From Anaerolineae bacterium (GTDB lineage: Bacteria; Chloroflexota; Anaerolineae; UBA4142; SHND01), in contig JAJTXZ010000010.1 of NCBI GenBank assembly GCA_021463195.1, positions 1-64,000 of the forward strand: DNA of 64,000 nt, written 5' to 3'. Made by a program: the position numbers and the translations under genes. Positions 1-64,000 of this stretch are shown here, one piece after another (the stretch's first letter is position 1; each line of letters starts with the position of its first letter). The notes under the pieces were generated by a model. The model was not told the origin of the DNA, did no database searches, and saw only the letters and a list, made by a program, of their open reading frames with translations.

Positions 1-66
1 ATTTCGAATGCAATGAGAAATCTCGTTTGACGCGCAAGGTCGAGATTTCTCGCCTCCGCTCGAAAT
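1..66. repeat. Imperfect inverted repeat (REP-like hairpin), cut by window start
   Basis: Bases 15-25 (GAGAAATCTCG) and 41-51 (CGAGATTTCTC) are perfect inverted repeats around a 15-base loop, and an outer ATTTCG/CGAAAT pair (1-6, 61-66) extends the stem. This type of 'cgagatttctcgc...cgaaatgaca' sequence is seen as a dispersed intergenic repeat in many environmental bacterial genomes. Only one copy lies in the window, so repetitiveness here is inferred, and the left end may be missing. Confidence 0.45.
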
Positions 67-161
67 GACAGTTTGCGCGACTTTGTGCCAGCCCTACGCT
101 TGCGTTAGGCCAATGCCGAGGCATGTCGGGCGCGCGCGCGGTAATATATCGCAAATAGAGT

Positions 162-1628
162 TTATGCCGTCTTGACGGTTTTTTGTTTTGCGGACGCGCG
201 CGGTTTGCGCGCGCGCGTTGCGCCGGACGCGAGCGCTTTGGGTTCGCGCGGCGCGCGTTGTTCCGCGAGCGCGCGCAGCGCATTGAATTCGTCGAGAAAC
301 GCGACGGCGATTTCGGCAGGGGCGGGAATCAAGCGCGCGTCGGTATTGATGCCGACATTGACCTGCCCCGCGTAACTGATGATGCTGATGCCGAGACCGA
401 GCTGCGCGGGCGTTGGCACCCAGAACATTAAACCGCGAATGCGATTGCCCGCGAGATAAATCGGTTCACGCGGTCCCGGCACATTCGTCATGACGGCGGT
501 AGCTTTCATGCCAAAAATGGTGTTGATGACGCGTTCCATCGCGACCGGCGTCGCGCCAATCGCGCCGAGCAGACCGTACGCGACCAACGCTTCCGGCGAA
601 CGTTTAATGTCATCCATGCGGTCTTTCAAGACCGCCATCCGCAAGAGCGGATCTTGAATGCCGACGGGCAAGGACAAAAAGACGAGCCCGAAACGATTGC
701 CCAACGAATCCAAATCGAGATCGCCGGACGCGCGCAGATTCACCGGCACAATCGCGCGCAAATTCATATCTTGCGTGTCCATGTCGCGCGCGTCGAGATA
801 ACGCCGCAGCGCGCCCGTCACCGCGCTGATTAAAACGTCATTGATCGTGCCGCCCAATACGTGCGCCACATATTTCGCGTCGGCGAGCGGCAGCGACCGG
901 GTCCACGCGACGCGTTTCATCACGCCGCATTGTCCTTTGAATAACGAATGGGTATCGGGCCCGGTGAATAATAATTTGCCCAACGCCAACGAACCGCTAG
1001 CGCCGAGCAGCGCGGTCTCGCGCATTTTTTCGCGGCTGACGACAGTTTGCGCGACTTGGCGCGTGCTGGCGCGCGCGAGTTGGAACGCGGCGCGGGCAAG
1101 CCCTTGACGTTTACGCGCGCCGTTGCCGCGCGTCGCGACGCTGAGCGCGGTTGTGGTTTCTGGAATGGGCGCATCGTCGGCAAGCGAGAGCAGCACCTGC
1201 ACGAGCGCGAGCCCGTCCGCCATCGAATGATGCAAGCGACAAATCAACGCGCAGCCGCCCTGATAATTTTCGACGAGATGATATTGCCACAGCGGTTTAT
1301 TAAAATCGAGCGGCATGGACATCAAGTCGCCGACAAGTTCGTGCAGCGCTTGTTGGTCGTGCGGCGCGGGCAGCGCAATACGATGCAGATGCGCGTCCAA
1401 ATCAAAATGCGGGTCGTCTTGCCAACGCGGGATGCCAACGCCGAAAAGCGGTTCGCGCACGCGCTGACGAAAACGGCGCACGCGCAGCAGCCGCGCGCGA
1501 ATCAACTCTTTGAGCGTGCCGAAATCCAGCGGGTCGTCGAACATGATGACGCCCGTAATAACCGCCATATTTGTCGGTTCGTCCATGTGGAGCCACGCGG
1601 CATCCACCAAAGAAAAGCGTTGTGTCAT
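162..1628 (-). CDS. Wax ester synthase / diacylglycerol O-acyltransferase family (WS/DGAT)
   Basis: This 488-residue protein has the hallmarks of the bacterial WS/DGAT family, whose members transfer an acyl group from acyl-CoA to a fatty alcohol or diacylglycerol to make storage lipids. The catalytic HHxxxDG motif is seen as HHSMADG at about residues 133-139, preceded by the PLDxxxPLW motif (106-114). The later NDVLISAVTGALRRYL and TNVPGPREPIY motifs are also present, and the length is typical. The C-terminal tail is rich in Lys, Arg and Ala. It sits 12 bases downstream of a P450 gene on the same strand and is probably co-transcribed. Whether it makes wax esters, triacylglycerol or another ester cannot be read from the sequence. 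Confidence 0.9.
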   Translation of the reverse strand: MTQRFSLVDAAWLHMDEPTNMAVITGVIMFDDPLDFGTLKELIRARLLRVRRFRQRVREPLFGVGIPRWQDDPHFDLDAHLHRIALPAPHDQQALHELVGDLMSMPLDFNKPLWQYHLVENYQGGCALICRLHHSMADGLALVQVLLSLADDAPIPETTTALSVATRGNGARKRQGLARAAFQLARASTRQVAQTVVSREKMRETALLGASGSLALGKLLFTGPDTHSLFKGQCGVMKRVAWTRSLPLADAKYVAHVLGGTINDVLISAVTGALRRYLDARDMDTQDMNLRAIVPVNLRASGDLDLDSLGNRFGLVFLSLPVGIQDPLLRMAVLKDRMDDIKRSPEALVAYGLLGAIGATPVAMERVINTIFGMKATAVMTNVPGPREPIYLAGNRIRGLMFWVPTPAQLGLGISIISYAGQVNVGINTDARLIPAPAEIAVAFLDEFNALRALAEQRAPREPKALASGATRARKPRASAKQKTVKTA

Positions 1629-1640
1629 GGGATAGCTCGC

Positions 1641-2996
1641 TTAACGCTGCGCCGCCACGCGCATCCGGAAACGATTGTCGGGACGCGGCAGCGGCAGGTT
1701 GCGGACATTCAAAACATAATCGGGCGGGTCGAGCTCCAAGTCCACTGTGCGCAACAGCATGGCGGCAGTGAACATGATTAGGACTTCAGCCATGCCTGCG
1801 CCGAGACAGGTGTGCGCGCCGAGACCGTACGGCGCAAATACCCCCGCTTTGCGATGTTCTTGACGCGGCGCGTCATAACGCTCGGGATCAAACTTGTACG
1901 GTTCGGGGAAAAATTCCGGCAAATAATGGGTCACGCCTGATGCCACAAATACTTCTTGTTGATTGGGAATCGTATAGCCGTCAAACTCGAACGCGGCGAC
2001 GGACGCGCGCGGCACGGCGAACGCGACCGGATACATGCGCAAAGTTTCCAATGTCGCGCCGTGCAGCGCGCGCATTTCTTTGAGGTCCGCGTAGGTGGGA
2101 TATTCGTTTGCGGACGCGCGGTCTACATCGGCGCGTACGCGCGCCAGCGTGTCCGGATTTTTCAACAACGAATATAAAAGAAAGCTCAACGTATTCGCCG
2201 CCGTGTCAATGCCCGCGATCATTGGGCCGACGGTTGCCGCAATCAACGCCGCTTCGGACAAGGGCTGTCCGTCGAGCGTGGTCGCGCGCAGCAAATCGTC
2301 AATCAAATCGGGCGCGCGCGCTGCGTCCGGCGCCGCGCGATGCTGCCGCAAAATTTCGCGCGCCATATTCATCACGCGCGATTTCGCGCGCGTATAACGC
2401 GGATCTTTTAACATGACGCGGGGCCACGTTTTCAAGACCGCCGCGTTCATGATGGTATTGAGAAACAAAGTTAAATCATCAAAATACGGGGCGGGGTCTA
2501 GCTTTGCCACCGCGTAACCGAGTTGGCGCGAAATGAGACGCTGCAACATGCGCGTCACCGGAATGGTTTCGCCGACGCGCCATGCGCGCGCGGTCGTCTG
2601 AATCAACGCGCTCATTTCGGGCAAATAGCGCGTGTACGCTTCGCGCGCATAACCGTCGCGCATTTCGCCGCGCAGGTGACGATGTTCGGCGCCATCGAGC
2701 GCGACCAAAAAAATTTCTGTTTCCAATTCGCGCGCAAAATCGCCAAATAATTCGTGACTGTGCAGCACGCCGTCGCCTTTTTGCGTCATGAACAAATTCG
2801 CTTGTCGCCCCGCCAACACATACAAATCGCGGTTCGCCGCGCGCACGCGATAAACACTGCCGAGTTCGTGATACCCGCGCACAAAAAACGCCAGAGGGTC
2901 GCGCATCAAATCCAACGCGCTGCCCAATACCGGCAAGCCCGACATTTGCGGCGGTTCTGCGTTTCGTTTGATTTCTACAGCTTGCCTCGTCCGCAT
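1641..2996 (-). CDS. Cytochrome P450
   Basis: This 451-residue soluble P450 monooxygenase has the I-helix motif AGIDTA, the K-helix ExxR motif (ETLR) and the heme-binding loop YGLGAHTCLG with the axial Cys. No N-terminal membrane anchor is evident. The ATG at 2996 is chosen because an AAGGAA ribosome-binding sequence precedes it; an in-frame TTG at 3014 lies upstream of that site. A TATAAT box on the minus strand (3088-3093) could be its promoter, but no clear -35 is seen. Redox partners are not adjacent; the ferredoxin at 10.2 kb is a candidate only. Pairing with the WS/DGAT gene suggests a lipid or fatty-acid substrate, which is inference. Confidence 0.92.
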   Translation of the reverse strand: MRTRQAVEIKRNAEPPQMSGLPVLGSALDLMRDPLAFFVRGYHELGSVYRVRAANRDLYVLAGRQANLFMTQKGDGVLHSHELFGDFARELETEIFLVALDGAEHRHLRGEMRDGYAREAYTRYLPEMSALIQTTARAWRVGETIPVTRMLQRLISRQLGYAVAKLDPAPYFDDLTLFLNTIMNAAVLKTWPRVMLKDPRYTRAKSRVMNMAREILRQHRAAPDAARAPDLIDDLLRATTLDGQPLSEAALIAATVGPMIAGIDTAANTLSFLLYSLLKNPDTLARVRADVDRASANEYPTYADLKEMRALHGATLETLRMYPVAFAVPRASVAAFEFDGYTIPNQQEVFVASGVTHYLPEFFPEPYKFDPERYDAPRQEHRKAGVFAPYGLGAHTCLGAGMAEVLIMFTAAMLLRTVDLELDPPDYVLNVRNLPLPRPDNRFRMRVAAQR

Positions 2997-3119
2997 GATT
3001 CCAGTTCCTTGCAAGATTTTGTCACCCGTTCTACGCGCGGTATTTTGACGCGCGCGTCTGCTTTATGGGCGGCTTGGTCCAAACCATATTATATCTTATA
3101 TCGCAAATCATTTGCGTTT

Positions 3120-3211
3120 CTGGTGATTACCCACATCTCGAAAACGCAGCGGATTTCCAGACCCCAAGGGTTTTCGAAAACCCTTGGGGTCTGGAAATCC
3201 GGGTAATCACC
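3120..3211. mobile_element. MITE-like palindromic element, copy 1
   Basis: A perfect 50-bp palindrome (3151-3200, beginning GGATTTCCAGACCCCAAGGG) is flanked by CTGGTGATTACCCACATCTC... on the left and GGGTAATCACC on the right. GGTGATTAC/GTAATCACC form 9-bp terminal inverted repeats. A second copy in opposite orientation lies at 16345-16438 with the same outer segments, which defines the element at about 92-94 bp. It has no coding capacity. It lies between the P450 and tag genes. Confidence 0.8.
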
Positions 3212-3228
3212 CGTATGGCGCGCGCGCG

Positions 3229-3270
3229 ATAAAAAGAATCTGCGGCGCAAACTCGAGTTTGCGCCGCAGA
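3229..3270 (-). terminator. Intrinsic terminator downstream of tag
   Basis: Bases 3239-3270 form a perfect 32-bp palindrome (TCTGCGGCGCAAACTC and its complement). On the minus strand it is followed by ATTCTTTTT, so it fits rho-independent termination of the tag gene. Confidence 0.8.
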
Positions 3271-3293
3271 AAAGATTTGAGCATTGAAAATAT

Positions 3294-3881
3294 TCAACGT
3301 CGCTGCGCGAGGGCTTGGTGGCGAAAGCAGCTGATCACATGGTCATTCACCATTCCCGTCGCTTGCATGTGCGCATAAACTATTGTCGGGCCCACAAAAC
3401 GAAAACCGCGCTTGCTTAAATCTTTGCTGATGGTTTCACTCAATGGCGTTTTCGCGGGAACCTCTGACAGGGTCGTCCAGGCGTTGCGAATCGGTTTGTC
3501 ATGGACAAAGCCCCAAATATATTTGTCAAAACTGCCGAATTCGTCTTGAACCTCAAGAAACGCGCGCGCGTTATCAAGCGTCGCCAGAATTTTTTGGCGA
3601 TTGCGAATAATGCCCGCGTCCTGTACGAGTGATTCGATTTTGCGTTCGTTATAGCGCGCGATTTTGGTGACATTAAAATTGTCGAATGCCGCGCGAAAAT
3701 TTTCGCGCTTGCGGAGAATCGTAATCCAACTTAAACCCGCTTGCATTCCTTCCAGCGCGAGAAATTCAAACAGCTTTTGGTCGTCATGCAGTGGCACGCC
3801 CCATTCCTCATCGTGATATTGAATATAGCGCGGATCGCTAACGCTCCACGCGCAGCGCGTGATATTTTGCGGGATTGTCAT
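3294..3881 (-). CDS. tag: DNA-3-methyladenine glycosylase I
   Basis: A 195-residue Tag-family base-excision glycosylase, which removes 3-methyladenine from alkylated DNA. Recognisable segments are RCAW near the N-terminus (a zinc-ligand Cys), YHDEEWGVP, the EGMQAGLSWITIL helix with its conserved Glu, FRFVGPTIVYAHMQATGMVNDH, and the final His/Cys region (HVISCFRH). Together these supply the Cys/His zinc 'snap' of the family. The length is normal. The ATG at 3881 is preferred because GGAGG sits 7 bases upstream; an in-frame GTG at 3887 overlaps that site. It appears monocistronic, with the terminator palindrome after it. Confidence 0.95.
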   Translation of the reverse strand: MTIPQNITRCAWSVSDPRYIQYHDEEWGVPLHDDQKLFEFLALEGMQAGLSWITILRKRENFRAAFDNFNVTKIARYNERKIESLVQDAGIIRNRQKILATLDNARAFLEVQDEFGSFDKYIWGFVHDKPIRNAWTTLSEVPAKTPLSETISKDLSKRGFRFVGPTIVYAHMQATGMVNDHVISCFRHQALAQRR

Positions 3882-3996
3882 TTTCACCCTCCTTGACTCG
3901 GGAATGCAGCGCTGGTGGAATAACGATGTTGAAAAAGCGAAAAAAAGATAGCCGCGTCATTTTTGACGCGGCTCGGTTTTGCGCGCGCAAATTATG

Positions 3997-4785
3997 TTAT
4001 GAAGTCGGGAACCAACCGGCGAGCGATTTGGAACAGCGGAACGCTCTGGTTTGGATAGGATTTGTGTTGGCATCAGTCGTCCAGCGCACGTCGCTATCTG
4101 CCGGCTCGCAGTTGCCCCAAATCGCGATAGCTGGCTCCATTTCAATCGAACCGAGATTCGGCGAATTCCATTTGCCGTCCTGAATAAAACATTTTGATTG
4201 ATGCCAGCCGTTTTGAATGCACGCGTCAAAAACGCCGAATGGCGTGGTCACGGTTTTGGCTGAAGCCGGCGCCAGCGGATTGGGCAGCGCGCGCGCGGTG
4301 GGCGTTGGATTGGGCCCCGGTTTAGCGTATGCCCATGTCACATTCACAAATGAGGCGCCGCCGAATTGGCGATAAAAGACTTGGACGTTGTGCATTCCCG
4401 CTGTCATGCCGAGCTGATGCGTCTGCCACTTGCCGACTTGATTTTTGCCGCGCGTGTCAATGATGGACAGGTTGTCCACCATGACCAACACTTCGTCGTC
4501 CGCGAGCGCGCTGAATTGATATTGTCCGCCGTTAAAGAACGCGGTCGTGGTCGCGGTCAAGGTCCAATTCGCGCCGGGCATATTCGCCGCGGGCGGCGCG
4601 CCGTTCCAATTAAAATTGAGAAACGGCACGGTTGCGGTGGCGGCTGGGTTGCCCGTCCAATTCAGATTGTCAAAGTAAAATAGATTCCACGTATTGCCGC
4701 TCTGCGCGTTGACCGCGCTGTGCGCGCTGAATAAAAGCGCCAGCGTCGCGACAAGCGCGCCGAGCGTTGCCAAGATTCGTTTCAT
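3997..4785 (-). CDS. Secreted protein with a PA14-like domain
   Basis: The 262-residue product starts with a clear signal peptide (MKRILATLGALVATLALLFS... AHSAVNA). It is followed by a PA14-type beta-sandwich (about residues 30-155), recognised by WNLFYFDNLNWTG, the ALADDEVLVMVDN core and the ending VQVFYRQFGGASFVNVTWAY. PA14 domains usually bind carbohydrate or mediate adhesion. The C-terminal third is a short, Cys-containing region of unknown fold (CIQNGWHQSKCF, GNCEPADSD). GGAGAG precedes the ATG. It is directly downstream of another secreted-protein gene and is probably co-expressed with it. It shares its domain type with the genes at 35.4 and 36.3 kb. Confidence 0.75.
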   Translation of the reverse strand: MKRILATLGALVATLALLFSAHSAVNAQSGNTWNLFYFDNLNWTGNPAATATVPFLNFNWNGAPPAANMPGANWTLTATTTAFFNGGQYQFSALADDEVLVMVDNLSIIDTRGKNQVGKWQTHQLGMTAGMHNVQVFYRQFGGASFVNVTWAYAKPGPNPTPTARALPNPLAPASAKTVTTPFGVFDACIQNGWHQSKCFIQDGKWNSPNLGSIEMEPAIAIWGNCEPADSDVRWTTDANTNPIQTRAFRCSKSLAGWFPTS

Positions 4786-4802
4786 ATGATGCTCTCCACT
4801 GG

Positions 4803-6176
4803 TTATTTGGACGCGGGCGGTGTCGCCCCGGGGGCGGTCGTTACCGTGAGCGTGCCTTCGATCGCCAAGTCTTGCGCGAGGCGTCCGACGAAAACGCCGT
4901 ACCGCCCTTGCGCGGGTTTTTGAATTGTAACGGATGGGGTGGCGTTATCGGGCGCGCTGTCATCATTGCAATTCACCGCGCCCTGCGGCCCAACGACAAA
5001 TAGTGTCGCGTCCTGTTTGCTCGCGAACCAAAGCGTCATTTGGTCCAACGCGCTGTTGACCTCGAAAACAAAATCGGGCGCGTCGCCGATATAACCGTTG
5101 CATTGCGCGTCAACGCCGAGCTCGAACGCCGCAAGCGTACCTGCGCTTTTAAGCTCTTGTGTTAACGGCGTCGCGCCGAGCGGTCCGCCCACTGTGCCTT
5201 TGTAACGCGCCAGCGCGTCGGTCACAATTTTCGCTGGCGCGTTGACAGACGTTTCACCGTCCGTCTGCGGCAGCGCGGGTCGTTTCACCAGCGCGGCGAG
5301 TTGGAAATTGGCGGCGTTCACATCGGAACGTGTCGTCAAAACCAAAATCGTCGGCAGCAGTTGTTTGGCGGCGGCGCTGCCAACCCACACATTGTATTTG
5401 CCCGGCGACGGTTTGCTGATTTCAATTTGCGGATCGAGCAAAAGCGTATTGGCGTCGTCGCTGCACAAAAATTTTCCGTCGGGCGTTTGGATGACGAGCA
5501 TCGGGTCGGCGTCGCTGTACGTGAATACGCGCGCCAAATCCGCGCTGCCCGTCCAATTGATCGAAAGCGTGGGACTGGGATTGATATAACCTTTGCATTG
5601 TTCATTCAAAATGCTCGCATCCAATTCGCCGCCGCCGTTGACGCTGACCAAAAACGGGTCGAGCGGAAAACCCGCCTGCAAGTCCACCGCGACGTACGCG
5701 CGATTCAACGCGGCGAGTTTGCTTTCAACGGCGTCGCGTAAATACAGCGTGAACGCTTTATCGCCAAAAATGGTTTTGTCGAATTCGGTCGCGACCAGAT
5801 TTTCATTGTCGCGTTTGAAAACCAGAGTGAGCGGATTGGCGAGCGTTTTCGTTCCATCCGCCGTAAGCGTAATGGCGACGGTTTCGCCCGATGTTTGCCA
5901 CGTTCCGACTTGAGCCGCATTCGACTCGGCGCCAAGCGGATTGGTCGTCAAATTCACCGCGCCATCGGCTTGAAGCGTTACAATCACTAAACGCGTCGCC
6001 GCGTCCGCCGCGGGCAATAACGTCACGTAGGTTTGATCGGACGCTTTCGCGGCGGGTGTCGCCGTCGCTTGCGCGTTGGGCTGCGCTAACGCGGGCGCGT
6101 CCGCGAATGCAAACACGACGACGGATAAAATGAGCGCCGTCCCCAATAATGTCAGAGCGATTCGATTTTGCAACAT
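4803..6176 (-). CDS. Secreted protein with duplicated beta-sandwich domains, function unknown
   Basis: A 457-residue exported protein whose signal peptide is followed by a low-complexity Ala/Thr/Pro segment. Residues of about 50-140 resemble a META/HslJ-like or lipocalin-like module (GTWQTSGETVAITLTADG). Two homologous repeats follow, each with a C.GYI start and an aromatic core: FLCSDDANTL... GKYNVWVGS, then VNCNDDSAP... GRYGVFVGRL. The repeats look like a pre-peptidase-C-like or jelly-roll fold. The ATG at 6176 is chosen because GGAGAAAGG lies just before it; a TTG at 6188 overlaps that site. No catalytic residues are evident. The repeat pair was assigned by eye. Confidence 0.6.
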   Translation of the reverse strand: MLQNRIALTLLGTALILSVVVFAFADAPALAQPNAQATATPAAKASDQTYVTLLPAADAATRLVIVTLQADGAVNLTTNPLGAESNAAQVGTWQTSGETVAITLTADGTKTLANPLTLVFKRDNENLVATEFDKTIFGDKAFTLYLRDAVESKLAALNRAYVAVDLQAGFPLDPFLVSVNGGGELDASILNEQCKGYINPSPTLSINWTGSADLARVFTYSDADPMLVIQTPDGKFLCSDDANTLLLDPQIEISKPSPGKYNVWVGSAAAKQLLPTILVLTTRSDVNAANFQLAALVKRPALPQTDGETSVNAPAKIVTDALARYKGTVGGPLGATPLTQELKSAGTLAAFELGVDAQCNGYIGDAPDFVFEVNSALDQMTLWFASKQDATLFVVGPQGAVNCNDDSAPDNATPSVTIQKPAQGRYGVFVGRLAQDLAIEGTLTVTTAPGATPPASK

Positions 6177-6272
6177 GCCTTTCTCCAAGAATGCCGCAGC
6201 GCCTTTTCTTTACGAACGAAAGAAACGCGGTTGGCGGGTTTAGCGTTTTTGTTTTCGCGCGCGCGAAATTTT

Positions 6273-8177
6273 TTAATCGCGCGGCAGCAGCGCGAACCAT
6301 TTCCACGCCTCTGGGGGGGGGGGAACATCTTTGAGATACACGCGCGAGGTCTGCTTGCCCCATGCGCCGATAATGTTATTCCAGTCGAACGTTTTCGCCA
6401 ACGTGTCGGGCGGGTACACTTGCCGCATCGCTTGCCACCAATTCAAGCCATCTTCTTTTTGAAAATGCCAGAACTCGATGGCTTCGCGATTATTGCGCCA
6501 GTCAAAATCCAAATCATCGTGCGAGGAAATGCGCGTCCAGCCGTACACGCGCGCCAATTCCGTAAAATCCACATAATACCCTTTGGGGAGCGGCGCTTCG
6601 ACGCCACCCATACCTGGCGCGAGCGTCGCGCGCGCGCGGTATGACAAATCCCATGGCGCCTCGGTCAACGGCGCGCCCATGGTGCCATCTTGTTTTGCCG
6701 CGCGCAAATAGACGCGCCAATGCACTTCGCCGCCGACATCCTCGCGCGCGAGCAATAATTTTTCTTGTCCATCCACCGGCATCGTCAGCAGCGTATCCAC
6801 CGCGCGTCCCGATTTATGCCATGATAAATCATCGCACGTATTGTCGCAGCGCGAGCTAATCAAACGCGTCATGTCCGAAAGGGTCGCCAGAAAATCTATG
6901 CCGCTTTCGCTCAAGACGCGCTGACGCAGCGCGCGATACGATTCTGAAACCGCGCTAGAGAGGATGCCCCACGATGGCGCGAGATACACTTCTTTCATGC
7001 CGACGAAATCGTATTTGCTGCCTTCTTCGGGATGCGCCGGAATCGGTTTTTCGACATAGAGCGGCGGTTCGTCGGTTGGCGTGAAACCGAACGCGGGCGC
7101 GCGCGGCGACCACACGGCGGAATCGAGCCATACGTTCGCGACGCTCAACGCGCGCGCCTGCGGATTTTGCAGAGCGGTCACATACAATAACTGCTGCGCG
7201 GGCTGCGCGGCGATGAATGCTAATTGCGCGCCATCGGGTGACCAAAGCGGACCCAAGTCGCGTCCCAAAAAGGTCGTCTGACGCGGCGCGGAAAGTTTCG
7301 CGCCGTCAAAATCCGCGATAAAAATATTACGGCGCTGACAGTTGCCGCTTTCAACGCTGCCTTGAAGCGAAGGTTGTTCGAGCGTGGCGCGCACGGTTTC
7401 CGCGCATCCTTCGCGATTGGAAACGAACGCGAGCTGTTTGCCGTCGGGCGAGAATGCGGGTTGCGCGTCGTGAAAACGATTGTTGGAGAGATTCGCGCGC
7501 GCGGCGCCGTCGGGCGTCATGGCGAATAATTGTTGATTGCCCGTTTCCCAACTGGTGTATACAATCGTCTTGCCGTCGGGCGACCACGCCGGCGCAAAAT
7601 TATAGCCCGCGCTGTCGGCGGTGAGATTGCGCGGATTTTCGCCGTTCACATCCGCGCGCCAAATGTCAAGTTTATTGGCGCGATATGATTCAAAGGCGAT
7701 TTGTTTGCCGTCGGGCGACCATGTTGGCGCGCCGTCATAGGCAAGCCCATTGGTCACGCGCGCGATAGCGCCGCTGCGTAAATCGAGAATATAAATCTCC
7801 CAGTTGCCTTGATGCCGCGCTTGAAACGCGACGCGTGCGCCGTCGGGCGAGAGGGCGGGATGGCGCGCGGAAGCGAGTTGGCGTGTCAGTTGTTTCCACT
7901 GCGTGAAATCGTCAAGCGCGTCAGCGGGCGCGCTGTATAATTCCCAACGTCCGCCGCGTTCCGCGCTGAAAATGAACGCGTCCTGCTTGGCGCTTGGCGC
8001 CAGCGCGGTTGCGGTAGGGAGGGGGGCTGCGGTAATGGCGGCGACGCGCGTCGTCACGGCGTTCCCCACAGCGGCGGGCGCTTGGACTGACGGCGCAAAT
8101 TGAATCACCGCGACGAGAATAATGAGCGAGAGCAAGACCAACGCGGAGACGCGGAACAAAGATTTTGGATGCTTCAA
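6273..8177 (-). CDS. Exported TolB/WD40-like beta-propeller (PD40 repeats)
   Basis: The 634-residue protein has an N-terminal signal/anchor (SLFRVSALVLLSLIILVAVIQF). At least five PD40 repeats of the type 'PAWSPDGKTIVYTS... TPDG' follow (about residues 90-380), as in TolB-like propellers, and then a 250-residue C-terminal region of unknown fold. The gene starts with TTG; no ATG lies in frame upstream. Close to the stop codon, an 11-G tract (6313-6323 on the plus strand) encodes Pro-Pro-Pro-Pro and is a plausible slippage site. In Gram-positive-type bacteria such propellers are usually surface proteins, so a Tol-Pal role is not implied. Confidence 0.75.
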   Translation of the reverse strand: MKHPKSLFRVSALVLLSLIILVAVIQFAPSVQAPAAVGNAVTTRVAAITAAPLPTATALAPSAKQDAFIFSAERGGRWELYSAPADALDDFTQWKQLTRQLASARHPALSPDGARVAFQARHQGNWEIYILDLRSGAIARVTNGLAYDGAPTWSPDGKQIAFESYRANKLDIWRADVNGENPRNLTADSAGYNFAPAWSPDGKTIVYTSWETGNQQLFAMTPDGAARANLSNNRFHDAQPAFSPDGKQLAFVSNREGCAETVRATLEQPSLQGSVESGNCQRRNIFIADFDGAKLSAPRQTTFLGRDLGPLWSPDGAQLAFIAAQPAQQLLYVTALQNPQARALSVANVWLDSAVWSPRAPAFGFTPTDEPPLYVEKPIPAHPEEGSKYDFVGMKEVYLAPSWGILSSAVSESYRALRQRVLSESGIDFLATLSDMTRLISSRCDNTCDDLSWHKSGRAVDTLLTMPVDGQEKLLLAREDVGGEVHWRVYLRAAKQDGTMGAPLTEAPWDLSYRARATLAPGMGGVEAPLPKGYYVDFTELARVYGWTRISSHDDLDFDWRNNREAIEFWHFQKEDGLNWWQAMRQVYPPDTLAKTFDWNNIIGAWGKQTSRVYLKDVPPPPEAWKWFALLPRD

Positions 8178-8268
8178 AGCGGTTTCTATTTGGGAATACG
8201 CGAGGCGTATTCGCGCGAGCGGGCGAACAGGATTATACTACAAATGAAAAATTCAACCTGAGGTGAAT

Positions 8269-8661
8269 ATGTCGCTGCCGGATATTCATTGTCGTATCGG
8301 TTTATCGGTGATTTTCTTTGCGCTGGCGTTGGGCGTTTGGGGCGTCATTGCGTATTTGCGCGGCTTGGGCGTGTCGAATAATTATCGCGGCGCGTTGATG
8401 ATTGGCGAATTGTTGGTCATCGGTCAAGCGTTGGTCGGCGTGACGTTGGTCATAGTCGGATATTGGCCCCCCGATGTGCTGCATTTTCTGTACGGAATTG
8501 TGATTGCGTTGATGTGGGTCATGACGTACATTTACACCAAAGGCGCGATGACGCGCCGTGAAATATTGATTTATGCGTTGGTGTCATTTTTTATCATGGG
8601 GCTGGCGGTGCGCGGCATCATGACGGGCAGTTTTAACCCGTCGTGCCTCGCGGCGTTCTAG
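8269..8661 (+). CDS. Small integral membrane protein, unknown function
   Basis: A 130-residue protein with four predicted transmembrane helices: VIFFALALGVWGVIAYLRGL, LLVIGQALVGVTLVIVGYW, LYGIVIALMWVMTYIYT and ILIYALVSFFIMGLAVRGI. The ATG at 8269 follows GAGGTGA, so the GTG six bases upstream is unlikely to be the start. A TATACT box at 8234-8239 may be its promoter, although no convincing -35 is present. The C-terminus SFNPSC is short. I do not recognise the family. It is divergent from the propeller gene and is closed by a bidirectional terminator. Confidence 0.65.
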   Translation: MSLPDIHCRIGLSVIFFALALGVWGVIAYLRGLGVSNNYRGALMIGELLVIGQALVGVTLVIVGYWPPDVLHFLYGIVIALMWVMTYIYTKGAMTRREILIYALVSFFIMGLAVRGIMTGSFNPSCLAAF

Positions 8662-8680
8662 CGCAAGACACGGCGCGCAA

Positions 8681-8730
8681 CGTCAAGCAAAAAAACCGCG
8701 ACGCATCGAGTCGCGGTTTTTTGCTTGACG
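8681..8730. terminator. Bidirectional intrinsic terminator
   Basis: A near-perfect inverted repeat, CGTCAAGCAAAAAAACCGCG... CGCGGTTTTTTGCTTGACG, carries an A tract on the left and a T tract on the right of its GC core. It lies between two convergent genes and can serve both. Confidence 0.85.
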
Positions 8731-8741
8731 GAGCTGAATAA

Positions 8742-9314
8742 TCAAGACGCGTTCTCGGGCCCGTGGTCGCGGAATTGCGCGATAAAGGAACGAATTACCT
8801 GTTCGTTGACGCCCTCGCAATTTTGCAGATTGCCCCATGCGGCGAGCGCGATTTTTTGCGGCATGTTCGGATATTCGGCGACGCTCACTTTGTACGGGTC
8901 GGATTGTTGAATCCGCACGAGTTCGTCAATTTGTTCTTGCGGAATATTGTTATAGTACAGGATGATATAGCCGTGTTCCAGACTGTGTATCAGTTCAGTA
9001 ATGTCCGCGTTCTTGTCATAGATGCCGGCGGGATAAGATTGCGGATTGTGCGTGCCGGAGGTGGGGGGGACGCTTTTGTATATCGGCATCGGGTCGCCGG
9101 GCGCAAGATGTCCGCGTCCTTCGTCTGCCATAACTTGGAGATTGTCGCATTTGGCAGAGCCGACGCTGGTCGGCGCGCGCGGTTGCAGCATGGGATACAA
9201 AATTCCGACGCCCAATAATAACGCGGCGGCGATAGCGCCGCCCAAGATGAGATATTGTTTTTGCTTTTTTGCTTCGGCTTGTTTGGCTCGTTCGGCGCGA
9301 GACGATTTGGTCAT
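8742..9314 (-). CDS. DUF3105 family membrane-anchored protein
   Basis: The 190-residue protein has a basic N-terminal coil (RAERAKQAEAKKQKQ), one transmembrane segment (about 22-45) and an extracytoplasmic domain. The characteristic DUF3105 signature PPTSGTHNPQSY is followed by a conserved HSLEHGYIILYYN segment. The family is widespread in Actinobacteria and Chloroflexota and its biochemical role is unknown; the conserved His residues suggest metal binding. A run of seven G (9063-9069) encodes part of VPPTSG. It is convergent with the preceding gene. Confidence 0.85.
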   Translation of the reverse strand: MTKSSRAERAKQAEAKKQKQYLILGGAIAAALLLGVGILYPMLQPRAPTSVGSAKCDNLQVMADEGRGHLAPGDPMPIYKSVPPTSGTHNPQSYPAGIYDKNADITELIHSLEHGYIILYYNNIPQEQIDELVRIQQSDPYKVSVAEYPNMPQKIALAAWGNLQNCEGVNEQVIRSFIAQFRDHGPENAS

Positions 9315-9369
9315 AATATAAATCTCTATACGGAATGGCGGTGAAGCGCAGCGCCTATTTTACTTGAAA

Positions 9370-10077
9370 TTAGAGCGCTGACAACTCGCGTAAATCGCGC
9401 ACGCGCGGCAGCGCGTGCGCGGCGTAACGATTCGCGCGGTCCACTAAAATCGCCGCCATGCCCGCGGCGCGCGCGCCTTGAATATCGTGATGCACGCTGT
9501 CGCCAATGTACACCAGCTCCTCAATCGGTTTAGCTGCCGCCGCGACGGCGGCGTGAAAAATACGCGGGTCGGGTTTTTCGATGCCGAGGATGCCGGACAC
9601 GATAAAAAAATCAAAATAGGACGCGAGATTCAATTCGCGCAAAAGCGGCTCGCAGTTCGCGGAAAAATTGGAAATGATGCCGAGCTGTTTGCCGCGCGCG
9701 CGCAGCGCGTCGAGCGCGGGACGCACATCCTCAAACACGACTTGATAATTGCCGCCGTTCATCGGATCGAGCAATTCTTGCGCGAATAGCGCGGCGTCCT
9801 TGGACGGCACGCCGAGACGACGAAATCCTTCCGCCCAAAAATCGAGCCAGAACGCGCGCTGCGTCGCGACGGGCAATAGCGACAATGGCACGTTCTGCTG
9901 CCGCGCGGGCAATTCCAAATCCAGCTCTGCCAACACGCGCGCAGCATCCTCCACCGTAACCGAAATATGCGCGCGCGTCGCGCGTTCAACGTAATGAATG
10001 GCGCGACGGCGTTCGTCAAACTTGATTAACGTGCCGCCGATATCAAATAGATAGGCAGAATAGACGCGTGGATTCAT
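9370..10077 (-). CDS. HAD-superfamily hydrolase (class IA type)
   Basis: A haloacid-dehalogenase-fold protein of 235 residues when started at the ATG at 10077; an in-frame ATG at 10110 would add 11 unconserved residues. Motif I is FDIGGTL, motif II IISNFS, motif III the Lys in GIEKPDP and motif IV YIGDSVHHDIQGARAAGM. The usual second Asp of DxDGT is replaced by Gly (DIGGT). This is common in some subfamilies but removes the canonical acid/base of phosphatases. A helical cap lies between motifs I and II (about residues 20-100). The substrate is unknown. Confidence 0.85.
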   Translation of the reverse strand: MNPRVYSAYLFDIGGTLIKFDERRRAIHYVERATRAHISVTVEDAARVLAELDLELPARQQNVPLSLLPVATQRAFWLDFWAEGFRRLGVPSKDAALFAQELLDPMNGGNYQVVFEDVRPALDALRARGKQLGIISNFSANCEPLLRELNLASYFDFFIVSGILGIEKPDPRIFHAAVAAAAKPIEELVYIGDSVHHDIQGARAAGMAAILVDRANRYAAHALPRVRDLRELSAL

Positions 10078-10128
10078 CGTCAGTTTTGGCTGGGCGCGCG
10101 GGCGCGTCATCCGCGCCGCGTTCGGATG

Positions 10129-10157
10129 AAAAAAAAAGGGCGTCCGTGTGGGCGCCC
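10129..10157 (-). terminator. Intrinsic terminator after the ferredoxin gene
   Basis: On the minus strand, GGGCG and CGCCC form a stem followed by nine T (plus-strand A tract 10129-10137). An outer ATCCGAACG/CGTTCGGAT pair can extend the structure. It lies just downstream of the ferredoxin stop codon. Confidence 0.8.
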
Positions 10158-10190
10158 TCCTTATCCGAACGTGTAAACTATCGCGCGCGC

Positions 10191-10448
10191 TTATTTATAA
10201 TGTTCGGCATTGATTTCGATATATTGATGCCATTCTTCCGGCACATCTTCCAATGGAAAGATTGCCGAGACCGGACATTCTGGCACGCACGCGCCGCAGT
10301 CAATGCAGGTGTCGGGGTCAATATATAATTGCGTTGATTCTTCAAAGGTGTCTTCGTCTTTGCGGGGATGAATGCAATCCACCGGACAAACATTTACACA
10401 GGCGGTATCTTTCGTGCCGATACAGGGTTCGGTAATTACATACGCCAT
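10191..10448 (-). CDS. 7Fe (3Fe-4S/4Fe-4S) ferredoxin
   Basis: An 85-residue soluble electron carrier. The first cluster motif is C-x7-C-x3-CP (PCIGTKDTACVNVCP) and the second is CIDCGACVPECPVSAI. The arrangement and the C-terminal sequence DVPEEWHQYIEINAEHYK closely resemble the seven-iron ferredoxin of Thermus, where the first motif holds a 3Fe-4S cluster because one Cys of the CxxCxxC pattern is missing. The start at 10448 is set by a GGAGG sequence; the longer upstream reading frame is not conserved. It is probably monocistronic, and possible partners include the P450 at 1.6 kb. Confidence 0.93.
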   Translation of the reverse strand: MAYVITEPCIGTKDTACVNVCPVDCIHPRKDEDTFEESTQLYIDPDTCIDCGACVPECPVSAIFPLEDVPEEWHQYIEINAEHYK

Positions 10449-10915
10449 CGTTCTGCCTCCATTAAGGAATATGATATTTGCGGTCCAAAGGGAGCAATGC
10501 GTCGCTGCGTTGTGGCAAAAATCATACTCTAATTCTTTTTTAACGTCAAATATTTTTTCGCAAAATTCAGCGCAAAACTGATGCTTGCCCATATCGCATA
10601 ACAAGCATTCGCAAACGACTTTGCTAACACCGTCGCGAGCGCATTAGAGAAGCGAACGGTTTCTGTTTGCCGCGCTCTACGCGCAGCCGCAAAGAATCGT
10701 TAGCGCGCTAGGGCGCAGGTGCGCGTCCAATTTTTGGGAATCACCTCAAGCGCTTCCGCAGGTTTGGCGTCTGCCCTAGTTCAAGCGCTTGGAAATCGCG
10801 ACAACGAAAACGCAAAACCTGCTTTTGCGGGTTTCGAGTCGCCGCAGGGCGACTTGGTATAGTTGTTGCTGCGAATTCGATTCGCCCAAAATGGTGACAC
10901 GCGCGCTCAAAGTGA
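10449..10915. other. Intergenic region with short hairpins, no gene recognised
   Basis: About 470 bases have no convincing gene. Visible structures include the palindrome AAGCGCTT occurring twice (near 10751 and 10786), a hairpin AAACCTGCTTTTGCGGGTTT, and GTCGCCGCAGGGCGAC. I found no tRNA, 6S or tmRNA hallmark. It may hold remnants of small repeats or an unrecognised small RNA. Confidence 0.3.
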
Positions 10916-10944
10916 TTGACAGGCGCGCGCGCATAGTGTAAGAT
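10916..10944 (+). promoter_or_regulatory. Sigma-A-type promoter of the FtsB-like gene
   Basis: TTGACA (10916-10921), a 17-base spacer and TAAGAT (10939-10944). Transcription would start near 10951, which excludes the in-frame ATG at 10943 and supports the start at 10982. Confidence 0.7.
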
Positions 10945-10981
10945 GCGCGCAGGAGCAGTGTTCGCGCGCGACAGAGATTAT

Positions 10982-11374
10982 ATGGTTAAAAGTCTGAGTT
11001 TGACGCAATTTATTGTTATTATTGTCATCGCGATGACGTTAATCTTTGCGTGGGATTTTGGCCGGCGGATTTTGGAAACAGTCCAGTTGGTGCGGACGCT
11101 TCAGCTGGCGGACCAACGTTTGACCCAAGTCGAAGCGGCGAACGCGCAGCTGTTGACGTTAAAGCAGGATGTGACGAGCGACGAGTGGTTAGAGAAACAG
11201 GCGCGCGTGCGCTTGCGTTACACCAAAGAAGGCGAGACTGTGTTTATTCCCGTCGCGGCGCTGCCCGCGTCCGCCGTGACCGCGCCTGCCGCGCCGGCGG
11301 TGAATCTCTCTCCGCCCGAACGCACGATTTGGGATGATTTGGTCGAGGCGTTGTTTGGACCGATGCAGCGCTGA
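10982..11374 (+). CDS. Septum formation initiator family protein (FtsB/DivIC-like)
   Basis: A 130-residue bitopic membrane protein. A short cytoplasmic tail precedes one transmembrane helix (FIVIIVIAMTLIFAWDF), then a coiled-coil (about 30-65) and the typical DEWLEKQARVRLRYTKEGETVFIPV segment of FtsB/DivIC. These proteins join the FtsL-FtsQ/DivIB divisome subcomplex. The start at 10982 follows from the mapped promoter, which leaves a short leader. The extra Pro/Ala-rich C-terminal tail (about 35 residues) is not part of the family core. A terminator follows, so it is probably monocistronic. Confidence 0.85.
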   Translation: MVKSLSLTQFIVIIVIAMTLIFAWDFGRRILETVQLVRTLQLADQRLTQVEAANAQLLTLKQDVTSDEWLEKQARVRLRYTKEGETVFIPVAALPASAVTAPAAPAVNLSPPERTIWDDLVEALFGPMQR

Positions 11375-11403
11375 GCGCGCTGGACGTAATATAGGCGAAT
11401 GAC

Positions 11404-11435
11404 GGACTGAGTGATGAATTCGCTCAGTCCTTTTT
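11404..11435 (+). terminator. Intrinsic terminator
   Basis: GGACTGAG (11404-11411) and CTCAGTCC (11423-11430) form a stem followed by TTTTT. It ends the FtsB-like transcription unit just before the DUF711 gene. Confidence 0.85.
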
Positions 11436-11444
11436 ATTTCAAAT

Positions 11445-12617
11445 ATGAAAATTCGTTCGACGACAACTTTTGCGCGTGTTGATGAAAATTTGCAAACAGC
11501 GGCGTTGGAGCGCGCGGCGGCATTGAATCAGGCGGCGCGCGCAACGGCGGATGACGCGGGTTTTGTGTTACAGACGACGCGGTTTGCCGCGCAGCCCTTG
11601 GCGGAAATTTTGCGCGCAAGCTCTGCGTTGGAATTTGGTCGCGCGTACGAACGGCGGTATCGCGAACTTGGTTTTGATTACGGCGCGTTGTTATTGTCCG
11701 CGCCGTCAGTGTACGACGTCGCGCCCGCGCTGGTCGCGGAAACGGAAACATTGTTTGTGTCGCTGGCGATTGCGAATCAAGTGGACGGGATTCAATTTGA
11801 CGCGCTGCGCGCGGCGGCGCGCGCCATTCATGCGCTCGCGCGCGCGTCGGCTGACGGTTTATTTAATTTTCGTTTTGCCGCCGCCGCGAATGTGCCGCCG
11901 TTCGTGCCGTACTTTCCCACCGCGTACGCGGGCGACGCGGACGCGCCCTGTTTCGCGTTTGCGCTGGAAGCGGCGGACCTCGCGGTGGACGCGTTCACCG
12001 CTGCGCCGACGCTGCGCGACGCGCAAGCGCGTTTGATAAACGCGATGGAAGCGCATGCCGCGCGCTTGGATGCGTGGGGCGCGCAGTTGGAAACGCAAAG
12101 CGGCGCGCGGTACGCGGGCATTGATTTTTCGATGGCGCCGTATCCGAGCGAGAACGCGAGTTTGGCGACCGCGCTGGAACGTTTGACGGGCGCGCGTTTT
12201 GGCACGCGCGGCACTTTGTTCGCGGCGGCTTTTGTGACCGATACGCTGCGGCGCGCGCGCTTTACGCGCGCGGGTTTCAGCGCGTTGATGCTGCCCTTGT
12301 TGGAAGATTGGACGATGGCGCGGCGGTCGCGCGAAAATTTGTTTACGCTCGATTCGCTGTTGTTGTACTCGACTGTGTGCGGCACAGGTCTCGACACCAT
12401 TCCGCTCGCAGGCGATACAACCGAACATGCAATCGCCGCGCTGCTGCTTGACCTCGCCGCGCTCGCGACCAAGTTAGCCAAGCCGTTGACGGCGCGCTTG
12501 GTGCCCGTAGCGGGGACGCGCGCGGGCGAAGGAACGCAATTTGATTTTGAATTTTTCGCGAATGCGAATGTATTTGGCATTGAAGCGGACGCGAGCATGA
12601 AATTGTTGGAAATGTGA
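11445..12617 (+). CDS. DUF711 family protein
   Basis: The 390-residue protein matches the DUF711 (UPF0210-like) pattern. It opens MKIRSTTTFARV, and carries a central GIDFSMAPYPSENASLATALERL, then GTRGTLFAAAFVTD, GFSALMLPLLED and LLLYSTVCGTGLDTIPLAGDT near the C-terminus. The family adopts a fold related to glycyl-radical enzymes but lacks a proven reaction. The composition is very rich in Ala and Arg. It begins 10 bases after a terminator, so it must have its own promoter or depend on read-through. A perfect GC palindrome with a T-rich tail follows it. Confidence 0.85.
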   Translation: MKIRSTTTFARVDENLQTAALERAAALNQAARATADDAGFVLQTTRFAAQPLAEILRASSALEFGRAYERRYRELGFDYGALLLSAPSVYDVAPALVAETETLFVSLAIANQVDGIQFDALRAAARAIHALARASADGLFNFRFAAAANVPPFVPYFPTAYAGDADAPCFAFALEAADLAVDAFTAAPTLRDAQARLINAMEAHAARLDAWGAQLETQSGARYAGIDFSMAPYPSENASLATALERLTGARFGTRGTLFAAAFVTDTLRRARFTRAGFSALMLPLLEDWTMARRSRENLFTLDSLLLYSTVCGTGLDTIPLAGDTTEHAIAALLLDLAALATKLAKPLTARLVPVAGTRAGEGTQFDFEFFANANVFGIEADASMKLLEM

Positions 12618-12630
12618 GTGGCGGCAAGCG

Positions 12631-12660
12631 CTCGCCGCGCGCGCGGCGAGTTTCTTTATT
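12631..12660 (+). terminator. Probable terminator hairpin
   Basis: CTCGCCGCGC/GCGCGGCGAG (12631-12650) is a perfect 20-bp palindrome followed by TTTCTTTATT. It lies directly after the DUF711 gene. Confidence 0.6.
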
Positions 12661-12727
12661 TCATCCCAACAAGCTGTGCTACAATCGAGCGCAGTGTGTG
12701 CGACGCAAAATACTGCAATGGAGCGGC

Positions 12728-14560
12728 ATGAGCGATAATACTTTTCTGTTACTTGGCGGCGCAGGTCTGGTGGGGCTTCAAGTGGCGCGCGTCGTCGCCC
12801 GCGAAATTCAACCGCGTAAAGTGGTAATCGCCTCGTTATACCAAAAAGAAGTCCGTGACGCGTTGACGCAATTAAATAAAGAATTTCCCAACGTGGAATG
12901 GGTTGGCGTGTGGGGCGATGGTTTTGTGCGCGCCGAATTTACGCAAATGCGCCGCCGCGAACTTTTGGATTCCGCCGCGCGTCGCGCCGCGCTGTATGAC
13001 GATTTATTCGGCGATTTGGAGACGGCATACGAGCGCGCGCGGTTGACCCAAGTCATTCGCGAACACAAGCCGAATGTGATTGTGGATACCATCAATACCG
13101 CGACGGCGATCAGTTATCAAGATGTGTACGCGGCATCGTTGATCGCGCGGCAAAAGCTGGACGCGTTATTTAGCCAAGTGGATGCGTTGACGCGCGCGGT
13201 CAAGCAGCTGGCACACGGCTCGACCGCGGCGGAGTCTATTCCGAACGACGCGGAAAGTTTGGCGGCGCAAACGGAATTCGCGGCGATGTCGCCGGAACAA
13301 TGGCTGGCGCGTTTGAGCGCGCAGGTGGACGCGTTGAATGAATTACGCAAACCCGCGCAAAACGCGTTCGAGCAGCTTGTAATTTCGCAGGCGGTGCCGC
13401 AGCTGGTGCGTCATGTTTTGATTTTGTTGCGCGCGATGGATGAGGTTGGCACGCGGTTGTATTTGAAAATTGGAACGACGGGGACGGGCGGGATGGGGCT
13501 TAATATCCCGTACACGCATGGCGAAGACAAACCGAGCGCGAAACTTATGTCGAAAACGGCGACGGGTTTTGCGCACACTGGCTTGTTGTTTTTGATGGCG
13601 CGCACGCCTGACGCGCCGATTGTCAAAGAGATTAAACCGGGGGCGATGATTGGGTACGCGGATATTAGCATGCGCGCGATTCAAGAGCGCGGCAAGCCGG
13701 TGCTGCGTTACGCGCCCAAAGCGCAAAAACTGGATGGCACGTTAAGCTTGCGCGATGCGCCGGAGAATTATCGCGAGCGGGGCAAACTCGAAGTGGTGAT
13801 TATTGACACGGGCGAGAATGGCGTGTTTGCCAAAGGCGAATTCGAAGCGATTACGGCGATGAATCAGATGGAGTTTATTACGCCGGAGGAAATCGCGTCG
13901 AAAGTGGCGCTCGAAATCATGGGCGTCAATACCGGCAGCGAAGTTTTGTCCGCGCTCGACAGCGCGGTGTTGAATCCGAGCTATCGCGCCGGCAATTTGC
14001 GGCGCGTGGCATTGTCCGATTTGGCGCGCTTGGAACAAGAAACTAAAATCCCGTCGGTGGCGTTGGGCCAATTGGGTCCGCCGGAACTGTCGAAATTATT
14101 GTTTGAAGCGTTTTTGCTGCGCGAGCGCTATCATACGTTAGAGCGCGTGTTGAATCAGCGTCCGAAAAAAATCGCGGAAGCGTTGTTTGCATGGTTGAAA
14201 AAACATCCCGCCATCAAAGAAATGATTGTGTCGGTCGGACTGCCGATTTTGGCGCCGGATGGCGCGACGATTTGGCGGGGGCCATTGATTCGCATTCCCG
14301 AACGCGCGGATACAAATCGCGTGTCGTTGACGCCGCAAAATATTGACGCGTGGGCGCGCAAGGGCTGGGTGGATTTGCGTCCGGAAAATTTTGTCGCGTG
14401 GCGCGAACGGTTTGAACAGATGGAGCGCACGCGCGAAGGTTTGCGCGGACGCGGGTCCGCGGCGGTCACGACAGACGCGTATTTGTTTCAAGAAATTCAA
14501 ATCGGCGAGGTGGCGGCGTGGGTGTTTAATAACGAAGCGGAAGGATATAGAATCAAGTAG
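12728..14560 (+). CDS. Large NAD(P)-binding Rossmann protein, function unknown
   Basis: A 610-residue protein that opens with a dinucleotide-binding motif (LLLGGAGLVGLQVA). This resembles saccharopine-dehydrogenase or extended-SDR proteins, and VIVDTINTATAISY (about 125) would end a Rossmann beta strand. The long middle contains helical insertions, then KIGTTGTGGMGLNIPYTHGE and GMIGYADISMRAI. The last third (EALFAWLKKHPAIKEMIVSVGLPILAPDG onwards) looks like a separate domain. No catalytic YxxxK is evident. ATG 12728 is preferred; a TACAAT box (12680-12685) preceded by TGC lies 43 bases upstream as an extended -10. I cannot assign a substrate. Confidence 0.6.
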   Translation: MSDNTFLLLGGAGLVGLQVARVVAREIQPRKVVIASLYQKEVRDALTQLNKEFPNVEWVGVWGDGFVRAEFTQMRRRELLDSAARRAALYDDLFGDLETAYERARLTQVIREHKPNVIVDTINTATAISYQDVYAASLIARQKLDALFSQVDALTRAVKQLAHGSTAAESIPNDAESLAAQTEFAAMSPEQWLARLSAQVDALNELRKPAQNAFEQLVISQAVPQLVRHVLILLRAMDEVGTRLYLKIGTTGTGGMGLNIPYTHGEDKPSAKLMSKTATGFAHTGLLFLMARTPDAPIVKEIKPGAMIGYADISMRAIQERGKPVLRYAPKAQKLDGTLSLRDAPENYRERGKLEVVIIDTGENGVFAKGEFEAITAMNQMEFITPEEIASKVALEIMGVNTGSEVLSALDSAVLNPSYRAGNLRRVALSDLARLEQETKIPSVALGQLGPPELSKLLFEAFLLRERYHTLERVLNQRPKKIAEALFAWLKKHPAIKEMIVSVGLPILAPDGATIWRGPLIRIPERADTNRVSLTPQNIDAWARKGWVDLRPENFVAWRERFEQMERTREGLRGRGSAAVTTDAYLFQEIQIGEVAAWVFNNEAEGYRIK

Positions 14561-14622
14561 CGCATAGTAGAGCGCAAGGAAAAACATCTACGCCCTACTA
14601 TGTGCTGCCTGTTACCCCAACA

Positions 14623-15621
14623 ATGAAAATTGATGTCGCAACGCTCGTGCCTAATCTGCGCGAAATGCCCGAACTCGCGCGCGGGGTCGAGCAAATGGGT
14701 TTTGATGGTTTGTGGACGAGCGAGACGCAGCACGATCCGTTTTTGCCGCTGGCGCTCGCGGCGGAACATACAACGCGCGTCGAGCTCGGCACGGCGATCG
14801 CGGTGGCGTTTCCGCGCAGTCCGACGGTGTTGGCGCATATCGCATGGGATTTAGCCGCCGCGTCGAACGGCAGATTTATTTTAGGACTTGGCACGCAGGT
14901 CAAGCCGCATATCGAACGTCGTTTTGGCATGACGTGGGAACATCCGACGGCGAAATTGCGCGAAATGATTTTGGCGATGCGCGCGGTGTGGGCTGCTTGG
15001 CAGGGCGACGGGCGTGTCAACTTTCGCGGCGAGTTTTACAAAATCACCTTGATGACGCCGTTTTTTAATCCGGGGCCGATAGAGTATCCGAACATTCCCA
15101 TTTATATCGCGGGCGTGAATGAGAAATTATGCCAACTCGCGGGTGAATTGTGTCAGGGTTTTCATGCGCATCCGTTTCATACGGCGAAATATTTGCGCGA
15201 GGTGACATTGCCGAATATCGAAATTGGAATGCAAAAAACGCAACGCGCGCGCGCGGACATTCAAATTTCGTCGGCGGTCTTTGTGGCGACGGATGACGCG
15301 GAAAAAGAAATGGCGCGCGCGCAGATTTCGTTTTACGCGTCCACGCCGAGTTATCGTCCGGTGTTGGAAACGCATGGCTGGGGCGAGGTGGGCGAAAAAC
15401 TTTCAACGCTCGCCGCGCGCAAAGAATGGGGCGCCATGTCAGAACAAATCACGGACGACATGCTCGAACAGTTTTGTGTCATCACTTCGCCTGACCAGCT
15501 TGCTCACGCGCTCAAGACGCGATACGCTGGTTTGCTCGACCGCATCACGCTGTATACGCCGTTCGAACCGGGGCAGGATGTGGAAAAATGGAAGGCGCTG
15601 GTCACTGCCTTCAAGCAGTGA
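14623..15621 (+). CDS. F420-dependent LLM-class oxidoreductase (TIGR03617-like)
   Basis: A luciferase-like monooxygenase-fold (TIM-barrel) protein of 332 residues. Segments such as GFDGLWTSETQHDPFLPLALAAEHT, VELGTAIAVAFPRSPT, GRFILGLGTQVKPHIERRFGM, PNIPIYIAGVNEKLCQLAGE and GFHAHPFHTAKYLREV match the TIGR03617 subgroup, predicted to use coenzyme F420. The ATG at 14623 is the first residue aligned with family members; an ATG at 14602 would add seven residues. It follows the Rossmann gene by 62 bases on the same strand, so the two may be co-transcribed. The substrate is unknown. Confidence 0.85.
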   Translation: MKIDVATLVPNLREMPELARGVEQMGFDGLWTSETQHDPFLPLALAAEHTTRVELGTAIAVAFPRSPTVLAHIAWDLAAASNGRFILGLGTQVKPHIERRFGMTWEHPTAKLREMILAMRAVWAAWQGDGRVNFRGEFYKITLMTPFFNPGPIEYPNIPIYIAGVNEKLCQLAGELCQGFHAHPFHTAKYLREVTLPNIEIGMQKTQRARADIQISSAVFVATDDAEKEMARAQISFYASTPSYRPVLETHGWGEVGEKLSTLAARKEWGAMSEQITDDMLEQFCVITSPDQLAHALKTRYAGLLDRITLYTPFEPGQDVEKWKALVTAFKQ

Positions 15622-15681
15622 GGTTGAACTATCAAAGCTAAACGGTCCTCCAAGAAAATTTTTGATTCGCCGTTATGGTCG

Positions 15682-16284
15682 GTGCGCGCGTTTGCGTTGA
15701 TTTCGATTCCGGTTGTTCTCCTCACGCTGGCGTTGGTGGTTCTGATCAGCAGCAGCTCTTTTATCCGCGAATTGGAAATTACGCTCGCGCTGGTCGCGCT
15801 GGGACTGTTTATTTTTCTCGCGGTCGGCTTGTATCAAGGCGTGCGATTGGAACCGCCGATTGTTGAGGATCCGAACAAGCCATTTGGCACGGCTTTGTTT
15901 GACATCGAGTCGGCGGTGGGCTTGACGACGGCGCTGCCGGCGCCGGATTTCAAATTGGATATTCCCGACATTGGCGATACCGGCGATGACATTGTGGGTT
16001 GTTTGATCTCTGTCGTTTTATGGTTTGTCATCGCGATTGTGTTGGCGATATTGTTTTGGGTGTTGGTTCAAGCGCTCGCGTTCGCGCTGCCTTGGCTTTT
16101 GCTCGCGCTGTATTGGTTATTTTATCGCGCGCTCAAACTCGCGTTTGATAAAACGCCGGTGACACGCGGTAAACTTGTGCCCAGTTTAGGTTACGCCGCG
16201 TTGTTTACGGCGCTGTACACGGGCTGGCTGTTTTTGCTGCTGGGCGCGTTAGAGTGGCTGCGGTCGTTGACCCTTGCGACATAG
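15682..16284 (+). CDS. Membrane protein, unknown function (start uncertain)
   Basis: At least 200 residues with about five hydrophobic segments: ALISIPVVLLTLALVVLI, ITLALVALGLFIFLAVGLY, the long VVLWFVIAIVLAILFWVLVQALAFALPWLLLALYW and GYAALFTALYTGWLFLLLGAL. No family was recognised. The GTG at 15682 is the first standard start after the in-frame stop at 15625, but no ribosome-binding site precedes it. The frame continues upstream with a basic stretch (IKAKRSSKKIFDSPLWS) typical of a cytoplasmic N-terminus. GAGG at 15620 lies 7 bases before an ATC at 15631, so a non-canonical ATC start is possible. Confidence 0.6.
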   Translation: MRAFALISIPVVLLTLALVVLISSSSFIRELEITLALVALGLFIFLAVGLYQGVRLEPPIVEDPNKPFGTALFDIESAVGLTTALPAPDFKLDIPDIGDTGDDIVGCLISVVLWFVIAIVLAILFWVLVQALAFALPWLLLALYWLFYRALKLAFDKTPVTRGKLVPSLGYAALFTALYTGWLFLLLGALEWLRSLTLAT

Positions 16285-16344
16285 CTGCGCGGGAACGTCC
16301 GCGGGGACGTTTCGTGTTTTTGTTGGCGCGAATTGGATTCGCTC

Positions 16345-16438
16345 CTGGTGATTATCCGGATTTCCAGCCCCCAAGGGTTTTCGAAAACCCTTGGGGTCTG
16401 GAAATCCACTGCGTTTTCGAGATATGAGTAATCGCCAG
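16345..16438. mobile_element. MITE-like palindromic element, copy 2 (inverted)
   Basis: The 50-bp core (16358-16407) matches copy 1 with one substitution. The outer segments are the reverse complement of those in copy 1: CTGGTGATTATCC on the left and ACTGCGTTTTCGAGATATGA... ATCGCCAG on the right. It sits directly upstream of the T-box promoter. Confidence 0.8.
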
Positions 16439-16449
16439 ATTCGCCCGCG

Positions 16450-16477
16450 TTGACAATCCGCGCGTTTCGCGGATAAT
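16450..16477 (+). promoter_or_regulatory. Promoter of the T-box / pheS unit
   Basis: TTGACA (16450-16455), a 16-base spacer and GATAAT (16472-16477). It is followed within about 10 bases by the first stem of the T-box leader, as expected. Confidence 0.7.
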
Positions 16478-16483
16478 CAAAAC

Positions 16484-16726
16484 AATAGCGACGACGGAGC
16501 GAGTAGGCAGCGCGCAGCTCCCAGCGAGAAAGGGTCATTGGTTGCGAACCCTTTTGAGCGAACTCTGCCGAAATTCACTCTCGAGCTGCAAGCGCGAACG
16601 CGAGGGCTTTTGCTAACGCTTGCCGTTTACGCACGTTACGCGACTGAGCGAGTCGGCGCGCCGACTAAAGTGGGTGGTACCGCGGGAGAATTTTTGCTCT
16701 CGTCCCAATCGGGATGAGAGTTTTTT
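16484..16726 (+). promoter_or_regulatory. T-box leader, tRNA-Phe responsive
   Basis: The conserved T-box sequence GGGTGGTACCGCG is present at about 16672-16684, followed by a terminator. Upstream, stem I shows the AGTA specifier-loop motif (after GGAGCG, about 16503), a GGCAG/CTGCC stem, a distal GGTTG loop and the specifier-loop 3' side GAAATTCAC. TTC (16574-16576), followed by a purine, would be the Phe specifier codon, in agreement with pheS downstream. Uncharged tRNA-Phe should stabilise the antiterminator and raise expression of the DUF952-pheS genes. The specifier assignment was made by eye. Confidence 0.93.
16697..16726 (+). terminator. T-box terminator hairpin
   Basis: CTCTCGTCCC (16697-16706) pairs with GGGATGAGAG (16711-16720), followed by six T. 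It is mutually exclusive with the antiterminator that contains the GGTGG T-box bulge. Confidence 0.9.
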
Positions 16727-16742
16727 ATTCATTGAGACCAAG

Positions 16743-17078
16743 ATGATTATTTACCATTTGGTTCCCGAACGTTTTTATGCGCGGCAGCGTAAAAACGCGA
16801 TCTATTTGCCGAAACCTTTTTTGCGCGAAGGGTTTATTCACTGCACCAAACGCGCGTCAGAAATGGCGCGCGTGGCGAACTTTCTGTACAGAGACGAACG
16901 GGGCCCCCACGTCTATTTGTATATCGAAACAAAAAAACTGCAAGCGAAAATTCGTTATGATGACGCGGCGAAACAATATCCGCATATTTACGGCGGCTTG
17001 AATCACGACGCGATTGTGGCAATCCGCCGCGCGCGCCGTGACGCGGACGGAAATTTTTTGCCGCCCGAGAAACTATGA
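16743..17078 (+). CDS. DUF952 family protein
   Basis: A 111-residue protein. The DUF952 signature is seen in MIIYHLVPE, KPFLREGFIHCTKRASEMARVANFLYR, YLYIETKKLQAKIRYDDA and FPHIYGGLNHDAIV-like YPHIYGGLNHDAIVAI. These small soluble proteins of unknown activity have a fold related to gamma-glutamyl cyclotransferase-like or RNA 2'-phosphotransferase-like domains; this is family knowledge I cannot verify here. The start at 16743 is fixed by the T-box terminator just upstream, since a longer frame would begin inside the RNA leader. It is the first gene of the T-box unit, 50 bases before pheS. Confidence 0.85.
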   Translation: MIIYHLVPERFYARQRKNAIYLPKPFLREGFIHCTKRASEMARVANFLYRDERGPHVYLYIETKKLQAKIRYDDAAKQYPHIYGGLNHDAIVAIRRARRDADGNFLPPEKL

Positions 17079-17128
17079 GCGCTAGAGATTCGTTGGCAAG
17101 CTCCAATCTCCGGGCGCTATTTTAAACC

Positions 17129-18160
17129 ATGAGCGAAAACGCAACAGCATTGCAAGCGCGCGCGCTGGCGCGCCTTGAAACTATTTGGGACAATGAACAG
17201 CTCGAGGCGTGGCGCGTCGAATATATCGGACGCAAAGGCGCGGTGAACGCGTTGTTTGAACAAATCAGCGCGCTCCCGCATACGGAACGCGGCGCGTTCG
17301 GCAAAACGGCAAACGAACTCAAGCTGGCGCTGGAAGCTGCGTTCAACGCCAAAATCGGCGCCATCAAGCAGATTGAATTGTCCAAAGCGCTGGAAGCCGA
17401 ACCGTTGGATGTGACGCTGCCCGGACGCCGCCCGTCGCGCGGACATATTCATCCGACCATTCAGACGCTGCAAGAAATCTATAAAATTTTCGGCGAGATG
17501 GGTTTCCAAGTGTATCGCACGCGACAGGTGGAAACGGACATTATGAATTTTCAACTGCTCAATATTCCGCCGTTTCATCCCGCGCGCGATAATTGGAGCA
17601 CGTTCTATGTCGCGGGTTCTGACGAAAAGGTCTTGCTGCGCACGCACACTTCGCCGGGCCAAATTCGCGCGATGCGCGCGGCGTATCCGAATCCGGTGCG
17701 CGCGATTTTGCCGGGCTTGTGTTATCGCTATGAACAAGTCAGCGCGCGCTATGAAATCCAATTCAATCAAGTCGAAGGCATTGTCGTTGGACACAACATT
17801 ACGTTTGGCAATTTAAAAGGCACGCTCACGGAATTCGCGCGGCGTATGTTTGGCGAGCGCCCCGTTCGTTTTTACGGCGACCATTTCCCGTTCACCGAAC
17901 CGAGCGCGCAGATGGATGTGCGCTGCATCATTTGCGAAGGGCGCGGCACGGACGCGCTGTGCAAATATACCGGCTGGTTGGAAATCCTCGGTTCGGGGAT
18001 GGTGCATCCCCAAGTCTTGCGCAACGGCGGTTATGACCCGAACGAGTGGAGCGGTTTCGCGTTTGGCATGGGCCCCGAACGCATTGCAATGTTAAAGCAT
18101 GGCATCACCGATATTCGGAATTTCTGGAACAATGATTTACGCTTTTTGGAACAGTTTTAA
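17129..18160 (+). CDS. pheS: Phenylalanine--tRNA ligase alpha subunit
   Basis: A 343-residue class II aminoacyl-tRNA synthetase catalytic subunit. The N-terminal coiled-coil (about 1-85) is followed by motif 1 (HPTIQTLQEIYKIFGEMGF), motif 2 (GLCYRYEQVSARYEIQFNQVEG) and motif 3 (SGFAFGMGPERIAMLKHGI). The length is normal and the C-terminus DIRNFWNNDLRFLEQF is canonical. It partners with PheT to charge tRNA-Phe. Expression is set by the T-box upstream. Unusually, pheT is not adjacent: two membrane-protein genes lie between. Confidence 0.98.
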   Translation: MSENATALQARALARLETIWDNEQLEAWRVEYIGRKGAVNALFEQISALPHTERGAFGKTANELKLALEAAFNAKIGAIKQIELSKALEAEPLDVTLPGRRPSRGHIHPTIQTLQEIYKIFGEMGFQVYRTRQVETDIMNFQLLNIPPFHPARDNWSTFYVAGSDEKVLLRTHTSPGQIRAMRAAYPNPVRAILPGLCYRYEQVSARYEIQFNQVEGIVVGHNITFGNLKGTLTEFARRMFGERPVRFYGDHFPFTEPSAQMDVRCIICEGRGTDALCKYTGWLEILGSGMVHPQVLRNGGYDPNEWSGFAFGMGPERIAMLKHGITDIRNFWNNDLRFLEQF

Positions 18161-18245
18161 TGGAATCGCATGTCGTATGTCGTTTGGTTTGACGCGCAAA
18201 GCATCGCGCCGAGCAATCCGCGATGCGCGACACGCGCAACGTTAA

Positions 18246-19043
18246 ATGGCAGGTTCAACTCAAACTACCGTCAGTCCCGCGACGCGCAAGCTCATTCAAG
18301 GCATTGACATCGCTGCGCTGGTCGTGGTGAAACACTGGCTCGCGTTTTTTATTCTCTTGTACGGCGTATGGGTATGGCTGCCGTTTCTCGCGCCGGTGTT
18401 TATGCATAATGGCTGGACGGGCGCGGCGGAAGCATTGTATTTCACATACAGTTTTTTTTGTCATCAACTGCCGGAACGTTCGCTCTTTTTCTTTGGACCT
18501 CAACTCATGTATTCGCTCGACCAAATTGGCCAAGTGTGGTCCACCGAAAATCAACTGGTTTTGCGTCAATTCATCGGTACGCCCGAAATGGGTTGGAAGA
18601 TGGCGTGGAGCGACCGCATGATTTCGACCTATGGCGGGATTTGGCTCGGCGCGGCGCTGTACGCGATCTTGGGCAAACGCGCGCCGCGCATTCCGCTGTG
18701 GCTGTGGATCGCCGTCGGCATCGTGCCGCTCGGTCTCGACGGACTTTCGCATCTGGTTAATGACCTCGTCGCCGGCACATCGGGCGAAGGTTTCCGCGAC
18801 ACAAACGAATGGCTGCGCGTCATCACCTTTAATCTTTTTCCCGCCGAATTTTATTACGGCAACATGCTCGGTTCATTCAATTCGTGGGCGCGTTGGGTGA
18901 CAGGTTTGTTATTTGGCGTCACCACCGTGCTGGCGATTTTTCCCGTCATTCAAGCGGGCTTGCTGGACACACAACGCGATTTGGAATCTCAACTCGCGCG
19001 CATCAAGGCGCGCCAAGCGCAAACGGCAAACATCGAGCGCTGA
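18246..19043 (+). CDS. DUF2085 family integral membrane protein
   Basis: A 265-residue membrane protein with about five transmembrane helices. The DUF2085 signature is visible as FFCHQLPERSLFFFG, with a Cys-His pair near the first loop, and later DRMISTYGGIWLGAALYAIL and the GLDGLSHLVNDL segment. Family function is unknown; the conserved Cys/His/Arg residues suggest a metal- or cofactor-binding role at the membrane. The C-terminal tail is charged and coiled. It follows pheS by 85 bases on the same strand and separates it from pheT. Confidence 0.85.
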   Translation: MAGSTQTTVSPATRKLIQGIDIAALVVVKHWLAFFILLYGVWVWLPFLAPVFMHNGWTGAAEALYFTYSFFCHQLPERSLFFFGPQLMYSLDQIGQVWSTENQLVLRQFIGTPEMGWKMAWSDRMISTYGGIWLGAALYAILGKRAPRIPLWLWIAVGIVPLGLDGLSHLVNDLVAGTSGEGFRDTNEWLRVITFNLFPAEFYYGNMLGSFNSWARWVTGLLFGVTTVLAIFPVIQAGLLDTQRDLESQLARIKARQAQTANIER

Positions 19044-19141
19044 ATCATATTCGCAATACCTTTTCCAATGTCAAATGTCACGCGTGCCGGCCAAGCCAAA
19101 TTTAAAACTTGCGCGCGTTGAGCCAAGCTGTCAAACTAGTC

Positions 19142-19378
19142 ATGCGTTTTTTTAATTCGCCCGCGTTTTCGCCGCTCGGTTTGGTCGGTTGGGCGTTGAT
19201 GCTTGGCGGCGGCGGCTGGGATTTGATTTATCATCTCGCGCCGATTCTGTGCGGCGTGAAATGGGCGCCGTTCATTGATACGCTCGGCGAATTTGGACAC
19301 ACTGTCATTTTAATTGGCATGGCTCTGGTCGTGCTGGCGGTGCTGTGGGCAAACGCGCGCAAAAACAAATCGCATTAA
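19142..19378 (+). CDS. Small two-helix membrane protein, unknown function
   Basis: A 78-residue protein with two hydrophobic segments (GLVGWALMLGGGGWDLIYHLAPIL and HTVILIGMALVVLAVLWAN) and a basic C-terminus (ARKNKSH). The ATG at 19142 is preferred over a TTG at 19109, though neither has a clear ribosome-binding site. Conserved-looking Trp/Asp/His residues (GWDLIYHLAP, EFGHT) could bind a ligand, but I recognise no family. It lies 24 bases before pheT, so it is probably translated from the same messenger. Confidence 0.6.
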   Translation: MRFFNSPAFSPLGLVGWALMLGGGGWDLIYHLAPILCGVKWAPFIDTLGEFGHTVILIGMALVVLAVLWANARKNKSH

Positions 19379-19402
19379 ATCCAAAAGGAAACATCGTCGC
19401 GT

Positions 19403-21970
19403 ATGAAAGTTCCTGTATCGTGGTTACAAGATTTTGTTGACCTTACGCTTCCGATTCCCGAACTGGCGGAAAAATTGACGTTCGCGGGACTCGAAGTGGA
19501 AGACATTGAATATATTGGCGTCCCTCCCGCGTCCAATGAACAAGACGCTAACGCCAAAGGGCTCGTTTGGGCGCGCGATAAAATTTTTGTCGCGCAGCTG
19601 ATCGAGGCGTTGCCGCATCCGAACGCCGATCGTTTGAAAATCGTGCGCGTCGCGTATGGCGCGAGCGCGCCGGCGGAAATGGTGACAGGCGCGCCGAATA
19701 TCAATGTCGGCGACAGCGGACAAAAAGTGGTTCTCGCGCTCGAAGGTTCGCGTTTGTACGACGGACATAAAGAAGGGCGCGTATTCATGACGCTGAAAAA
19801 ATCAAAAATTCGCGGCGTCGAATCAGCCGCGATGGTGTGTTCCGAAAAGGAACTTGGTCTTTCCGAAGAGCATGAAGGCATCATTATTTTGCCTGACGAC
19901 GCGCCGGTGGGGACGCCGCTCGCCGATTATTGGGGGGATGTGGTACTGACGGTCAAAATCAACCCGAATTTCGCGCGCGCGCAATCCGTTCTCGGCGTTG
20001 CCCGCGAGGTCGCGGCTTTGACAGGTCAGCGCGTGCGCCTGCCACAAACTTGGGATACGCAAGAACGCGGCGCGCCCGAGACCGCTTTCGTCAATATCGA
20101 AATCGCGGACGCGCGCTTGTGTCCGCGTTTTGCCGCGCTCTTGATTCGCGGCGTCAAAATCAAACCTTCGCCGCAGTGGTTGCAGCAGCGGCTCTTGCGC
20201 GCGGGAATGCGTCCAATCAATAATGTCGTAGACATTACCAATTACGTCATGCTCGGTTATGGCAAACCGCTGCACGCGTTTGATTACGATGCGTTGATCG
20301 CGCGCGCCAATGGGGGCGTTCCAAAAATTCTAGTGCGACCCGCGCGCGCGGGCGAACAGATGCAAACGCTTGACGGACAGCTGCGTTCGTTTCACGCGCA
20401 CGATATCCTCGTGACCGACGCGCGCGGACCGGTCGGCATCGGCGGCATCATGGGGGGCAGTGAAACCGAAGTGTCCGACGCGACCCAAAATGTGCTGCTC
20501 GAATCCGCGATTTTTGATTTCATTTCGATTCGCCGCACAACCGCTGAACAAAAATTGCCGAGCGAAGCCGCGACGCGTTTCGGGCGCGGCATTCCCGCGT
20601 CGCAAAATATCGCGCCCGCGCGCGTCGCCGCCGCTTTGATGCGCGACCTTGCGGACGGAACGATTGAACCGACGCTCGCGGACAATTATCCGCTGCCGCA
20701 AACCACGCCGACGATAGACGTGACGCGGCGCGATGTGAAACGTATTTTAGGCATTGAACTGACGCTCGCCGAAATGGAGCAGCTTTTGCGCGCGCTCGAT
20801 TTTGCGGTCACGGCGCCGCACGCGGATACTTTGCGCGTGACGCCGCCCGATTATCGCGCTGATGTAGAGGGGACGGCGGATGTGTTGGAAGAACTTGTGC
20901 GCCTCTATGGCTTTGAAAAGATTCCCAGCGTCCTCATGGCCGACGCGCTGCCGCCGCTCGAAGGCAATGCCGCGTTGGAACAAGAACAAACCGCGCGCGC
21001 TATTTTGATCGAAATGGGCTTGCAAGAAATCGTGACCTATGCGTTCACGCAGCCGGCGCATGAAGCGCGCCTTGCGCCCAACGAGCGCGCGGAAAAAATA
21101 TTTCCGCTGCCGCAGCGCGCGTATGTGAGCATCGAAAATCCCATCAGCGCGGAGCGTTCCGCGCTGCGCCAAACTTTGCTGCCGAATCTGCTCGACATTG
21201 CCGCATCGAATTTGCGCCATACGAAACGCGTCGCGTTATTTGAAATCGGCAGCGTATTTTTGACGCGCCACGCGGGCGAAACGCAGGTCGGCGATTTGCC
21301 CGAGGATGCGTCTTTGCCGCTAGAGCCGCGCCGACTCGCGCTTCTTTTGACCGGACCGCGCGCGCTGCCGACTTGGCAGACGACAGATGTCGCGCCATTC
21401 GATTTTTATGATCTCAAAGGCATCTTGGAAGAACTCGGCGCGGGTTTGCATTTGGACGAATTAAATTTTGCGGCGCGCGCGCATCCGATGCTGCATCCCG
21501 GACGCGCGGCGGAAATGCGTATCGGCGCGGAAAGCGTTGGCGTGTTTGGCGAACTACATCCGCTTACGCGCGAAAAATGGGCATTGCCCGCGCAAGCTGT
21601 GCTGGTTGGTGAATTCGATTTGGAAAAAATTCTCGCGCATACTGACGCGCGCTTTATCATCCAACCGATTTCGCGCTATCCGGCGGTGGTGCAAGATATC
21701 GCGTTGTGGGTGGATGAAAGTATCGAGGGCGCGCGGGTTGAGCAGTTGATTCGTCAAACGGGCGGCGCATTATTGCGCGACGCGCGCTTGTTTGATGTCT
21801 ATCGCGGCGCGCCGCTTCCCGTCGGAAAGAAATCATTAGCGTACACGCTGACGTTCCAAGCGCTCGACCACGTATTGTCTGATGCCGACGCGGGCAAAGC
21901 GCGAGACAAGATTGTGAATCGGTTGACGCGTGAAATCGGCGCGGAATTGCGCCGCAGCGGCGCGGGATAG
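19403..21970 (+). CDS. pheT: Phenylalanine--tRNA ligase beta subunit
   Basis: The 855-residue beta subunit shows the full bacterial architecture. It has an N-terminal MKVPVSWLQDFVDL, an EMAP-like tRNA-binding OB domain (about 40-165, with NADRLKIVRV and GAPNI), B3/B4 editing domains (NNVVDITNYVMLGYGKPLHAFDYD), a B5 domain (about 430-500), a catalytic-like core and the C-terminal anticodon-binding ferredoxin-fold domain (SRYPAVVQDIALWVDE... LTFQALDHVLSDADAGK). It works with PheS as an alpha2-beta2 enzyme. A terminator hairpin follows. Confidence 0.98.
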   Translation: MKVPVSWLQDFVDLTLPIPELAEKLTFAGLEVEDIEYIGVPPASNEQDANAKGLVWARDKIFVAQLIEALPHPNADRLKIVRVAYGASAPAEMVTGAPNINVGDSGQKVVLALEGSRLYDGHKEGRVFMTLKKSKIRGVESAAMVCSEKELGLSEEHEGIIILPDDAPVGTPLADYWGDVVLTVKINPNFARAQSVLGVAREVAALTGQRVRLPQTWDTQERGAPETAFVNIEIADARLCPRFAALLIRGVKIKPSPQWLQQRLLRAGMRPINNVVDITNYVMLGYGKPLHAFDYDALIARANGGVPKILVRPARAGEQMQTLDGQLRSFHAHDILVTDARGPVGIGGIMGGSETEVSDATQNVLLESAIFDFISIRRTTAEQKLPSEAATRFGRGIPASQNIAPARVAAALMRDLADGTIEPTLADNYPLPQTTPTIDVTRRDVKRILGIELTLAEMEQLLRALDFAVTAPHADTLRVTPPDYRADVEGTADVLEELVRLYGFEKIPSVLMADALPPLEGNAALEQEQTARAILIEMGLQEIVTYAFTQPAHEARLAPNERAEKIFPLPQRAYVSIENPISAERSALRQTLLPNLLDIAASNLRHTKRVALFEIGSVFLTRHAGETQVGDLPEDASLPLEPRRLALLLTGPRALPTWQTTDVAPFDFYDLKGILEELGAGLHLDELNFAARAHPMLHPGRAAEMRIGAESVGVFGELHPLTREKWALPAQAVLVGEFDLEKILAHTDARFIIQPISRYPAVVQDIALWVDESIEGARVEQLIRQTGGALLRDARLFDVYRGAPLPVGKKSLAYTLTFQALDHVLSDADAGKARDKIVNRLTREIGAELRRSGAG

Positions 21971-21995
21971 CAAGTGCGCGGTTTGGTGTCTATGC

Positions 21996-22023
21996 AAGGG
22001 ATGACGGCGAGTCATCCCTTTTT
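21996..22023 (+). terminator. Intrinsic terminator after pheT
   Basis: AAGGGATGAC (21996-22005) pairs with GTCATCCCTT (22011-22020), followed by further T. It separates pheT from the cvpA-mutS2 unit. Confidence 0.9.
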
Positions 22024-22064
22024 CGAGCTATGCCTATTTTCCTGTGTCCAAACCAATTTCTCCG

Positions 22065-22073
22065 TGATATACT
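22065..22073 (+). promoter_or_regulatory. Extended -10 promoter of cvpA-mutS2
   Basis: TGA followed directly by TATACT (22068-22073) gives an extended -10. The -35 region is weak. GGAGGT and the cvpA ATG follow within 20 bases. Confidence 0.55.
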
Positions 22074-22090
22074 TGCGGCGGGAGGTCGGT

Positions 22091-22642
22091 ATGGCGGATT
22101 TCAACTGGTTTGATATCCTTATCATTGTGCTGCTGCTGCTAGGCATGGCAATCGGTTATTCGCAGGGTCTGATTCGCCAACTGATTGGTTTGGCGGCGGT
22201 CTATGTGGCGCTGATTTTGGCGACCCAATTCTTTCGCGCTCTATCGCAAGGGCTTGCCGGACTTTTGCGCGTGCCGCCCAACACCTTGTCCAACATGCTC
22301 GCTTTTTTTGCGCTCTTTTTACTTGCGCTGACAATCATTAATTTTTTGGCGCAAGATGCGTACAAATCAACGCGCATTCGTATCTTGCCTTTTCTGGACC
22401 ATATCAGCGGAATGTTTCTTGGCGTTATCAGTATGTGGCTTATCATAAGCATTCTGGTTAGTGTTATGACGTTTGCGGTGGGAACCCAGACTTGGTTGCA
22501 AGGCGAATCAACTCGGCAATTCCTTCTCAATGGTCTCTCCAATTCGCGTGTAGCGCCGTTGACAGAGTCTGCGCTGTCATTCGTGCTGGTGACGCTTCAA
22601 CCGTGGCTGCCCGGCGGTTTGCCCGCGCTCTTTTCATTTTGA
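22091..22642 (+). CDS. CvpA family membrane protein
   Basis: A 183-residue protein with four transmembrane helices, beginning MADFNWFDILIIVLLLLGMAIGYSQGLIRQ, which is characteristic of CvpA (colicin V production) proteins. The ATG at 22091 follows GGAGGTCGGT; an earlier in-frame start at 21974 would run through the pheT terminator. CvpA proteins contribute to envelope homeostasis by an unsettled mechanism. The cvpA-mutS2 order downstream of pheT is common in Gram-positive bacteria. Confidence 0.88.
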   Translation: MADFNWFDILIIVLLLLGMAIGYSQGLIRQLIGLAAVYVALILATQFFRALSQGLAGLLRVPPNTLSNMLAFFALFLLALTIINFLAQDAYKSTRIRILPFLDHISGMFLGVISMWLIISILVSVMTFAVGTQTWLQGESTRQFLLNGLSNSRVAPLTESALSFVLVTLQPWLPGGLPALFSF

Positions 22643-22663
22643 ATTTCTGCCAAGCTAAAACAT

Positions 22664-25030
22664 ATGTCGCTGGATGCCATTCGTCCTCTGGAATTTTCGC
22701 GCGTGCGCGCCAATTTGGCGCGCTATGCCGCGTTTAGCGCGAGTGAAACGCTCGCGCTGGAATTGGAACCTTCCACCGACCCCGCGACGGTTCGCGTTTG
22801 GCAGCAGGAAACGACCGAAGCGCGCGCGCTGCTCGACCAGCAACCGCAGTTGAGCGTGGGCGGCGCGCGCGACATGCGCGCGCTGACGCGTGTCGCGCGT
22901 ATCGGCGGCATGATTCCGGCGCACGAATTTTTGGATTTGCGCGCGACGTTGCTCGCGGCGCGCAATCTTGGAAAAAGTATTTTGCGTTTGCGCGAAGCGT
23001 TTCCACGTCTGGCATTCCTTGCCGAAAGTTTGAGCGATGCGCCGCGCGTGCTTGACGAAATCGGACGCGTTTTTACCGAACAAGGCGAAATCTCGGACGA
23101 TGCTTCGCCCGAGCTGGCGCGCATTCGGCGCGATTTGCGCGTGGCGCAGCAGCGCGTGATGGATCGGCTTGGACACATTATCACTTCCGCGCAATACGCG
23201 AAATATCTGCAAGAAGCCATCATCACGCAACGCGAGGGCCGTTACGTCGTGCCGGTGCGCGCTGAAGCGCGCGGACGCATTCACGGCATCGTCCACGATT
23301 CGAGCGCGAGCGGCGCGACGTTATTTATCGAACCGTTAGCGGTGGTCGAGTTGGGCAATCGCGTGCGCGAATTAACCATTCAGGAGCAGCGCGAGCTGGA
23401 CCGTATTTTGCGCGAACTTACCAATCTCGTGGCGCAGCACGCGGACGAGGTGGATTACACCGTCGAAACGCTCGCGCAATTAGATTTGGCGTTCGCCAAA
23501 GCGAAATATAGCGCGGCGTTGCGCGCGACGCCGCCATTGATTGATCTCGGCTCGCGCGAACAACCCGCGTATTTGGAATTGATTCAGGCGCGTCATCCGC
23601 TGCTCGATCCCGTTCAAGTGATTCCGATATCGCTCGAATTACAGCGCGCGTTTTCGATTCTCATCATCACCGGACCCAATACGGGCGGCAAAACCGTTTC
23701 GCTCAAAACGGTCGGCTTGCTGGCGTTGATGGCGCAAAGCGGTTTGCATATCCCCGCGCAGGCGGGTTCGCGTTTGCCCGTATATGAAGGCATCTTTGCC
23801 GATATTGGCGACGAACAGAGCATCGAGCAATCGCTTTCAACTTTTTCCGGTCATCTAAAAAATATCGTCGGCATTTTGCGCGCGGCGAATGCCAAAGCGC
23901 TGGTGCTTTTTGATGAATTGGGCGCCGGCACCGATCCGGTGGAGGGCGCGGCGTTGGCGCGCGCGATTGTCGAGCGCTTGTTAGAGCGTCAGATTCCCGC
24001 GTTGATTGCGACGCATTACGCGGAACTCAAGGCGTTCGCGCACACAACGCCCGGCGTCGAAAACGCCTCGATGGAATTTGATGTCGAAACGCTCGCGCCG
24101 ACTTTTCGGCTCACCATCGGTTTGCCGGGACGTTCGAACGCGTTTGCGATTGCGACGCGTTTGGGTTTGGAGCGCGCGCTGGTGGAGCGCGCGCGCGCGA
24201 ATGTGAGCCAGAGCGATGCCGAGCTCGAAACGCTGTTGACGCAGTTGAAAAAAGCGCGTGAAGAAACGCTGCGTGAACAAACGCGCGCGGCGGCGGCACG
24301 CGAAGCGGCGGAAAAAGCATCCAAACAGACGCGGCGCGAGCTCGCCGAAACGCAGCGGCAGCGCGGCGAAATTTTGCGGCACACGCGCGAACAGGCGCGC
24401 GCTGAACTTGAAGTCGCGCGCGCGGAATTAAAGCGACTCAAACAGGAATGGCGCGAAATTCCCGCGACGCGCGACGCGGGTAAACGCGCGGCGCGCGAGT
24501 TGGACGCGCTGGAAGAAACGCTCGCCGCCAAGCTGCCGCCGCCCGAACCGCAACGCGGCGCAGCAGCGCGCGCGGTCGAGCGCATTGTGGTCGGCGACCA
24601 AGTGTATGTGCCGAGTTTAAATCAGTACGGCCAAGTGGTCGCGGTGGGCAGCGAGCTGATTGTGCAGGTTGGCGCGTTTCGCGTCAATTTGCCGCCCGCG
24701 CAAGTTGAATTGCAGCCGCGCGCGGCGCCGGCGGCAGAGTCGCGCAGTCAGACGAGTGTCGTTTTGCCTGAAGCGGATTCGCCGGGCATCGAAGTGCATT
24801 TGCGCGGCATGCGCGCCGACGAAGCGTTAGAAAAATTGGAGAAATATTTGGACCGCGCGTATCTCGCGGGGCTGCCGTATGTTCGCATAGTGCATGGCAA
24901 AGGCACCGGCGTATTGCGTAAACTCGCGCGCGATTTTTTGCAGAATAGTCCGCTCGTTGTTTCGTTTCAAATCGCCGAACCGAACGAAGGTGGTGAAGGC
25001 GTTACGCTTGCCAAGTTGGCGACGCGTTGA
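22664..25030 (+). CDS. mutS2: Endonuclease MutS2 / ribosome-rescue ATPase
   Basis: The 788-residue protein has the MutS2 layout: N-terminal helical core, ABC-type ATPase with Walker A GPNTGGKT (about residue 335) and Walker B LVLFDELGAGTDP, then a long Lys/Arg/Glu coiled-coil (about 505-640), a KOW-like segment (GDQVYVPSLNQYGQVV) and a C-terminal Smr nuclease domain (IEVHLRGMRADEAL... VRIVHGKGTGVLR). MutS2 is reported to suppress homologous recombination and, in Bacillus, to split collided ribosomes. It is 21 bases after cvpA and is followed by a strong terminator. Confidence 0.97.
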   Translation: MSLDAIRPLEFSRVRANLARYAAFSASETLALELEPSTDPATVRVWQQETTEARALLDQQPQLSVGGARDMRALTRVARIGGMIPAHEFLDLRATLLAARNLGKSILRLREAFPRLAFLAESLSDAPRVLDEIGRVFTEQGEISDDASPELARIRRDLRVAQQRVMDRLGHIITSAQYAKYLQEAIITQREGRYVVPVRAEARGRIHGIVHDSSASGATLFIEPLAVVELGNRVRELTIQEQRELDRILRELTNLVAQHADEVDYTVETLAQLDLAFAKAKYSAALRATPPLIDLGSREQPAYLELIQARHPLLDPVQVIPISLELQRAFSILIITGPNTGGKTVSLKTVGLLALMAQSGLHIPAQAGSRLPVYEGIFADIGDEQSIEQSLSTFSGHLKNIVGILRAANAKALVLFDELGAGTDPVEGAALARAIVERLLERQIPALIATHYAELKAFAHTTPGVENASMEFDVETLAPTFRLTIGLPGRSNAFAIATRLGLERALVERARANVSQSDAELETLLTQLKKAREETLREQTRAAAAREAAEKASKQTRRELAETQRQRGEILRHTREQARAELEVARAELKRLKQEWREIPATRDAGKRAARELDALEETLAAKLPPPEPQRGAAARAVERIVVGDQVYVPSLNQYGQVVAVGSELIVQVGAFRVNLPPAQVELQPRAAPAAESRSQTSVVLPEADSPGIEVHLRGMRADEALEKLEKYLDRAYLAGLPYVRIVHGKGTGVLRKLARDFLQNSPLVVSFQIAEPNEGGEGVTLAKLATR

Positions 25031-25060
25031 TGGATGCGCCGCTTCAACGCCGAGTTGTCG

Positions 25061-25095
25061 AACGCGCCGCGCGATTTCGCGCGGCGCGTTTTTTA
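25061..25095 (+). terminator. Intrinsic terminator after mutS2
   Basis: AACGCGCCGCGCGA pairs with TCGCGCGGCGCGTT in a perfect 14-bp stem, followed by a T run. It lies between convergent genes. Confidence 0.9.
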
Positions 25096-26346
25096 TTCCG
25101 CCGGTTGCGTAGCGATAGAGGTCGTCGGATTGGGGGCGAGATGGAGATTGGGCGCAAGGATAGCGACCAAGCCGCCGAGCGTAAACAGAATTGCCGCGAC
25201 ATTCAACATAAGCGCCGCGCCGAGTTGGTCCGCCAAAAGACTGGTCGCCGCAATCGAAACTAATTGCGCGGCTGCCATTGCCGTTTGCATCAAGCCCGAG
25301 ATGCGTCCGCGATTCGCGTCATCGCTGCCGATTTGAATCAGCGTCGTCAATCCGATGTCGAATGCCACAATCGCAATCACGGCGACCAACATCAAGCCCA
25401 TTGCCACATATACCGACGGTTGATTCACCATGACCATGATAAGCAGGCCCGCGATGCTGCCGCCGACGACAACTAAATGTTTTGGCGAAATGCGCGTGGC
25501 GAACGCGCTGATAATCACCGCGCCAACGAGCCCGCCGACACCTTGAGCGGTTACAAACCAACCGAACTCGGTTGCGCCGGCATGCCAGATTTCTTTGACA
25601 ATGACGACGAGCAGCACATTGATAATGCCTTGCGATAACATCAAAATCGCGAGCGACGCGAAAATAACGCGCAGCAGCGGACGCTCTAACGCCACGCGCA
25701 CGCCTTCGCGCAATTCGCTAGTGAATTGTTGGACGGCATGGCGCGCCGTTTCAAATTTTGTCGTAACTTGCGCGCGGGAGGGCAGATGGAGCCATAGGAG
25801 CAGCGCCGCCGAAAGTAAATAGGTTCCCATATCGAATAACGCGGCGCCGTGCGGTCCATAAGTCGTCACCAGAATACCGCCCAAGGCCGGACCGACCATC
25901 TGTCCTAACGCCCACGATGCGCCCAGCAGTGAATTGGCGCGCGTCAATTCTTCTTCGTTGTTAACAAGAGTTGGCACGACGGCGTTCACCGCCGGTCGGA
26001 AAAATTGCGAAACGGCGGATTCGGCGAACGCGAGCAAGTAAATGAGCCACACCTGACTCACATCGTTAACAAAAAAATAGCCGAGCATTAATATCGCGCG
26101 CAGTAGATCCGAACCAATCATCAAACGCTTGCGGTCGGCGCGGTCTACGACCACGCCCGCCAGCGGACTAATGAGCAACTGCGGCAGCGTCAACGCGCCC
26201 ATCATAATACCGGTGGCGAGCGCCGAACCGGTCAGTTGATAGACCCAAAAGGGCAGCGCGATAAACAACACCAAATCGCCCGCAATCGAGACGACTTGCG
26301 CTGAAAAGATAACCGCTACATTGCGATTGCGTAAAGCTTGGAGCAT
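25093..26346 (-). CDS. MFS transporter (enterobactin exporter/DUF-type MFS_3)
   Basis: A 417-residue major facilitator with 12 predicted transmembrane helices. It starts MLQALRNRNVAVIFSAQVVSIAGDLVLFIALPFWVY, has the loop 2-3 signature GVVVDRADRKRLMIGSD and a related motif between helices 8 and 9 (ISAFATRISPKHLVVVGG). This resembles MFS_3 (EntS-like) exporters, often linked to drug or siderophore export, but the substrate is not predictable. AAGG precedes the ATG. It is the last gene of the DUF2089 operon, 12 bases after the SHOCT-like gene. Confidence 0.88.
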   Translation of the reverse strand: MLQALRNRNVAVIFSAQVVSIAGDLVLFIALPFWVYQLTGSALATGIMMGALTLPQLLISPLAGVVVDRADRKRLMIGSDLLRAILMLGYFFVNDVSQVWLIYLLAFAESAVSQFFRPAVNAVVPTLVNNEEELTRANSLLGASWALGQMVGPALGGILVTTYGPHGAALFDMGTYLLSAALLLWLHLPSRAQVTTKFETARHAVQQFTSELREGVRVALERPLLRVIFASLAILMLSQGIINVLLVVIVKEIWHAGATEFGWFVTAQGVGGLVGAVIISAFATRISPKHLVVVGGSIAGLLIMVMVNQPSVYVAMGLMLVAVIAIVAFDIGLTTLIQIGSDDANRGRISGLMQTAMAAAQLVSIAATSLLADQLGAALMLNVAAILFTLGGLVAILAPNLHLAPNPTTSIATQPAE

Positions 26347-26358
26347 AATTTGACCTTT

Positions 26359-26742
26359 TTATTCGACGTAGATTTCGACGTGTTCGCCATCTTGTTCGTC
26401 TTCGACATCCACAATTTTGCCTGTATCGCCGGCTTTGACTGCCGCCATGATTTGATTCAGATTGAGCCCTTCCAACCCGACCGGTGAAAATTTCGCGCCC
26501 ATCTTGAGTCCGATGTCTACTAGACTCAATGGAATATTCACATTGACTTTGCGCTTGCCCGATTTCAAATCGGTGACGCGCACGCGCAGCCAGCGTCCGC
26601 GTGTATTGGGTGAGGGCGGCGGCGCCAATTCGGGCGCGGGCTTGTCATCCAACGCCGCGAGGAGGCGCGCGCCTTCTTCGGCGGAAATCTGTCGGTTCTC
26701 GATCATTTTTAAAATTTGAATGCGTTCTTCAGCTGTAGCCAT
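26359..26742 (-). CDS. SHOCT-like domain protein of DUF2089 operon type
   Basis: A 127-residue cytoplasmic protein. Residues 1-30 form a SHOCT-like helix pair (ERIQILKMIENRQISAEEGARLLAAL), a Pro-rich linker follows, and then comes a beta-rich domain (WLRVRVTDLKSGKRKVNVNIPLSLVDIGL). The second part is homologous to the protein encoded at 27823-28269. Such domains are found in YvlB/LiaX-like envelope-stress proteins, but the function here is unknown. The start at 26742 is fixed by AGGAG upstream; the longer frame is antisense-like noise over the GNAT gene. It may associate with the DUF2089 regulator through the shared helix pair; this is inference. Confidence 0.7.
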   Translation of the reverse strand: MATAEERIQILKMIENRQISAEEGARLLAALDDKPAPELAPPPSPNTRGRWLRVRVTDLKSGKRKVNVNIPLSLVDIGLKMGAKFSPVGLEGLNLNQIMAAVKAGDTGKIVDVEDEQDGEHVEIYVE

Positions 26743-26798
26743 AATTACACTCCTGTCCTCAAAGCCAAACTGCGCGGAATCGCGGTGGCGTTGGCGAC

Positions 26799-27794
26799 TC
26801 AATACTGAAAATTCTTGTACATCAAGGTCAATCCGCGTGTCGCGATAAAACCCGCGTCCGTGAGCGCGCTGACCAAAGCTGTGTGCTCGACTAGCGCGCG
26901 CGCTTGAATCTCGCGCGGCGGAAAATGTTCGAGTCGCGCGAGCGCCGCCGCAAGCACGCCGCGTTCCACTTGGCCGCGCGCGGCAGGCAGAACGCGCAAA
27001 TCCAATTTGTGCGACGCGCCCAAACGTTGCGCGTGCAGCGTCGCCACTGCGGTCATGCCGCCATCCTGAAAATAACCCCAACGCTCGGTGGATTGCAGCG
27101 CAAAGAAATCGAGCGTCCGCTCCGCCAGACGGTCTTCCAAGCGCAGCGCGTAATCGCTTCGCAAGGGCGGACGAAATTGACGCAAGCGTTCATCCATGCT
27201 GTCCCACGCGAGTTGATACGCCGCGCGATATTCTGACGCGCGCAAACGTCGCAGCGGCAGTGGCGTTTCGTCAAAGCGCGCCGCGCGGGCGCGCGCATAT
27301 TGCGATTCAGTCGCCACCGCTTGAAACCCTAATGCTTCGTATAAACGGCGCGCGCCATCGTTCCATGGGCGGACATTGAGAATCAACCAGCGCGCGTTGC
27401 GCGCGCGCGTTTCGTCAATCGCGGCTTGCATCAGTTGCCGCGCCAAGCCGCGACGGCGCGATTTTTCCGCGACCGCGACATTGCTAATCATCCAACGCGC
27501 CGCGCGGCTGTCGTCGAGCGTGAGCGTGACATTGCCCAGGATGCGCCCGTTCTCTTCGTACACAAAGCCGCGCAAGTTTTCAGTTGACGTGGGCATGAAT
27601 GCGGTCGTCATAACCGCCGCGCCCACGTTGCGTAAAATCGGAATGCGCGCCAATATATGCAGCGCGCCCAAATCTTCGCGGAACGCTTCCTCCAATAGCA
27701 GCGCGACTTGACTCAGGTCGCGCGCGGGATTCAGCGGTCGCACGCCGCAAAAGTTTTTGCTTCCGGGATGAACAATTTGAGCAACCATTGGCAT
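26799..27794 (-). CDS. GNAT-family N-acetyltransferase
   Basis: The 331-residue protein has an N-terminal GNAT domain (about 18-165). ILGNVTLTLDDSRAARWMISNVAVAEKSRRRGLARQLM supplies the acetyl-CoA-binding R/Q-x-x-G-x-A loop (RRRGLA), and ARRLYEALGFQAVATESQY completes the fold. The second half (about 170-331) may be a degenerate second GNAT domain, since it keeps similar length and ends with LVEHTALVSALTDAGFIATRGLTLMYK. The acceptor is unknown. It sits between the two related SHOCT-type genes of the operon. Confidence 0.82.
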   Translation of the reverse strand: MPMVAQIVHPGSKNFCGVRPLNPARDLSQVALLLEEAFREDLGALHILARIPILRNVGAAVMTTAFMPTSTENLRGFVYEENGRILGNVTLTLDDSRAARWMISNVAVAEKSRRRGLARQLMQAAIDETRARNARWLILNVRPWNDGARRLYEALGFQAVATESQYARARAARFDETPLPLRRLRASEYRAAYQLAWDSMDERLRQFRPPLRSDYALRLEDRLAERTLDFFALQSTERWGYFQDGGMTAVATLHAQRLGASHKLDLRVLPAARGQVERGVLAAALARLEHFPPREIQARALVEHTALVSALTDAGFIATRGLTLMYKNFQY

Positions 27795-27822
27795 TCTTGT
27801 TGAATTAAAACGAACGCAGCGG

Positions 27823-28269
27823 CTAATCCAACCCGATGACGACTAATTCGCTCTTGTCGCGTTCGGGATGTTCCTCATGCACGCGCACAAATTCAAAACC
27901 CATTTCGGATTCGAGCAGTTCGTCCAACGCGTCCGCGCGCCCGCGTCGCAGTTCTGCGGCAAGTTTGGCGGCTTTTTGCAGTGAAAGTTCGCGCGCAAAC
28001 GCCGCGCCGATAATGGGAATGGGCAGCGGAATCTTTACATTCACGCGTTCCGTTTTGCCGTGTTTGTTTTCGCGCACATAGATGCGCAGCCAAACAAAGA
28101 ATAGGCGACGAAACTGGCGCGCCGGAGAAACGCGCGCCAGCTCTTGCAGCTGTTTGGCGTCATCTACGATATTGATGACTTGCGGCTCGCGCGCGGGGTC
28201 CGCTACAATTTCAATCGTGCGCGTATGGTCGCGCGCGTACGGGATGGGTTGACGTTGCGGGTGTGCCAT
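27823..28269 (-). CDS. DUF2089-operon partner protein, unknown function
   Basis: A 148-residue soluble protein. Its core (FFVWLRIYVRENKHGKTERVNVKIPLPIPIIGAAFA) aligns with the C-terminal domain of the SHOCT-like protein at 26359-26742, but it lacks that protein's N-terminal helix pair and has a different N-terminal extension (TRTIEIVADPAREPQVINIVDDAKQLQELA). AAGGAGT precedes the ATG. It starts 1 base after the stop codon of the DUF2089 gene, so translation is probably coupled. Confidence 0.65.
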   Translation of the reverse strand: MAHPQRQPIPYARDHTRTIEIVADPAREPQVINIVDDAKQLQELARVSPARQFRRLFFVWLRIYVRENKHGKTERVNVKIPLPIPIIGAAFARELSLQKAAKLAAELRRGRADALDELLESEMGFEFVRVHEEHPERDKSELVVIGLD

Positions 28270-28270
28270 T

Positions 28271-28669
28271 TCAGACTCCTTGAGGATTAGCGCCTTGCAA
28301 GATTTGGATTGCCTGTTCCGAGCTCAGAGCGCCGCTGGCGACTTGATCGAGAATTTCTTTGCGCCGTTCGCCGCTGACGGGTGTTTCTTCGCGCGCTTCT
28401 TGTTCGGTTTCATAACCCATCGCGCGAATGATTTCGGTCAAACGCGCGCGCACGCCGGAATAGGGGATTTCCAATTCTTCGGCGACGCGATAAGCATTGC
28501 CGCGATTCTTGACAAAGAGTTCAATGAAATAAATGTCAGCGGTGGAGAGACGCGCAAAACGCCCGATTTCAAAACGGCCGCGAATTTCGGTAGCGCAATG
28601 GGCGCATTCTAACGCGGTGACGTGTAATTCTTGTTCGCAAATCGGACAACGCGAAGGCAGTTTGTTCAC
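28271..28669 (-). CDS. DUF2089 family zinc-ribbon/HTH regulator
   Basis: A 132-residue protein with an N-terminal zinc ribbon (CPICEQ... CAHCATE), a helix-turn-helix segment (NRGNAYRVAEELEIPYSGVRARLTEII) and a C-terminal SHOCT-like helix pair (RRKEILDQVASGALSSEQAIQILQG) that echoes the N-terminus of the operon's fourth product. The GTG at 28669 is chosen because GGAG lies 6 bases upstream; the frame continues upstream through the promoter region without a ribosome-binding site. It heads a five-gene operon, and an operator-like palindrome lies across its promoter, so autoregulation is likely (inference). Confidence 0.82.
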   Translation of the reverse strand: MNKLPSRCPICEQELHVTALECAHCATEIRGRFEIGRFARLSTADIYFIELFVKNRGNAYRVAEELEIPYSGVRARLTEIIRAMGYETEQEAREETPVSGERRKEILDQVASGALSSEQAIQILQGANPQGV

Positions 28670-28697
28670 AATATCTCCAATATTTAATCTTATTTCG

Positions 28698-28727
28698 CAA
28701 AATATTGTATCATAATTCAATATTTTG
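28698..28727. promoter_or_regulatory. Operator-like palindrome over the DUF2089 promoter
   Basis: CAAAATATTG (28698-28707) and CAATATTTTG (28718-28727) are perfect 10-bp inverted repeats with a 10-base spacer, so the half-sites are 20 bases apart (two helical turns). They overlap the -10 box and the end of the -35 box, the ideal position for repression by a dimeric HTH protein such as the DUF2089 product. Confidence 0.7.
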
Positions 28728-28731
28728 TCAA
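28704..28731 (-). promoter_or_regulatory. Promoter of the DUF2089 operon
   Basis: On the minus strand TTGACA (plus 28726-28731), a 16-base spacer and TACAAT (plus 28704-28709). The region is AT-rich, unlike its surroundings. Confidence 0.75.
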
Positions 28732-28806
28732 TAGTTTGACTGAATATTTCAAAAATTTATTTAATTATGTAAATTTTTGAATCCGCTAAAAAAGAGTTAT
28801 TTTTCG

Positions 28807-29157
28807 TTATTTTGCGCTCTTTTGGGCATCCCACGCCGTTTTGATAGTTTCGTATTCGGCGCGGTCAAGAAATTTGCCGCGCTCGAGGGTTTGTTGCGCG
28901 ACCTTGCCGTTGCTGTCAAACCGCACTTCCGCGTACATCAACTGAAAACACGCGCTATCCATAATCTCTTTGCGTAAATAACGTCCATTCGTTTCGTAAT
29001 CTGTGCTGATGTCATTGCGTAAATCAATGCGAATCGCGAGGGGCGCGCCGCATTTGCCGCACTGGACGTATAACCACCACGCGTTCGGATCCGCGTGGTC
29101 CGATGCTTTGGGCAGTGACGGATTCCCGCCGGTGAATAATTTTCGCAAGAAACTCAT
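28807..29157 (-). CDS. Small Cys-pair protein, unknown function
   Basis: A 116-residue soluble protein with one CxxC pair (VQCGKCGAPLAIRIDLRND) and a further Cys (DSACFQLMYAEVRFD). This is an incomplete zinc-ribbon pattern, and the fourth ligand is not obvious. The N-terminus MSFLRKLFTGGNPSLP resembles an amphipathic membrane-targeting helix. GAGAGG precedes the ATG. It begins 16 bases after the end of the adjacent membrane-protein gene, suggesting co-transcription. I do not recognise the family. Confidence 0.6.
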   Translation of the reverse strand: MSFLRKLFTGGNPSLPKASDHADPNAWWLYVQCGKCGAPLAIRIDLRNDISTDYETNGRYLRKEIMDSACFQLMYAEVRFDSNGKVAQQTLERGKFLDRAEYETIKTAWDAQKSAK

Positions 29158-29172
29158 TTGTCCTCTCTCTCT

Positions 29173-30546
29173 TTAGCGCGTTAGCTGCGGCACAATGAAC
29201 CACGCCAAGGCGATGTAATCCAATGCCAACATTGCGAGATAGAGCAGCGCGAACAATACGCGCGCGTAACGCGGATTAAAAATTTCATTCAAGCCCGCCG
29301 CCCAAAACGCCGCAATGGCAAGCAGTCCGGGAAATAAATAACGTCCTTGCGGCTGGACATATTTTAAATTGTAATAGAGATGCGCGGCGCACGCGAGCGT
29401 CAATAATACGCCGAGCAGAATCCACGTCCAACGCGTTTCGATAGAAAAAGTTTTGCGTTCGCGCCATAAACGTATTCCCCATAAAAACGCGCCCAAGGTC
29501 GCCGCCGCGCTCAATAGAAACAGAAACGTATAGATGCGATCGTTGACCAATACGCCCATCCAACCGAACTGCGCCCAAAACGATTTGAACGAAATCGCGA
29601 AAAAATCAAATATCACGTTGCGCAATCCGTATTGCGCGATAAATTGCGCGGTGGTCGGTTGTCCCGCGACGACCGCATCGTGCCGCGTCCATCCCAAGAT
29701 GTCATTTGCGCCGTACACTACCGCGTTTCGCGCGAACCAAAGTCCCGCGAGCGCAAGCGAAATTCCAAACAACGGCGCGAGCGTTTTCGCCGCGTCCGTC
29801 AGCAGCGGACGATTTAGCCGTCGCGCGGCTAGACGTGTCGCGCCAGAGTTTTGGCGCGTGAATTGAATCCGCCGATAAGCGTACTCGGCGACGACGAGCA
29901 AGACGATGCCAGAATAAATTGTCGTCTTGGTCAGCAGCGCTAGCCCGTACATGATGCCGCCTAGCGCAAAAAAACGGCGGTCATCAAGCTTGCCTTGCGC
30001 GCGCGCAAGCGCTAATAACAACAACGTTGCCATTACGATTTCCGCGAGCGTATCATTATTAATTGCCGCGCTCATGGCTAGATGCATCGGCAGCGTCGCG
30101 ATGATGCCGACGCCCGCGAGCTGCAACGTTGGCTGCGTCGGGAAGACGCGCGTGAAAATCAGAAACGCGAGCGCGGATAAAATGACGCCGAGCGCGACGT
30201 TCATGTAGCGCAATAGCAAGATAGAATCAAAATTCGCCGCGCGCGCAAACATATATATTGGCGCGGCGAGCAAATAGTACAGCGGCGGTTGATGCGCCTC
30301 GTAACGAATCGAATCAATCGGCATGTTCGGCGGAAATTTCGCGGCTTTGATTTGTTCCAAATATCGCTGGTCGTAATCGCCCGACTGTAAAATCGGGAAC
30401 GCGCCGCGCTCAACCAACGCGCGCACATAATTGTAATGCGCGGGTTCATCCGGCGCTTGCCAAGCTGGCGTCCGCGTCGCGTACAACAAGCCGAACGCGA
30501 ATTGACACAGCAGAATGAAAATAAGAATAACGCGAGTAGAGTTCAT
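29173..30546 (-). CDS. Polytopic membrane protein, DUF2142 / GT-C glycosyltransferase-like
   Basis: A 457-residue protein with about 11 transmembrane helices. After the first helix comes WQAPDEPAHYNYVRALVERGAFPIL, the Asp-Glu-containing first loop typical of DUF2142 and GT-C (PMT/ArnT) proteins. Then come YEAHQPPLYYLLAAP and a large central loop. Such enzymes transfer sugars from polyprenyl-phosphate donors on the outer face of the membrane. Donor and acceptor are unknown. No strong ribosome-binding site is visible. A heptamer-repeat stretch lies immediately upstream of the ATG. Confidence 0.75.
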   Translation of the reverse strand: MNSTRVILIFILLCQFAFGLLYATRTPAWQAPDEPAHYNYVRALVERGAFPILQSGDYDQRYLEQIKAAKFPPNMPIDSIRYEAHQPPLYYLLAAPIYMFARAANFDSILLLRYMNVALGVILSALAFLIFTRVFPTQPTLQLAGVGIIATLPMHLAMSAAINNDTLAEIVMATLLLLALARAQGKLDDRRFFALGGIMYGLALLTKTTIYSGIVLLVVAEYAYRRIQFTRQNSGATRLAARRLNRPLLTDAAKTLAPLFGISLALAGLWFARNAVVYGANDILGWTRHDAVVAGQPTTAQFIAQYGLRNVIFDFFAISFKSFWAQFGWMGVLVNDRIYTFLFLLSAAATLGAFLWGIRLWRERKTFSIETRWTWILLGVLLTLACAAHLYYNLKYVQPQGRYLFPGLLAIAAFWAAGLNEIFNPRYARVLFALLYLAMLALDYIALAWFIVPQLTR

Positions 30547-30550
30547 TGGG

Positions 30551-30645
30551 ATTGGAGAATGGAGAATGGAGATTGGAGACTAGAGATTGGGTGATTGGAT
30601 GATTAGGCGATTTTTGACTTGCCTTCTGCCTTCCGCCTTCCGCTT
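30551..30645. repeat. Heptamer short tandem repeats (STRR-like), two blocks
   Basis: Block 1 (30551-30606) reads in 7-base steps ATTGGAG/AATGGAG/AATGGAG/ATTGGAG/ACTAGAG and degenerates onward. Block 2 (30621-30645) reads GCCTTCT/GCCTTCC/GCCTTCC. They fill the gap between priA and the membrane-protein gene and resemble the STRR sequences known from cyanobacteria. Confidence 0.75.
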
Positions 30646-30651
30646 TTTATT

Positions 30652-33393
30652 TTATAGCAAATCTAACGGGTCAACGTCAATTTTCCAACTCTGCGGTAGG
30701 GGATAGCGTGACAGCAATTCGCGCGCGCCGGCGCCTTTGAGCAGAATGGTTTGCCGATATTTGCCGCCCAATTTGGCAAAGAACGCGGGCGCGGGCCCAA
30801 TGATTTCTATGTCCAAGATGCCGTGGCGACGAATCCGTTCTTGGAGCGCGCGCTCTAGCGTTTGCGCCGCGTCCTGCGCTATTTTGGCGGAAGCTCCTGT
30901 AAATAATAAACGCGTCAAGAGGCGCGCGGGTGGATAACCGGCGACGCGGCGAAAATTTATTTCGCGCTCGAAAAAGGCGTGATACGCGTGTTGTGCCGCC
31001 ATTTGCAGCGCGTAATGTTCAGGATTGTAGGTCTGCAAAATCGCGCGTCCGCTCAACGCGCCGCGCCCCGCGCGGCCCGCGACTTGGGTCAACAGCTGAA
31101 AGGTGCGCTCCGCGGCGCGAAAATCGGGCAAGAAAAGTCCCGTGTCCGCGTTCACCGCGCCGACCAGCGTCACACGCGGCAAATCGTGTCCTTTGGCAAG
31201 CATCTGCGTCCCAATCAGCACGTTCGCGTCGCCGCGCGAGAACGCGTCGAAAATTTCCTGATGCGCGTCTTTACCTTGCGTTACATCTGAATCCCAGCGC
31301 AGCGTTTGCGCGTCCGGAAATTCGGCGAGGGTCGCCTGTTCTAATTTTTCGACGCCGACGCCCAAACCGCGAATCCGCGCGCTGCCGCAGTGAGCGCATT
31401 TGCGCGGTATCGTTCCCCGCTTGCCGCAATGATGACACACCAAATCGCGCGCCGTTTGATTGCCAAAGGCGTGCAGTGTGTACGGATTATTGCAGCGCGG
31501 ACATTTGACCACATACCCGCAATCGCGGCACACCACCGTTTGCGCCGTGCCGCGCCGATTCAAAAACAAAATCGCCTGTTCGCCGCGCGCGAGCGTTTCG
31601 TTTAACGCGTCGCGCAGCGCGCGGCTGAACATGGAACGATTGCCCTGTTTCAACTCTACGCGCAAATCCACAATCTCGACGGGCGGCAATTCTTGATAGC
31701 GCGCGGGCGCGTTATCGTTGGTGTGCGCGATGATGCGCTGCGGCAATTCCAACAATTTCAATTCGCCGCGCCGCGCGCGCTCAAACGTTTCCACATCCGG
31801 TGTCGCGCTGCCGAGAATCACAACGACGTTTTGGGCGCGCCCCATTTGCAAGGCGACCTCGCGCGCGTGATACGCGGGCGAGCGCGGAAATTCGATATCG
31901 CTTTTGTACGACGCGTCGTGTTCTTCGTCCAGCACAATGATGCCTAAACGCGGCAGCGGCGCAAACAAAGCGGAACGGGGCCCAAGGACGACATCAAGCT
32001 CGCCCGCGCGAATGCGTCGCCATGTGTCATAGCGTTCGCCGATGGAAAGGCGCGAGTGAATGACGCCGATGCGTCTGCCAAAGCGCGCGCTAAAACGCCG
32101 AATGGTTTGCGGAGTCAGAGAAATTTCGGGGATGAGCGCCAGCGCTTGTTTGCCTTGCGCGAGAACATGCGCGATGGCGTCCAGATAAATTTCGGTTTTA
32201 CCTGAACCCGTTACGCCGTGCAAAAGAAACGCGGCAGCGGGCGCGGGCGCGTCGAGCGCGCGTTGGATGACTTGGCAGAGCGCGTCTTGCGCGCGTGTGA
32301 GTGTAGGCGGCAGCGCGGGTGTCAAGACTTGGTCCGCTAACGGGTCGCGCAAGATTTCGACGGTTTCGAGCGTGAGGACTGCCGCGCGCTGTAATTTATG
32401 CAAATCGGCGCGCGTGGTTTGCGTGTTGGCATAAATAACGCTGGTTGCCAACGGCGCGTGAATTTGCGCGAGCAGCGCGATGATGGCGTTTAAACGGCGC
32501 GCGAGCGGACTGTTTGTGTCCGGCGGCGCGATGCGCGTGAGCCAGCCGTTCTTTTCTAATTGGCGGAGCGTTTCGCTCGTCGTCTCCAAGACGGTTTCGA
32601 GTTCGCGCGTTGTGACTGCGTTGGCATGTTCGCGGAGATACACACAGACGCGTGCTTGCAGCACGGGCAACTCGGGGACGCGTTCTTGATATTTTTCGCT
32701 GAGCGACCAAACGATCGCGGCGCGATCGGGTGGAAGCAACGCGTTGATTTTTTCGCGCGCGGTGTCCGCGTCTACAATCAGACGCGCCTTTTCCACCAAG
32801 CGCGGTTTCGCGGCGGGCGGACGGACGCGCGTGATTTTTGTCACCAAGCCGCGCCGCGTCAGCGCGGCGGCGGCGGCGGCTTCGGTCGCTTGGAGTTGCG
32901 TGGTTTTTAACGCGCCATGCGCGACGATTTTTTCGAGCAGCGCGCGCTGTTTGTCCGCGAGTTCGTCGGGAATTTCCGTTGCGGTATTGCGTTCGAGAAA
33001 CGTTTCGCTTTTGGCTTCGATGCCCGGCGGCAAAAAAAGCCAGACGCAATCCGCGAGCGGCGCCAGATATGCGCGCGCGATCCAATGCGCCAATTCGATT
33101 TGCGCGGCTGTGATGAATGGCTGTGTCTCGACGATGGCTTGTATCTCGCGCGTGTTGGCAATCGCGGATTCATTCGCCAGCGCGATGACGATGCCTTGCA
33201 AGCGTCGCGCGCCAAAGGGAACCCACACCAACTGTCCCAGCGCCAGCTGCGTTTGCAATTCTTCCGGCACGCTATAGGTGAAACTGCGTTCGATCCACGC
33301 ATAAGGCGCAGGCGTAACGTCCGGCGCGAAATCGGCGGGATGCGTAAAGGTGAGTGGCACACGCACGACGACGTGAGCAAATAAATCAGACAC
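30652..33393 (-). CDS. priA: Primosomal protein N' (replication-restart helicase PriA)
   Basis: The 3'-to-5' helicase PriA, about 913 residues. Visible elements are the N-terminal DNA-binding domain (YAWIERSFTYSVPEELQTQLALGQLVWVPFGARRLQGIV), Walker A (GVTGSGKTEIY), Walker B/DEAH (VLDEEHDASYK), and two zinc-binding clusters of paired Cys (CRDCGYVVKCPRC, CHHCG... CAHCG). Helicase motifs V/VI (GTQMLAKGHD, QVAGRAGRG) complete the set. A long insertion around 170-450 enlarges it relative to E. coli. Start: a TATAAT box (minus strand, plus 33406-33411) lies 12 bases before the GTG at 33393, which would give a nearly leaderless message. The ATG at 33417 is the alternative. Confidence 0.95.
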   Translation of the reverse strand: MSDLFAHVVVRVPLTFTHPADFAPDVTPAPYAWIERSFTYSVPEELQTQLALGQLVWVPFGARRLQGIVIALANESAIANTREIQAIVETQPFITAAQIELAHWIARAYLAPLADCVWLFLPPGIEAKSETFLERNTATEIPDELADKQRALLEKIVAHGALKTTQLQATEAAAAAALTRRGLVTKITRVRPPAAKPRLVEKARLIVDADTAREKINALLPPDRAAIVWSLSEKYQERVPELPVLQARVCVYLREHANAVTTRELETVLETTSETLRQLEKNGWLTRIAPPDTNSPLARRLNAIIALLAQIHAPLATSVIYANTQTTRADLHKLQRAAVLTLETVEILRDPLADQVLTPALPPTLTRAQDALCQVIQRALDAPAPAAAFLLHGVTGSGKTEIYLDAIAHVLAQGKQALALIPEISLTPQTIRRFSARFGRRIGVIHSRLSIGERYDTWRRIRAGELDVVLGPRSALFAPLPRLGIIVLDEEHDASYKSDIEFPRSPAYHAREVALQMGRAQNVVVILGSATPDVETFERARRGELKLLELPQRIIAHTNDNAPARYQELPPVEIVDLRVELKQGNRSMFSRALRDALNETLARGEQAILFLNRRGTAQTVVCRDCGYVVKCPRCNNPYTLHAFGNQTARDLVCHHCGKRGTIPRKCAHCGSARIRGLGVGVEKLEQATLAEFPDAQTLRWDSDVTQGKDAHQEIFDAFSRGDANVLIGTQMLAKGHDLPRVTLVGAVNADTGLFLPDFRAAERTFQLLTQVAGRAGRGALSGRAILQTYNPEHYALQMAAQHAYHAFFEREINFRRVAGYPPARLLTRLLFTGASAKIAQDAAQTLERALQERIRRHGILDIEIIGPAPAFFAKLGGKYRQTILLKGAGARELLSRYPLPQSWKIDVDPLDLL

Positions 33394-33405
33394 AGCAGTT
33401 ATTGC

Positions 33406-33411
33406 ATTATA
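33406..33411 (-). promoter_or_regulatory. Candidate -10 box of priA
   Basis: TATAAT on the minus strand, with no strong -35. If used, transcription would begin about 5 bases before the GTG at 33393. Confidence 0.45.
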
Positions 33412-33489
33412 ACGCATTGTGCGCGGACCAAGAGCCGATTCATGCGTCAAAGTTTTAATAAACTGTAATCTTGGCGCGGCGAAACTTGT

Positions 33490-33537
33490 TATAGTATTCG
33501 CCGGCTTTTGGCGCCGCGCCGAAAGAATTTCGGCGCG
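33490..33537 (+). promoter_or_regulatory. Candidate promoter and leader hairpin of the beta-helix gene
   Basis: TATAGT (33490-33495) is a plausible -10. CGCGCCGAAA (33515-33524) and TTTCGGCGCG (33528-33537) then form a perfect 10-bp stem with a 3-base loop. No T tract follows, so it is not a terminator; it could protect the 5' end or regulate the message. Confidence 0.4.
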
Positions 33538-33651
33538 CGCGTTCTGGACAAATACCACTAACCGTCTTTGTAACTATTTGCCGGCGGACAGCGTATTTAT
33601 GCAAATCCGTAAAGCGGACCAGGACACATTTTCGCGGAAGAGGAGACTGTA

Positions 33652-35142
33652 ATGCAAACTTTATATTCCGGTCGTTGGCTGGGGCTGCTGATTGTTTTGA
33701 CGATAACCGCGTTTGGGTTGGGCGCGCCATCTGCCTTTGCGGCGGGGGTCGTCGGAAATGGCACGCCCGCCTCATGCACTGAAGCGGCATTGGGTAACGC
33801 GTTGAATGGCGGCGGCTTGGTGACCTTTAATTGCGGCGCTAATCCGAAAACGATAACGCTCACCTTTGCCAAACAAATCAGCGCCGATACGACTATTGAC
33901 GGCGGAAACAAGATTACGCTAAAGGGCAGCAACAGCTACCATTTTCAGGTTTTTTTCGGGCGCGTGTTTAATCTCAGAAATATCACTTTGAAGAATGGCG
34001 CAGGCGCGGGCGGCGGCGCGATTCAAAATTTTGGGACCACGCGGGCGACTCGAGTTACCTTTACCAACAACAGGGCAACCGGCGGTTCGGATGGCGGCGC
34101 GATCTATAATTCCGGAACGCTCAAGATCAAACAGTCCACCTTTAAAGGAAATCAAAGTTCGGATGGCGGCGCGATTTATAACAGCGGTGGAACTGTTACC
34201 ATCGCTGCGAGCGTCTTTGAATCGAATCAAGCGAATGTGAATACGCGTTATGGCGGCGCGATTGCCACCGATGGCGGAACATTGACAATCAAGAAAACCA
34301 CCTTTACGGGCAATCTGGCGGGCGAGGGCGGCGCCGTGTACACTCAATTTGGGTCTACTAATGTGATCAAAAGCTCTACCTTTGATTCCAATAGCTCCAA
34401 TGACAGCGGCGGCGCAATCTTTAATCTGGGCGTCATGAATCTGACCGGCGCGGTAATCAAAAATAACACGGCTGCGAATACGGGCGGCGGCATCGCGCAT
34501 GGCGGCACCTTGACGATGCAAACTACCACTATCAGCGGCAATCATGCCGCGACCGGCGGCGGACTGCGCGACTTTGGTAATAACACCACGCTTTCGGCTG
34601 TAACCTTTAGCGGCAACGTGGCAACGTTGCATGGCGGCGCCATTTACAGCAGCGTTAGCACGGTCATTCGTAACTCGACGCTTAGCGGCAATCGCGCCGG
34701 AAACGCGTACGGTGGCGGCGGATTGTATCAATACGGCGGCGGCAGCGATTTACAATTTGTGACGATTGCCAATAACCGTGCCGGTTACAGCGGCGGCGTG
34801 TACAGCGAGTCTTCCAAGAACGGCAGTATCCAAATGGAAAATGTCGTGCTGTCGCAAAATCAAAACGGCAACTGCGGCGGCGCGCTCTTGGTTTCATTGG
34901 GCGGCAATGTTTCGAGCGATACGTATTGCGCCGCGTTTACGCAAAGCAAAGACAAACAAAATGTGAACGTCAAACTTGGGCCGCTCGCCAATAACGGCGG
35001 ACCGACGCAAACGCGTTTGCCGCTGGCGGGAAGCCCCGCGATCAACAACGCATTCAATATTCCGGGCATTATCACCGACCAGCGCGGTGTCGCGCGACCG
35101 CAGGGCAACAAGCAAGATTCGGGCGCCGTCGAAGTCCCATAA
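33652..35142 (+). CDS. Secreted right-handed beta-helix protein (choice-of-anchor Q type)
   Basis: A 496-residue exported protein with a signal peptide (YSGRWLGLLIVLTITAFGLGAPSAFAA). It is followed by a CTEAALGNALNGGGLVTFNCG segment of the kind that starts CSLREAI-type surface proteins, and then by about ten beta-helix coils with the recurring motif GGAIYNSG. The C-terminus (PLANNGGPTQTRLPLAGSPAINNA... TDQRGVARPQG... DSGAVEV) matches the 'choice-of-anchor Q' domain found on many environmental surface proteins. It is likely an adhesin or surface structural protein. It is divergent from priA. Confidence 0.85.
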   Translation: MQTLYSGRWLGLLIVLTITAFGLGAPSAFAAGVVGNGTPASCTEAALGNALNGGGLVTFNCGANPKTITLTFAKQISADTTIDGGNKITLKGSNSYHFQVFFGRVFNLRNITLKNGAGAGGGAIQNFGTTRATRVTFTNNRATGGSDGGAIYNSGTLKIKQSTFKGNQSSDGGAIYNSGGTVTIAASVFESNQANVNTRYGGAIATDGGTLTIKKTTFTGNLAGEGGAVYTQFGSTNVIKSSTFDSNSSNDSGGAIFNLGVMNLTGAVIKNNTAANTGGGIAHGGTLTMQTTTISGNHAATGGGLRDFGNNTTLSAVTFSGNVATLHGGAIYSSVSTVIRNSTLSGNRAGNAYGGGGLYQYGGGSDLQFVTIANNRAGYSGGVYSESSKNGSIQMENVVLSQNQNGNCGGALLVSLGGNVSSDTYCAAFTQSKDKQNVNVKLGPLANNGGPTQTRLPLAGSPAINNAFNIPGIITDQRGVARPQGNKQDSGAVEVP

Positions 35143-35281
35143 AAAAGCGTGTTTGTATACACCGTTGTTCGCGGCGAGAGCTTTACGATTCGCAATAGTT
35201 CTTGACAGCGTGCAAGCTTGCGTCTGCGCGCAACCACCCTTTTATGCCGTTGCGGCTGTCGCGCCGCGCGTAAAATTGGAC

Positions 35282-35310
35282 GCGACAAAAATTGAATTTT
35301 GTGGTATAGT
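35282..35310 (+). promoter_or_regulatory. Promoter of the PA14-LysM gene
   Basis: GCGACA (35282-35287; four of six consensus bases), a 17-base spacer and TATAGT (35305-35310). It lies 75 bases before the ATG. The rest of the 242-base gap shows nothing further I can name. Confidence 0.5.
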
Positions 35311-35384
35311 GCGCGTGTAACCCGACGACTTGCGCCCGTTGCGCGTCCAGCCGTTGAGGCGCAAACGTGCAGAAGGAGTTTTAT

Positions 35385-36200
35385 ATGTACCGACGAGCAA
35401 TCGTTTCTCTGGGTCTCGCGGTGATCGCGTTGCTCACTGCTTCCGCGTTGGCATCGCAAACTCAAGCCAGTCCAAACGCGCAGACCGGAAACTTTCAGAC
35501 CCGCTACTATAATTATTATGACGCGGGTGGAATGTATTGTCCGGACAATCCGTTATTCGTGACGGCGGATACCGAGATTTTCAAATATTGGCCCGAAGGC
35601 AGTTCGCCCGCGCCCGGCGTGATTCCTCCGACCAATTATATGGGCTGTTGGAATGGTTTGGTGTTTTTCCCAACCGCAGGCACGTACACAGTGTACACGC
35701 TGAACGACGATGGCATGAATGTCTGGGTCAATGGCGCGATTGCCATGAACGCTTGGTTCAATCAGGGCCCAACGTGGCATCAAGGCGATTTCAATATTCC
35801 CGCGCCCGGTTGGTATCCATTCATGGTGAAATATTATAACGCGCCGAATGCGGGTGTCGCGTGTGTCTCGTGGGCGTTGAAAGGTCAGCCCTATACTTGG
35901 AAATGTCCGTATCCGCCCGCGCCTCCGCCGGTTCAACCCACTGTTGTGCCACCGCCTGTATGGCCCACTGCCCAACCCTGCCAATGGCCCTGCAATAATC
36001 CGCAGCCGTGGCCCCAACCGCAACCACCCCAGCCGCCCGCGCCACCGCAGACATCGTGCTGGTATCAGGTGCGCTATGGCGACACTCTTTCCAACATCGC
36101 CTGGCGTTTTGGCTTTACGGTTTGGGATTTGATGCAATGGAATCACTTGACCAACCCGAACTTGATTTACGCCGGCATGGTCTTGCGAGTGTGTCCATAA
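35385..36200 (+). CDS. Secreted PA14-like domain protein with C-terminal LysM
   Basis: A 271-residue exported protein. A signal peptide (about 1-30) is followed by a PA14-like domain (about 38-170: NFQTRYYNYYDAGG, TVYTLNDDGMNVWVNG, VKYYNAPNAGVACVSWAL), a 55-residue Pro/Gln/Trp-rich linker and a LysM domain (WYQVRYGDTLSNIAWRFG... NHLTNPNLIYAGMVLRVCP). LysM binds peptidoglycan N-acetylglucosamine, so the protein is probably held on the cell wall and displays the PA14 sugar-binding domain. The ATG at 35385 follows AAGGAG. It has its own promoter and terminator. Confidence 0.88.
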   Translation: MYRRAIVSLGLAVIALLTASALASQTQASPNAQTGNFQTRYYNYYDAGGMYCPDNPLFVTADTEIFKYWPEGSSPAPGVIPPTNYMGCWNGLVFFPTAGTYTVYTLNDDGMNVWVNGAIAMNAWFNQGPTWHQGDFNIPAPGWYPFMVKYYNAPNAGVACVSWALKGQPYTWKCPYPPAPPPVQPTVVPPPVWPTAQPCQWPCNNPQPWPQPQPPQPPAPPQTSCWYQVRYGDTLSNIAWRFGFTVWDLMQWNHLTNPNLIYAGMVLRVCP

Positions 36201-36212
36201 CGGAATAAATAG

Positions 36213-36247
36213 ACCCTGATGGACGATATCGTCTATCAGGGTTTTTT
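36213..36247 (+). terminator. Intrinsic terminator
   Basis: A 30-base hairpin, ACCCTGATGGACGA with TCGTCTATCAGGGT, ends in a T6 tract. It lies right after the PA14-LysM gene. Confidence 0.92.
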
Positions 36248-36260
36248 GTTGCCCGCCCGT

Positions 36261-36289
36261 TTGGCGCGCATTTGCCGCCGTGCTAAACT
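36261..36289 (+). promoter_or_regulatory. Promoter of the triple-PA14 gene
   Basis: TTGGCG (36261-36266), a 17-base spacer ending in TGC, and TAAACT (36284-36289), making an extended -10. It puts transcription start near 36296, so the GTG at 36280 cannot be the start. Confidence 0.55.
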
Positions 36290-36333
36290 GGGAACGAAAG
36301 CTCGCCTCGCGGCGTCAATCTCTTGTCTCTGTC

Positions 36334-38064
36334 GTGTCACATCTGAAAAAAATTTATCGAAATCGAATTTGGCGCGCGCTTGCATTGTGCGCGCTGACGC
36401 TGTTTTTTGTCGGTCTCGGCGCGGCGCCGCGCGCGCGCGCGCAAATTCCGGATGACGGCTTTCTCGCCACCTATTATCGCGGCGGCGCTTTGCAAGGCGA
36501 ACCGCTTTTGACGCGCGTCGAGCCGGTGGTGAATTGGTCTTATCCAGCGGGCGAATCGCCCGCGCCGGGCGTCGTGCCTGCGACCGATTTTTCCGCGCGC
36601 TGGGAAGGTTGGCGCAACTTGGACCAAGCCGGTATGTGGACGATTTTTTACACCGCCGACGATGGCGGGCGCGTGTGGATTGACAACGAGCTCGTCATTG
36701 ATTTGTGGTACGACCACGCGCCCATGACGCGCGCGCAAACAAAATATCTTTCGGCAGGATATCATCTTGTGCGCGTCGAATATTATCAGAGCAGCGGCGG
36801 TATGACTTCACAGTTGTCGTTAGCGCCGTCGGGAATGTTCCCCGATTGGATGGGCGAATATTTTGACAATCCGTACTTGGTTGGCGCGCCGCGCGTTCGC
36901 GTCAATACGCCGGACATTAATTTCAACTGGGGTGAAGCGAGTCCCGATCCGAGCTTGCCTGCCGATAATTTTTCCGCGCGCTGGATGCGGCTCTATAATT
37001 TCGCGCCGGGTAATTACACCTTTACCGCGACCGCCGATGATGGTATTCGCGTATGGGTGGGCGACACGCTAGCGATTGACGCGTGGACGCCGCAGCAAGC
37101 GAAAACATACAATGCCACTTTGTATTTGGATGGCGTGACGCCGCTGCGCGTCGAGTATTTTGAACAGGGCGGCAACGCCGTCGTTAATTTTTATTTCCAA
37201 GCCGCGACGCAAAATTTTCCCGTCGTCGCGGCGGAAAAATGGCGCGGCACATGGTTCGATAATCCGACGCTCACGCCGCCATCGGTTTGTCAAACGGATG
37301 TCGCGCAACTGCAATTAAATTGGGATGGCAATTCGCCCGCGTGCGGCATCGGCGGTCAATTCTTTTCAGCGCGCTGGGACGCGACGCGCGTAACCGCGAC
37401 CGCCGGCTTTTACACCGTCAAACTGCTGGTGGATGACGGCGCGCGGGTGTATGTGGACGACGCGTTGATTCTCGACGCGTGGCGCGAGCAGCCGCCGACC
37501 GCGTACGCGACCACCGTATACTTGGACACGGGCGCGCATGCTTGGCGCGTGGAATATTTTCAAGGCGCGGGCGGCGCGCAAATCGCGCTTGAGATTGCGC
37601 CGGGCGTGGCGACTTTCACCCCCCCCTCTGTTCCTGCCGCCGATGAAATCATCGTGGACGCGCAAGGCGCAGGTTGGACGCAGGGCGGCGGCGCCGCTTG
37701 GCGCGTCGTCGCGAATGGTCGCGGCGGCAGCGCGTTATGGACCACCAATAATGCGTTCTTGCAGCCGCTGCGTAACTGGGGGCGCTGGTATCCGCCATTG
37801 ACGCAGGCGCGCAATTACGCGGTTGAGGTGTTTATTCCCGCGAACGTTGCCACAACCCATAACGCGCGCTATCTCATTTATCACAATGGTCAAACGGATT
37901 TGGCGCTCGTGCCGCAAGCGCAGTACCAAGACCAATGGGTCTCGCTCGGCACGTTCGCGTTCGCGGGACAGGGGGGCGAATATGTGGCGTTATCGGACGT
38001 GACGTATGAATGTTATGCGTGCGCGAAAATCGTGTGGGACGCGGTGAGATTCATTCCGCGTTGA
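36334..38064 (+). CDS. Secreted protein with three PA14-like domains
   Basis: A 576-residue exported protein. The basic N-terminus HLKKIYRNRIWRALALCALTLFFVGLGAAPRARA is a signal peptide with an AxA-type cleavage site. Three PA14-like repeats follow, each with the core pattern ADDGxRVWxxxxLxIDxW: FYTADDGGRVWID, FTATADDGIRVWVG and LLVDDGARVYVDD. A C-terminal beta domain (about 455-576) resembles the golvesin-type module of xanthan-lyase-like proteins (VDAQGAGWTQGGGAAW... KIVWDAVRFIP). An 8-C tract (37619-37626) encodes Thr-Pro-Pro-Ser in the linker. Start: the GTG at 36334 is supported by the promoter position. Confidence 0.82.
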   Translation: MSHLKKIYRNRIWRALALCALTLFFVGLGAAPRARAQIPDDGFLATYYRGGALQGEPLLTRVEPVVNWSYPAGESPAPGVVPATDFSARWEGWRNLDQAGMWTIFYTADDGGRVWIDNELVIDLWYDHAPMTRAQTKYLSAGYHLVRVEYYQSSGGMTSQLSLAPSGMFPDWMGEYFDNPYLVGAPRVRVNTPDINFNWGEASPDPSLPADNFSARWMRLYNFAPGNYTFTATADDGIRVWVGDTLAIDAWTPQQAKTYNATLYLDGVTPLRVEYFEQGGNAVVNFYFQAATQNFPVVAAEKWRGTWFDNPTLTPPSVCQTDVAQLQLNWDGNSPACGIGGQFFSARWDATRVTATAGFYTVKLLVDDGARVYVDDALILDAWREQPPTAYATTVYLDTGAHAWRVEYFQGAGGAQIALEIAPGVATFTPPSVPAADEIIVDAQGAGWTQGGGAAWRVVANGRGGSALWTTNNAFLQPLRNWGRWYPPLTQARNYAVEVFIPANVATTHNARYLIYHNGQTDLALVPQAQYQDQWVSLGTFAFAGQGGEYVALSDVTYECYACAKIVWDAVRFIPR

Positions 38065-38099
38065 ATGCGCCAAGCGCTGGCAAGGCGTCTGTGGAAACT

Positions 38100-38123
38100 G
38101 CGGGATGAATCCGCGTTTTTTTT
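38100..38123 (+). terminator. Probable intrinsic terminator
   Basis: GCGG(g)AT (38100-38106) pairs with ATCCGC (38109-38114) with a single bulged G, followed by a run of eight T (38116-38123). It would end the triple-PA14 message and argues against a gene in this gap. Confidence 0.6.
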
Positions 38124-38276
38124 ATATGATGAAAAATTCGATCGAAATTTGATTTTCTCAGCCGCGCCGCAAACCGCGCGGCATCTGGTTCAACTCGGCA
38201 CGGGTGAATTGACCCAAGCGCAAAATTCGTTTTGGCTCGACCGTCCGATGCAACACACAAAAAAGTTGGCGCTGTA

Positions 38277-39611
38277 ATGAATCGTTATCACGAGATTGTC
38301 GCGCGCTATGTCGCGCGCACGCCGAAATCGCAGGCGTTGAATGCGCGCGCGCGGCGCGTCATGCCCGGCGGCGATACGCGCACCGGCGTTTATTACGCGC
38401 CGTATCCGGCATTTATGGCGCAGGGCGATGGGAAATATTTGACCGATATTGACGGCAATCAATATCTCGATTTGTTGAATAATTTCACGTCGTTGGTGCA
38501 TGGTCACGCGCATCCCGCGCTGCTGGACGCGACGCGCGCAAATATTGCGCGTGGCACCGCGTTCGCGGCGCCGCTGTTGGCGCAGGTGGAGCTTGCGGAA
38601 ACGATTGCGGCGCGCGTTCCAAGCATCGAGCTGCTGCGCTTTTGCAATTCAGGCACCGAAGCGACGATGTTGGCGCTACGCGCCGCGCGCGCGTACACGC
38701 GTCGCGGCGGAATGATTAAAATGATTGGCGGTTATCATGGCTCGCATGATTTCGCCGCCGCGACGATGGATGCCGAAGCCGATCGCGGGATCGCGGAGGG
38801 AATCCGCCGCGATATTTATTTTGCGACGTTCAACGATTTGGATAGCGTCGAGAAAATTTTTCAAGCGCATGCAGGGGAGATTGCGGGTATTTTGGTCGAA
38901 CCGATTCCGAATGCGGGGGGATTGCCCTTGCCGCGCGAAAATTATTTGGCGGGACTGCGCGCGTTGGCTGACAAACACAAAGCGCTGTTGATTTTTGATG
39001 AGGTGATTACGTTGCGATTGAGCGAAGGCGGCTATCAACAAATCGCGAATGTGACACCGGACCTTACGGCGCTGGGCAAAATTATTGGCGGCGGTTTTCC
39101 AGTGGGCGCGTTCGGCGGCAAACGCGATATTATGCGAATGTTTGATCCGCGCGCTAAAAATCGCATTTTGCATTCTGGCACCTTTAACGGCAACAACGCG
39201 ACGATGGCGGCAGGGTTGGCTTCTTTGCGTTTGCTCGACCAATCCGCCATTGCGCGTATCAACGCGTTGGGCCAAGCGCTCGCGCAAGGTTTCGACGACG
39301 CGTTTCAAGAAGCGGGGCTCGTGGGCAAGACGACATCGTATGGTTCATTGCTTCAAACGCATTGGCAGCGCGGCGAAATCGCGAATATGCAAGCTGTGGC
39401 GCGCGGACATCAGCGAGCTCAAGATTTGCCCTATTTACTGCATCTCGAACTCGCGAATCGCGGAATTTTTTGCGCGGCGCGCGGCGAATTCAATACATCA
39501 ACCGTATTGAACCAAGCCGACGTGAATCACGCAGTGATGATTTTTAGCGAAACGCTGCATTATCTCAAACCATACATTGCCGAAACGAATCCAGAGTTGC
39601 TTGTGAAATAA
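38277..39611 (+). CDS. Class III PLP-dependent aminotransferase (glutamate-1-semialdehyde aminomutase-like)
   Basis: A 444-residue fold-type I PLP enzyme. It shows RRVMPGGDTRTGVYYAPYPAF, the phosphate-binding FCNSGTEATMLALRAAR, a GYHGSHDF segment, LLIFDEVITLRLSEGG with the conserved Asp, and TALGKIIGGGFPVGAFGGKRDIM with the Schiff-base Lys. The family includes HemL and related aminomutases/aminotransferases. This copy differs from true HemL at several positions and no heme genes are adjacent, so it may act on another substrate. The ATG at 38277 is preferred to an in-frame ATG at 38232. Confidence 0.85.
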   Translation: MNRYHEIVARYVARTPKSQALNARARRVMPGGDTRTGVYYAPYPAFMAQGDGKYLTDIDGNQYLDLLNNFTSLVHGHAHPALLDATRANIARGTAFAAPLLAQVELAETIAARVPSIELLRFCNSGTEATMLALRAARAYTRRGGMIKMIGGYHGSHDFAAATMDAEADRGIAEGIRRDIYFATFNDLDSVEKIFQAHAGEIAGILVEPIPNAGGLPLPRENYLAGLRALADKHKALLIFDEVITLRLSEGGYQQIANVTPDLTALGKIIGGGFPVGAFGGKRDIMRMFDPRAKNRILHSGTFNGNNATMAAGLASLRLLDQSAIARINALGQALAQGFDDAFQEAGLVGKTTSYGSLLQTHWQRGEIANMQAVARGHQRAQDLPYLLHLELANRGIFCAARGEFNTSTVLNQADVNHAVMIFSETLHYLKPYIAETNPELLVK

Positions 39612-39625
39612 TCGAGCGCGCGCGT

Positions 39626-39654
39626 TTGTCAGGCGCGCGTGAATTGGTTATACT
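39626..39654 (+). promoter_or_regulatory. Promoter of the VanW-family gene
   Basis: TTGTCA (39626-39631), a 17-base spacer and TATACT (39649-39654). The ATG follows 32 bases downstream. Confidence 0.7.
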
Positions 39655-39686
39655 GACAGCGCGTGTCCGCGCGCGCTCGATAAAAA

Positions 39687-41699
39687 ATGTCTGATCCAAA
39701 CGATTCCAATTATCAACCGTTCAAATCCTTGCCGACGCATAGCCAGCGCAAGCAGAACGCCGCGCGCGCGGCGTTACCTCCGCCGCAGCCGCCGGAATTG
39801 ACGCCCGCAGCGCGCATTGATTTGCGCCGCGCGCAACGTCGCGCGCAACGTCGCGCGCTGCCGCGTCTTGGCGCGCCGTTATGGGTGTTGTTTGTCACCG
39901 GATTATTTATCGTCGCCGGTGTGGTGGGGTACCAAGTCTATATCCACGACCGCGCGGCGCCAGGGGTGCGCGTGTTGGGCGAAGAAATCGGCGGTATGAC
40001 GCGCGCACAGGCGGACGAACGCATTCGCGTCAAGTTGGGCGACCCCAATGTATTATTGGCGCGTTTTGGCGGCGAACAAATTATTTTGCGCGATGGCTCC
40101 CAAGTCTATCGCGCGTGGCCCTGGGAGCTCGGCTTTCGCAGCGATTTAAAGCCCGCGCTCGATGCCGCGTTTGAAATAGGGCATCGCGCGGATTGGTCGT
40201 TAGCGCTCATCGAACAGGCGCGCGCGTTAGTAATCGGCGCGGATGTAAACGCGTCGGCGGCGTTTGATGAAACGATTGCGAAACAGTATGTTAGTGTGTT
40301 GGCGGCGCAGCTTGACCGATGGCCGCGCGAGGCGTCGTATCGGCTTGAAGGAATGCAGTTGATTGAAACGCCCGCGCTGGCGGGGCGGCGTCTGGATGGC
40401 GATGAAACTTTGGCGCGCATCCGCAAATTCGCCGAGTTGCAGGATCGCGGCGTCAATGCTTTCGCGGGCGAAATCGCGCTGCCGGTTCAAGAGTTAAAAC
40501 CGCACGCGGTAAACGCGCAGCAGGCGCAAGCCCAAATCAACGCGTTTTTGCAAGCGCCGTTGGTGTTGAAATTTCAAGACCGCGCGTGGGCAGTTGACCA
40601 AGCCGCGCTCGCGCGTTGGTTGACGCTGCAACCCATTTCAAATGCGGATGGTTCATTGACGTACCAAGCGCGTCTGAATGAGGCGGCGATCCGATTGCAA
40701 GTGGAGGCGTTGGCGCGCGAAATCAATCAGGCGCCGCGCGACGCGCGTTTTCATTTTGACAATGGCGCGCTCACGCTGATAACATCGAGTCAGGAAGGGC
40801 GCGCATTGGATGTGGACGCGACGACGCAAATGGCGCTGGCGCGGTTTCGGCAAGCCACCGCCGGGGCGCGTGCGCCGGGCAACGCGGCGCCAGATAACTC
40901 GCCGCTCAACGCGCTGCGAAATCAAACCATTGATCTTGTGGTCGCTGTGACTAAACCGACGATTGACGCGCGCGATAAAGAATCGTTTGGCATCACCGAA
41001 TTGGTCGCGAGCGGCACGAGTCAATTCAAAGGTTCGATTCCAAATCGCATTCAAAATATAAAGACCGCGCAAGCGTCATTTGATGGCGTGGTGATTGCGC
41101 CCGGCGCGACTTTTTCGTTTAATCATTATTTGAGTGAAATCGTCGAGGCGAACGGGTATGCGGACGCGTATGTGATTTTTGGCAACAAGACGGTGCTGGG
41201 ACCCGGCGGCGGCGTGTGTCAAGTTTCGACGACGATGTTTCGCGCGGCGTTCTTTGCGGGTTTTCCGATTACGGAACGTTGGGAACATGCGTATCGCGTA
41301 GGATATTATGAGCCGCCCAAAGGTTTGGATGCGGCGGTGTTTGTGCCGAGCGCGGATATGAAATTTGTCAATGATACGCCAAACTATATTTTGATTGAAG
41401 CGGCGCTGGATGAAAAAAATCTGCGCTTGACTTTTAATTTTTACGGTACGCGTCCGAACGGGCGCGAAGTGAAAATGACCGAGCCGGTGGTGAGCAATAA
41501 AGTTCCGCATCCGCCGACCAAGTATATTGACGATCCGACTTTGCCGCGCGGCACGACCAAGCAAATTGATTTCGCGGTGGACGGCGAAGATGTGACGTTA
41601 TATCGCGAGATTTATCAGAATGGGCAGTTGGTGACGCGCGAAAAATTTTTCAGTCACTATGACCCGTGGCAAGCGGTGTTTTTACGGGGAACGCGTTAA
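39687..41699 (+). CDS. VanW family membrane-anchored protein
   Basis: A 670-residue protein. A basic cytoplasmic N-terminus (about 1-65) is followed by one transmembrane helix (GAPLWVLFVTGLFIVAGVVGYQVYI) and two peptidoglycan-binding-4/YoaR-like modules (about 85-390; each 'ITLxxGGxxxA...' type). The VanW domain follows (ASFDGVVIAPGATFSFNHYL... GGGVCQVSTTMFRAAFFAG) and then a C-terminal beta domain. VanW proteins are associated with cell-wall modification, and the role in vancomycin resistance is unproven. It has its own promoter and terminator and is probably monocistronic. Confidence 0.92.
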   Translation: MSDPNDSNYQPFKSLPTHSQRKQNAARAALPPPQPPELTPAARIDLRRAQRRAQRRALPRLGAPLWVLFVTGLFIVAGVVGYQVYIHDRAAPGVRVLGEEIGGMTRAQADERIRVKLGDPNVLLARFGGEQIILRDGSQVYRAWPWELGFRSDLKPALDAAFEIGHRADWSLALIEQARALVIGADVNASAAFDETIAKQYVSVLAAQLDRWPREASYRLEGMQLIETPALAGRRLDGDETLARIRKFAELQDRGVNAFAGEIALPVQELKPHAVNAQQAQAQINAFLQAPLVLKFQDRAWAVDQAALARWLTLQPISNADGSLTYQARLNEAAIRLQVEALAREINQAPRDARFHFDNGALTLITSSQEGRALDVDATTQMALARFRQATAGARAPGNAAPDNSPLNALRNQTIDLVVAVTKPTIDARDKESFGITELVASGTSQFKGSIPNRIQNIKTAQASFDGVVIAPGATFSFNHYLSEIVEANGYADAYVIFGNKTVLGPGGGVCQVSTTMFRAAFFAGFPITERWEHAYRVGYYEPPKGLDAAVFVPSADMKFVNDTPNYILIEAALDEKNLRLTFNFYGTRPNGREVKMTEPVVSNKVPHPPTKYIDDPTLPRGTTKQIDFAVDGEDVTLYREIYQNGQLVTREKFFSHYDPWQAVFLRGTR

Positions 41700-41701
41700 A
41701 T

Positions 41702-41735
41702 AAAAACCGCGCCGCAACTGCGGCGCGGTTTTTTT
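41702..41735. terminator. Bidirectional intrinsic terminator
   Basis: AAAAACCGCGCCGC pairs with GCGGCGCGGTTTTT around an AACT loop, with an A run on the left and a T run on the right. It serves the convergent VanW and reductase genes. Confidence 0.93.
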
Positions 41736-42945
41736 ATTTTGACTTGAGAGTTTCTATGACGAGGTTTAGACTTTTACGCAGTAATTTCGGATTGCCCGCC
41801 AACGCCCACAAAGTCCAACTGCTGACAAAATTCGACGCGAGCGCGTGACCGAATTGTTCCGCGTTGAGTTGATTCAACAATTCGATGCCTTCATCCCATT
41901 GCGCGTCATTCCAGCCCGCGATGCGGCGGTTGATTGCGGCGGCGATACGCAAATTTTTCCCGTATGTTTTACGCCACTGCTGTTCATAGCGCGCCAAAAA
42001 TTTTTCCGAAACATCGTTTGCTTGCAAAGCATCCGCCGCGACGTTTCCCGCGAGAATGCCGCCGCGCATCGCCCAACGAATCCCTTCGCCCAACAACGCG
42101 GAGGGCTGACCCGCCGCGTCGCCGACGGCGAGAATGCCGTTACCGACAAATTTGGTCGCCATGCCGTCGGACGGAATCAAGCCGTGATGATATTCGAGCG
42201 GCTGCGCGCCTTTGAGATTGATATTGAATTTTTCCGCCTGACTCAGAAATTTATCCAAATACTCGGCGGGGTTGGCGGTCGAGTCGCCGTGAATGATGCC
42301 GACGCCGACGCGCACGCGGTGATTGCCATAGGGCGCGGTCCACGCGTAACCGGCTGGCGCGAACGCGCTGCCAACAATGCCGACGGTTTCGCTTTCGTCG
42401 TAATGCGGCGCATACATATCGTATTCCGCGCCGACGCCGAAACGATTAAAACCCGAATGGATGCCTGCGCGTTTGCACAGGGTCGCGCGATAACCTGTGC
42501 CATCTATTGTCAAGCGCGCGCGCTGTGTCATAACGCGGCCCCGCGCGTCTTGCGCGGTCACGCCGCGCGCCGCGCCGTTCTCCATGATTACCTCGCGCGC
42601 GGTCGCGCTGACTTGGAGCGCGACGCCCGCGTCAATCGCGCGTTCGGCGAGAAATTGAAATACGCCGCGCACGTTGAGAATGCAGGCGAATGGCGTTGGA
42701 TATTCGCGCGCGACGACGCGATGGGCGGAATGCATTCGCCCGCGCCGCAAGATATGATACAAACGCGGTGGAATGCCGAGCGCTTGCGCGTCTTGAATAA
42801 ATGTGCCGCCGGTGGTGCGCGTAGGCGAACCGATTTCGGCGTTCGCTTCCAAGACAAGCACGCGCGCGCCGCGCTCTGCCAAAATTTTCGCGGCAGCCAA
42901 GCCCCCCGGTCCGCCGCCCGCGATTACGACATCTAGTGGTTCCAT
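41734..42945 (-). CDS. FAD-dependent geranylgeranyl reductase family protein
   Basis: A 403-residue flavoprotein. The N-terminal FAD motif DVVIAGGGPGGLAAAKILAERGARVLVLEAN is followed by the RTTGGTF segment, and the second FAD motif GNGILAVGDAAGQPSALLGEGIRWAM is typical of geranylgeranyl reductases and electron-transfer flavoprotein-type dehydrogenases. The family reduces isoprenoid double bonds (chlorophyll or quinone side chains, lipids). Nothing in the neighbourhood fixes the substrate. It is the last gene after yebC-ruvC-ruvA on the same strand, 23 bases after ruvA. Confidence 0.88.
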   Translation of the reverse strand: MEPLDVVIAGGGPGGLAAAKILAERGARVLVLEANAEIGSPTRTTGGTFIQDAQALGIPPRLYHILRRGRMHSAHRVVAREYPTPFACILNVRGVFQFLAERAIDAGVALQVSATAREVIMENGAARGVTAQDARGRVMTQRARLTIDGTGYRATLCKRAGIHSGFNRFGVGAEYDMYAPHYDESETVGIVGSAFAPAGYAWTAPYGNHRVRVGVGIIHGDSTANPAEYLDKFLSQAEKFNINLKGAQPLEYHHGLIPSDGMATKFVGNGILAVGDAAGQPSALLGEGIRWAMRGGILAGNVAADALQANDVSEKFLARYEQQWRKTYGKNLRIAAAINRRIAGWNDAQWDEGIELLNQLNAEQFGHALASNFVSSWTLWALAGNPKLLRKSLNLVIETLKSK

Positions 42946-42968
42946 CACGCGAAAACTCGAGCGAAAAT

Positions 42969-43532
42969 CTAGCCGCCCAAATATTGCAGCGCGCCGCGCA
43001 ATTTGTCTTCCAAGGTTTTACCCGCTGCCGCGCGCGCCGCGCGCTGCGCCTCCGCCGCGCTGTAACCGAGATTGATGAGCGTCGCGGCGACTTCGCCGTC
43101 GAGCGGCGAGAGTTCGGCGCTTTCTTCGCCGAGCTCGATTTTGCCTTTGAGTTCCAATACAAGTCGCTGCGCGGTTTTTTTGCCGATGCCTTTGATGCCG
43201 CTCAAGATTTCGAGATTGCCCGATGCGATGGCGCCGCGAATTTCATTTGCCGCTGCGGACGACAGGATGCCGAGCGCGACTTTGGGGCCAATGCCCGAAA
43301 CGCCGAGCAGCATTTCAAATAAAGCGAGTTCGTCGGTTGTCGCAAAACCAAATAATGAAATATCATCCTCGCGTACATGCGTATGAATGCGCAAGGCGAT
43401 TGGCGCTCCGCTGTCGCCCAGTTGTTCGAGCGTGGACATGGGGACGCGCGCGCGATAACCGACGCCGTTCACGTCAACGATGACGGAATCGGACGCGCGT
43501 TCAAGAATCGTTCCGCGAAGAAAAGCGATCAT
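42969..43532 (-). CDS. ruvA: Holliday junction branch migration protein RuvA
   Basis: A 187-residue RuvA subunit. It shows the N-terminal OB fold (MIAFLRGTILERASDSVIVDVNGVGYRARVP), tandem helix-hairpin-helix motifs (LLGVSGIGPKVALGIL and LSGIKGIGKKTAQRLVLELKGKI) and the C-terminal RuvB-contact domain (EVAATLINLGYSAAEAQRAAR). It holds four-way junctions while the RuvB motor migrates them; ruvB is not in the window. ATG 43532 begins 4 bases after the ruvC stop codon. Confidence 0.97.
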   Translation of the reverse strand: MIAFLRGTILERASDSVIVDVNGVGYRARVPMSTLEQLGDSGAPIALRIHTHVREDDISLFGFATTDELALFEMLLGVSGIGPKVALGILSSAAANEIRGAIASGNLEILSGIKGIGKKTAQRLVLELKGKIELGEESAELSPLDGEVAATLINLGYSAAEAQRAARAAAGKTLEDKLRGALQYLGG

Positions 43533-43536
43533 TGCG

Positions 43537-44034
43537 TTAACTCTGTGAATCAATCAATTCGCGCAATCGCGCGCTCTGCAAATGGCACAGCGCGATGGCG
43601 ACAGCATCCGCCGCGTCATCGGGTTTGGGCGCTTGGTCCAAACGCAGCAGCACGCGCACCATTTGTTGCATCTGATATTTGTCCGCGCCGCCGTAGCCCG
43701 CGACCGCTTGCTTGATTTCGTTGGGCGTGTATTCGGCGAGCGGCAGACACGCCTGCGCGAGGGCGAGCAGGATGACGCCGCGCGCGTGTCCGACGGATAG
43801 GGCGGTGGTGGTATTGCGCGAGAAAAAAAGTTTTTCGACCGCGGCGGTGTTCGGTTTGTATGCGCGAATGATTGCGCCAAGCTCGTCGTAAATCTTGAGC
43901 AGGCGAAATTCAAGCGGAGTTTTCGCGGGTGTGGCAATCGCGCCGCAGGCGACAAGTTCATAATCGTCGCCGACGGCGCGCACGATGCCGTATCCACACA
44001 ACGCGGTGCCGGGGTCAATGCCTAATGCAATCAT
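43537..44034 (-). CDS. ruvC: Crossover junction endodeoxyribonuclease RuvC
   Basis: A 165-residue RNase-H-fold Holliday-junction resolvase. It shows the catalytic acidic residues in IALGIDPGTALCGYGIV, AVEKLFFSRNTTTALSVGHARGVILLA, YTPNEIKQAVAGYGGADKYQMQQMV and the C-terminal DDAADAVAIALCH. ATG 44034 is the conserved start; its codon lies inside the first unit of an octamer tandem repeat that fills the space to yebC. It acts with RuvA and RuvB in recombination repair. Confidence 0.97.
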   Translation of the reverse strand: MIALGIDPGTALCGYGIVRAVGDDYELVACGAIATPAKTPLEFRLLKIYDELGAIIRAYKPNTAAVEKLFFSRNTTTALSVGHARGVILLALAQACLPLAEYTPNEIKQAVAGYGGADKYQMQQMVRVLLRLDQAPKPDDAADAVAIALCHLQSARLRELIDSQS

Positions 44035-44111
44035 AGTGGGATAGCGCAATAGTCCAATAGCGCAATAGCGGGACATGGGCTATCACACGATCGCGCGATT
44101 ACGCGATTGCG
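44033..44111. repeat. Octamer short tandem repeats between yebC and ruvC
   Basis: Block 1 (44033-44072) reads ATAGTGGG/ATAGCGCA/ATAGTCCA/ATAGCGCA/ATAGCGGG. Block 2 (44088-44111) reads CGATCGCG/CGATTACG/CGATTGCG. Block 1 overlaps the ruvC start codon and block 2 abuts the yebC stop codon. Confidence 0.8.
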
Positions 44112-44873
44112 CTACGCAGTGGCTTTTTCAAATTCAGCCATCACTTGATCTGTGATATTGAGATTGGTGATGACTTTTTGCACATCGTCCAGTTCTTCGA
44201 GTTGTTCGACGAGCTGCATCGTCTTGACGGCGTCGGCGGTGGAAACTTCGGCGTTGGTTTTGGCGATGAGCGTGACTTCGGCATTCTCGATGGGGATGCG
44301 ACGCTTTTGCATCTCGTCGCGCACGGGGCGCAAATGTTCGGGCGCGACGTACGCTTCCACATGCTCGTCTTCGGTTTGAATATCATCTACGCCCGCGTCA
44401 ATCAATTCGAGTTCGAGCTCTTCGGCGCTTTTGCCTTGCACGGGCACTGTAAAGATGCCGCGCTTTTCAAACATCCATGTGACGGAACCTGCCGACGCGA
44501 GATTGGCGCCGGCGCGCGTAATGACGCGTCGCACTTCGGACGCGGCGCGATTGCGATTATCGGTGAGGACTTGGACAATCAACGCCGCGCCGCCGGGGCC
44601 ATAGACTTCATACGAGATGTCTTCGAGTTGACCGCCATCGCTCGCATTGCCGAGACCGCGTTGAATGGCGCGCTCGATATTGTCTTTGGGCATGTTTGCC
44701 GCGCGCGCTTTATCCGTCGCGAGCCGCAAGGCAAAATTCGCCTCGGGGTCGCCGCCGCCTTCGCGCGCCGCGACGGTGATGTCGCGCGCGATGCGCGTGA
44801 AAATTTGACCGCGCTTGGTGTCGGCGGCGCCTTTTTTGCGTTTAATCGTTGACCATTTGGAATGACCTGACAT
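44112..44873 (-). CDS. yebC: YebC/PmpR family protein (translation factor / regulator)
   Basis: A 253-residue three-domain YebC protein. It opens MSGHSKWSTIKRKKGAADTKRGQIFTRIARDITVAAREGGGDPEANFALRL, and YEVYGPGGAALIVQVLTDNRNRAASEVRR and MFEKRGIFTVP follow. The family was long described as transcriptional regulators. Recent work, recalled and not checked here, links YebC paralogues and mitochondrial TACO1 to relief of ribosome stalling at proline stretches. It heads the ruvC-ruvA operon. The start at 44873 follows a CCCGGAG sequence. A leader reading frame and a terminator lie in its 5' leader. Confidence 0.96.
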   Translation of the reverse strand: MSGHSKWSTIKRKKGAADTKRGQIFTRIARDITVAAREGGGDPEANFALRLATDKARAANMPKDNIERAIQRGLGNASDGGQLEDISYEVYGPGGAALIVQVLTDNRNRAASEVRRVITRAGANLASAGSVTWMFEKRGIFTVPVQGKSAEELELELIDAGVDDIQTEDEHVEAYVAPEHLRPVRDEMQKRRIPIENAEVTLIAKTNAEVSTADAVKTMQLVEQLEELDDVQKVITNLNITDQVMAEFEKATA

Positions 44874-44920
44874 GCGAATCTCCGGGCTTGCTGTTGGGAT
44901 GAAATAACAATCGGATGCGA

Positions 44921-44975
44921 AAATAAAAAACACGCTGGCTATTGGTTTGAGTTAACAAACAATAGCAACAGCGCG
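44921..44975 (-). terminator. Intrinsic terminator inside the yebC 5' leader (attenuator)
   Basis: On the minus strand, CGCGCTG (44975-44969), GCTATTG (44966-44960) and TTTG (44959-44956) pair with CAAA(C), CAATAGC (44944-44938) and CAGCGTG (44937-44931). This gives about 18 base pairs interrupted only by a TT bulge and a single C, followed by TTTTTTATTTT. It lies about 50 bases upstream of the yebC start codon and downstream of a TATAAT promoter, so it should reduce yebC expression unless disrupted. Confidence 0.82.
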
Positions 44976-45049
44976 TCGCTCGGAGGTTTGCGCAGACGCG
45001 AACCGCGACGTTGTTGCGGCTTGAAAAGCGTAATAATTCGTGACCTCAT
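44939..45049 (-). CDS. Putative 36-residue leader peptide of yebC
   Basis: This short frame begins with the ATG at 45049, only 9 bases after the -10 box, so its message would be almost leaderless. It ends at a TAG (44941-44939) inside the 3' arm of the attenuator hairpin. The product is basic in the middle, then has Lys-Pro-Pro (CCT CCG at 44986-44981) and, three codons later, four consecutive Leu codons (CTG TTG CTA TTG, 44971-44960) that lie in the 5' arm of the terminator. A ribosome paused at the Pro pair or the Leu run would block hairpin formation. Existence as a translated peptide is inferred from position and structure only. Confidence 0.55.
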   Translation of the reverse strand: MRSRIITLFKPQQRRGSRLRKPPSDALLLLFVNSNQ

Positions 45050-45058
45050 TCCGCTGTC

Positions 45059-45088
45059 ATTATAGCACGCGCGCGCTATTTCGTTGAA
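45059..45088 (-). promoter_or_regulatory. Promoter of the yebC operon
   Basis: On the minus strand TTCAAC (plus 45083-45088), an 18-base spacer ending in TGC, and TATAAT (plus 45059-45064), an extended -10. The rest of the 44874-45173 gap holds the leader described separately and the start region of the divergent gene. Confidence 0.7.
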
Positions 45089-45173
45089 ATATTTTTGATG
45101 GATGGATTTAATGTCTTTTTCGCTTGCGGTTAAGGGTTGCCCAAAGTTCCTATGGTAAAATGTTTGTCGCTGT

Positions 45174-46895
45174 ATGAATGTGATGCAACAACGCTGGCTG
45201 GTGGGGCTGGTCGTCTTGAACCTTTTGCTCGGTTGCGCCAGCGTCGTCGCGTTGGGTCTGCGGCGCGATGCGCTTCAACAGGCCCTCGCCGATGTGACGG
45301 GCGAAGAAGATTTCTCCTATCAACTCCGCGCGTTAGGATTCCTCGTCCTCTCTTGGTTTCAAGCGCCGCGCGACACGGCTGATTACGCGCCCATGCCGTA
45401 CACCGACATGCCGCCGTTTGGCGTCAATACTTTTTTTGAGCAAGAAGTGGAAGAGGCGAAAATTCGCGCGAGTATGCGGTTAATCCGCGACGCGGGCTTT
45501 GTTTTTATCCGTCAAGAATTTCCCTGGGAAGACCTCGAACCGACGCGGCAAGGCGAATTTTGGGACCCAAAATTCAAGCATTCGACGTGGGATAAATACG
45601 ACCGCATCGTCGCGCTGGCGGATGAATATGGTTTGGAAATTATCGCGCGGCTGGACCATCCGCCGAACTGGACGCGCGCGGACGGCGCGGCGCGCGGTAA
45701 TTTCGCGCCGCCGGACAATTACGCGGATTACGGCGCATTTGTGCGCGCGGTGGTCGCGCGCTATCGCGGCAAAATCAAATATTATCAGTTGTGGAACGAA
45801 CCGAATATTTATCCCGAATGGGGCGCGCAGGATGTCAACGCGCAAGATTATACGCGCCTGTTAAAAGTCGGTTACACAAGCGCAAAACAAGCCGACCCGA
45901 ACGCCGTCATCATCAGCGCGGGTTTGGCGCAAACTTTGGAAACGGGCCCGCGCAATGTGAACGATTTGATTTTTTTGCGGCAAATGTATGACGCGGGCGC
46001 GCGTGATTATTTTGATATTCTCGCGGTGATGAATTATGGTCTTTTTACGGGTCCCGGCGACCGACGCGCGGACGCGGCGCGGACCAATTTTTCGCGGCCC
46101 ATGCTGCTGCGCGAAATTATGGTCCAGAATGGCGACGCGAATAAACCCATGTGGGCGATGGAAATCGGTTGGAACGCGCTGCCGCGCGCTTTCGAGAACG
46201 CGCCCTATGGGCGCGTGACGGCGGAGCAACAAGGCAGGTACGCGGCGCAAGCGTACGAACGCGCGCAGACCGAATGGCCCTGGATGGGCGTGATGAATTA
46301 TTGGTTTTTCAAACGCGCGTACGACAATGAACGCGACCAACCCTTTTTTTATTTTCGTTTGTTTGACCCCGATTTCAAACCGCAGCCCGTGTATCAAGCG
46401 CTCAAAGCATATACCGCGACGGCGCGCTGGTTGGGCAGGGGTTTTCATCAAGAGACGCATTGGGCGGCAGAGTATCTTGGAGACTGGAGAACTGGAAACT
46501 ATGGCGCGCGGGTGACGGACGGGTATCGGATTGGCAATCCGGGTGACGTTTTACGTTTCACATTTCGCGGCGATGCGGTGGAGCTTGCGCTCGCGCCGGG
46601 TTTATATAGCGGCATTGTCGAGGCGCGCGTGGATGGAGGCGCGTGGCGCGAGTTTGATTTGCGCGCGACCGACCCGAACGCAGACCATCGCGTGACGCTC
46701 GCGCAAAATTTGTGGGGGGATGAACATTACCTCGAAGCGCGCGTCACGCAAGGCGAGCTGCGGTTGGACGGGGTGGTAGTAAAACAATCGCGAATCGGGA
46801 CGCGTCAAATTGTCGCGTTCACCGCGTTGGGCGTCGCCTTGACAAGTGTTGCGCTGTTGGGTTTGCTCTGGTTTAGGGCGCGGCGGCTGAAATGA
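45174..46895 (+). CDS. Membrane-anchored glycoside-hydrolase-like protein
   Basis: A 573-residue protein with an N-terminal transmembrane segment (WLVGLVVLNLLLGCASVVALGL), a TIM-barrel domain (about 75-430) and a C-terminal transmembrane helix (IVAFTALGVALTSVALLGLLWF) with a basic tail. The barrel shows the clan GH-A signature KYYQLWNEPNIYPEWG with the acid/base Glu, and a possible nucleophile in MWAMEIGWNAL, as in GH39/GH5-like enzymes. A small beta domain lies between barrel and helix. The catalytic domain faces outside. Its stop codon overlaps the start of the GT-C gene (ATGA), so the two are translationally coupled. Confidence 0.8.
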   Translation: MNVMQQRWLVGLVVLNLLLGCASVVALGLRRDALQQALADVTGEEDFSYQLRALGFLVLSWFQAPRDTADYAPMPYTDMPPFGVNTFFEQEVEEAKIRASMRLIRDAGFVFIRQEFPWEDLEPTRQGEFWDPKFKHSTWDKYDRIVALADEYGLEIIARLDHPPNWTRADGAARGNFAPPDNYADYGAFVRAVVARYRGKIKYYQLWNEPNIYPEWGAQDVNAQDYTRLLKVGYTSAKQADPNAVIISAGLAQTLETGPRNVNDLIFLRQMYDAGARDYFDILAVMNYGLFTGPGDRRADAARTNFSRPMLLREIMVQNGDANKPMWAMEIGWNALPRAFENAPYGRVTAEQQGRYAAQAYERAQTEWPWMGVMNYWFFKRAYDNERDQPFFYFRLFDPDFKPQPVYQALKAYTATARWLGRGFHQETHWAAEYLGDWRTGNYGARVTDGYRIGNPGDVLRFTFRGDAVELALAPGLYSGIVEARVDGGAWREFDLRATDPNADHRVTLAQNLWGDEHYLEARVTQGELRLDGVVVKQSRIGTRQIVAFTALGVALTSVALLGLLWFRARRLK

Positions 46896-48901
46896 AAATT
46901 GGCAAAGCAAGGGATGGCGAATGGCGCGCGCGCGGAAATTTGATTTGGATCTTGGGCGCGCTGGCGATCGCTTTTTTTACGCGCGTGAATGCGTTGGCGG
47001 CGCAAAGTTTGTGGAACGATGAAGGCACATCGGTCGCGCTGGCGCAAACGAGCGTCAACGCGATTATAAATGCCGCCGCGCGCGATATTCATCCGCCGCT
47101 TTATTATCTCTTGTTGAGCGGCTGGATTCAGGTTGCGGGCATCAGCGAATTCGCGGTCCGTTTTCTGTCCGTCTTCGCGGGCGTCTTGGTGGTTGCTGTC
47201 ACATTCCGCATCGCGCGCGAATTTTTTAATCGGAACATTGCGCTCATTGCCGCGCTATTGTCCGCGCTGAATCCATTCCAAGTGTATTACGCGCAAGAGA
47301 CGCGGATGTATATTTGGGTGACGTTGTTCGCGTGTTTGTCGTTGTGGGCGATGATTGTGGCGCTCAAGCCGCCGCGCGAATTCGAGCCGTCGCCGCGCGC
47401 GCGGCAAGCGCAAAGGCGCGGCGTCGCTCTCGGTGGTTACATCATCGCCACGCTTGCCGCGTTGTACGCCAATTATTACGCGTTCACGTTGGTCTTGGTT
47501 CAAAACCTTGCGTTTCTGGCGTATTTGCTTTGGGCGCGACACGAACGCCGCCCGCGTTTGGCGCACACGGTTGGCTGGTGGGTCGCGGCGCAAGCGGCGA
47601 TTGCGTTGGCGTATCTGCCATGGCTGTGGTTTGCGCGCGCGTCGCTGACAGCGTGGCCCGGCATTAGCGAGCCGATGTCATTTTTTGAAATGGCGTGGCG
47701 CATCGCTAGCGCGTTTGTGACGGCGGCGGATTCAGCGCGCGATGTTCAGGCGCTCCTCGTCGGCGCGTGCATTTTGTTTTTCATTGGCGGTTTGTTGCCC
47801 TCGCGCGATCTAGCGCGAATCAGCGGATGGGGGATTGTGATGTGCGCGCTGTGGGTGGGCGTGCCAGTTCTGGCGATGTATGGCGTCTCGCTTGCGCGTC
47901 CCGCGTACAATCCAAAATTTTTGTTGTTGGCGTCGCCGGGATTTTTGATTCTCGTCGCGCGCGGCATTTCCGTTTCGTATCGCGGTTTATTTTCGCGCGC
48001 GGCGTATGCTGACGGTTCGGATGCGCGCGCGCGGCGTTTGGCGCGCGCGTTGATTCGCGCGGGCGTTTTGCTGCTAGGAATTTTGTTTGTGGGCGGGCTT
48101 GGCGTGACATTGCGAAATATGTACACCGACCCGCGTTTGCAGCGCGATGATTATCGCGGGCTTGTGAATTATATCAACGCGGCGGCGACAGAACGCGACG
48201 CGGTGATTGTGAACGCGCCGGGGCAAATGGATGTGGTACGCTATTATTATCGCGGCGCGGCAAAATTGGCTCCTTTGCCCGTCGGGCGACCGCTGGATCG
48301 CGTGGCGACGCAAACGGCATTGGCAGAGTTGGCGACGCGGCAAAATATTTTTGGAATTTTTTGGGCAACAGACCAAGCCGACCCTGAGCGTTTGATTGAA
48401 CGACAGCTCGCGGAAACGGCTTATAAGGCGAGCGATGAATGGCATGGCAATGTGCGCTTGGCGCAATATACGCAGCCGCCGCAAACCGAGTTTGCCGCGT
48501 TTCAAACAGATGTCCGTTTTGGCGATGAGATCGCGTTGGAAAGCTACAGGTATCCCGCGCCGCCGCGCGCCGTCACAGCTTTTGCGCCGATAGAATTGGC
48601 ATGGCGTCCGCTGCGTTTGCCGCCGCCGACGCGCTATAAAGTGTTCGCGCAGTTGCTCGACGCGCAGGGGCGATTGGTCAGTCAACGCGATGCGGAACCG
48701 GTGGATGGTTTTCGCCCGACAGACCAATGGACGACCGATGCGACGGTGTTTGACCGTCTCGCCATTCCAATTCCGCCGAACTTGGCGTCCGGCGCGTATA
48801 GCGTAATTGTCGGACTTTATCGCGCGGATAATGGCGCGCGGCTTGTGACGAATCGAGGCGACGATTATTTCACGCTTGGGTCGCTCCAAGTCGCTCAATG
48901 A
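46892..48901 (+). CDS. GT-C (PMT/ArnT-like) membrane glycosyltransferase
   Basis: A 669-residue protein with about 12 transmembrane helices (residues 15-410). The first external loop carries LAAQSLWNDEGTSVALAQ and RDIHPPLYYLLLSGW, the acidic and HPP motifs of glycosyltransferase family 39/83-like enzymes, which take sugars from polyprenyl-phosphate carriers. A soluble C-terminal domain follows (about 415-669), with a last part resembling a beta-sandwich (PIELAWRPLRLPPPTRYKVFAQLLDAQG). It is coupled to the upstream glycosidase-like gene, suggesting joint handling of a surface glycan; this is inference. Confidence 0.82.
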   Translation: MKIGKARDGEWRARGNLIWILGALAIAFFTRVNALAAQSLWNDEGTSVALAQTSVNAIINAAARDIHPPLYYLLLSGWIQVAGISEFAVRFLSVFAGVLVVAVTFRIAREFFNRNIALIAALLSALNPFQVYYAQETRMYIWVTLFACLSLWAMIVALKPPREFEPSPRARQAQRRGVALGGYIIATLAALYANYYAFTLVLVQNLAFLAYLLWARHERRPRLAHTVGWWVAAQAAIALAYLPWLWFARASLTAWPGISEPMSFFEMAWRIASAFVTAADSARDVQALLVGACILFFIGGLLPSRDLARISGWGIVMCALWVGVPVLAMYGVSLARPAYNPKFLLLASPGFLILVARGISVSYRGLFSRAAYADGSDARARRLARALIRAGVLLLGILFVGGLGVTLRNMYTDPRLQRDDYRGLVNYINAAATERDAVIVNAPGQMDVVRYYYRGAAKLAPLPVGRPLDRVATQTALAELATRQNIFGIFWATDQADPERLIERQLAETAYKASDEWHGNVRLAQYTQPPQTEFAAFQTDVRFGDEIALESYRYPAPPRAVTAFAPIELAWRPLRLPPPTRYKVFAQLLDAQGRLVSQRDAEPVDGFRPTDQWTTDATVFDRLAIPIPPNLASGAYSVIVGLYRADNGARLVTNRGDDYFTLGSLQVAQ

Positions 48902-49002
48902 GTCCGCGCGCGCCGCGTATTTTTTGCCGCGCTGCCGAATGCCAATTTTGAATTTGCGCGGACTGAACGAATGCGCGACACGCGACGAATTTACGCTCCT
49001 CG

Positions 49003-49011
49003 TGCTATACT
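49003..49011 (+). promoter_or_regulatory. Extended -10 promoter of the TPR gene
   Basis: TGC directly followed by TATACT (49006-49011), without a clear -35. Between it and the ATG at 49171, TGAGGTTTTAACCTCA (about 49098-49113), then GGGTACCC and a T6 run, could form a weak terminator-like structure. The rest of the 48902-49170 gap shows nothing else. Confidence 0.5.
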
Positions 49012-49170
49012 TTTAGACGCGGCGATTCGCGTAAAATTCGCAGTTTAAAAACCGCTGGCAATAGGCACAGCGTAAATGCGCCGAGAATCTTTTGCCATGA
49101 GGTTTTAACCTCAGGGTACCCGATTTTTTACGCCATTCGCGAGCGCTAATGTCCGACAAGTTTGGTCTTT

Positions 49171-50379
49171 ATGTACATCGGTCGTAAACCTCAACGGCTC
49201 CCCTGGTTACGCAGCTGTCTTTTGATTATCATTATCGTCATTGGCACAGCGTATGCGAGCGTTTTGATATTGGCGGCGGGCGGCGTGTATGTGGCGCCAA
49301 GCGCGGCGCTGCCCGAAGCGCTGCATCCGACGCCGACGATTACGCCCACGCCGACCGAACCTGCGGTGAATATCGTTAATCGCGCGGATAGTTTTTTTCA
49401 AAACGGCCAAGTGAATCAAGCGCTTGAGGAATATCGCCGCGTGATTGATTTGGAACCGGAAAATGATTTGGCGTATGCGCGTTTGGCGCGGCTCTTGATT
49501 ATTCGGCGCAATTATTTGGAAGCGGAAGATATGGCGCGCACGGCGGTGGAATTGAAACCGGACAGCGCGTACAATAACGCGGTGCTGGCGCTCACGCTCG
49601 ATTGGCAAGGTAAATACGATGAAGCATTGCCCGCCGCGCTGCGCGCGATTGAATTGGATGAAAACAATGTGTACGCGCAAGCGTATTTGAGCGAGTTATA
49701 TTCGGATATGGGACGCGTGGATAAATCGCTCCCTGCCGCGCGCAAGGCGATTGAATTGGATGATAATAATTACGAGGCGCATCGCGCGTTGGGGTACGCG
49801 TACGAAACGTCGGGCAAGTATCGCAACGCGATTGTGGAATATCAGCGCGCGATTCAAATTCAGCCGAATCTCGGTTATCTCTATGTCGCCGCCGCGCGCA
49901 ATTTACGCGCCATTGGACAATATCGCAACGCGCTAGCGCTGATTCAACAAGCGATTCAGGCGGACCCGTCTTCCGCCGAGGTGTATGATGAATTTGGCTG
50001 GATTTATTATTTTCTTGGCGATTATGACGCGGCGATTTTGCAGTTGAAACGCGCGACGCAGCTTGATCCGAATTACGCGCCGGCGCACGGGCATCTCGGC
50101 ATTATTTATTTTGTTTTGCAAAATTGGGCACAGGCGGCGCCAAGTTTTGAAAAAGCGATTGCGCTGGGCGGCGCGCGCGCCGAATATTTTTATTCGCTCG
50201 GTTTGGCGTACGTGAATTTGGATAATTGCCCCAAAGGCAAAGAGTGGCTTGACAAGGCGGTGAATGTGAATCCCGACGATACGGCGGTGCAGGCGGCAGT
50301 GCAATTTTACAATGAAAATTGTCTCGGCAGCGCGGTGCCGCCGACCAGACGACCCGCGACCGCCGTGCCGCAGCCGTAA
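49171..50379 (+). CDS. Membrane-anchored tetratricopeptide-repeat protein
   Basis: A 402-residue protein with one N-terminal transmembrane segment (LLIIIIVIGTAYASVLILAAGG), a Thr/Pro-rich linker and about nine TPR units (residues 70-370). The TPR consensus is clear in YARLARLLIIRRNYLEAEDMARTAVELKPDSA and YEAHRALGYAYETSGKYRNAIVEYQRAIQIQP. A Thr/Pro tail follows. The TPR domain should lie outside the membrane and act as a protein-interaction scaffold. The ATG at 49171 is preferred over a TTG at 49162. The partner is unknown. Confidence 0.85.
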   Translation: MYIGRKPQRLPWLRSCLLIIIIVIGTAYASVLILAAGGVYVAPSAALPEALHPTPTITPTPTEPAVNIVNRADSFFQNGQVNQALEEYRRVIDLEPENDLAYARLARLLIIRRNYLEAEDMARTAVELKPDSAYNNAVLALTLDWQGKYDEALPAALRAIELDENNVYAQAYLSELYSDMGRVDKSLPAARKAIELDDNNYEAHRALGYAYETSGKYRNAIVEYQRAIQIQPNLGYLYVAAARNLRAIGQYRNALALIQQAIQADPSSAEVYDEFGWIYYFLGDYDAAILQLKRATQLDPNYAPAHGHLGIIYFVLQNWAQAAPSFEKAIALGGARAEYFYSLGLAYVNLDNCPKGKEWLDKAVNVNPDDTAVQAAVQFYNENCLGSAVPPTRRPATAVPQP

Positions 50380-50400
50380 CGTTATTCACAGCCGCGGCGC

Positions 50401-52287
50401 CTACTGGTCTCGCTGCTCCATCTGCTGCACTGTTTTGGCGACTTCTTGAATGGCTACGCGTTGTTTGCGATACAAGTCGCTTTCGCTCATGGCGAGTTTT
50501 TGCGCGACCTCGCGGATTTTCATCCCCTGCATCACCTTGAGCTCGAGGATGTTGTACAACAACCATTCGGGCGCGGTAAGCGAACGCGAACCTTCGGGGC
50601 GCAGCGTGTCAATCGCTTCCGCAAGGATGCCGCGCAGCGCGCGTGTCGGATTTTGACCATAGGCGCCGAGCGATTGCCGCACAATGTTTAATTGCAGTAA
50701 CGGCGAGTGCGCCAATTTCGGTCCGCCCCAATAATCGTCGAGCGCGCCTTTGATGGCGCGATTGAAATCGGGCGACGCAATCAATTCTTCTTCTACGCGT
50801 TCGCCCGCGATGCCGCCAATGACGCGCGGTTTCGCCTGCACGCGCTGCAACGCTTCCACTTCGCTGCCGATTTGCTCTAACGCATCGAAAACATTTTTTT
50901 GCAGCGCGCGATCTTCGAGCGCGAGCTCGGCTTGCGATGCCAACGCGTCCACCAATTCCTGTTCGTGTTCGGTCAAATCGGGCTGCGGCGCGCGCGCCGC
51001 AACCCCCAAGACGCCGACGACGATATCACTGCCGTTCACTTGAAGCGGATACAACCAATATTCGCCGACGACAAAAAAACGCGGTTGTCGCGTTTCATCG
51101 CTATTGAGTGAGGGGGGGGTGACTTGGCTCGCCATAAATTGTTGCACCGGTTCGCGCGCGCCGACCACTGTTTCCAGTTTCCAGCCGTCGGGTTCCGCCG
51201 CTAACGCGAAACCGCTTTGCACGCGCAAGAGGTCGCACATCGCGGCGAGAATATTTTCCAACACTTGGCGCAAATCGCCCGTCGTAAGCAAGTGCGCTTC
51301 GAGTTTTTGAATCTGGTTGATTTCGCGGCGGTCCTGCCAAAATAAAACGCGGTCAATATAACCTTTGCCGCGACTAATGAGCATTTCAAACACAATGACG
51401 CCGATGATGACAGTCGCCGCCAATAATGTATCGCGACTGAGCGGAATCAGCGTTTCGATAAATGGCACAATCGTCATGGCGGTGACGACGCCCACCGCCA
51501 CCAATGGCCCGCGCAGCAGATAATGCGCGAACTTTTGTTTGATGATGCGGTCGGGCGCGAGCGCGCCTTGATACGCGACGGTGTATGCCATCACAATCAA
51601 CATGCCAAGCAAGGCGATTGTGCCAAAAAACGTCAGCAGCAGCAGGATGACTGGCGGAATGAGCGCGGGGAAACCGGAAAAAACAAGGTACGGGAAAACG
51701 CCGAATGCGGGCGCGATAAAAGCGATGCCCAAACGCCGTAAGCGGCGGCGCGAAATCGGCGTCAACGTGCGGCGGCGCGCGAGCTCAATATTATAAATGC
51801 CCCACACAGTGGTCGCTGTAAAATAAATGGCGAACAAGCCAAAGAGCGGTCCGGCATGCAGTTGGGTGGCGAACGGCGCATTGAATGGTTCCGCCACAAT
51901 CCAATCGCTTAGCAACACCAAGCCGAGAAAAATCATTCCGCCGAGATACGCCGCCCAAGTCGCCGCGCGCCGCCAGCGTGAATCGTAAAAGGTGGAGCGC
52001 AAGACTGCATTGGAAAAATGCAAATACGCGGCTGGCACGAACGCGATGCCAATCCATTTAAAACGCAGTAATTGCTCCGCCGCCTCTGGCGAAGTGGCGC
52101 GCAGCAGAAATACTTGGCCGATATAGACAATGCCGACAAAGGTCAGCAGCGCGCTAAAGCCGCGCTGCACCGGATTGCGCCAACTTGATGGAAAGAGCCA
52201 TAGCAGCAGAGCAAAGGTGAAAATAACCAGCGCGGCGGCAAGCAGAAAATTGGCGAGGGCGAGCAGCTCTAAAAAAAGGTCGAACAT
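50401..52287 (-). CDS. Multi-pass membrane sensor with GAF-like domain and C-terminal HTH
   Basis: A 628-residue protein. Eight or nine transmembrane helices occupy residues 1-310, resembling histidine-kinase N-terminal 7TM modules. A linker with a GAF-like domain follows (about 320-460: LRQVLENILAAMCDLLRVQSGFALAAEPDGW). A helical region (about 460-540) is followed by a helix-turn-helix-like segment near the end (MKIREVAQKLAMSESDLYRKQRVAI). No kinase or cyclase motifs are seen, so it may be a membrane-bound one-component regulator. An 8-G tract (51112-51119) encodes a Thr-Pro-Pro-Ser turn in the GAF region. ATG 52287 is preferred over the start at 52302. Confidence 0.65.
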   Translation of the reverse strand: MFDLFLELLALANFLLAAALVIFTFALLLWLFPSSWRNPVQRGFSALLTFVGIVYIGQVFLLRATSPEAAEQLLRFKWIGIAFVPAAYLHFSNAVLRSTFYDSRWRRAATWAAYLGGMIFLGLVLLSDWIVAEPFNAPFATQLHAGPLFGLFAIYFTATTVWGIYNIELARRRTLTPISRRRLRRLGIAFIAPAFGVFPYLVFSGFPALIPPVILLLLTFFGTIALLGMLIVMAYTVAYQGALAPDRIIKQKFAHYLLRGPLVAVGVVTAMTIVPFIETLIPLSRDTLLAATVIIGVIVFEMLISRGKGYIDRVLFWQDRREINQIQKLEAHLLTTGDLRQVLENILAAMCDLLRVQSGFALAAEPDGWKLETVVGAREPVQQFMASQVTPPSLNSDETRQPRFFVVGEYWLYPLQVNGSDIVVGVLGVAARAPQPDLTEHEQELVDALASQAELALEDRALQKNVFDALEQIGSEVEALQRVQAKPRVIGGIAGERVEEELIASPDFNRAIKGALDDYWGGPKLAHSPLLQLNIVRQSLGAYGQNPTRALRGILAEAIDTLRPEGSRSLTAPEWLLYNILELKVMQGMKIREVAQKLAMSESDLYRKQRVAIQEVAKTVQQMEQRDQ

Positions 52288-52363
52288 GAATCCAGTATAC
52301 AAGTAGACAGGTAAATAAGGAAACAGATAAAAAGAGAAAAATGATTATTTGTTGTCGTGTCGC

Positions 52364-53164
52364 TTATTTGTATCCCAATGCCAAGGTAAAGAAAAAATAC
52401 GCGAACGCGAGCGGAATGAACATGCTGTCGAGACGGTCAAAGACGCCGCCGTGTCCCGCAATCAAAGCGCCAGAATCTTTGACGCCCAGATTGCGTTTAA
52501 TCAGCGATTCGGTCAAGTCGCCCGCGGTTGTCAACAAAGCAATGCCCAAACCCAAAATGAACGCTGCCCAGATAGGCATGCCATAGATTATGCTGAGCAG
52601 CATCACCAACACAGTTCCCATCAGGATGCCGCCAATCGCGCCTTCGCGCGTTTTCTTGGGGCTGATGTCGGGGAAAAATGGATGCTTGCCAAATGCGCGT
52701 CCGGAGATATACGCGAAAATATCGGTGAGCCAGGTGCCGAGCAGGGGAATGAACAACAACGCCGCGCCATTTTCCAAGTGACGCAGCGCAAAAATAAATG
52801 TTCCCAATAAGCCGATATATACGACGCCCACCACCATGACTGCCCAATTCAACAAAAAACCTTGATGTTCTTGGCGCGTCAATTCCCACAGGGGCGGGAG
52901 CGCGACTGTGAGGGTGAGCAGCAGCGTCGAAAAATCGTACGGCAGCTGCGGCAGCAGCGACGCATTTAGCAAGAGCAGCGCAATCAAACCCAGCGCGGGC
53001 AGCCACAATGGTTGATGTCCGCCCAAACGCGTCATGTTAAAGTATTCGTAACCGACCAGCGTCAGACCTGTGCCATATAGCGCATAGAGCCACCAGCCGC
53101 CGAGATAAATCGCAAACGAGGCAGTTATAAAAAGGAGGATGGCAGAGATGAGCCGAGTTGTCAC
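52364..53164 (-). CDS. cdsA: Phosphatidate cytidylyltransferase
   Basis: A 266-residue membrane enzyme with seven or eight helices that makes CDP-diacylglycerol from phosphatidate and CTP, the branch point of phospholipid synthesis. The CDS family signature is complete near the C-terminus: GDLTESLIKRNLGVKDSGALIAGHGGVFDRLDSM. WLTDIFAYISGRAFGKH and SPKKTREGAIGG are also conserved. The gene starts with GTG (53162-53164) and has no evident ribosome-binding site. It ends the pyrH-frr-uppS-cdsA block, as in many bacteria. Confidence 0.96.
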   Translation of the reverse strand: MTTRLISAILLFITASFAIYLGGWWLYALYGTGLTLVGYEYFNMTRLGGHQPLWLPALGLIALLLLNASLLPQLPYDFSTLLLTLTVALPPLWELTRQEHQGFLLNWAVMVVGVVYIGLLGTFIFALRHLENGAALLFIPLLGTWLTDIFAYISGRAFGKHPFFPDISPKKTREGAIGGILMGTVLVMLLSIIYGMPIWAAFILGLGIALLTTAGDLTESLIKRNLGVKDSGALIAGHGGVFDRLDSMFIPLAFAYFFFTLALGYK

Positions 53165-53218
53165 AGTGAAAAAAATCCCAAGCGTATTTAGGACAGGTCG
53201 CGTTACGCGTCGCGGCGC

Positions 53219-53956
53219 TCAAGGTTTCAACACTTTGCCGAAACGGCGTTCGCGTTGATCATACGCGCGCAGCGCGTCATGCAGCGCTTGTTTATCAAAA
53301 TCGGGCCAAAAGGTCGGCGTCGAATAATATTCGGCGTATGCCGCTTGCCAAATTAAATAATTCGAGAGGCGCATTTCGCCGGCAGTGCGAATCACTAAAT
53401 CGGGATCGGGCGTGCCGCCGGTGTACAAATGTTGCGCAAAGAGTTCTTCGGTGATTTGGTCCGCCGCTACGCCCGTCGCCATGATTTTTTTTACGGCGTC
53501 AATAATTTCGGCGCGTCCGCCATAATTGAACGCGACATTGAGATTGAGACGTGTATTGTGCGCCGTCAGCGCGACCGCATCGGCAATCAATTTAACCAGT
53601 TTAGCGGAAAGTTGGTCGGTGCGTCCAAGATGCCGAATCCGCACGCCGTTCTTGTGGAGTTCGGGCGTCTCGCGTTGGATCGTCTGCTCGAGAATCGCCA
53701 TCAAACCGCGCACTTCGTCGAGAGGACGATTCCAATTCTCGGTTGAGAACGCGTAAATAGTGAGGTACTGAATCCCAAATTCCACCGCCGCGTTTAACAG
53801 AAGGCGGATATTTTCGACGCCGGCGCGATGTCCCATGATACGCGGCAAGCCGCGCGCTTGCGCCCAACGCCCGTTGCCATCCATAATGATTGCGACATGC
53901 GTGGGAATGCGCGCCAACGCGCGCGCGTTATTTGTTTGGTCCAAGACAGCAGCCAT
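53219..53956 (-). CDS. uppS: Isoprenyl transferase (undecaprenyl diphosphate synthase)
   Basis: A 245-residue cis-prenyltransferase that builds the lipid carrier for peptidoglycan. It shows [29 protein letters not shown] with the catalytic Asp, [31 protein letters not shown] and the substrate-binding [36 protein letters not shown]. The ATG at 53956 is taken as the start because residues before it are not conserved; it lacks a ribosome-binding site. It lies between frr and cdsA. Confidence 0.97.
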
Positions 53957-54042
53957 TGGCTTGATGACTTTGATTTGAGATTTATGCTTTGAGCGCGCCG
54001 CGTGCGGCAAATCACAAAGCATAAATCCGCCATCATAAATGC

Positions 54043-54600
54043 CTACACTTCCATCACTTCTTCTTCTTTTTTCTTGCCCAACGCGTCCGCTTCGCCGGCG
54101 TATTTTTTCGTCACCTCGTCCAGCATCTCTTTGCCGCGTTTGTGCTGGTCTTCGGTAATCATCTTTTCCTTTTCCAGCTCTTCGAGGTCTTTGACGCCCT
54201 GATGCCGAATATTGCGGATGGCGATGTGTCCTTCCTCGACGCGTTTTTTAACCAGCTTGGTCATATCGCGGCGTCGTTCTTCGGTGAGCGGCGGCAGATT
54301 CAGGCGAATGACTTTGCCGTCATTATTGGGCGTCAAGCCGAGGTCGGACGCGAGCAGCGCTTTTTCAATCGCTTTGATTTGCGAAAGATCGTACGGCTTG
54401 ATCAGAATCTGACGCGCTTCCGGCACGCTTACGGACGCCAGTTGTTGCAGCGGCGTGGGCGTGCCATAATAATCTATCTTGAGCGGCTCGACCAAAGACG
54501 GCGAGGCGCGGCCCGTCCGCATCGCCTGAAAATCGCGTCGCATGGCGTCGAGCGCCTTTTTCATTTTTTCTTCGGCTTCTTTTTTTACGTCGTCTATCAT
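54043..54600 (-). CDS. frr: Ribosome recycling factor
   Basis: A 185-residue factor that, with EF-G, splits post-termination ribosomes. It shows [87 protein letters not shown] and the C-terminal helix region, all standard. No ribosome-binding site precedes the ATG, since the upstream stretch is a tandem-repeat block. The operon order pyrH-frr-uppS-cdsA is conserved. Confidence 0.98.
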
Positions 54601-54605
54601 GATTA

Positions 54606-55505
<900 letters not shown>

Positions 55506-56102
55506 TTATTCCTCGCCCAAGCTGTACCGCACAAAGCGGCGCACCTGGATTTTTTCGCCGGTCTGGGCGCTCGCAGCTTTGACCAGCTGTTCAATCGTCT
55601 GCTTGTCGTCTTTGATATAAGGTTGGCGCAGCAAACAATTTTCCGCGTAATACTTGTCGAGTTTGCCCGTGACAATCTTTTCGATAATGTTTTCGGGCTT
55701 GCCTTCGGCGCGTGTCGCGTCCTCAAAAGTCTTTTTCGTCGCGGCGAGTTCATCTGCCGGAATACTTTCGGGACTGACGTATTTTGGATTCATCGCCGCG
55801 ATTTGCAGCGCGACCGCGTGCGCCACATCTTTGAATTGCGGCGTGCGCGCGACAAAATCGGTCTCGCAGTTGATTTCGACCATAACGCCGACTTTGCCGT
55901 TATGCACATACGTTTCGATGGCGCCATCTTGCGCGGTGCGTTCGGCGGCTTTTTTCTCGGCTTTGGCGATGCCTTTGGCTTTGAGAATGCTCAACGCCTT
56001 GTCAAAATCGCCGCCGGTCTCGTCCAAGGTCTTTTTCGCGTCGAGGATGCCCGCGCCCGTTTCTTCGCGCAATTTTTTTATGAGTTCAGCTTGTGTCGCC
56101 AT
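55506..56102 (-). CDS. tsf: Elongation factor Ts
   Basis: A 198-residue guanine-nucleotide exchange factor for EF-Tu, of the short form common outside Proteobacteria. It shows [44 protein letters not shown] (UBA-like), the core AQDGAIETYVHNGKVGVMVEINCETDFVARTPQFKDVAHAVALQIAAMNP, and the C-terminal LLRQPYIKDDKQTIEQLV. Its start codon overlaps the rpsB stop codon by one base (TAATG), so the two are translationally coupled. Confidence 0.98.
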   Translation of the reverse strand: MATQAELIKKLREETGAGILDAKKTLDETGGDFDKALSILKAKGIAKAEKKAAERTAQDGAIETYVHNGKVGVMVEINCETDFVARTPQFKDVAHAVALQIAAMNPKYVSPESIPADELAATKKTFEDATRAEGKPENIIEKIVTGKLDKYYAENCLLRQPYIKDDKQTIEQLVKAASAQTGEKIQVRRFVRYSLGEE

Positions 56103-56953
56103 TATTCACCTGTTACTTCCGCTGCGGCAGTTTCGGTCGTTTCCGCGGCGGCGTTGTTCGCGCTCAACAAATCGGAATCGCCCGGTTCGAATGAAAGCGC
56201 CTGTTCGAGTTCGCTTTGCAAATCGGCATGGACACCATCTTCGAGCTGTTCCGCCGCGACGACGCCGCGAATATTTTTCCCTTCGATGACGGCATCCGCG
56301 ATTTTGGCGGTGATGAGTTTGATGGCGCGAATCGCGTCGTCATTCGCGGGAATCGGATACGCAATCGGAAAAGGGTCCGAATTGGTGTCGCACAACGCGA
56401 CAATCGGAATTTCGAGCGTAGTCGCTTCGTGGATGGCGATTTGTTCATGCAATGTATCCACAATGAATAACATGCGCGGCAAACGTTTCATTTCGCGCAG
56501 TCCGCCGAGGCGCGTTTCGAGTTTGCCGAGTTCGCGCGTGAGCAAGAGCGCTTCTTTTTTCGGCAGCTTGTCCAGCTCGCCCATCGCTTGACGTTCTTCA
56601 AGCCGAATCATGTAATCGGCGCGCGCGCGGATCGTGCGAAAATTGGTGAGCGTGCCGCCGAGCCAACGATCGTTGACATAGGGCATGCCGCAGCGAACGG
56701 CTTCTTGTTGCGCCGTTTCTTGCGCTTGCTTTTTGGTGCCGACGAAAAGAATCATGCCGCCCTCGGCGACCATATCGCGGACGACTTTGTATGCCTCTTC
56801 GAGGCGGCTCATCGTTTGTTGCAAATCAATAATGTGAATGCCGTTGCGCTGCGTGAAAATGAACGGTTTCATGCGCGGATTCCAACGGCGCGTGCGGTGT
56901 CCAAAATGAACCCCCGCTTCAAGCAGGGATTTCATGGGCAGGATGCTTGCCAT
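56102..56953 (-). CDS. rpsB: 30S ribosomal protein S2
   Basis: A 283-residue S2 protein. It shows [81 protein letters not shown] and [30 protein letters not shown]. An acidic, Ala/Thr/Glu-rich C-terminal extension (about 225-283) is longer than in E. coli, as seen in several Gram-positive-type lineages. The ATG is preceded by GGAG. Confidence 0.98.
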
Positions 56954-57096
56954 GCGGCTCCTTTGTGTTTTTGCGGGACGTTGGAACGTCTCGCCTACGA
57001 CTTGATTTCACCGCGCGCATTGCATTTTTTGGGCGCAACACACACGCGGCGGGAGACAAGTCTGATTAGTTTTGACGTTGCGCTCAAGCGCAACAG
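56954..57096 (-). promoter_or_regulatory. Structured 5' leader of rpsB
   Basis: About 140 bases separate the deduced transcription start from the rpsB ATG. Two clear stems are present: GTTGCGC/GCGCAAC (57077-57094) right after the start, and GCGGGACGTT/AACGTCTCGC (56973-56994) 20 bases before the start codon. S2 is known to autoregulate rpsB through leader RNAs in other phyla, so a similar role is possible here. No terminator is visible. Confidence 0.4.
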
Positions 57097-57102
57097 CCCG
57101 TC

Positions 57103-57108
57103 ATTATA
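57103..57108 (-). promoter_or_regulatory. -10 box of the rpsB operon
   Basis: TATAAT on the minus strand. The -35 region is poor (TTTGCT at about 16 bases). It sets the start of the rpsB leader at about 57096. Confidence 0.55.
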
Positions 57109-57151
57109 TGCGAAATGCGGTTTTAGCAAAGTTTCGGATTGAGGTAAAAGA

Positions 57152-57181
57152 TTGACGCTGTAAAAGAAATCAACGTATAAT
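57152..57181 (+). promoter_or_regulatory. Promoter of plsC, giving a leaderless message
   Basis: TTGACG (57152-57157), an 18-base spacer and TATAAT (57176-57181). The plsC ATG at 57192 is only 10 bases downstream, so the transcript would carry about four bases before the start codon. Confidence 0.75.
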
Positions 57182-57191
57182 CCGCGCAGCT

Positions 57192-57971
57192 ATGGCAAAC
57201 GTTTCCGCATCGCCCGCCGCATCGGATATTCCCGGCTTGATTTTTCAACCGCGGCAGTTGGACGCGACGTGGCATCTCTGGTTTATGCGCTTTATAAGTT
57301 GGCTGATGCTCACCACGTTTCATTGGTATTTTCCAATGCGGATTGAAGGCATGGAAAATATTCCGCGCCAAGGACCGTTATTCGTGATTGCCAATCACTT
57401 GAGCGTCATGGATATTCCGACCGTCGGCGCGATTCTGACGCGGCGCGGTTGGCATCCCGGCGTCAATATGTTTGGCATCGCGAAACAAGAGATTTTCCTA
57501 AAACGTTTTTCGCGAATAGCCGTCGGTTTGATTGGCATGTTTCCGATTCAACGCAATCAAGTGGACCTGAATGCGATGCGGATCATATTGACGATTTTGC
57601 GGCGCGGCGATTTATTGGGCATTGCGCCCGAAGGCACGCGCAGTCCGACGGGCCATTTACAGCTGTTTCAGCCCGGCGTCGCCAAAATCGTCATCCAAAA
57701 GCGCGTGCCCATTTTGCCGTTTGGCGTTAGCGGCGTCGAAAAGGTGATGCCGATTGGTTCGCGTTTCCCGCGCCGCGTGCCGGTTACGCTGCGCATAGGC
57801 GCGGTCTTTGAATTGTCAGAATATTATGACCAAGTTTTGACGACAGAAATTTTGGAGCGCGCGGCGTGGGAGATGCGCGCGCGCGTAGCGGAACTGTTGC
57901 CCGAATGGATGCGCGAATTGCCGCCGGATGACGCGCAAGTGCGCTTTGGCAGCGTCCTTTCACGAACATAA
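57192..57971 (+). CDS. plsC: 1-acyl-sn-glycerol-3-phosphate acyltransferase
   Basis: A 259-residue PlsC-family enzyme that acylates lysophosphatidate in phospholipid synthesis. It shows the NHxxxxD motif (ANHLSVMDIPTVG), a substrate-binding segment (GLIGMFPIQRNQVD), the EGTRS motif (GIAPEGTRSPTGHL) and VPILPFGVSG. A hydrophobic stretch near residues 35-55 can anchor it in the membrane. No ribosome-binding site is present, consistent with leaderless translation from the promoter 10 bases upstream. It is convergent with the SulP gene. Confidence 0.92.
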   Translation: MANVSASPAASDIPGLIFQPRQLDATWHLWFMRFISWLMLTTFHWYFPMRIEGMENIPRQGPLFVIANHLSVMDIPTVGAILTRRGWHPGVNMFGIAKQEIFLKRFSRIAVGLIGMFPIQRNQVDLNAMRIILTILRRGDLLGIAPEGTRSPTGHLQLFQPGVAKIVIQKRVPILPFGVSGVEKVMPIGSRFPRRVPVTLRIGAVFELSEYYDQVLTTEILERAAWEMRARVAELLPEWMRELPPDDAQVRFGSVLSRT

Positions 57972-58001
57972 AAAAAGCGCTGCCAAGCAGCGCTTTTTTA
58001 T
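57970..58001. terminator. Bidirectional intrinsic terminator
   Basis: GCGCTGC (57977-57983) and GCAGCGC (57987-57993) form a stem with flanking A and T runs. It sits between convergent plsC and sulP-type genes and overlaps both stop regions. Confidence 0.92.
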
Positions 58002-59674
58002 TACGCCTGAATTTCGCTTGCCGCGAGAATAGCTTGATCGGCGCTCCAAAAAAAATTCTGCTCGCCAATCTCGCGCGTCAAGTGCGAACGGTCAAGATAT
58101 TTTTTCACGGCGGGTTGTACCGCGCACAACAACAATTTTCCGCCGTGCTTGTGCTGCCGTTCCAGCGCCTCCTCAATAAATTCCAAGCCGCTCAAATCCA
58201 ACAGCGGGACGCCGCGCATCGAAAAAATGACAATCAGTTTCGGATCGCGTCCCAACTCTTCCGTTGCTTTGCGCAAGGTCGCGGCAGCGCCAAAAAAAAG
58301 CGGACCCGTCAAATACGCAATGCGAATATGTTCGTGCGCCCCATTCAAGCGAATCCCGCGCGCTTCCAAAATTTCCACATCCACGTCACTGAGCGTCACA
58401 TTAATCGTCGCAATTTGATTGATGAATAACATGGCGCTCAATGCCACGCCCAGAATAACCGCTTGCGTTAAATCCAAATACGCGGTCGCAACCATCGTAA
58501 TCAAGAACGCCGCAATCGCGCTCTTGAAGCGATGGCGAAACATCCAACGAATTTCATGCCATTCGTTCATGCGAACCGCCGTCACCATCAAAACGCCGGA
58601 CAATGCCGCCAATGGAATTTGGCCAATCAACGGCGCCAAGAGAAACGCCGCCGCGAGCAAAAACAAGGCGTGGAAAATACTCGTCAAACGCGTCTGTCCA
58701 CCACTGGCAACCCCAACGCTGGAACGCGCAATCGCAGCCGTTGCAGGCACACCTCCAAAAAATGGAATCACGATGTTGCCGATGCCTTGCGCGAGCAATT
58801 CTTGATTGCTATCCATTTTTTTTCCGGTCGCGTTGCCGCAGACCGCGCCGCACAGTAATGATTCGATTCCGCCGAGCGCGGCAACACTCAACGCCGGCAC
58901 CAACAAATTGGGCAGCGCTTGGACCGTCTGCGCGTTGAAAAATGTCGCAAACGTCAAACGATTTTCCAAAATGAGCGTGCGTGGGATTTCACCAATCACA
59001 GGTTCTTGAAATTGAAACACGTACGCGGTGAGCATCGCCAGTCCAATTCCAATCAAGGAACCCGGCACGCGCTTGGTCACCGCCTTGGGCAATAAAACCA
59101 TTGCCGCGATGACAATGCCGCCAGTCACCATCGTCTGCCAATTCGGTACATAGTTGAATTGCAGAATGTTCCACAATTTCGCTAACGCATTTTCCGCGCT
59201 CGGCGTCTGCACGCCGAGCAAACTGTCCAGTTGTCCAACGAAAATAATAATCGCAATCCCGCTCGTAAAGCCCGTGACGACGGGGCGCGGAATAAACGAG
59301 ACAATATGCCCCAGCCGAAAGATGCCCACCAACAGAATGAGGATGCCCGCGATGACGCCGACAATCCAAATTCCTTCTAGCCCGTACTTGGCGGCGAGCA
59401 AAATCAAAACCGCGCTCATCGCGCCGGTGGGTCCGGAAATCTGATACGGCGCGCCGGATAACCCGCCAATCAAAAGGCCCGCGAGAATTGCGGTGACAAG
59501 CCCGGCGGCCGCATCCGCGCCCGAAGCAATCCCAAATGCCAATGCCAGCGGCAACGCGACCGCGCCGACGGTAATTCCTGCGAGTAAATCTTTTTGAAGA
59601 GCTGTCGCGTTATAGCCGCGAAATTCGTCGCGTACGAGTTTAACAAAAGAAAAGTTCATAGCATCCCTATTCAA
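58001..59674 (-). CDS. SulP-family anion transporter with STAS domain
   Basis: A 557-residue inorganic-anion transporter. The membrane domain (about 15-420, 12-14 helices) has the SulP signature near the start (ITVGAVALPLALAFGIASGADAAAGLVTAILAGLLIGGLSGAPYQISGPTGAM) and the IGNIVIPFFGGVPATAAIARS motif. A cytoplasmic STAS domain follows (about 440-550, LTGPLFFGAAATLRK and FSMRGVPLLDLSGLEFIEEAL). The substrate could be sulfate, bicarbonate or another anion. Its start overlaps the end of the ArsR-type gene (ATGA), so the regulator and transporter form one unit. Confidence 0.92.
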   Translation of the reverse strand: MNRDAMNFSFVKLVRDEFRGYNATALQKDLLAGITVGAVALPLALAFGIASGADAAAGLVTAILAGLLIGGLSGAPYQISGPTGAMSAVLILLAAKYGLEGIWIVGVIAGILILLVGIFRLGHIVSFIPRPVVTGFTSGIAIIIFVGQLDSLLGVQTPSAENALAKLWNILQFNYVPNWQTMVTGGIVIAAMVLLPKAVTKRVPGSLIGIGLAMLTAYVFQFQEPVIGEIPRTLILENRLTFATFFNAQTVQALPNLLVPALSVAALGGIESLLCGAVCGNATGKKMDSNQELLAQGIGNIVIPFFGGVPATAAIARSSVGVASGGQTRLTSIFHALFLLAAAFLLAPLIGQIPLAALSGVLMVTAVRMNEWHEIRWMFRHRFKSAIAAFLITMVATAYLDLTQAVILGVALSAMLFINQIATINVTLSDVDVEILEARGIRLNGAHEHIRIAYLTGPLFFGAAATLRKATEELGRDPKLIVIFSMRGVPLLDLSGLEFIEEALERQHKHGGKLLLCAVQPAVKKYLDRSHLTREIGEQNFFWSADQAILAASEIQA

Positions 59675-60051
59675 CGCGTTGTCCGCTGTGCCGCGCGTTT
59701 GTTTTTTCGTTTTGCTTCCAGGCGCGGTTCGCGACTGGCTTGTTTGAGCATCGCTTGGGTGTCAATCAAATGATTGTTAAAAATGCGGCGCGCCACGGCA
59801 AGCAGTTCAAAAATCTGCGGATCGCGGACGCTGTACAAAACACTTGTGCCCGCTCTGCGCGCTTCGACGATATTTTTACCGCGCAGCACCGCAAGTTGTT
59901 GCGAGACCGCCGAAGGTTCGATTTCCAGATGCGCCTGAAGTTCCGTGACGCTCTTTTCGCCGGACTGCAGGAACTCGAGAAGTTTGAGCCGCGCCGGATG
60001 GCCCAGCGCTCTAAAAAATTCGGCTTTGAATTGACGGATTGGGTCGCGCAT
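59671..60051 (-). CDS. ArsR-family winged-helix transcriptional regulator
   Basis: A 126-residue repressor-type protein. The ArsR fold is seen as IRQFKAEFFRALGHPARLKLLEFLQSGEKSVTELQAHLEIEPSAVSQQLAVLRGKNIVEARRAGTSVLYSVRDPQIFELLAVARRIF. The usual ELCVCDL metal-binding box is replaced by SVTELQAHL, without Cys, so arsenic or metal sensing at that site is unlikely. It is coupled to the SulP gene by ATGA overlap, as in other SulP-ArsR pairs, and probably controls it. The C-terminal tail is basic (KRKNKRAAQRTTR). Confidence 0.9.
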   Translation of the reverse strand: MRDPIRQFKAEFFRALGHPARLKLLEFLQSGEKSVTELQAHLEIEPSAVSQQLAVLRGKNIVEARRAGTSVLYSVRDPQIFELLAVARRIFNNHLIDTQAMLKQASREPRLEAKRKNKRAAQRTTR

Positions 60052-60179
60052 GTACGCCCTCTTTTCTCAAACGAGAATTTCAATTCCCGCAAATATGCAG
60101 ATGTTTATATATTCGAAAATTATTGTATTTGAAATCGCGGCGCCGTCAAACCAACGGACGTCGCGGGGGGGCGCGCAAA

Positions 60180-60205
60180 GGGGGCGCGCCTTCCGGCGCG
60201 CCCCC
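60180..60205. other. Very stable GC hairpin between arsR and DUF2237 genes
   Basis: GGGGGCGCGCC (60180-60190) pairs with GGCGCGCCCC (60195-60204) around TTCC. No T tract follows on either strand, so it may be a non-canonical terminator for the gatC-GT-gatA-DUF2237 unit, or a pause or stability element. Confidence 0.45.
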
Positions 60206-60238
60206 CGAGGGTCGTTCGGGCGAATGAATGGCGGAAGG

Positions 60239-60628
60239 TTATTTATCCACCGCGTATTTTTTCAATTCTTCCAACGTTACCACATTGAGCGCGCTGCGGT
60301 GCGTGGCGCGCAAAATGACGGGCGGCGCGACGCCCGCTTCCAACGCCTCGCGCCAACGATATACGCCGAGACACCATTTATCGCCCGGCGCGAGTCCGGG
60401 AAAATCATATTCGGGCGCGGGGGTGGTCAAGTCGTTGCCGCGCGCGCGCGTAAAGTCCAAAAATTCTTGCGTCATTTGCGCGCACACGACATGCCGCCCC
60501 AAATCCTGTTCGCCGGTGTCGCAACCTCCGCTGCGATAAAAACCGGTCAGAGGTTGAAAACAACACGCTTCCAGAAAACCGCCCAACACATTTTTGGGTT
60601 CGAGATGTCCATTCGAGCCGGGGTGCAT
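60239..60628 (-). CDS. DUF2237 family protein
   Basis: A 129-residue soluble protein with the DUF2237 core: KNVLGGFLEACCFQPLTGFYRSGGCDTGEQDLGRHVVCAQMTQEFLDF, then GNDLTTPAPEYDFPGLAPGDKWCLGVYRWREALEAGVAPPVILRATHRSALNVV. Conserved Cys and His residues suggest metal binding; the function is unknown. The ATG at 60628 follows GGAG, so the longer frame upstream (through gatA in another frame) is spurious. It is 8 bases after gatA and belongs to its operon. Confidence 0.9.
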   Translation of the reverse strand: MHPGSNGHLEPKNVLGGFLEACCFQPLTGFYRSGGCDTGEQDLGRHVVCAQMTQEFLDFTRARGNDLTTPAPEYDFPGLAPGDKWCLGVYRWREALEAGVAPPVILRATHRSALNVVTLEELKKYAVDK

Positions 60629-60636
60629 AACGTCTC

Positions 60637-62124
60637 CTACAAAACCGGTTTGCGCGTATGCCAATCTGTCGTTTGTTCGTACGCGTGCGCCACGCGCAGC
60701 ATCTTTGCTTCGTCGAACGCGCGCGCCATGATTTGCAAACCGATGGGCAAGCCCGCGCCAAAACCGCCGGGAATACAAAGCGCCGGAATGCCTGCCAAGG
60801 GCTGCGCGAGCGTGAATAAATCCGCCAGATACATTTGCAGCGGGTCGTCTATTTTCTCGCCGATACGAAACGCGGGCGTCGGCGCGGCGGCGCTGACCAG
60901 CACATCCACTTGATTGAACGCCTGATCGAAATCGTGTTTGATGAGCGTGCGCGTCTTTTGCGCTTTGAGATAGTACGCGTCGTAATAGCCCGCGCTCAAC
61001 GCGTATGTGCCGAGCATGATGCGGCGTTTCACTTCGGCGCCGAAACCGCGGCCGCGTGTCGCGCGCAGCACGTCCCATACATCGCCCGGCGTGTCCGCGC
61101 GCGCGCCGTATTTCACGCCGTCATAGCGCGCGAGATTCGCGGAGGCTTCAGCGGGCGCGAGCAAATAATAAGTTGGCAGCGCGTATTGGGTGTGCGGCAA
61201 ACTGATTTCGTGAATCTCCGCGCCCAATGTTTCGAGATGCGCCAACGCCGCGCGCAACGCCGCTTCGACCTCGCGCGCCATCCCTTTGACAAAATATTCG
61301 CGCGGCGCGCCCACGCGCACGCCAGTCAGTCTCAAGTCTCCGGTCTCCAGACCGGCAAGATAGTTTGGCGCTGGCATATCCACCGTTGTCGCATCGCGGG
61401 GGTCAACGCCTGCGATGACGTCAAGAATTAGCGCCGCGTCACGCACATCTTTGGTCATCGGTCCCACCTGATCGAGCGATGACGCGAATGCAATGACGCC
61501 CCAACGCGATACGCGTCCGTAACTGGGACGCAAACCGACCGTATTGGTCAGACTCGCGGGTTGGCGCACACTGCCGCCCGTGTCGGTGCCGAGCGCGAAA
61601 ATGCCTTCGTCCGCCGCCAACGCTGCCGCGCTGCCGCCGCTCGAACCGCCGGGCACGCGTTCCAAAGCCCATGGGTTGCGCGTGACGCCAAACGCGGAAT
61701 TTTCGGTCGAAGAACCCATCGCAAACTCATCAAGATTTGTTTTGCCAATGAGATGCGCGCCCGCCGCGTTTAATTTTTCAATCACTGTCGCGTCATAGAC
61801 CGGCGTAAAATTTTCCAACATGCGCGAGCCAGCGGTGGTGACGACATCCCGCGTCGAAATCACATCCTTGATGGACATTGGCACGCCGAGGAGGGGGGGG
61901 GGCGTTTCGCCGTCGCGCCGCGCCGCCATCAACCGCGCATCGGCGGCGCGCGCGTCAGTCAGCGCGCGCTCTGCCGTGACATTCAGATACGCGTGAATTT
62001 TTTTATCAACGGCGGAAATGCGTTCCAAGATCGCGCGCGTCAATTCGACGGACGAAATTTCGCCTTGCCGCAAGAGCGCTGCCGCGCGGCACGCGGTCAG
62101 CTGTTCGAGCCGAGTTTCAAGCAT
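60637..62124 (-). CDS. gatA: Asp-tRNA(Asn)/Glu-tRNA(Gln) amidotransferase subunit A
   Basis: A 495-residue amidase that supplies ammonia from glutamine to mischarged tRNA within GatCAB. It has the Ser-Ser-Lys triad context with Lys86 in GVPMSIKDVI and the RVPGGSSGGSAAALAADE nucleophile loop, followed by FALGTDTGGSVRQPASL. An unusual Pro-Pro-Pro insert (about 75-77), encoded by a 10-G tract (plus 61893-61902), sits just before the first motif. It overlaps the glycosyltransferase gene by 8 bases. gatB is not in the window. Confidence 0.97.
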   Translation of the reverse strand: MLETRLEQLTACRAAALLRQGEISSVELTRAILERISAVDKKIHAYLNVTAERALTDARAADARLMAARRDGETPPPLLGVPMSIKDVISTRDVVTTAGSRMLENFTPVYDATVIEKLNAAGAHLIGKTNLDEFAMGSSTENSAFGVTRNPWALERVPGGSSGGSAAALAADEGIFALGTDTGGSVRQPASLTNTVGLRPSYGRVSRWGVIAFASSLDQVGPMTKDVRDAALILDVIAGVDPRDATTVDMPAPNYLAGLETGDLRLTGVRVGAPREYFVKGMAREVEAALRAALAHLETLGAEIHEISLPHTQYALPTYYLLAPAEASANLARYDGVKYGARADTPGDVWDVLRATRGRGFGAEVKRRIMLGTYALSAGYYDAYYLKAQKTRTLIKHDFDQAFNQVDVLVSAAAPTPAFRIGEKIDDPLQMYLADLFTLAQPLAGIPALCIPGGFGAGLPIGLQIMARAFDEAKMLRVAHAYEQTTDWHTRKPVL

Positions 62125-63259
62125 ACGCGTTGGGAGAGAGCGGATAATTTAATTGAGCGTAGAGTTGAACGAGTTTGTCCAGATTGCCTTGCAGCGAATA
62201 TTGTTCCACGACGCGCGCCCGCGAGCGGCGGCGCAATTCCTCGCGAAATTCCGGAAACTCGACAAGTTGGCGCAGCGCGAGCGGCAACTGCGCTTCCAAG
62301 TGTTCGACGTCAATGACAATGCCCGCGCCGCGCAGCGCTTCGCCGTCCGCGCCGACATCCGTGGCAATCACCGCCGCGCCGCTTGCCATCGCTTCGAGCA
62401 TCGCGAGCGAGAGCGCTTCGATGGACGACGGTAAAACGTTAATATCGGACGAGCGCAGAATGCGTTGAATTTCGCGCGGGTCGCCGATGTGTCCGAGAAA
62501 GAGAATGCGCGGGTCGTCGCTGTATTTGCGGCGCAAACGCCCATAATCCGAGCCATCGCCCGCCACGACCAAAACATGGTCATCCGGCAAATCCAATGAC
62601 GTGAACGCTTCGCACAACGCGCCGACATTTTTTTCCGGATCCACGCGTCCGACATAGGAAACGAGCAAACGCGCGCCGATTTCGCGTTTATAGTCCGCGG
62701 GCCCAGGATGATACGCGTTGATATCAATGCCATTGGGTATCACATGAATTTGCGCGTGTTCGACGCCGTAACGGTGCAGCATCCGTTTTTGTGTTTCGGA
62801 AAAGACGATTACGGCATCATATTTGTCAAGGGTGTTGACATAGATGCGATAGACCACGCGCATTGCGGTGCCCCAAAACGAACGTGGCTGGCCGTACGGC
62901 ATATGCACGGTGGCGACGGCGGGAATATTGTATGCATGGCACAATTCGGGAATGGCTGAATCGAGATTCGAGAACGAGAGCGAGACGTGCGCGACAGCGG
63001 GGAGTTCCAGGCGCAAAATATTTTTGATGGTGCGCTCCGCTTGCAGCGACGCGACGGTCGCGCGTTTCATAATATCCAACGCGCCGATACGCACCGCGCG
63101 CACATTGGGCGGCGTGACTAGATGGCGTTCGCGCGTGGCGTGATAAAAAAAGACCACCTCCACCTGACGCTGGCTCAAGCCGTTAAGCATCATGCGCGAA
63201 TAGGTGATGATTCCATTGCGGCGCGCGCTGGCGACATGTCCGAACCAGGCAATCTTCAT
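62117..63259 (-). CDS. Group 1 (GT4) glycosyltransferase
   Basis: A 380-residue GT-B-fold glycosyltransferase. N-terminal MKIAWFGHVASARRNGIITYSRMMLNGLSQRQVEVVFFY is followed by VHMPYGQPRSFWG, then HVIPNGIDINAYHPGP, VSYVGRVDPEKNVGALCEAFTSL, RILFLGHIGDPREIQRILRSSDINVLPSSIEALSLAMLEAMASGAAVIATDVGADGEAL, the donor-binding E-x7-E region of GT4 enzymes. The acceptor is unknown. It lies between gatC (1-base gap) and gatA (8-base overlap), which is unusual. Confidence 0.93.
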   Translation of the reverse strand: MKIAWFGHVASARRNGIITYSRMMLNGLSQRQVEVVFFYHATRERHLVTPPNVRAVRIGALDIMKRATVASLQAERTIKNILRLELPAVAHVSLSFSNLDSAIPELCHAYNIPAVATVHMPYGQPRSFWGTAMRVVYRIYVNTLDKYDAVIVFSETQKRMLHRYGVEHAQIHVIPNGIDINAYHPGPADYKREIGARLLVSYVGRVDPEKNVGALCEAFTSLDLPDDHVLVVAGDGSDYGRLRRKYSDDPRILFLGHIGDPREIQRILRSSDINVLPSSIEALSLAMLEAMASGAAVIATDVGADGEALRGAGIVIDVEHLEAQLPLALRQLVEFPEFREELRRRSRARVVEQYSLQGNLDKLVQLYAQLNYPLSPNAYA

Positions 63260-63260
63260 T

Positions 63261-63557
63261 TCAATCGTCCAAAATCGCGCGCACGCGCAAGAATTCGCGC
63301 TGCGAGTCCGTATCGGGCGCGTTGCGCAGCGCGGTCTCGCGCGGTAGCGACGGCGTAACCAGATCCGCGCGCATGACATTTTGATTGGGGATGACGCTGG
63401 CGGTGGGCGCAAGCGCGTCAGTGTCGAGTTGATTGAGCAGCGCGGCGTAATCAAGAATTTCCGACAGCTGCCGCGTCATGCTCTCGATTGCGACGCCGCT
63501 CAATTCGAGTTTCGCCAATTCAGCAATGTGCGCCACTTGTTCGCGGGTTAATGACAT
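63261..63557 (-). CDS. gatC: Asp-tRNA(Asn)/Glu-tRNA(Gln) amidotransferase subunit C
   Basis: A 98-residue GatC, the small subunit that wraps GatA and GatB. It shows SLTREQVAHIAELAKLELS, LSEILDYAALLNQLDTDALAPTASVIPNQNVMRADLVTPSLPRETALRNAPDTD and a short C-terminus. An extended -10 TGCTATAAT lies about 37 bases upstream on the minus strand. It heads the gatC-glycosyltransferase-gatA-DUF2237 unit. Confidence 0.95.
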   Translation of the reverse strand: MSLTREQVAHIAELAKLELSGVAIESMTRQLSEILDYAALLNQLDTDALAPTASVIPNQNVMRADLVTPSLPRETALRNAPDTDSQREFLRVRAILDD

Positions 63558-63594
63558 GATGAATTCCGTTGGCAGAAATTATTTTGCGATTGCG

Positions 63595-63603
63595 ATTATA
63601 GCA
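63595..63603 (-). promoter_or_regulatory. Extended -10 promoter of gatC
   Basis: On the minus strand, TGC followed by TATAAT (plus 63595-63600). The -35 is weak. It is divergent from the promoter at 63640. Confidence 0.6.
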
Positions 63604-63639
63604 TAGGAAAGTTTTACGCTATTCAAACGCCGCGCGCTG

Positions 63640-63648
63640 TGCTATACT
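63640..63648 (+). promoter_or_regulatory. Extended -10 promoter of the zinc-ribbon membrane gene
   Basis: TGC followed by TATACT (63643-63648), with no convincing -35. It lies 52 bases before the ATG at 63701. Confidence 0.55.
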
Positions 63649-63700
63649 TTTACACGTCCCATTTTATAAAAAAAAACGATTCATTCGCGATAGATTTCCC

Positions 63701-64000
63701 ATGACCGTTTCCACGCATCAAGTTGGCGCGACGTGTCCTTCCTGCGGGCGTTTTGTCGGACCGCTCGAGAAATGCCCCTATTGCGGCGCCGCTATCAAAA
63801 AACGGATTCCGCTCGGTTATCTGCGGATTGTCTGTTTGATTCTCGCCGTGCTGGGCGTCGCCATTTTGGTGTTCGCCGCTGGTGGCGCGGCGACGCCGCT
63901 GACCAAAATCGGCGACATTGGCGCGACGATGAATTACGCGTATGTGCGTTTGGATGGCGTCGTCACGCGGGGCCCCCTGTATGACCCGGACACGCAAACG
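63701..64000 (+). CDS. Zinc-ribbon membrane protein, truncated by the window end
   Basis: The first 100 codons of a longer gene. A zinc ribbon (CPSCGR... CPYCGA, residues 12-31) is followed by a transmembrane helix (LGYLRIVCLILAVLGVAILVFAA, about 42-64) and the start of a domain (TKIGDIGATMNYAYVRLDGVVTRGPLYD) that looks like an OB-fold nucleic-acid-binding module. No stop codon is reached. The ATG at 63701 is the first in frame. Chloroflexota often carry such zinc-ribbon/OB membrane proteins; the function is unknown. Confidence 0.7.
   Translation, partial: MTVSTHQVGATCPSCGRFVGPLEKCPYCGAAIKKRIPLGYLRIVCLILAVLGVAILVFAAGGAATPLTKIGDIGATMNYAYVRLDGVVTRGPLYDPDTQT

Follow-up and report, generated by a model that had tools for sequence, protein, structure and literature searches.

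A conserved leader peptide with a Pro-Pro motif runs into a terminator ahead of yebC and may let YebC regulate its own operon

The window, that is, the whole 64,000-nt stretch of DNA that was analysed, carries on its minus strand a promoter, a short leader ORF and an intrinsic terminator ahead of yebC, with ruvC directly 3' of yebC (Table 1). The window YebC scores 309 bits against PRK00110, for which the cut-off is 243, thus meeting sequence-family membership, and it is 79-89% identical to the YebC of the five other genomes examined from the same genus. The yebC-ruvC order is identical in all six. The gene upstream of the leader is divergent; therefore, the terminator is not that of a neighbouring gene. 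The gap between yebC and ruvC (44035-44111, minus strand) holds a short repeat-like stretch (GCGTAATCGCGCGATCGTG, CTATTGCGCTATTG and so on), the length of which varies among relatives. Near the operon, 39687-41699 (plus strand) encodes a protein with a partial VanW-domain match, and a T-box leader (16482-16710, plus strand; Rfam RF00230, 106 bits) lies 5' of a short ORF and an apparent pheS (17129-18160).

Table 1. Positions of the features at the yebC locus in the window.
Feature	Position	Strand	Basis
Extended -10 promoter, TGC-TATAAT	45059..45067	-	Sequence
Leader peptide ORF, MRSRIITLFKPQQRRGSRLRKPPSDALLLLFVNSNQ, 36 aa plus TAG (44941-44939), ATG at 45049	44939..45049	-	Six of six genus genomes, substitutions, profile
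Arg-Lys-Pro-Pro codons CGC AAA CCT CCG, proposed RxPP-like stall site	44981..44992	-	Conservation; RxPP literature
AAACCUCC, Lys-Pro-Pro codons, complementary to the yebC Shine-Dalgarno	44982..44989	-	Readthrough RNA folds
Terminator lower stem, 5' arm GACGCGCUG, conserved	44969..44977	-	Fold and comparison
Terminator upper stem, 5' arm, variable with compensation	44956..44966	-	Fold and comparison
Terminator upper stem, 3' arm, one bulged base	44938..44949	-	Fold and comparison
Terminator lower stem, 3' arm CAGCGUGUU	44929..44937	-	Fold and comparison
U-tract, expected 3' end of the short terminated transcript	44920..44930	-	Sequence
yebC Shine-Dalgarno, CGGAG	44880..44884	-	Sequence; GGAGGT in the other five genomes
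yebC, 253 aa, YebC/PmpR family, ATG at 44873	44112..44873	-	PRK00110 equivalog
ruvC, start MIALGIDPG near 44034, directly 3' of yebC	43537..44034	-	Syntenic in six of six

The comparison covers six species of one genus (uncultured, Chloroflexota-type), all of them draft assemblies. The leader lies directly 5' of yebC in the five other genus genomes as in the window, and because ORF, promoter spacing and terminator recur at this place in all six, the arrangement is beyond chance. The TATAAT precedes the leader ATG by 9 nt in the window and by 7-10 nt across the six genomes, a spacing that is kept although the next few residues of the peptide vary. The transcription start predicted at about 45053-45050 would leave a 5' UTR of only 0-4 nt, making the leader mRNA near-leaderless. 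Genome-wide counts lend leaderless starts mild support and no more: in the source genome, TATAAT occurs 6-10 nt 5' of an ATG 161 times and 16-20 nt 5' of one 121 times, against 32 for the reversed pattern in each case.

The peptide itself has a strict core, LFKP(Q/R)QRRGxxxRKPPSD(A/T)L across the genus (consensus form LFKPQQRRGxxxRKPPSDAL), with L8, F9, K10, P11, Q13, R14, R15, G16, R20, K21, P22, P23, S24 and D25 invariant. The conserved stretch reaches about 15 residues behind the Pro-Pro, the part that is expected to lie in the upper exit tunnel. A peptide profile finds exactly one strong copy in each genus genome, all six at yebC (E 3e-22 to 1e-18). The same search found no strong copy in 14 sister-family genomes, none outside the genus in overlapping samples of 298 genomes from the class and 400 from the phylum, and none at efp or any other gene in the genomes sampled. 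Weak profile matches (L119-L129) were considered as distant copies and rejected, being unrelated frames without yebC nearby. Where it was measured in the sister family, the distance from the TATAAT to the yebC start is 32-69 nt, which leaves no room for a leader, and a crude scan of about 100 other yebC loci gave no convincing case of a comparable leader combining Pro-Pro with a terminator. YebC is present in 58 of 60 relatives. From the genomes sampled, we infer that the leader arose, or was retained, in this genus or family only. The leader has no match to a known protein in Pfam or NCBIfam and no convincing one in PDB.

The leader peptide is translated and under selection, as the evolutionary evidence shows, because the changes in it are mostly synonymous. 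The core of 20 codons holds 25 distinct changes from consensus, and 16 of them are synonymous, against 7.9 +/- 2.3 when the same base changes are shuffled randomly across the core (P = 6e-4); pairwise differences at codon positions 1, 2 and 3 number 32, 26 and 86, and every pairwise dN/dS value is below 1. This bears on the possibility that the leader is a structured RNA, either a riboswitch or a protein-binding leader, in which the open frame is incidental. In favour of it, more codons are fixed than yebC would lead one to expect (7 of 15 versus 3.6, P = 0.04) and a hairpin AAGCCRC/GYGGCTT can be drawn; however, third-position changes dominate, no Rfam family matches the leader RNA, and the hairpin, which lies at KPQQ, is broken in one genome (L008). 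We consider this explanation practically ruled out.

In the window, the terminator has a lower stem of 9 bp and an upper stem of 11 bp with one base bulged out, separated by a UU bulge on the 5' side. A run of 5-7 T follows the terminator in all six genomes, and its hairpin energy ranges from -20 to -31 kcal/mol across them. All 16 pairs of both helices are standard in the five alignable genomes, with two-sided changes in three columns and one-sided changes in others, while the sixth, L006, has independently rebuilt an 11-bp upper helix. The Ala to Thr change of the peptide in L007 turns a lower-stem G-U into an A-U. An intrinsic terminator conserved by compensatory change thus stands between the promoter and yebC. 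The leader RNA fold beats 196 of 200 shuffles (z -2.45), and the leader ORF always runs into the terminator, its stop codon falling in the 5' arm, the loop or the 3' arm depending on the genome.

The preliminary description, made from the sequence alone, had read here a TGC-TATAAT promoter, an ATG 9 bases on, a leader frame, a TAG at 44941-44939 and a terminator, together with Lys-Pro-Pro codons and four Leu codons; all of these held in the minus-strand sequence of the window, where the Lys-Pro-Pro codons lie at 44989-44981 and the Leu codons at 44971-44960. It had named beforehand a lack of conservation of frame or terminator in relatives as refuting, and the reading survived, since frame, Pro-Pro and terminator are kept in six of six. 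Its plain 18-bp terminator held only in part, given the two stems and bulges described above. It had also assigned the masking of the terminator to a second hairpin (45010-45001 with 44988-44974), and this role failed: the hairpin can be drawn, but it is absent from the minimum-energy fold and overlaps just the first terminator bases, so that a strong hairpin remains and the antiterminator is weak. We attribute the masking instead to a stalled ribosome on the lower stem. No trp-type antiterminator was found either, as the candidate CGUCG/CGACG leaves a terminator of -13 to -24 kcal/mol and loses one pair in L007.

As to the signal, the earlier reading had proposed Pro-Pro/YebC sensing with Leu-tRNA or general translation sensing as alternatives. 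A classical attenuator of the trp/leu type, for Leu or another amino acid, has the four Leu codons of the window copy in its favour. Against it, the stretch reads ALLLLF, ALFPF, ALLLF, AL*, TLLLF and ALFLF across the six genomes, the Leu codons sit in a terminator arm, and yebC is not biosynthetic. Leu sensing is rejected, the run being broken or absent in L004, L006 and L008, of which L006 ends in DAL*, and any amino-acid attenuator of this type is close to excluded. Because the four-Leu run occurs only in the window copy, whereas RKPPSD is invariant, Pro-Pro/YebC sensing is preferred and supported; that YebC is the signal and that the KPP stall is sufficient are inferred.

The position of the Pro-Pro relative to the terminator offers a direct route by which a ribosome could act. 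The spacing between RKPP and the base of the terminator is fixed in all six genomes. We modelled the leading edge of the ribosome at +15 from the first P-site base and folded the RNA with this footprint masked. When the P site is placed on the second Pro, the footprint spans the entire 9-bp lower stem in six of six, ending at the 5' UU bulge, and the 3' arm, now free, separates the hairpin that is left from the U-tract. Moving the stall back by one codon still leaves little of the lower stem, while with masking at KPQQ or Arg15 the full terminator remains. That the position of the ribosome decides whether the terminator forms is a prediction of these masked-footprint folds, without experiment. 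The modelled register can be set beside what is known of YebC: Pro-Pro stalls are relieved by YebC, and S. pyogenes lacking it shows more pausing once the P site holds the second Pro and over the next three codons (PMC12234827). Such relief is established for members from E. coli, S. pyogenes and B. subtilis and for mitochondrial YebC/TACO1; in E. coli, YebC_I, which relieves Pro-Pro stalls, is stronger than YebC_II, and in Salmonella YebC_I overlaps with EF-P in function. For the YebC of the source organism, the activity is inferred from family membership.

Whether RKPP arrests a ribosome is less certain. The leader meets the criterion of an Arg-x-Pro-Pro in an upstream ORF, RKPP being present in all six genomes. 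RxPP arrest has been reported for x = Gly, Ala, Ser and Pro, and RPP alone did not stall in E. coli; because the reported x residues are small and x is Lys here in six of six, the small-x criterion is not met and membership in the RxPP class is not claimed. KPPS is not among the known strong stalls, and both the polarity and the strength of a KPP stall are inferred, without bench data. It is also possible that EF-P, which five of the six genus genomes have, relieves the stall alone. No EF-P C-terminal domain was found in two draft genomes, G005 and G009 (18 of 20 have one), possibly because of an assembly gap; the yebC leader is present in G005 all the same.

A layer missed by the preliminary description is the pairing of the Lys-Pro-Pro codons, AAA CCU CC(N), with the yebC Shine-Dalgarno (SD). 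In folds of the readthrough RNA from the six genomes, the SD has an unpaired probability of 0.00-0.17 and is expected to form some three to seven pairs with AAACCUCC; once the footprint of the stalled ribosome is masked, the probability rises to 0.09-0.42, a partial release. The first Pro of the pair is always CCU, yet this codon makes up only 38 of 829 Pro codons (4.6%) in the window genes, and the two other leader Pro codons vary. Two explanations compete, and we prefer neither. First, CCU may serve the anti-SD pairing: averaged over all synonymous Lys-Pro-Pro codings, SD exposure is lowest with CCU as the first Pro codon in five of six genomes; the exception is the window genome (L003), where the SD has drifted to GGAGAU and the codon choice brings no gain in sequestration. 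Second, CCU may serve as a slow codon, since in E. coli a CCU opening a Pro-Pro pair is avoided, slow and +1-slippery (PMC8129111). Downstream of the slippery CCU-C, all six genomes have a +1 frame that continues without a stop beyond the terminator (44958-44842, minus strand, in the window, and its equivalents in L004-L008) and that in L008 is in frame with yebC, while the -1 frame is not open in every genome. The open +1 frame may be chance, or it may let shifted ribosomes traverse the hairpin; possibly, slippage at the fixed CCU-C adds a further output.

We consider it very likely that a translated attenuator lies ahead of yebC, and we propose the following mechanism. As the leader starts near the mRNA 5' end, the ribosome would trail RNA polymerase closely and pause at Arg-Lys-Pro-Pro. 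When YebC (with EF-P) is ample, the ribosome would pass quickly, finish inside the hairpin and depart, the terminator would form, and yebC-ruvC would be off; in any readthrough transcript with a ribosome-free leader, AAACCUCC would pair with the yebC SD and block translation. When YebC is scarce, the ribosome would linger at the Pro-Pro and cover the 9-bp lower stem, leaving the upper hairpin apart from the U-tract, so that RNA polymerase would read on; the stalled footprint would also hide AAACCUCC and free the SD. YebC would then climb until the stall is relieved. We give this reading, an RxPP-like stalling leader through which YebC exerts negative feedback on its own operon by terminator occlusion and SD release, a probability of roughly 0.6, and no bench data support it. 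Three points in it are inferred: RKPP would have to stall the native ribosome, the relief would have to come from YebC and not from EF-P or another cue, and unstalled ribosomes would have to clear the hairpin early enough for termination.

Two objections concern the sign and the specificity of this response. In E. coli, a polyproline stretch 5' of a terminator raised termination by uncoupling, but the stall there was not on the stem (PMC5021804); we expect the reversed sign here because the fixed spacing seats the ribosome on the stem. A fast ribosome entering the hairpin could possibly block termination as well. This leads to the pyrL-like alternative, in which any ribosome following RNA polymerase blocks termination through general coupling and no specific stall is needed. 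The ORF always enters the terminator, a start with almost no 5' UTR favours tight coupling, and the variable stop position fits; however, this alternative leaves the strict conservation of the peptide core and of the Pro-Pro-to-stem spacing unexplained, and we judge it very unlikely.

A stall at RKPP could also respond to another cue, with yebC as the output and not the sensor; EF-P or ABC-F activity, a ribosome-targeting antibiotic, arginine or polyamines, and proline charging were considered. Conservation reaches about 15 residues N-terminal of the Pro-Pro, as far as in known arrest peptides that interact with the tunnel; EF-P is present, and EF-P-controlled leaders with Pro codons exist (mgtP, cited in PMC5021804). 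Nevertheless, the regulated gene itself encodes a Pro-Pro stall factor, making self-sensing the simplest account, and the leader is not at efp or other genes in the genomes searched; another cue is therefore unlikely. YebC feedback remains the preferred reading.

A bolder reading, which we hold no more firmly than its opposite, is that the nascent peptide evolved as a gauge of YebC activity in a two-lock feedback over transcription and translation. This would be the first case in which a factor that relieves Pro-Pro stalls is controlled through the motif on which it acts, a claim on which the balance is equally undecided. YebC/TACO1 was recognised as a Pro-Pro translation factor only in 2024-2025. 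The apparent YebC-sensing circuit would offer an evolution-chosen YebC-dependent substrate and a simple activity reporter, and would hint at what divides YebC targets from EF-P targets. The leader is, moreover, a regulatory peptide specific to one clade, and its emergence can be located between two sister families. In the open-access literature searched, there is no description of yebC control by attenuation, leader peptide or upstream ORF, and the text of the Sec/YidC arrest-peptide survey mentions neither yebC nor Chloroflexota.

Among known systems, the RxPP arrest peptides are ApdA, ApdP, SecM (RAGP) and the RQH family 5' of secA, secDF and yidC (PMC10951233, PMC12992588, PMC10987492). They share with the yebC leader an upstream Arg-x-Pro-Pro ORF, diverse N-terminal tunnel residues and feedback on the activity of the downstream product; unlike them, the yebC leader has Lys as x, no signal or membrane segment, a translation factor as target and a terminator readout. 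In Salmonella mgtP/mgtCBR, consecutive leader Pro codons likewise link stalling to downstream transcription and the EF-P level matters, but mgtP uses alternative stem-loops in a Mg2+ operon, whereas here a stall-relief factor would be regulated and the terminator would be covered directly by the ribosome. The trp, his and leu attenuators share the leader peptide and terminator; the yebC leader is without their conserved regulatory codon run or a good antiterminator hairpin. In E. coli pyrL-pyrBI, a leader ORF also runs into an intrinsic terminator and the ribosome position is decisive, the cue there being coupling to RNA polymerase speed, whereas here it would be peptide-dependent stalling. 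Translation factors that gauge their own activity on their own mRNA include RF2, through the prfB programmed frameshift, and IF3, through the infC start codon; they differ from the yebC leader in the factor and in using a frameshift or initiation device, not attenuation. Arrest-type leaders, occlusion attenuators and SD sequestration are thus known kinds of control, and it is their combination, together with the factor regulated, that appears new.
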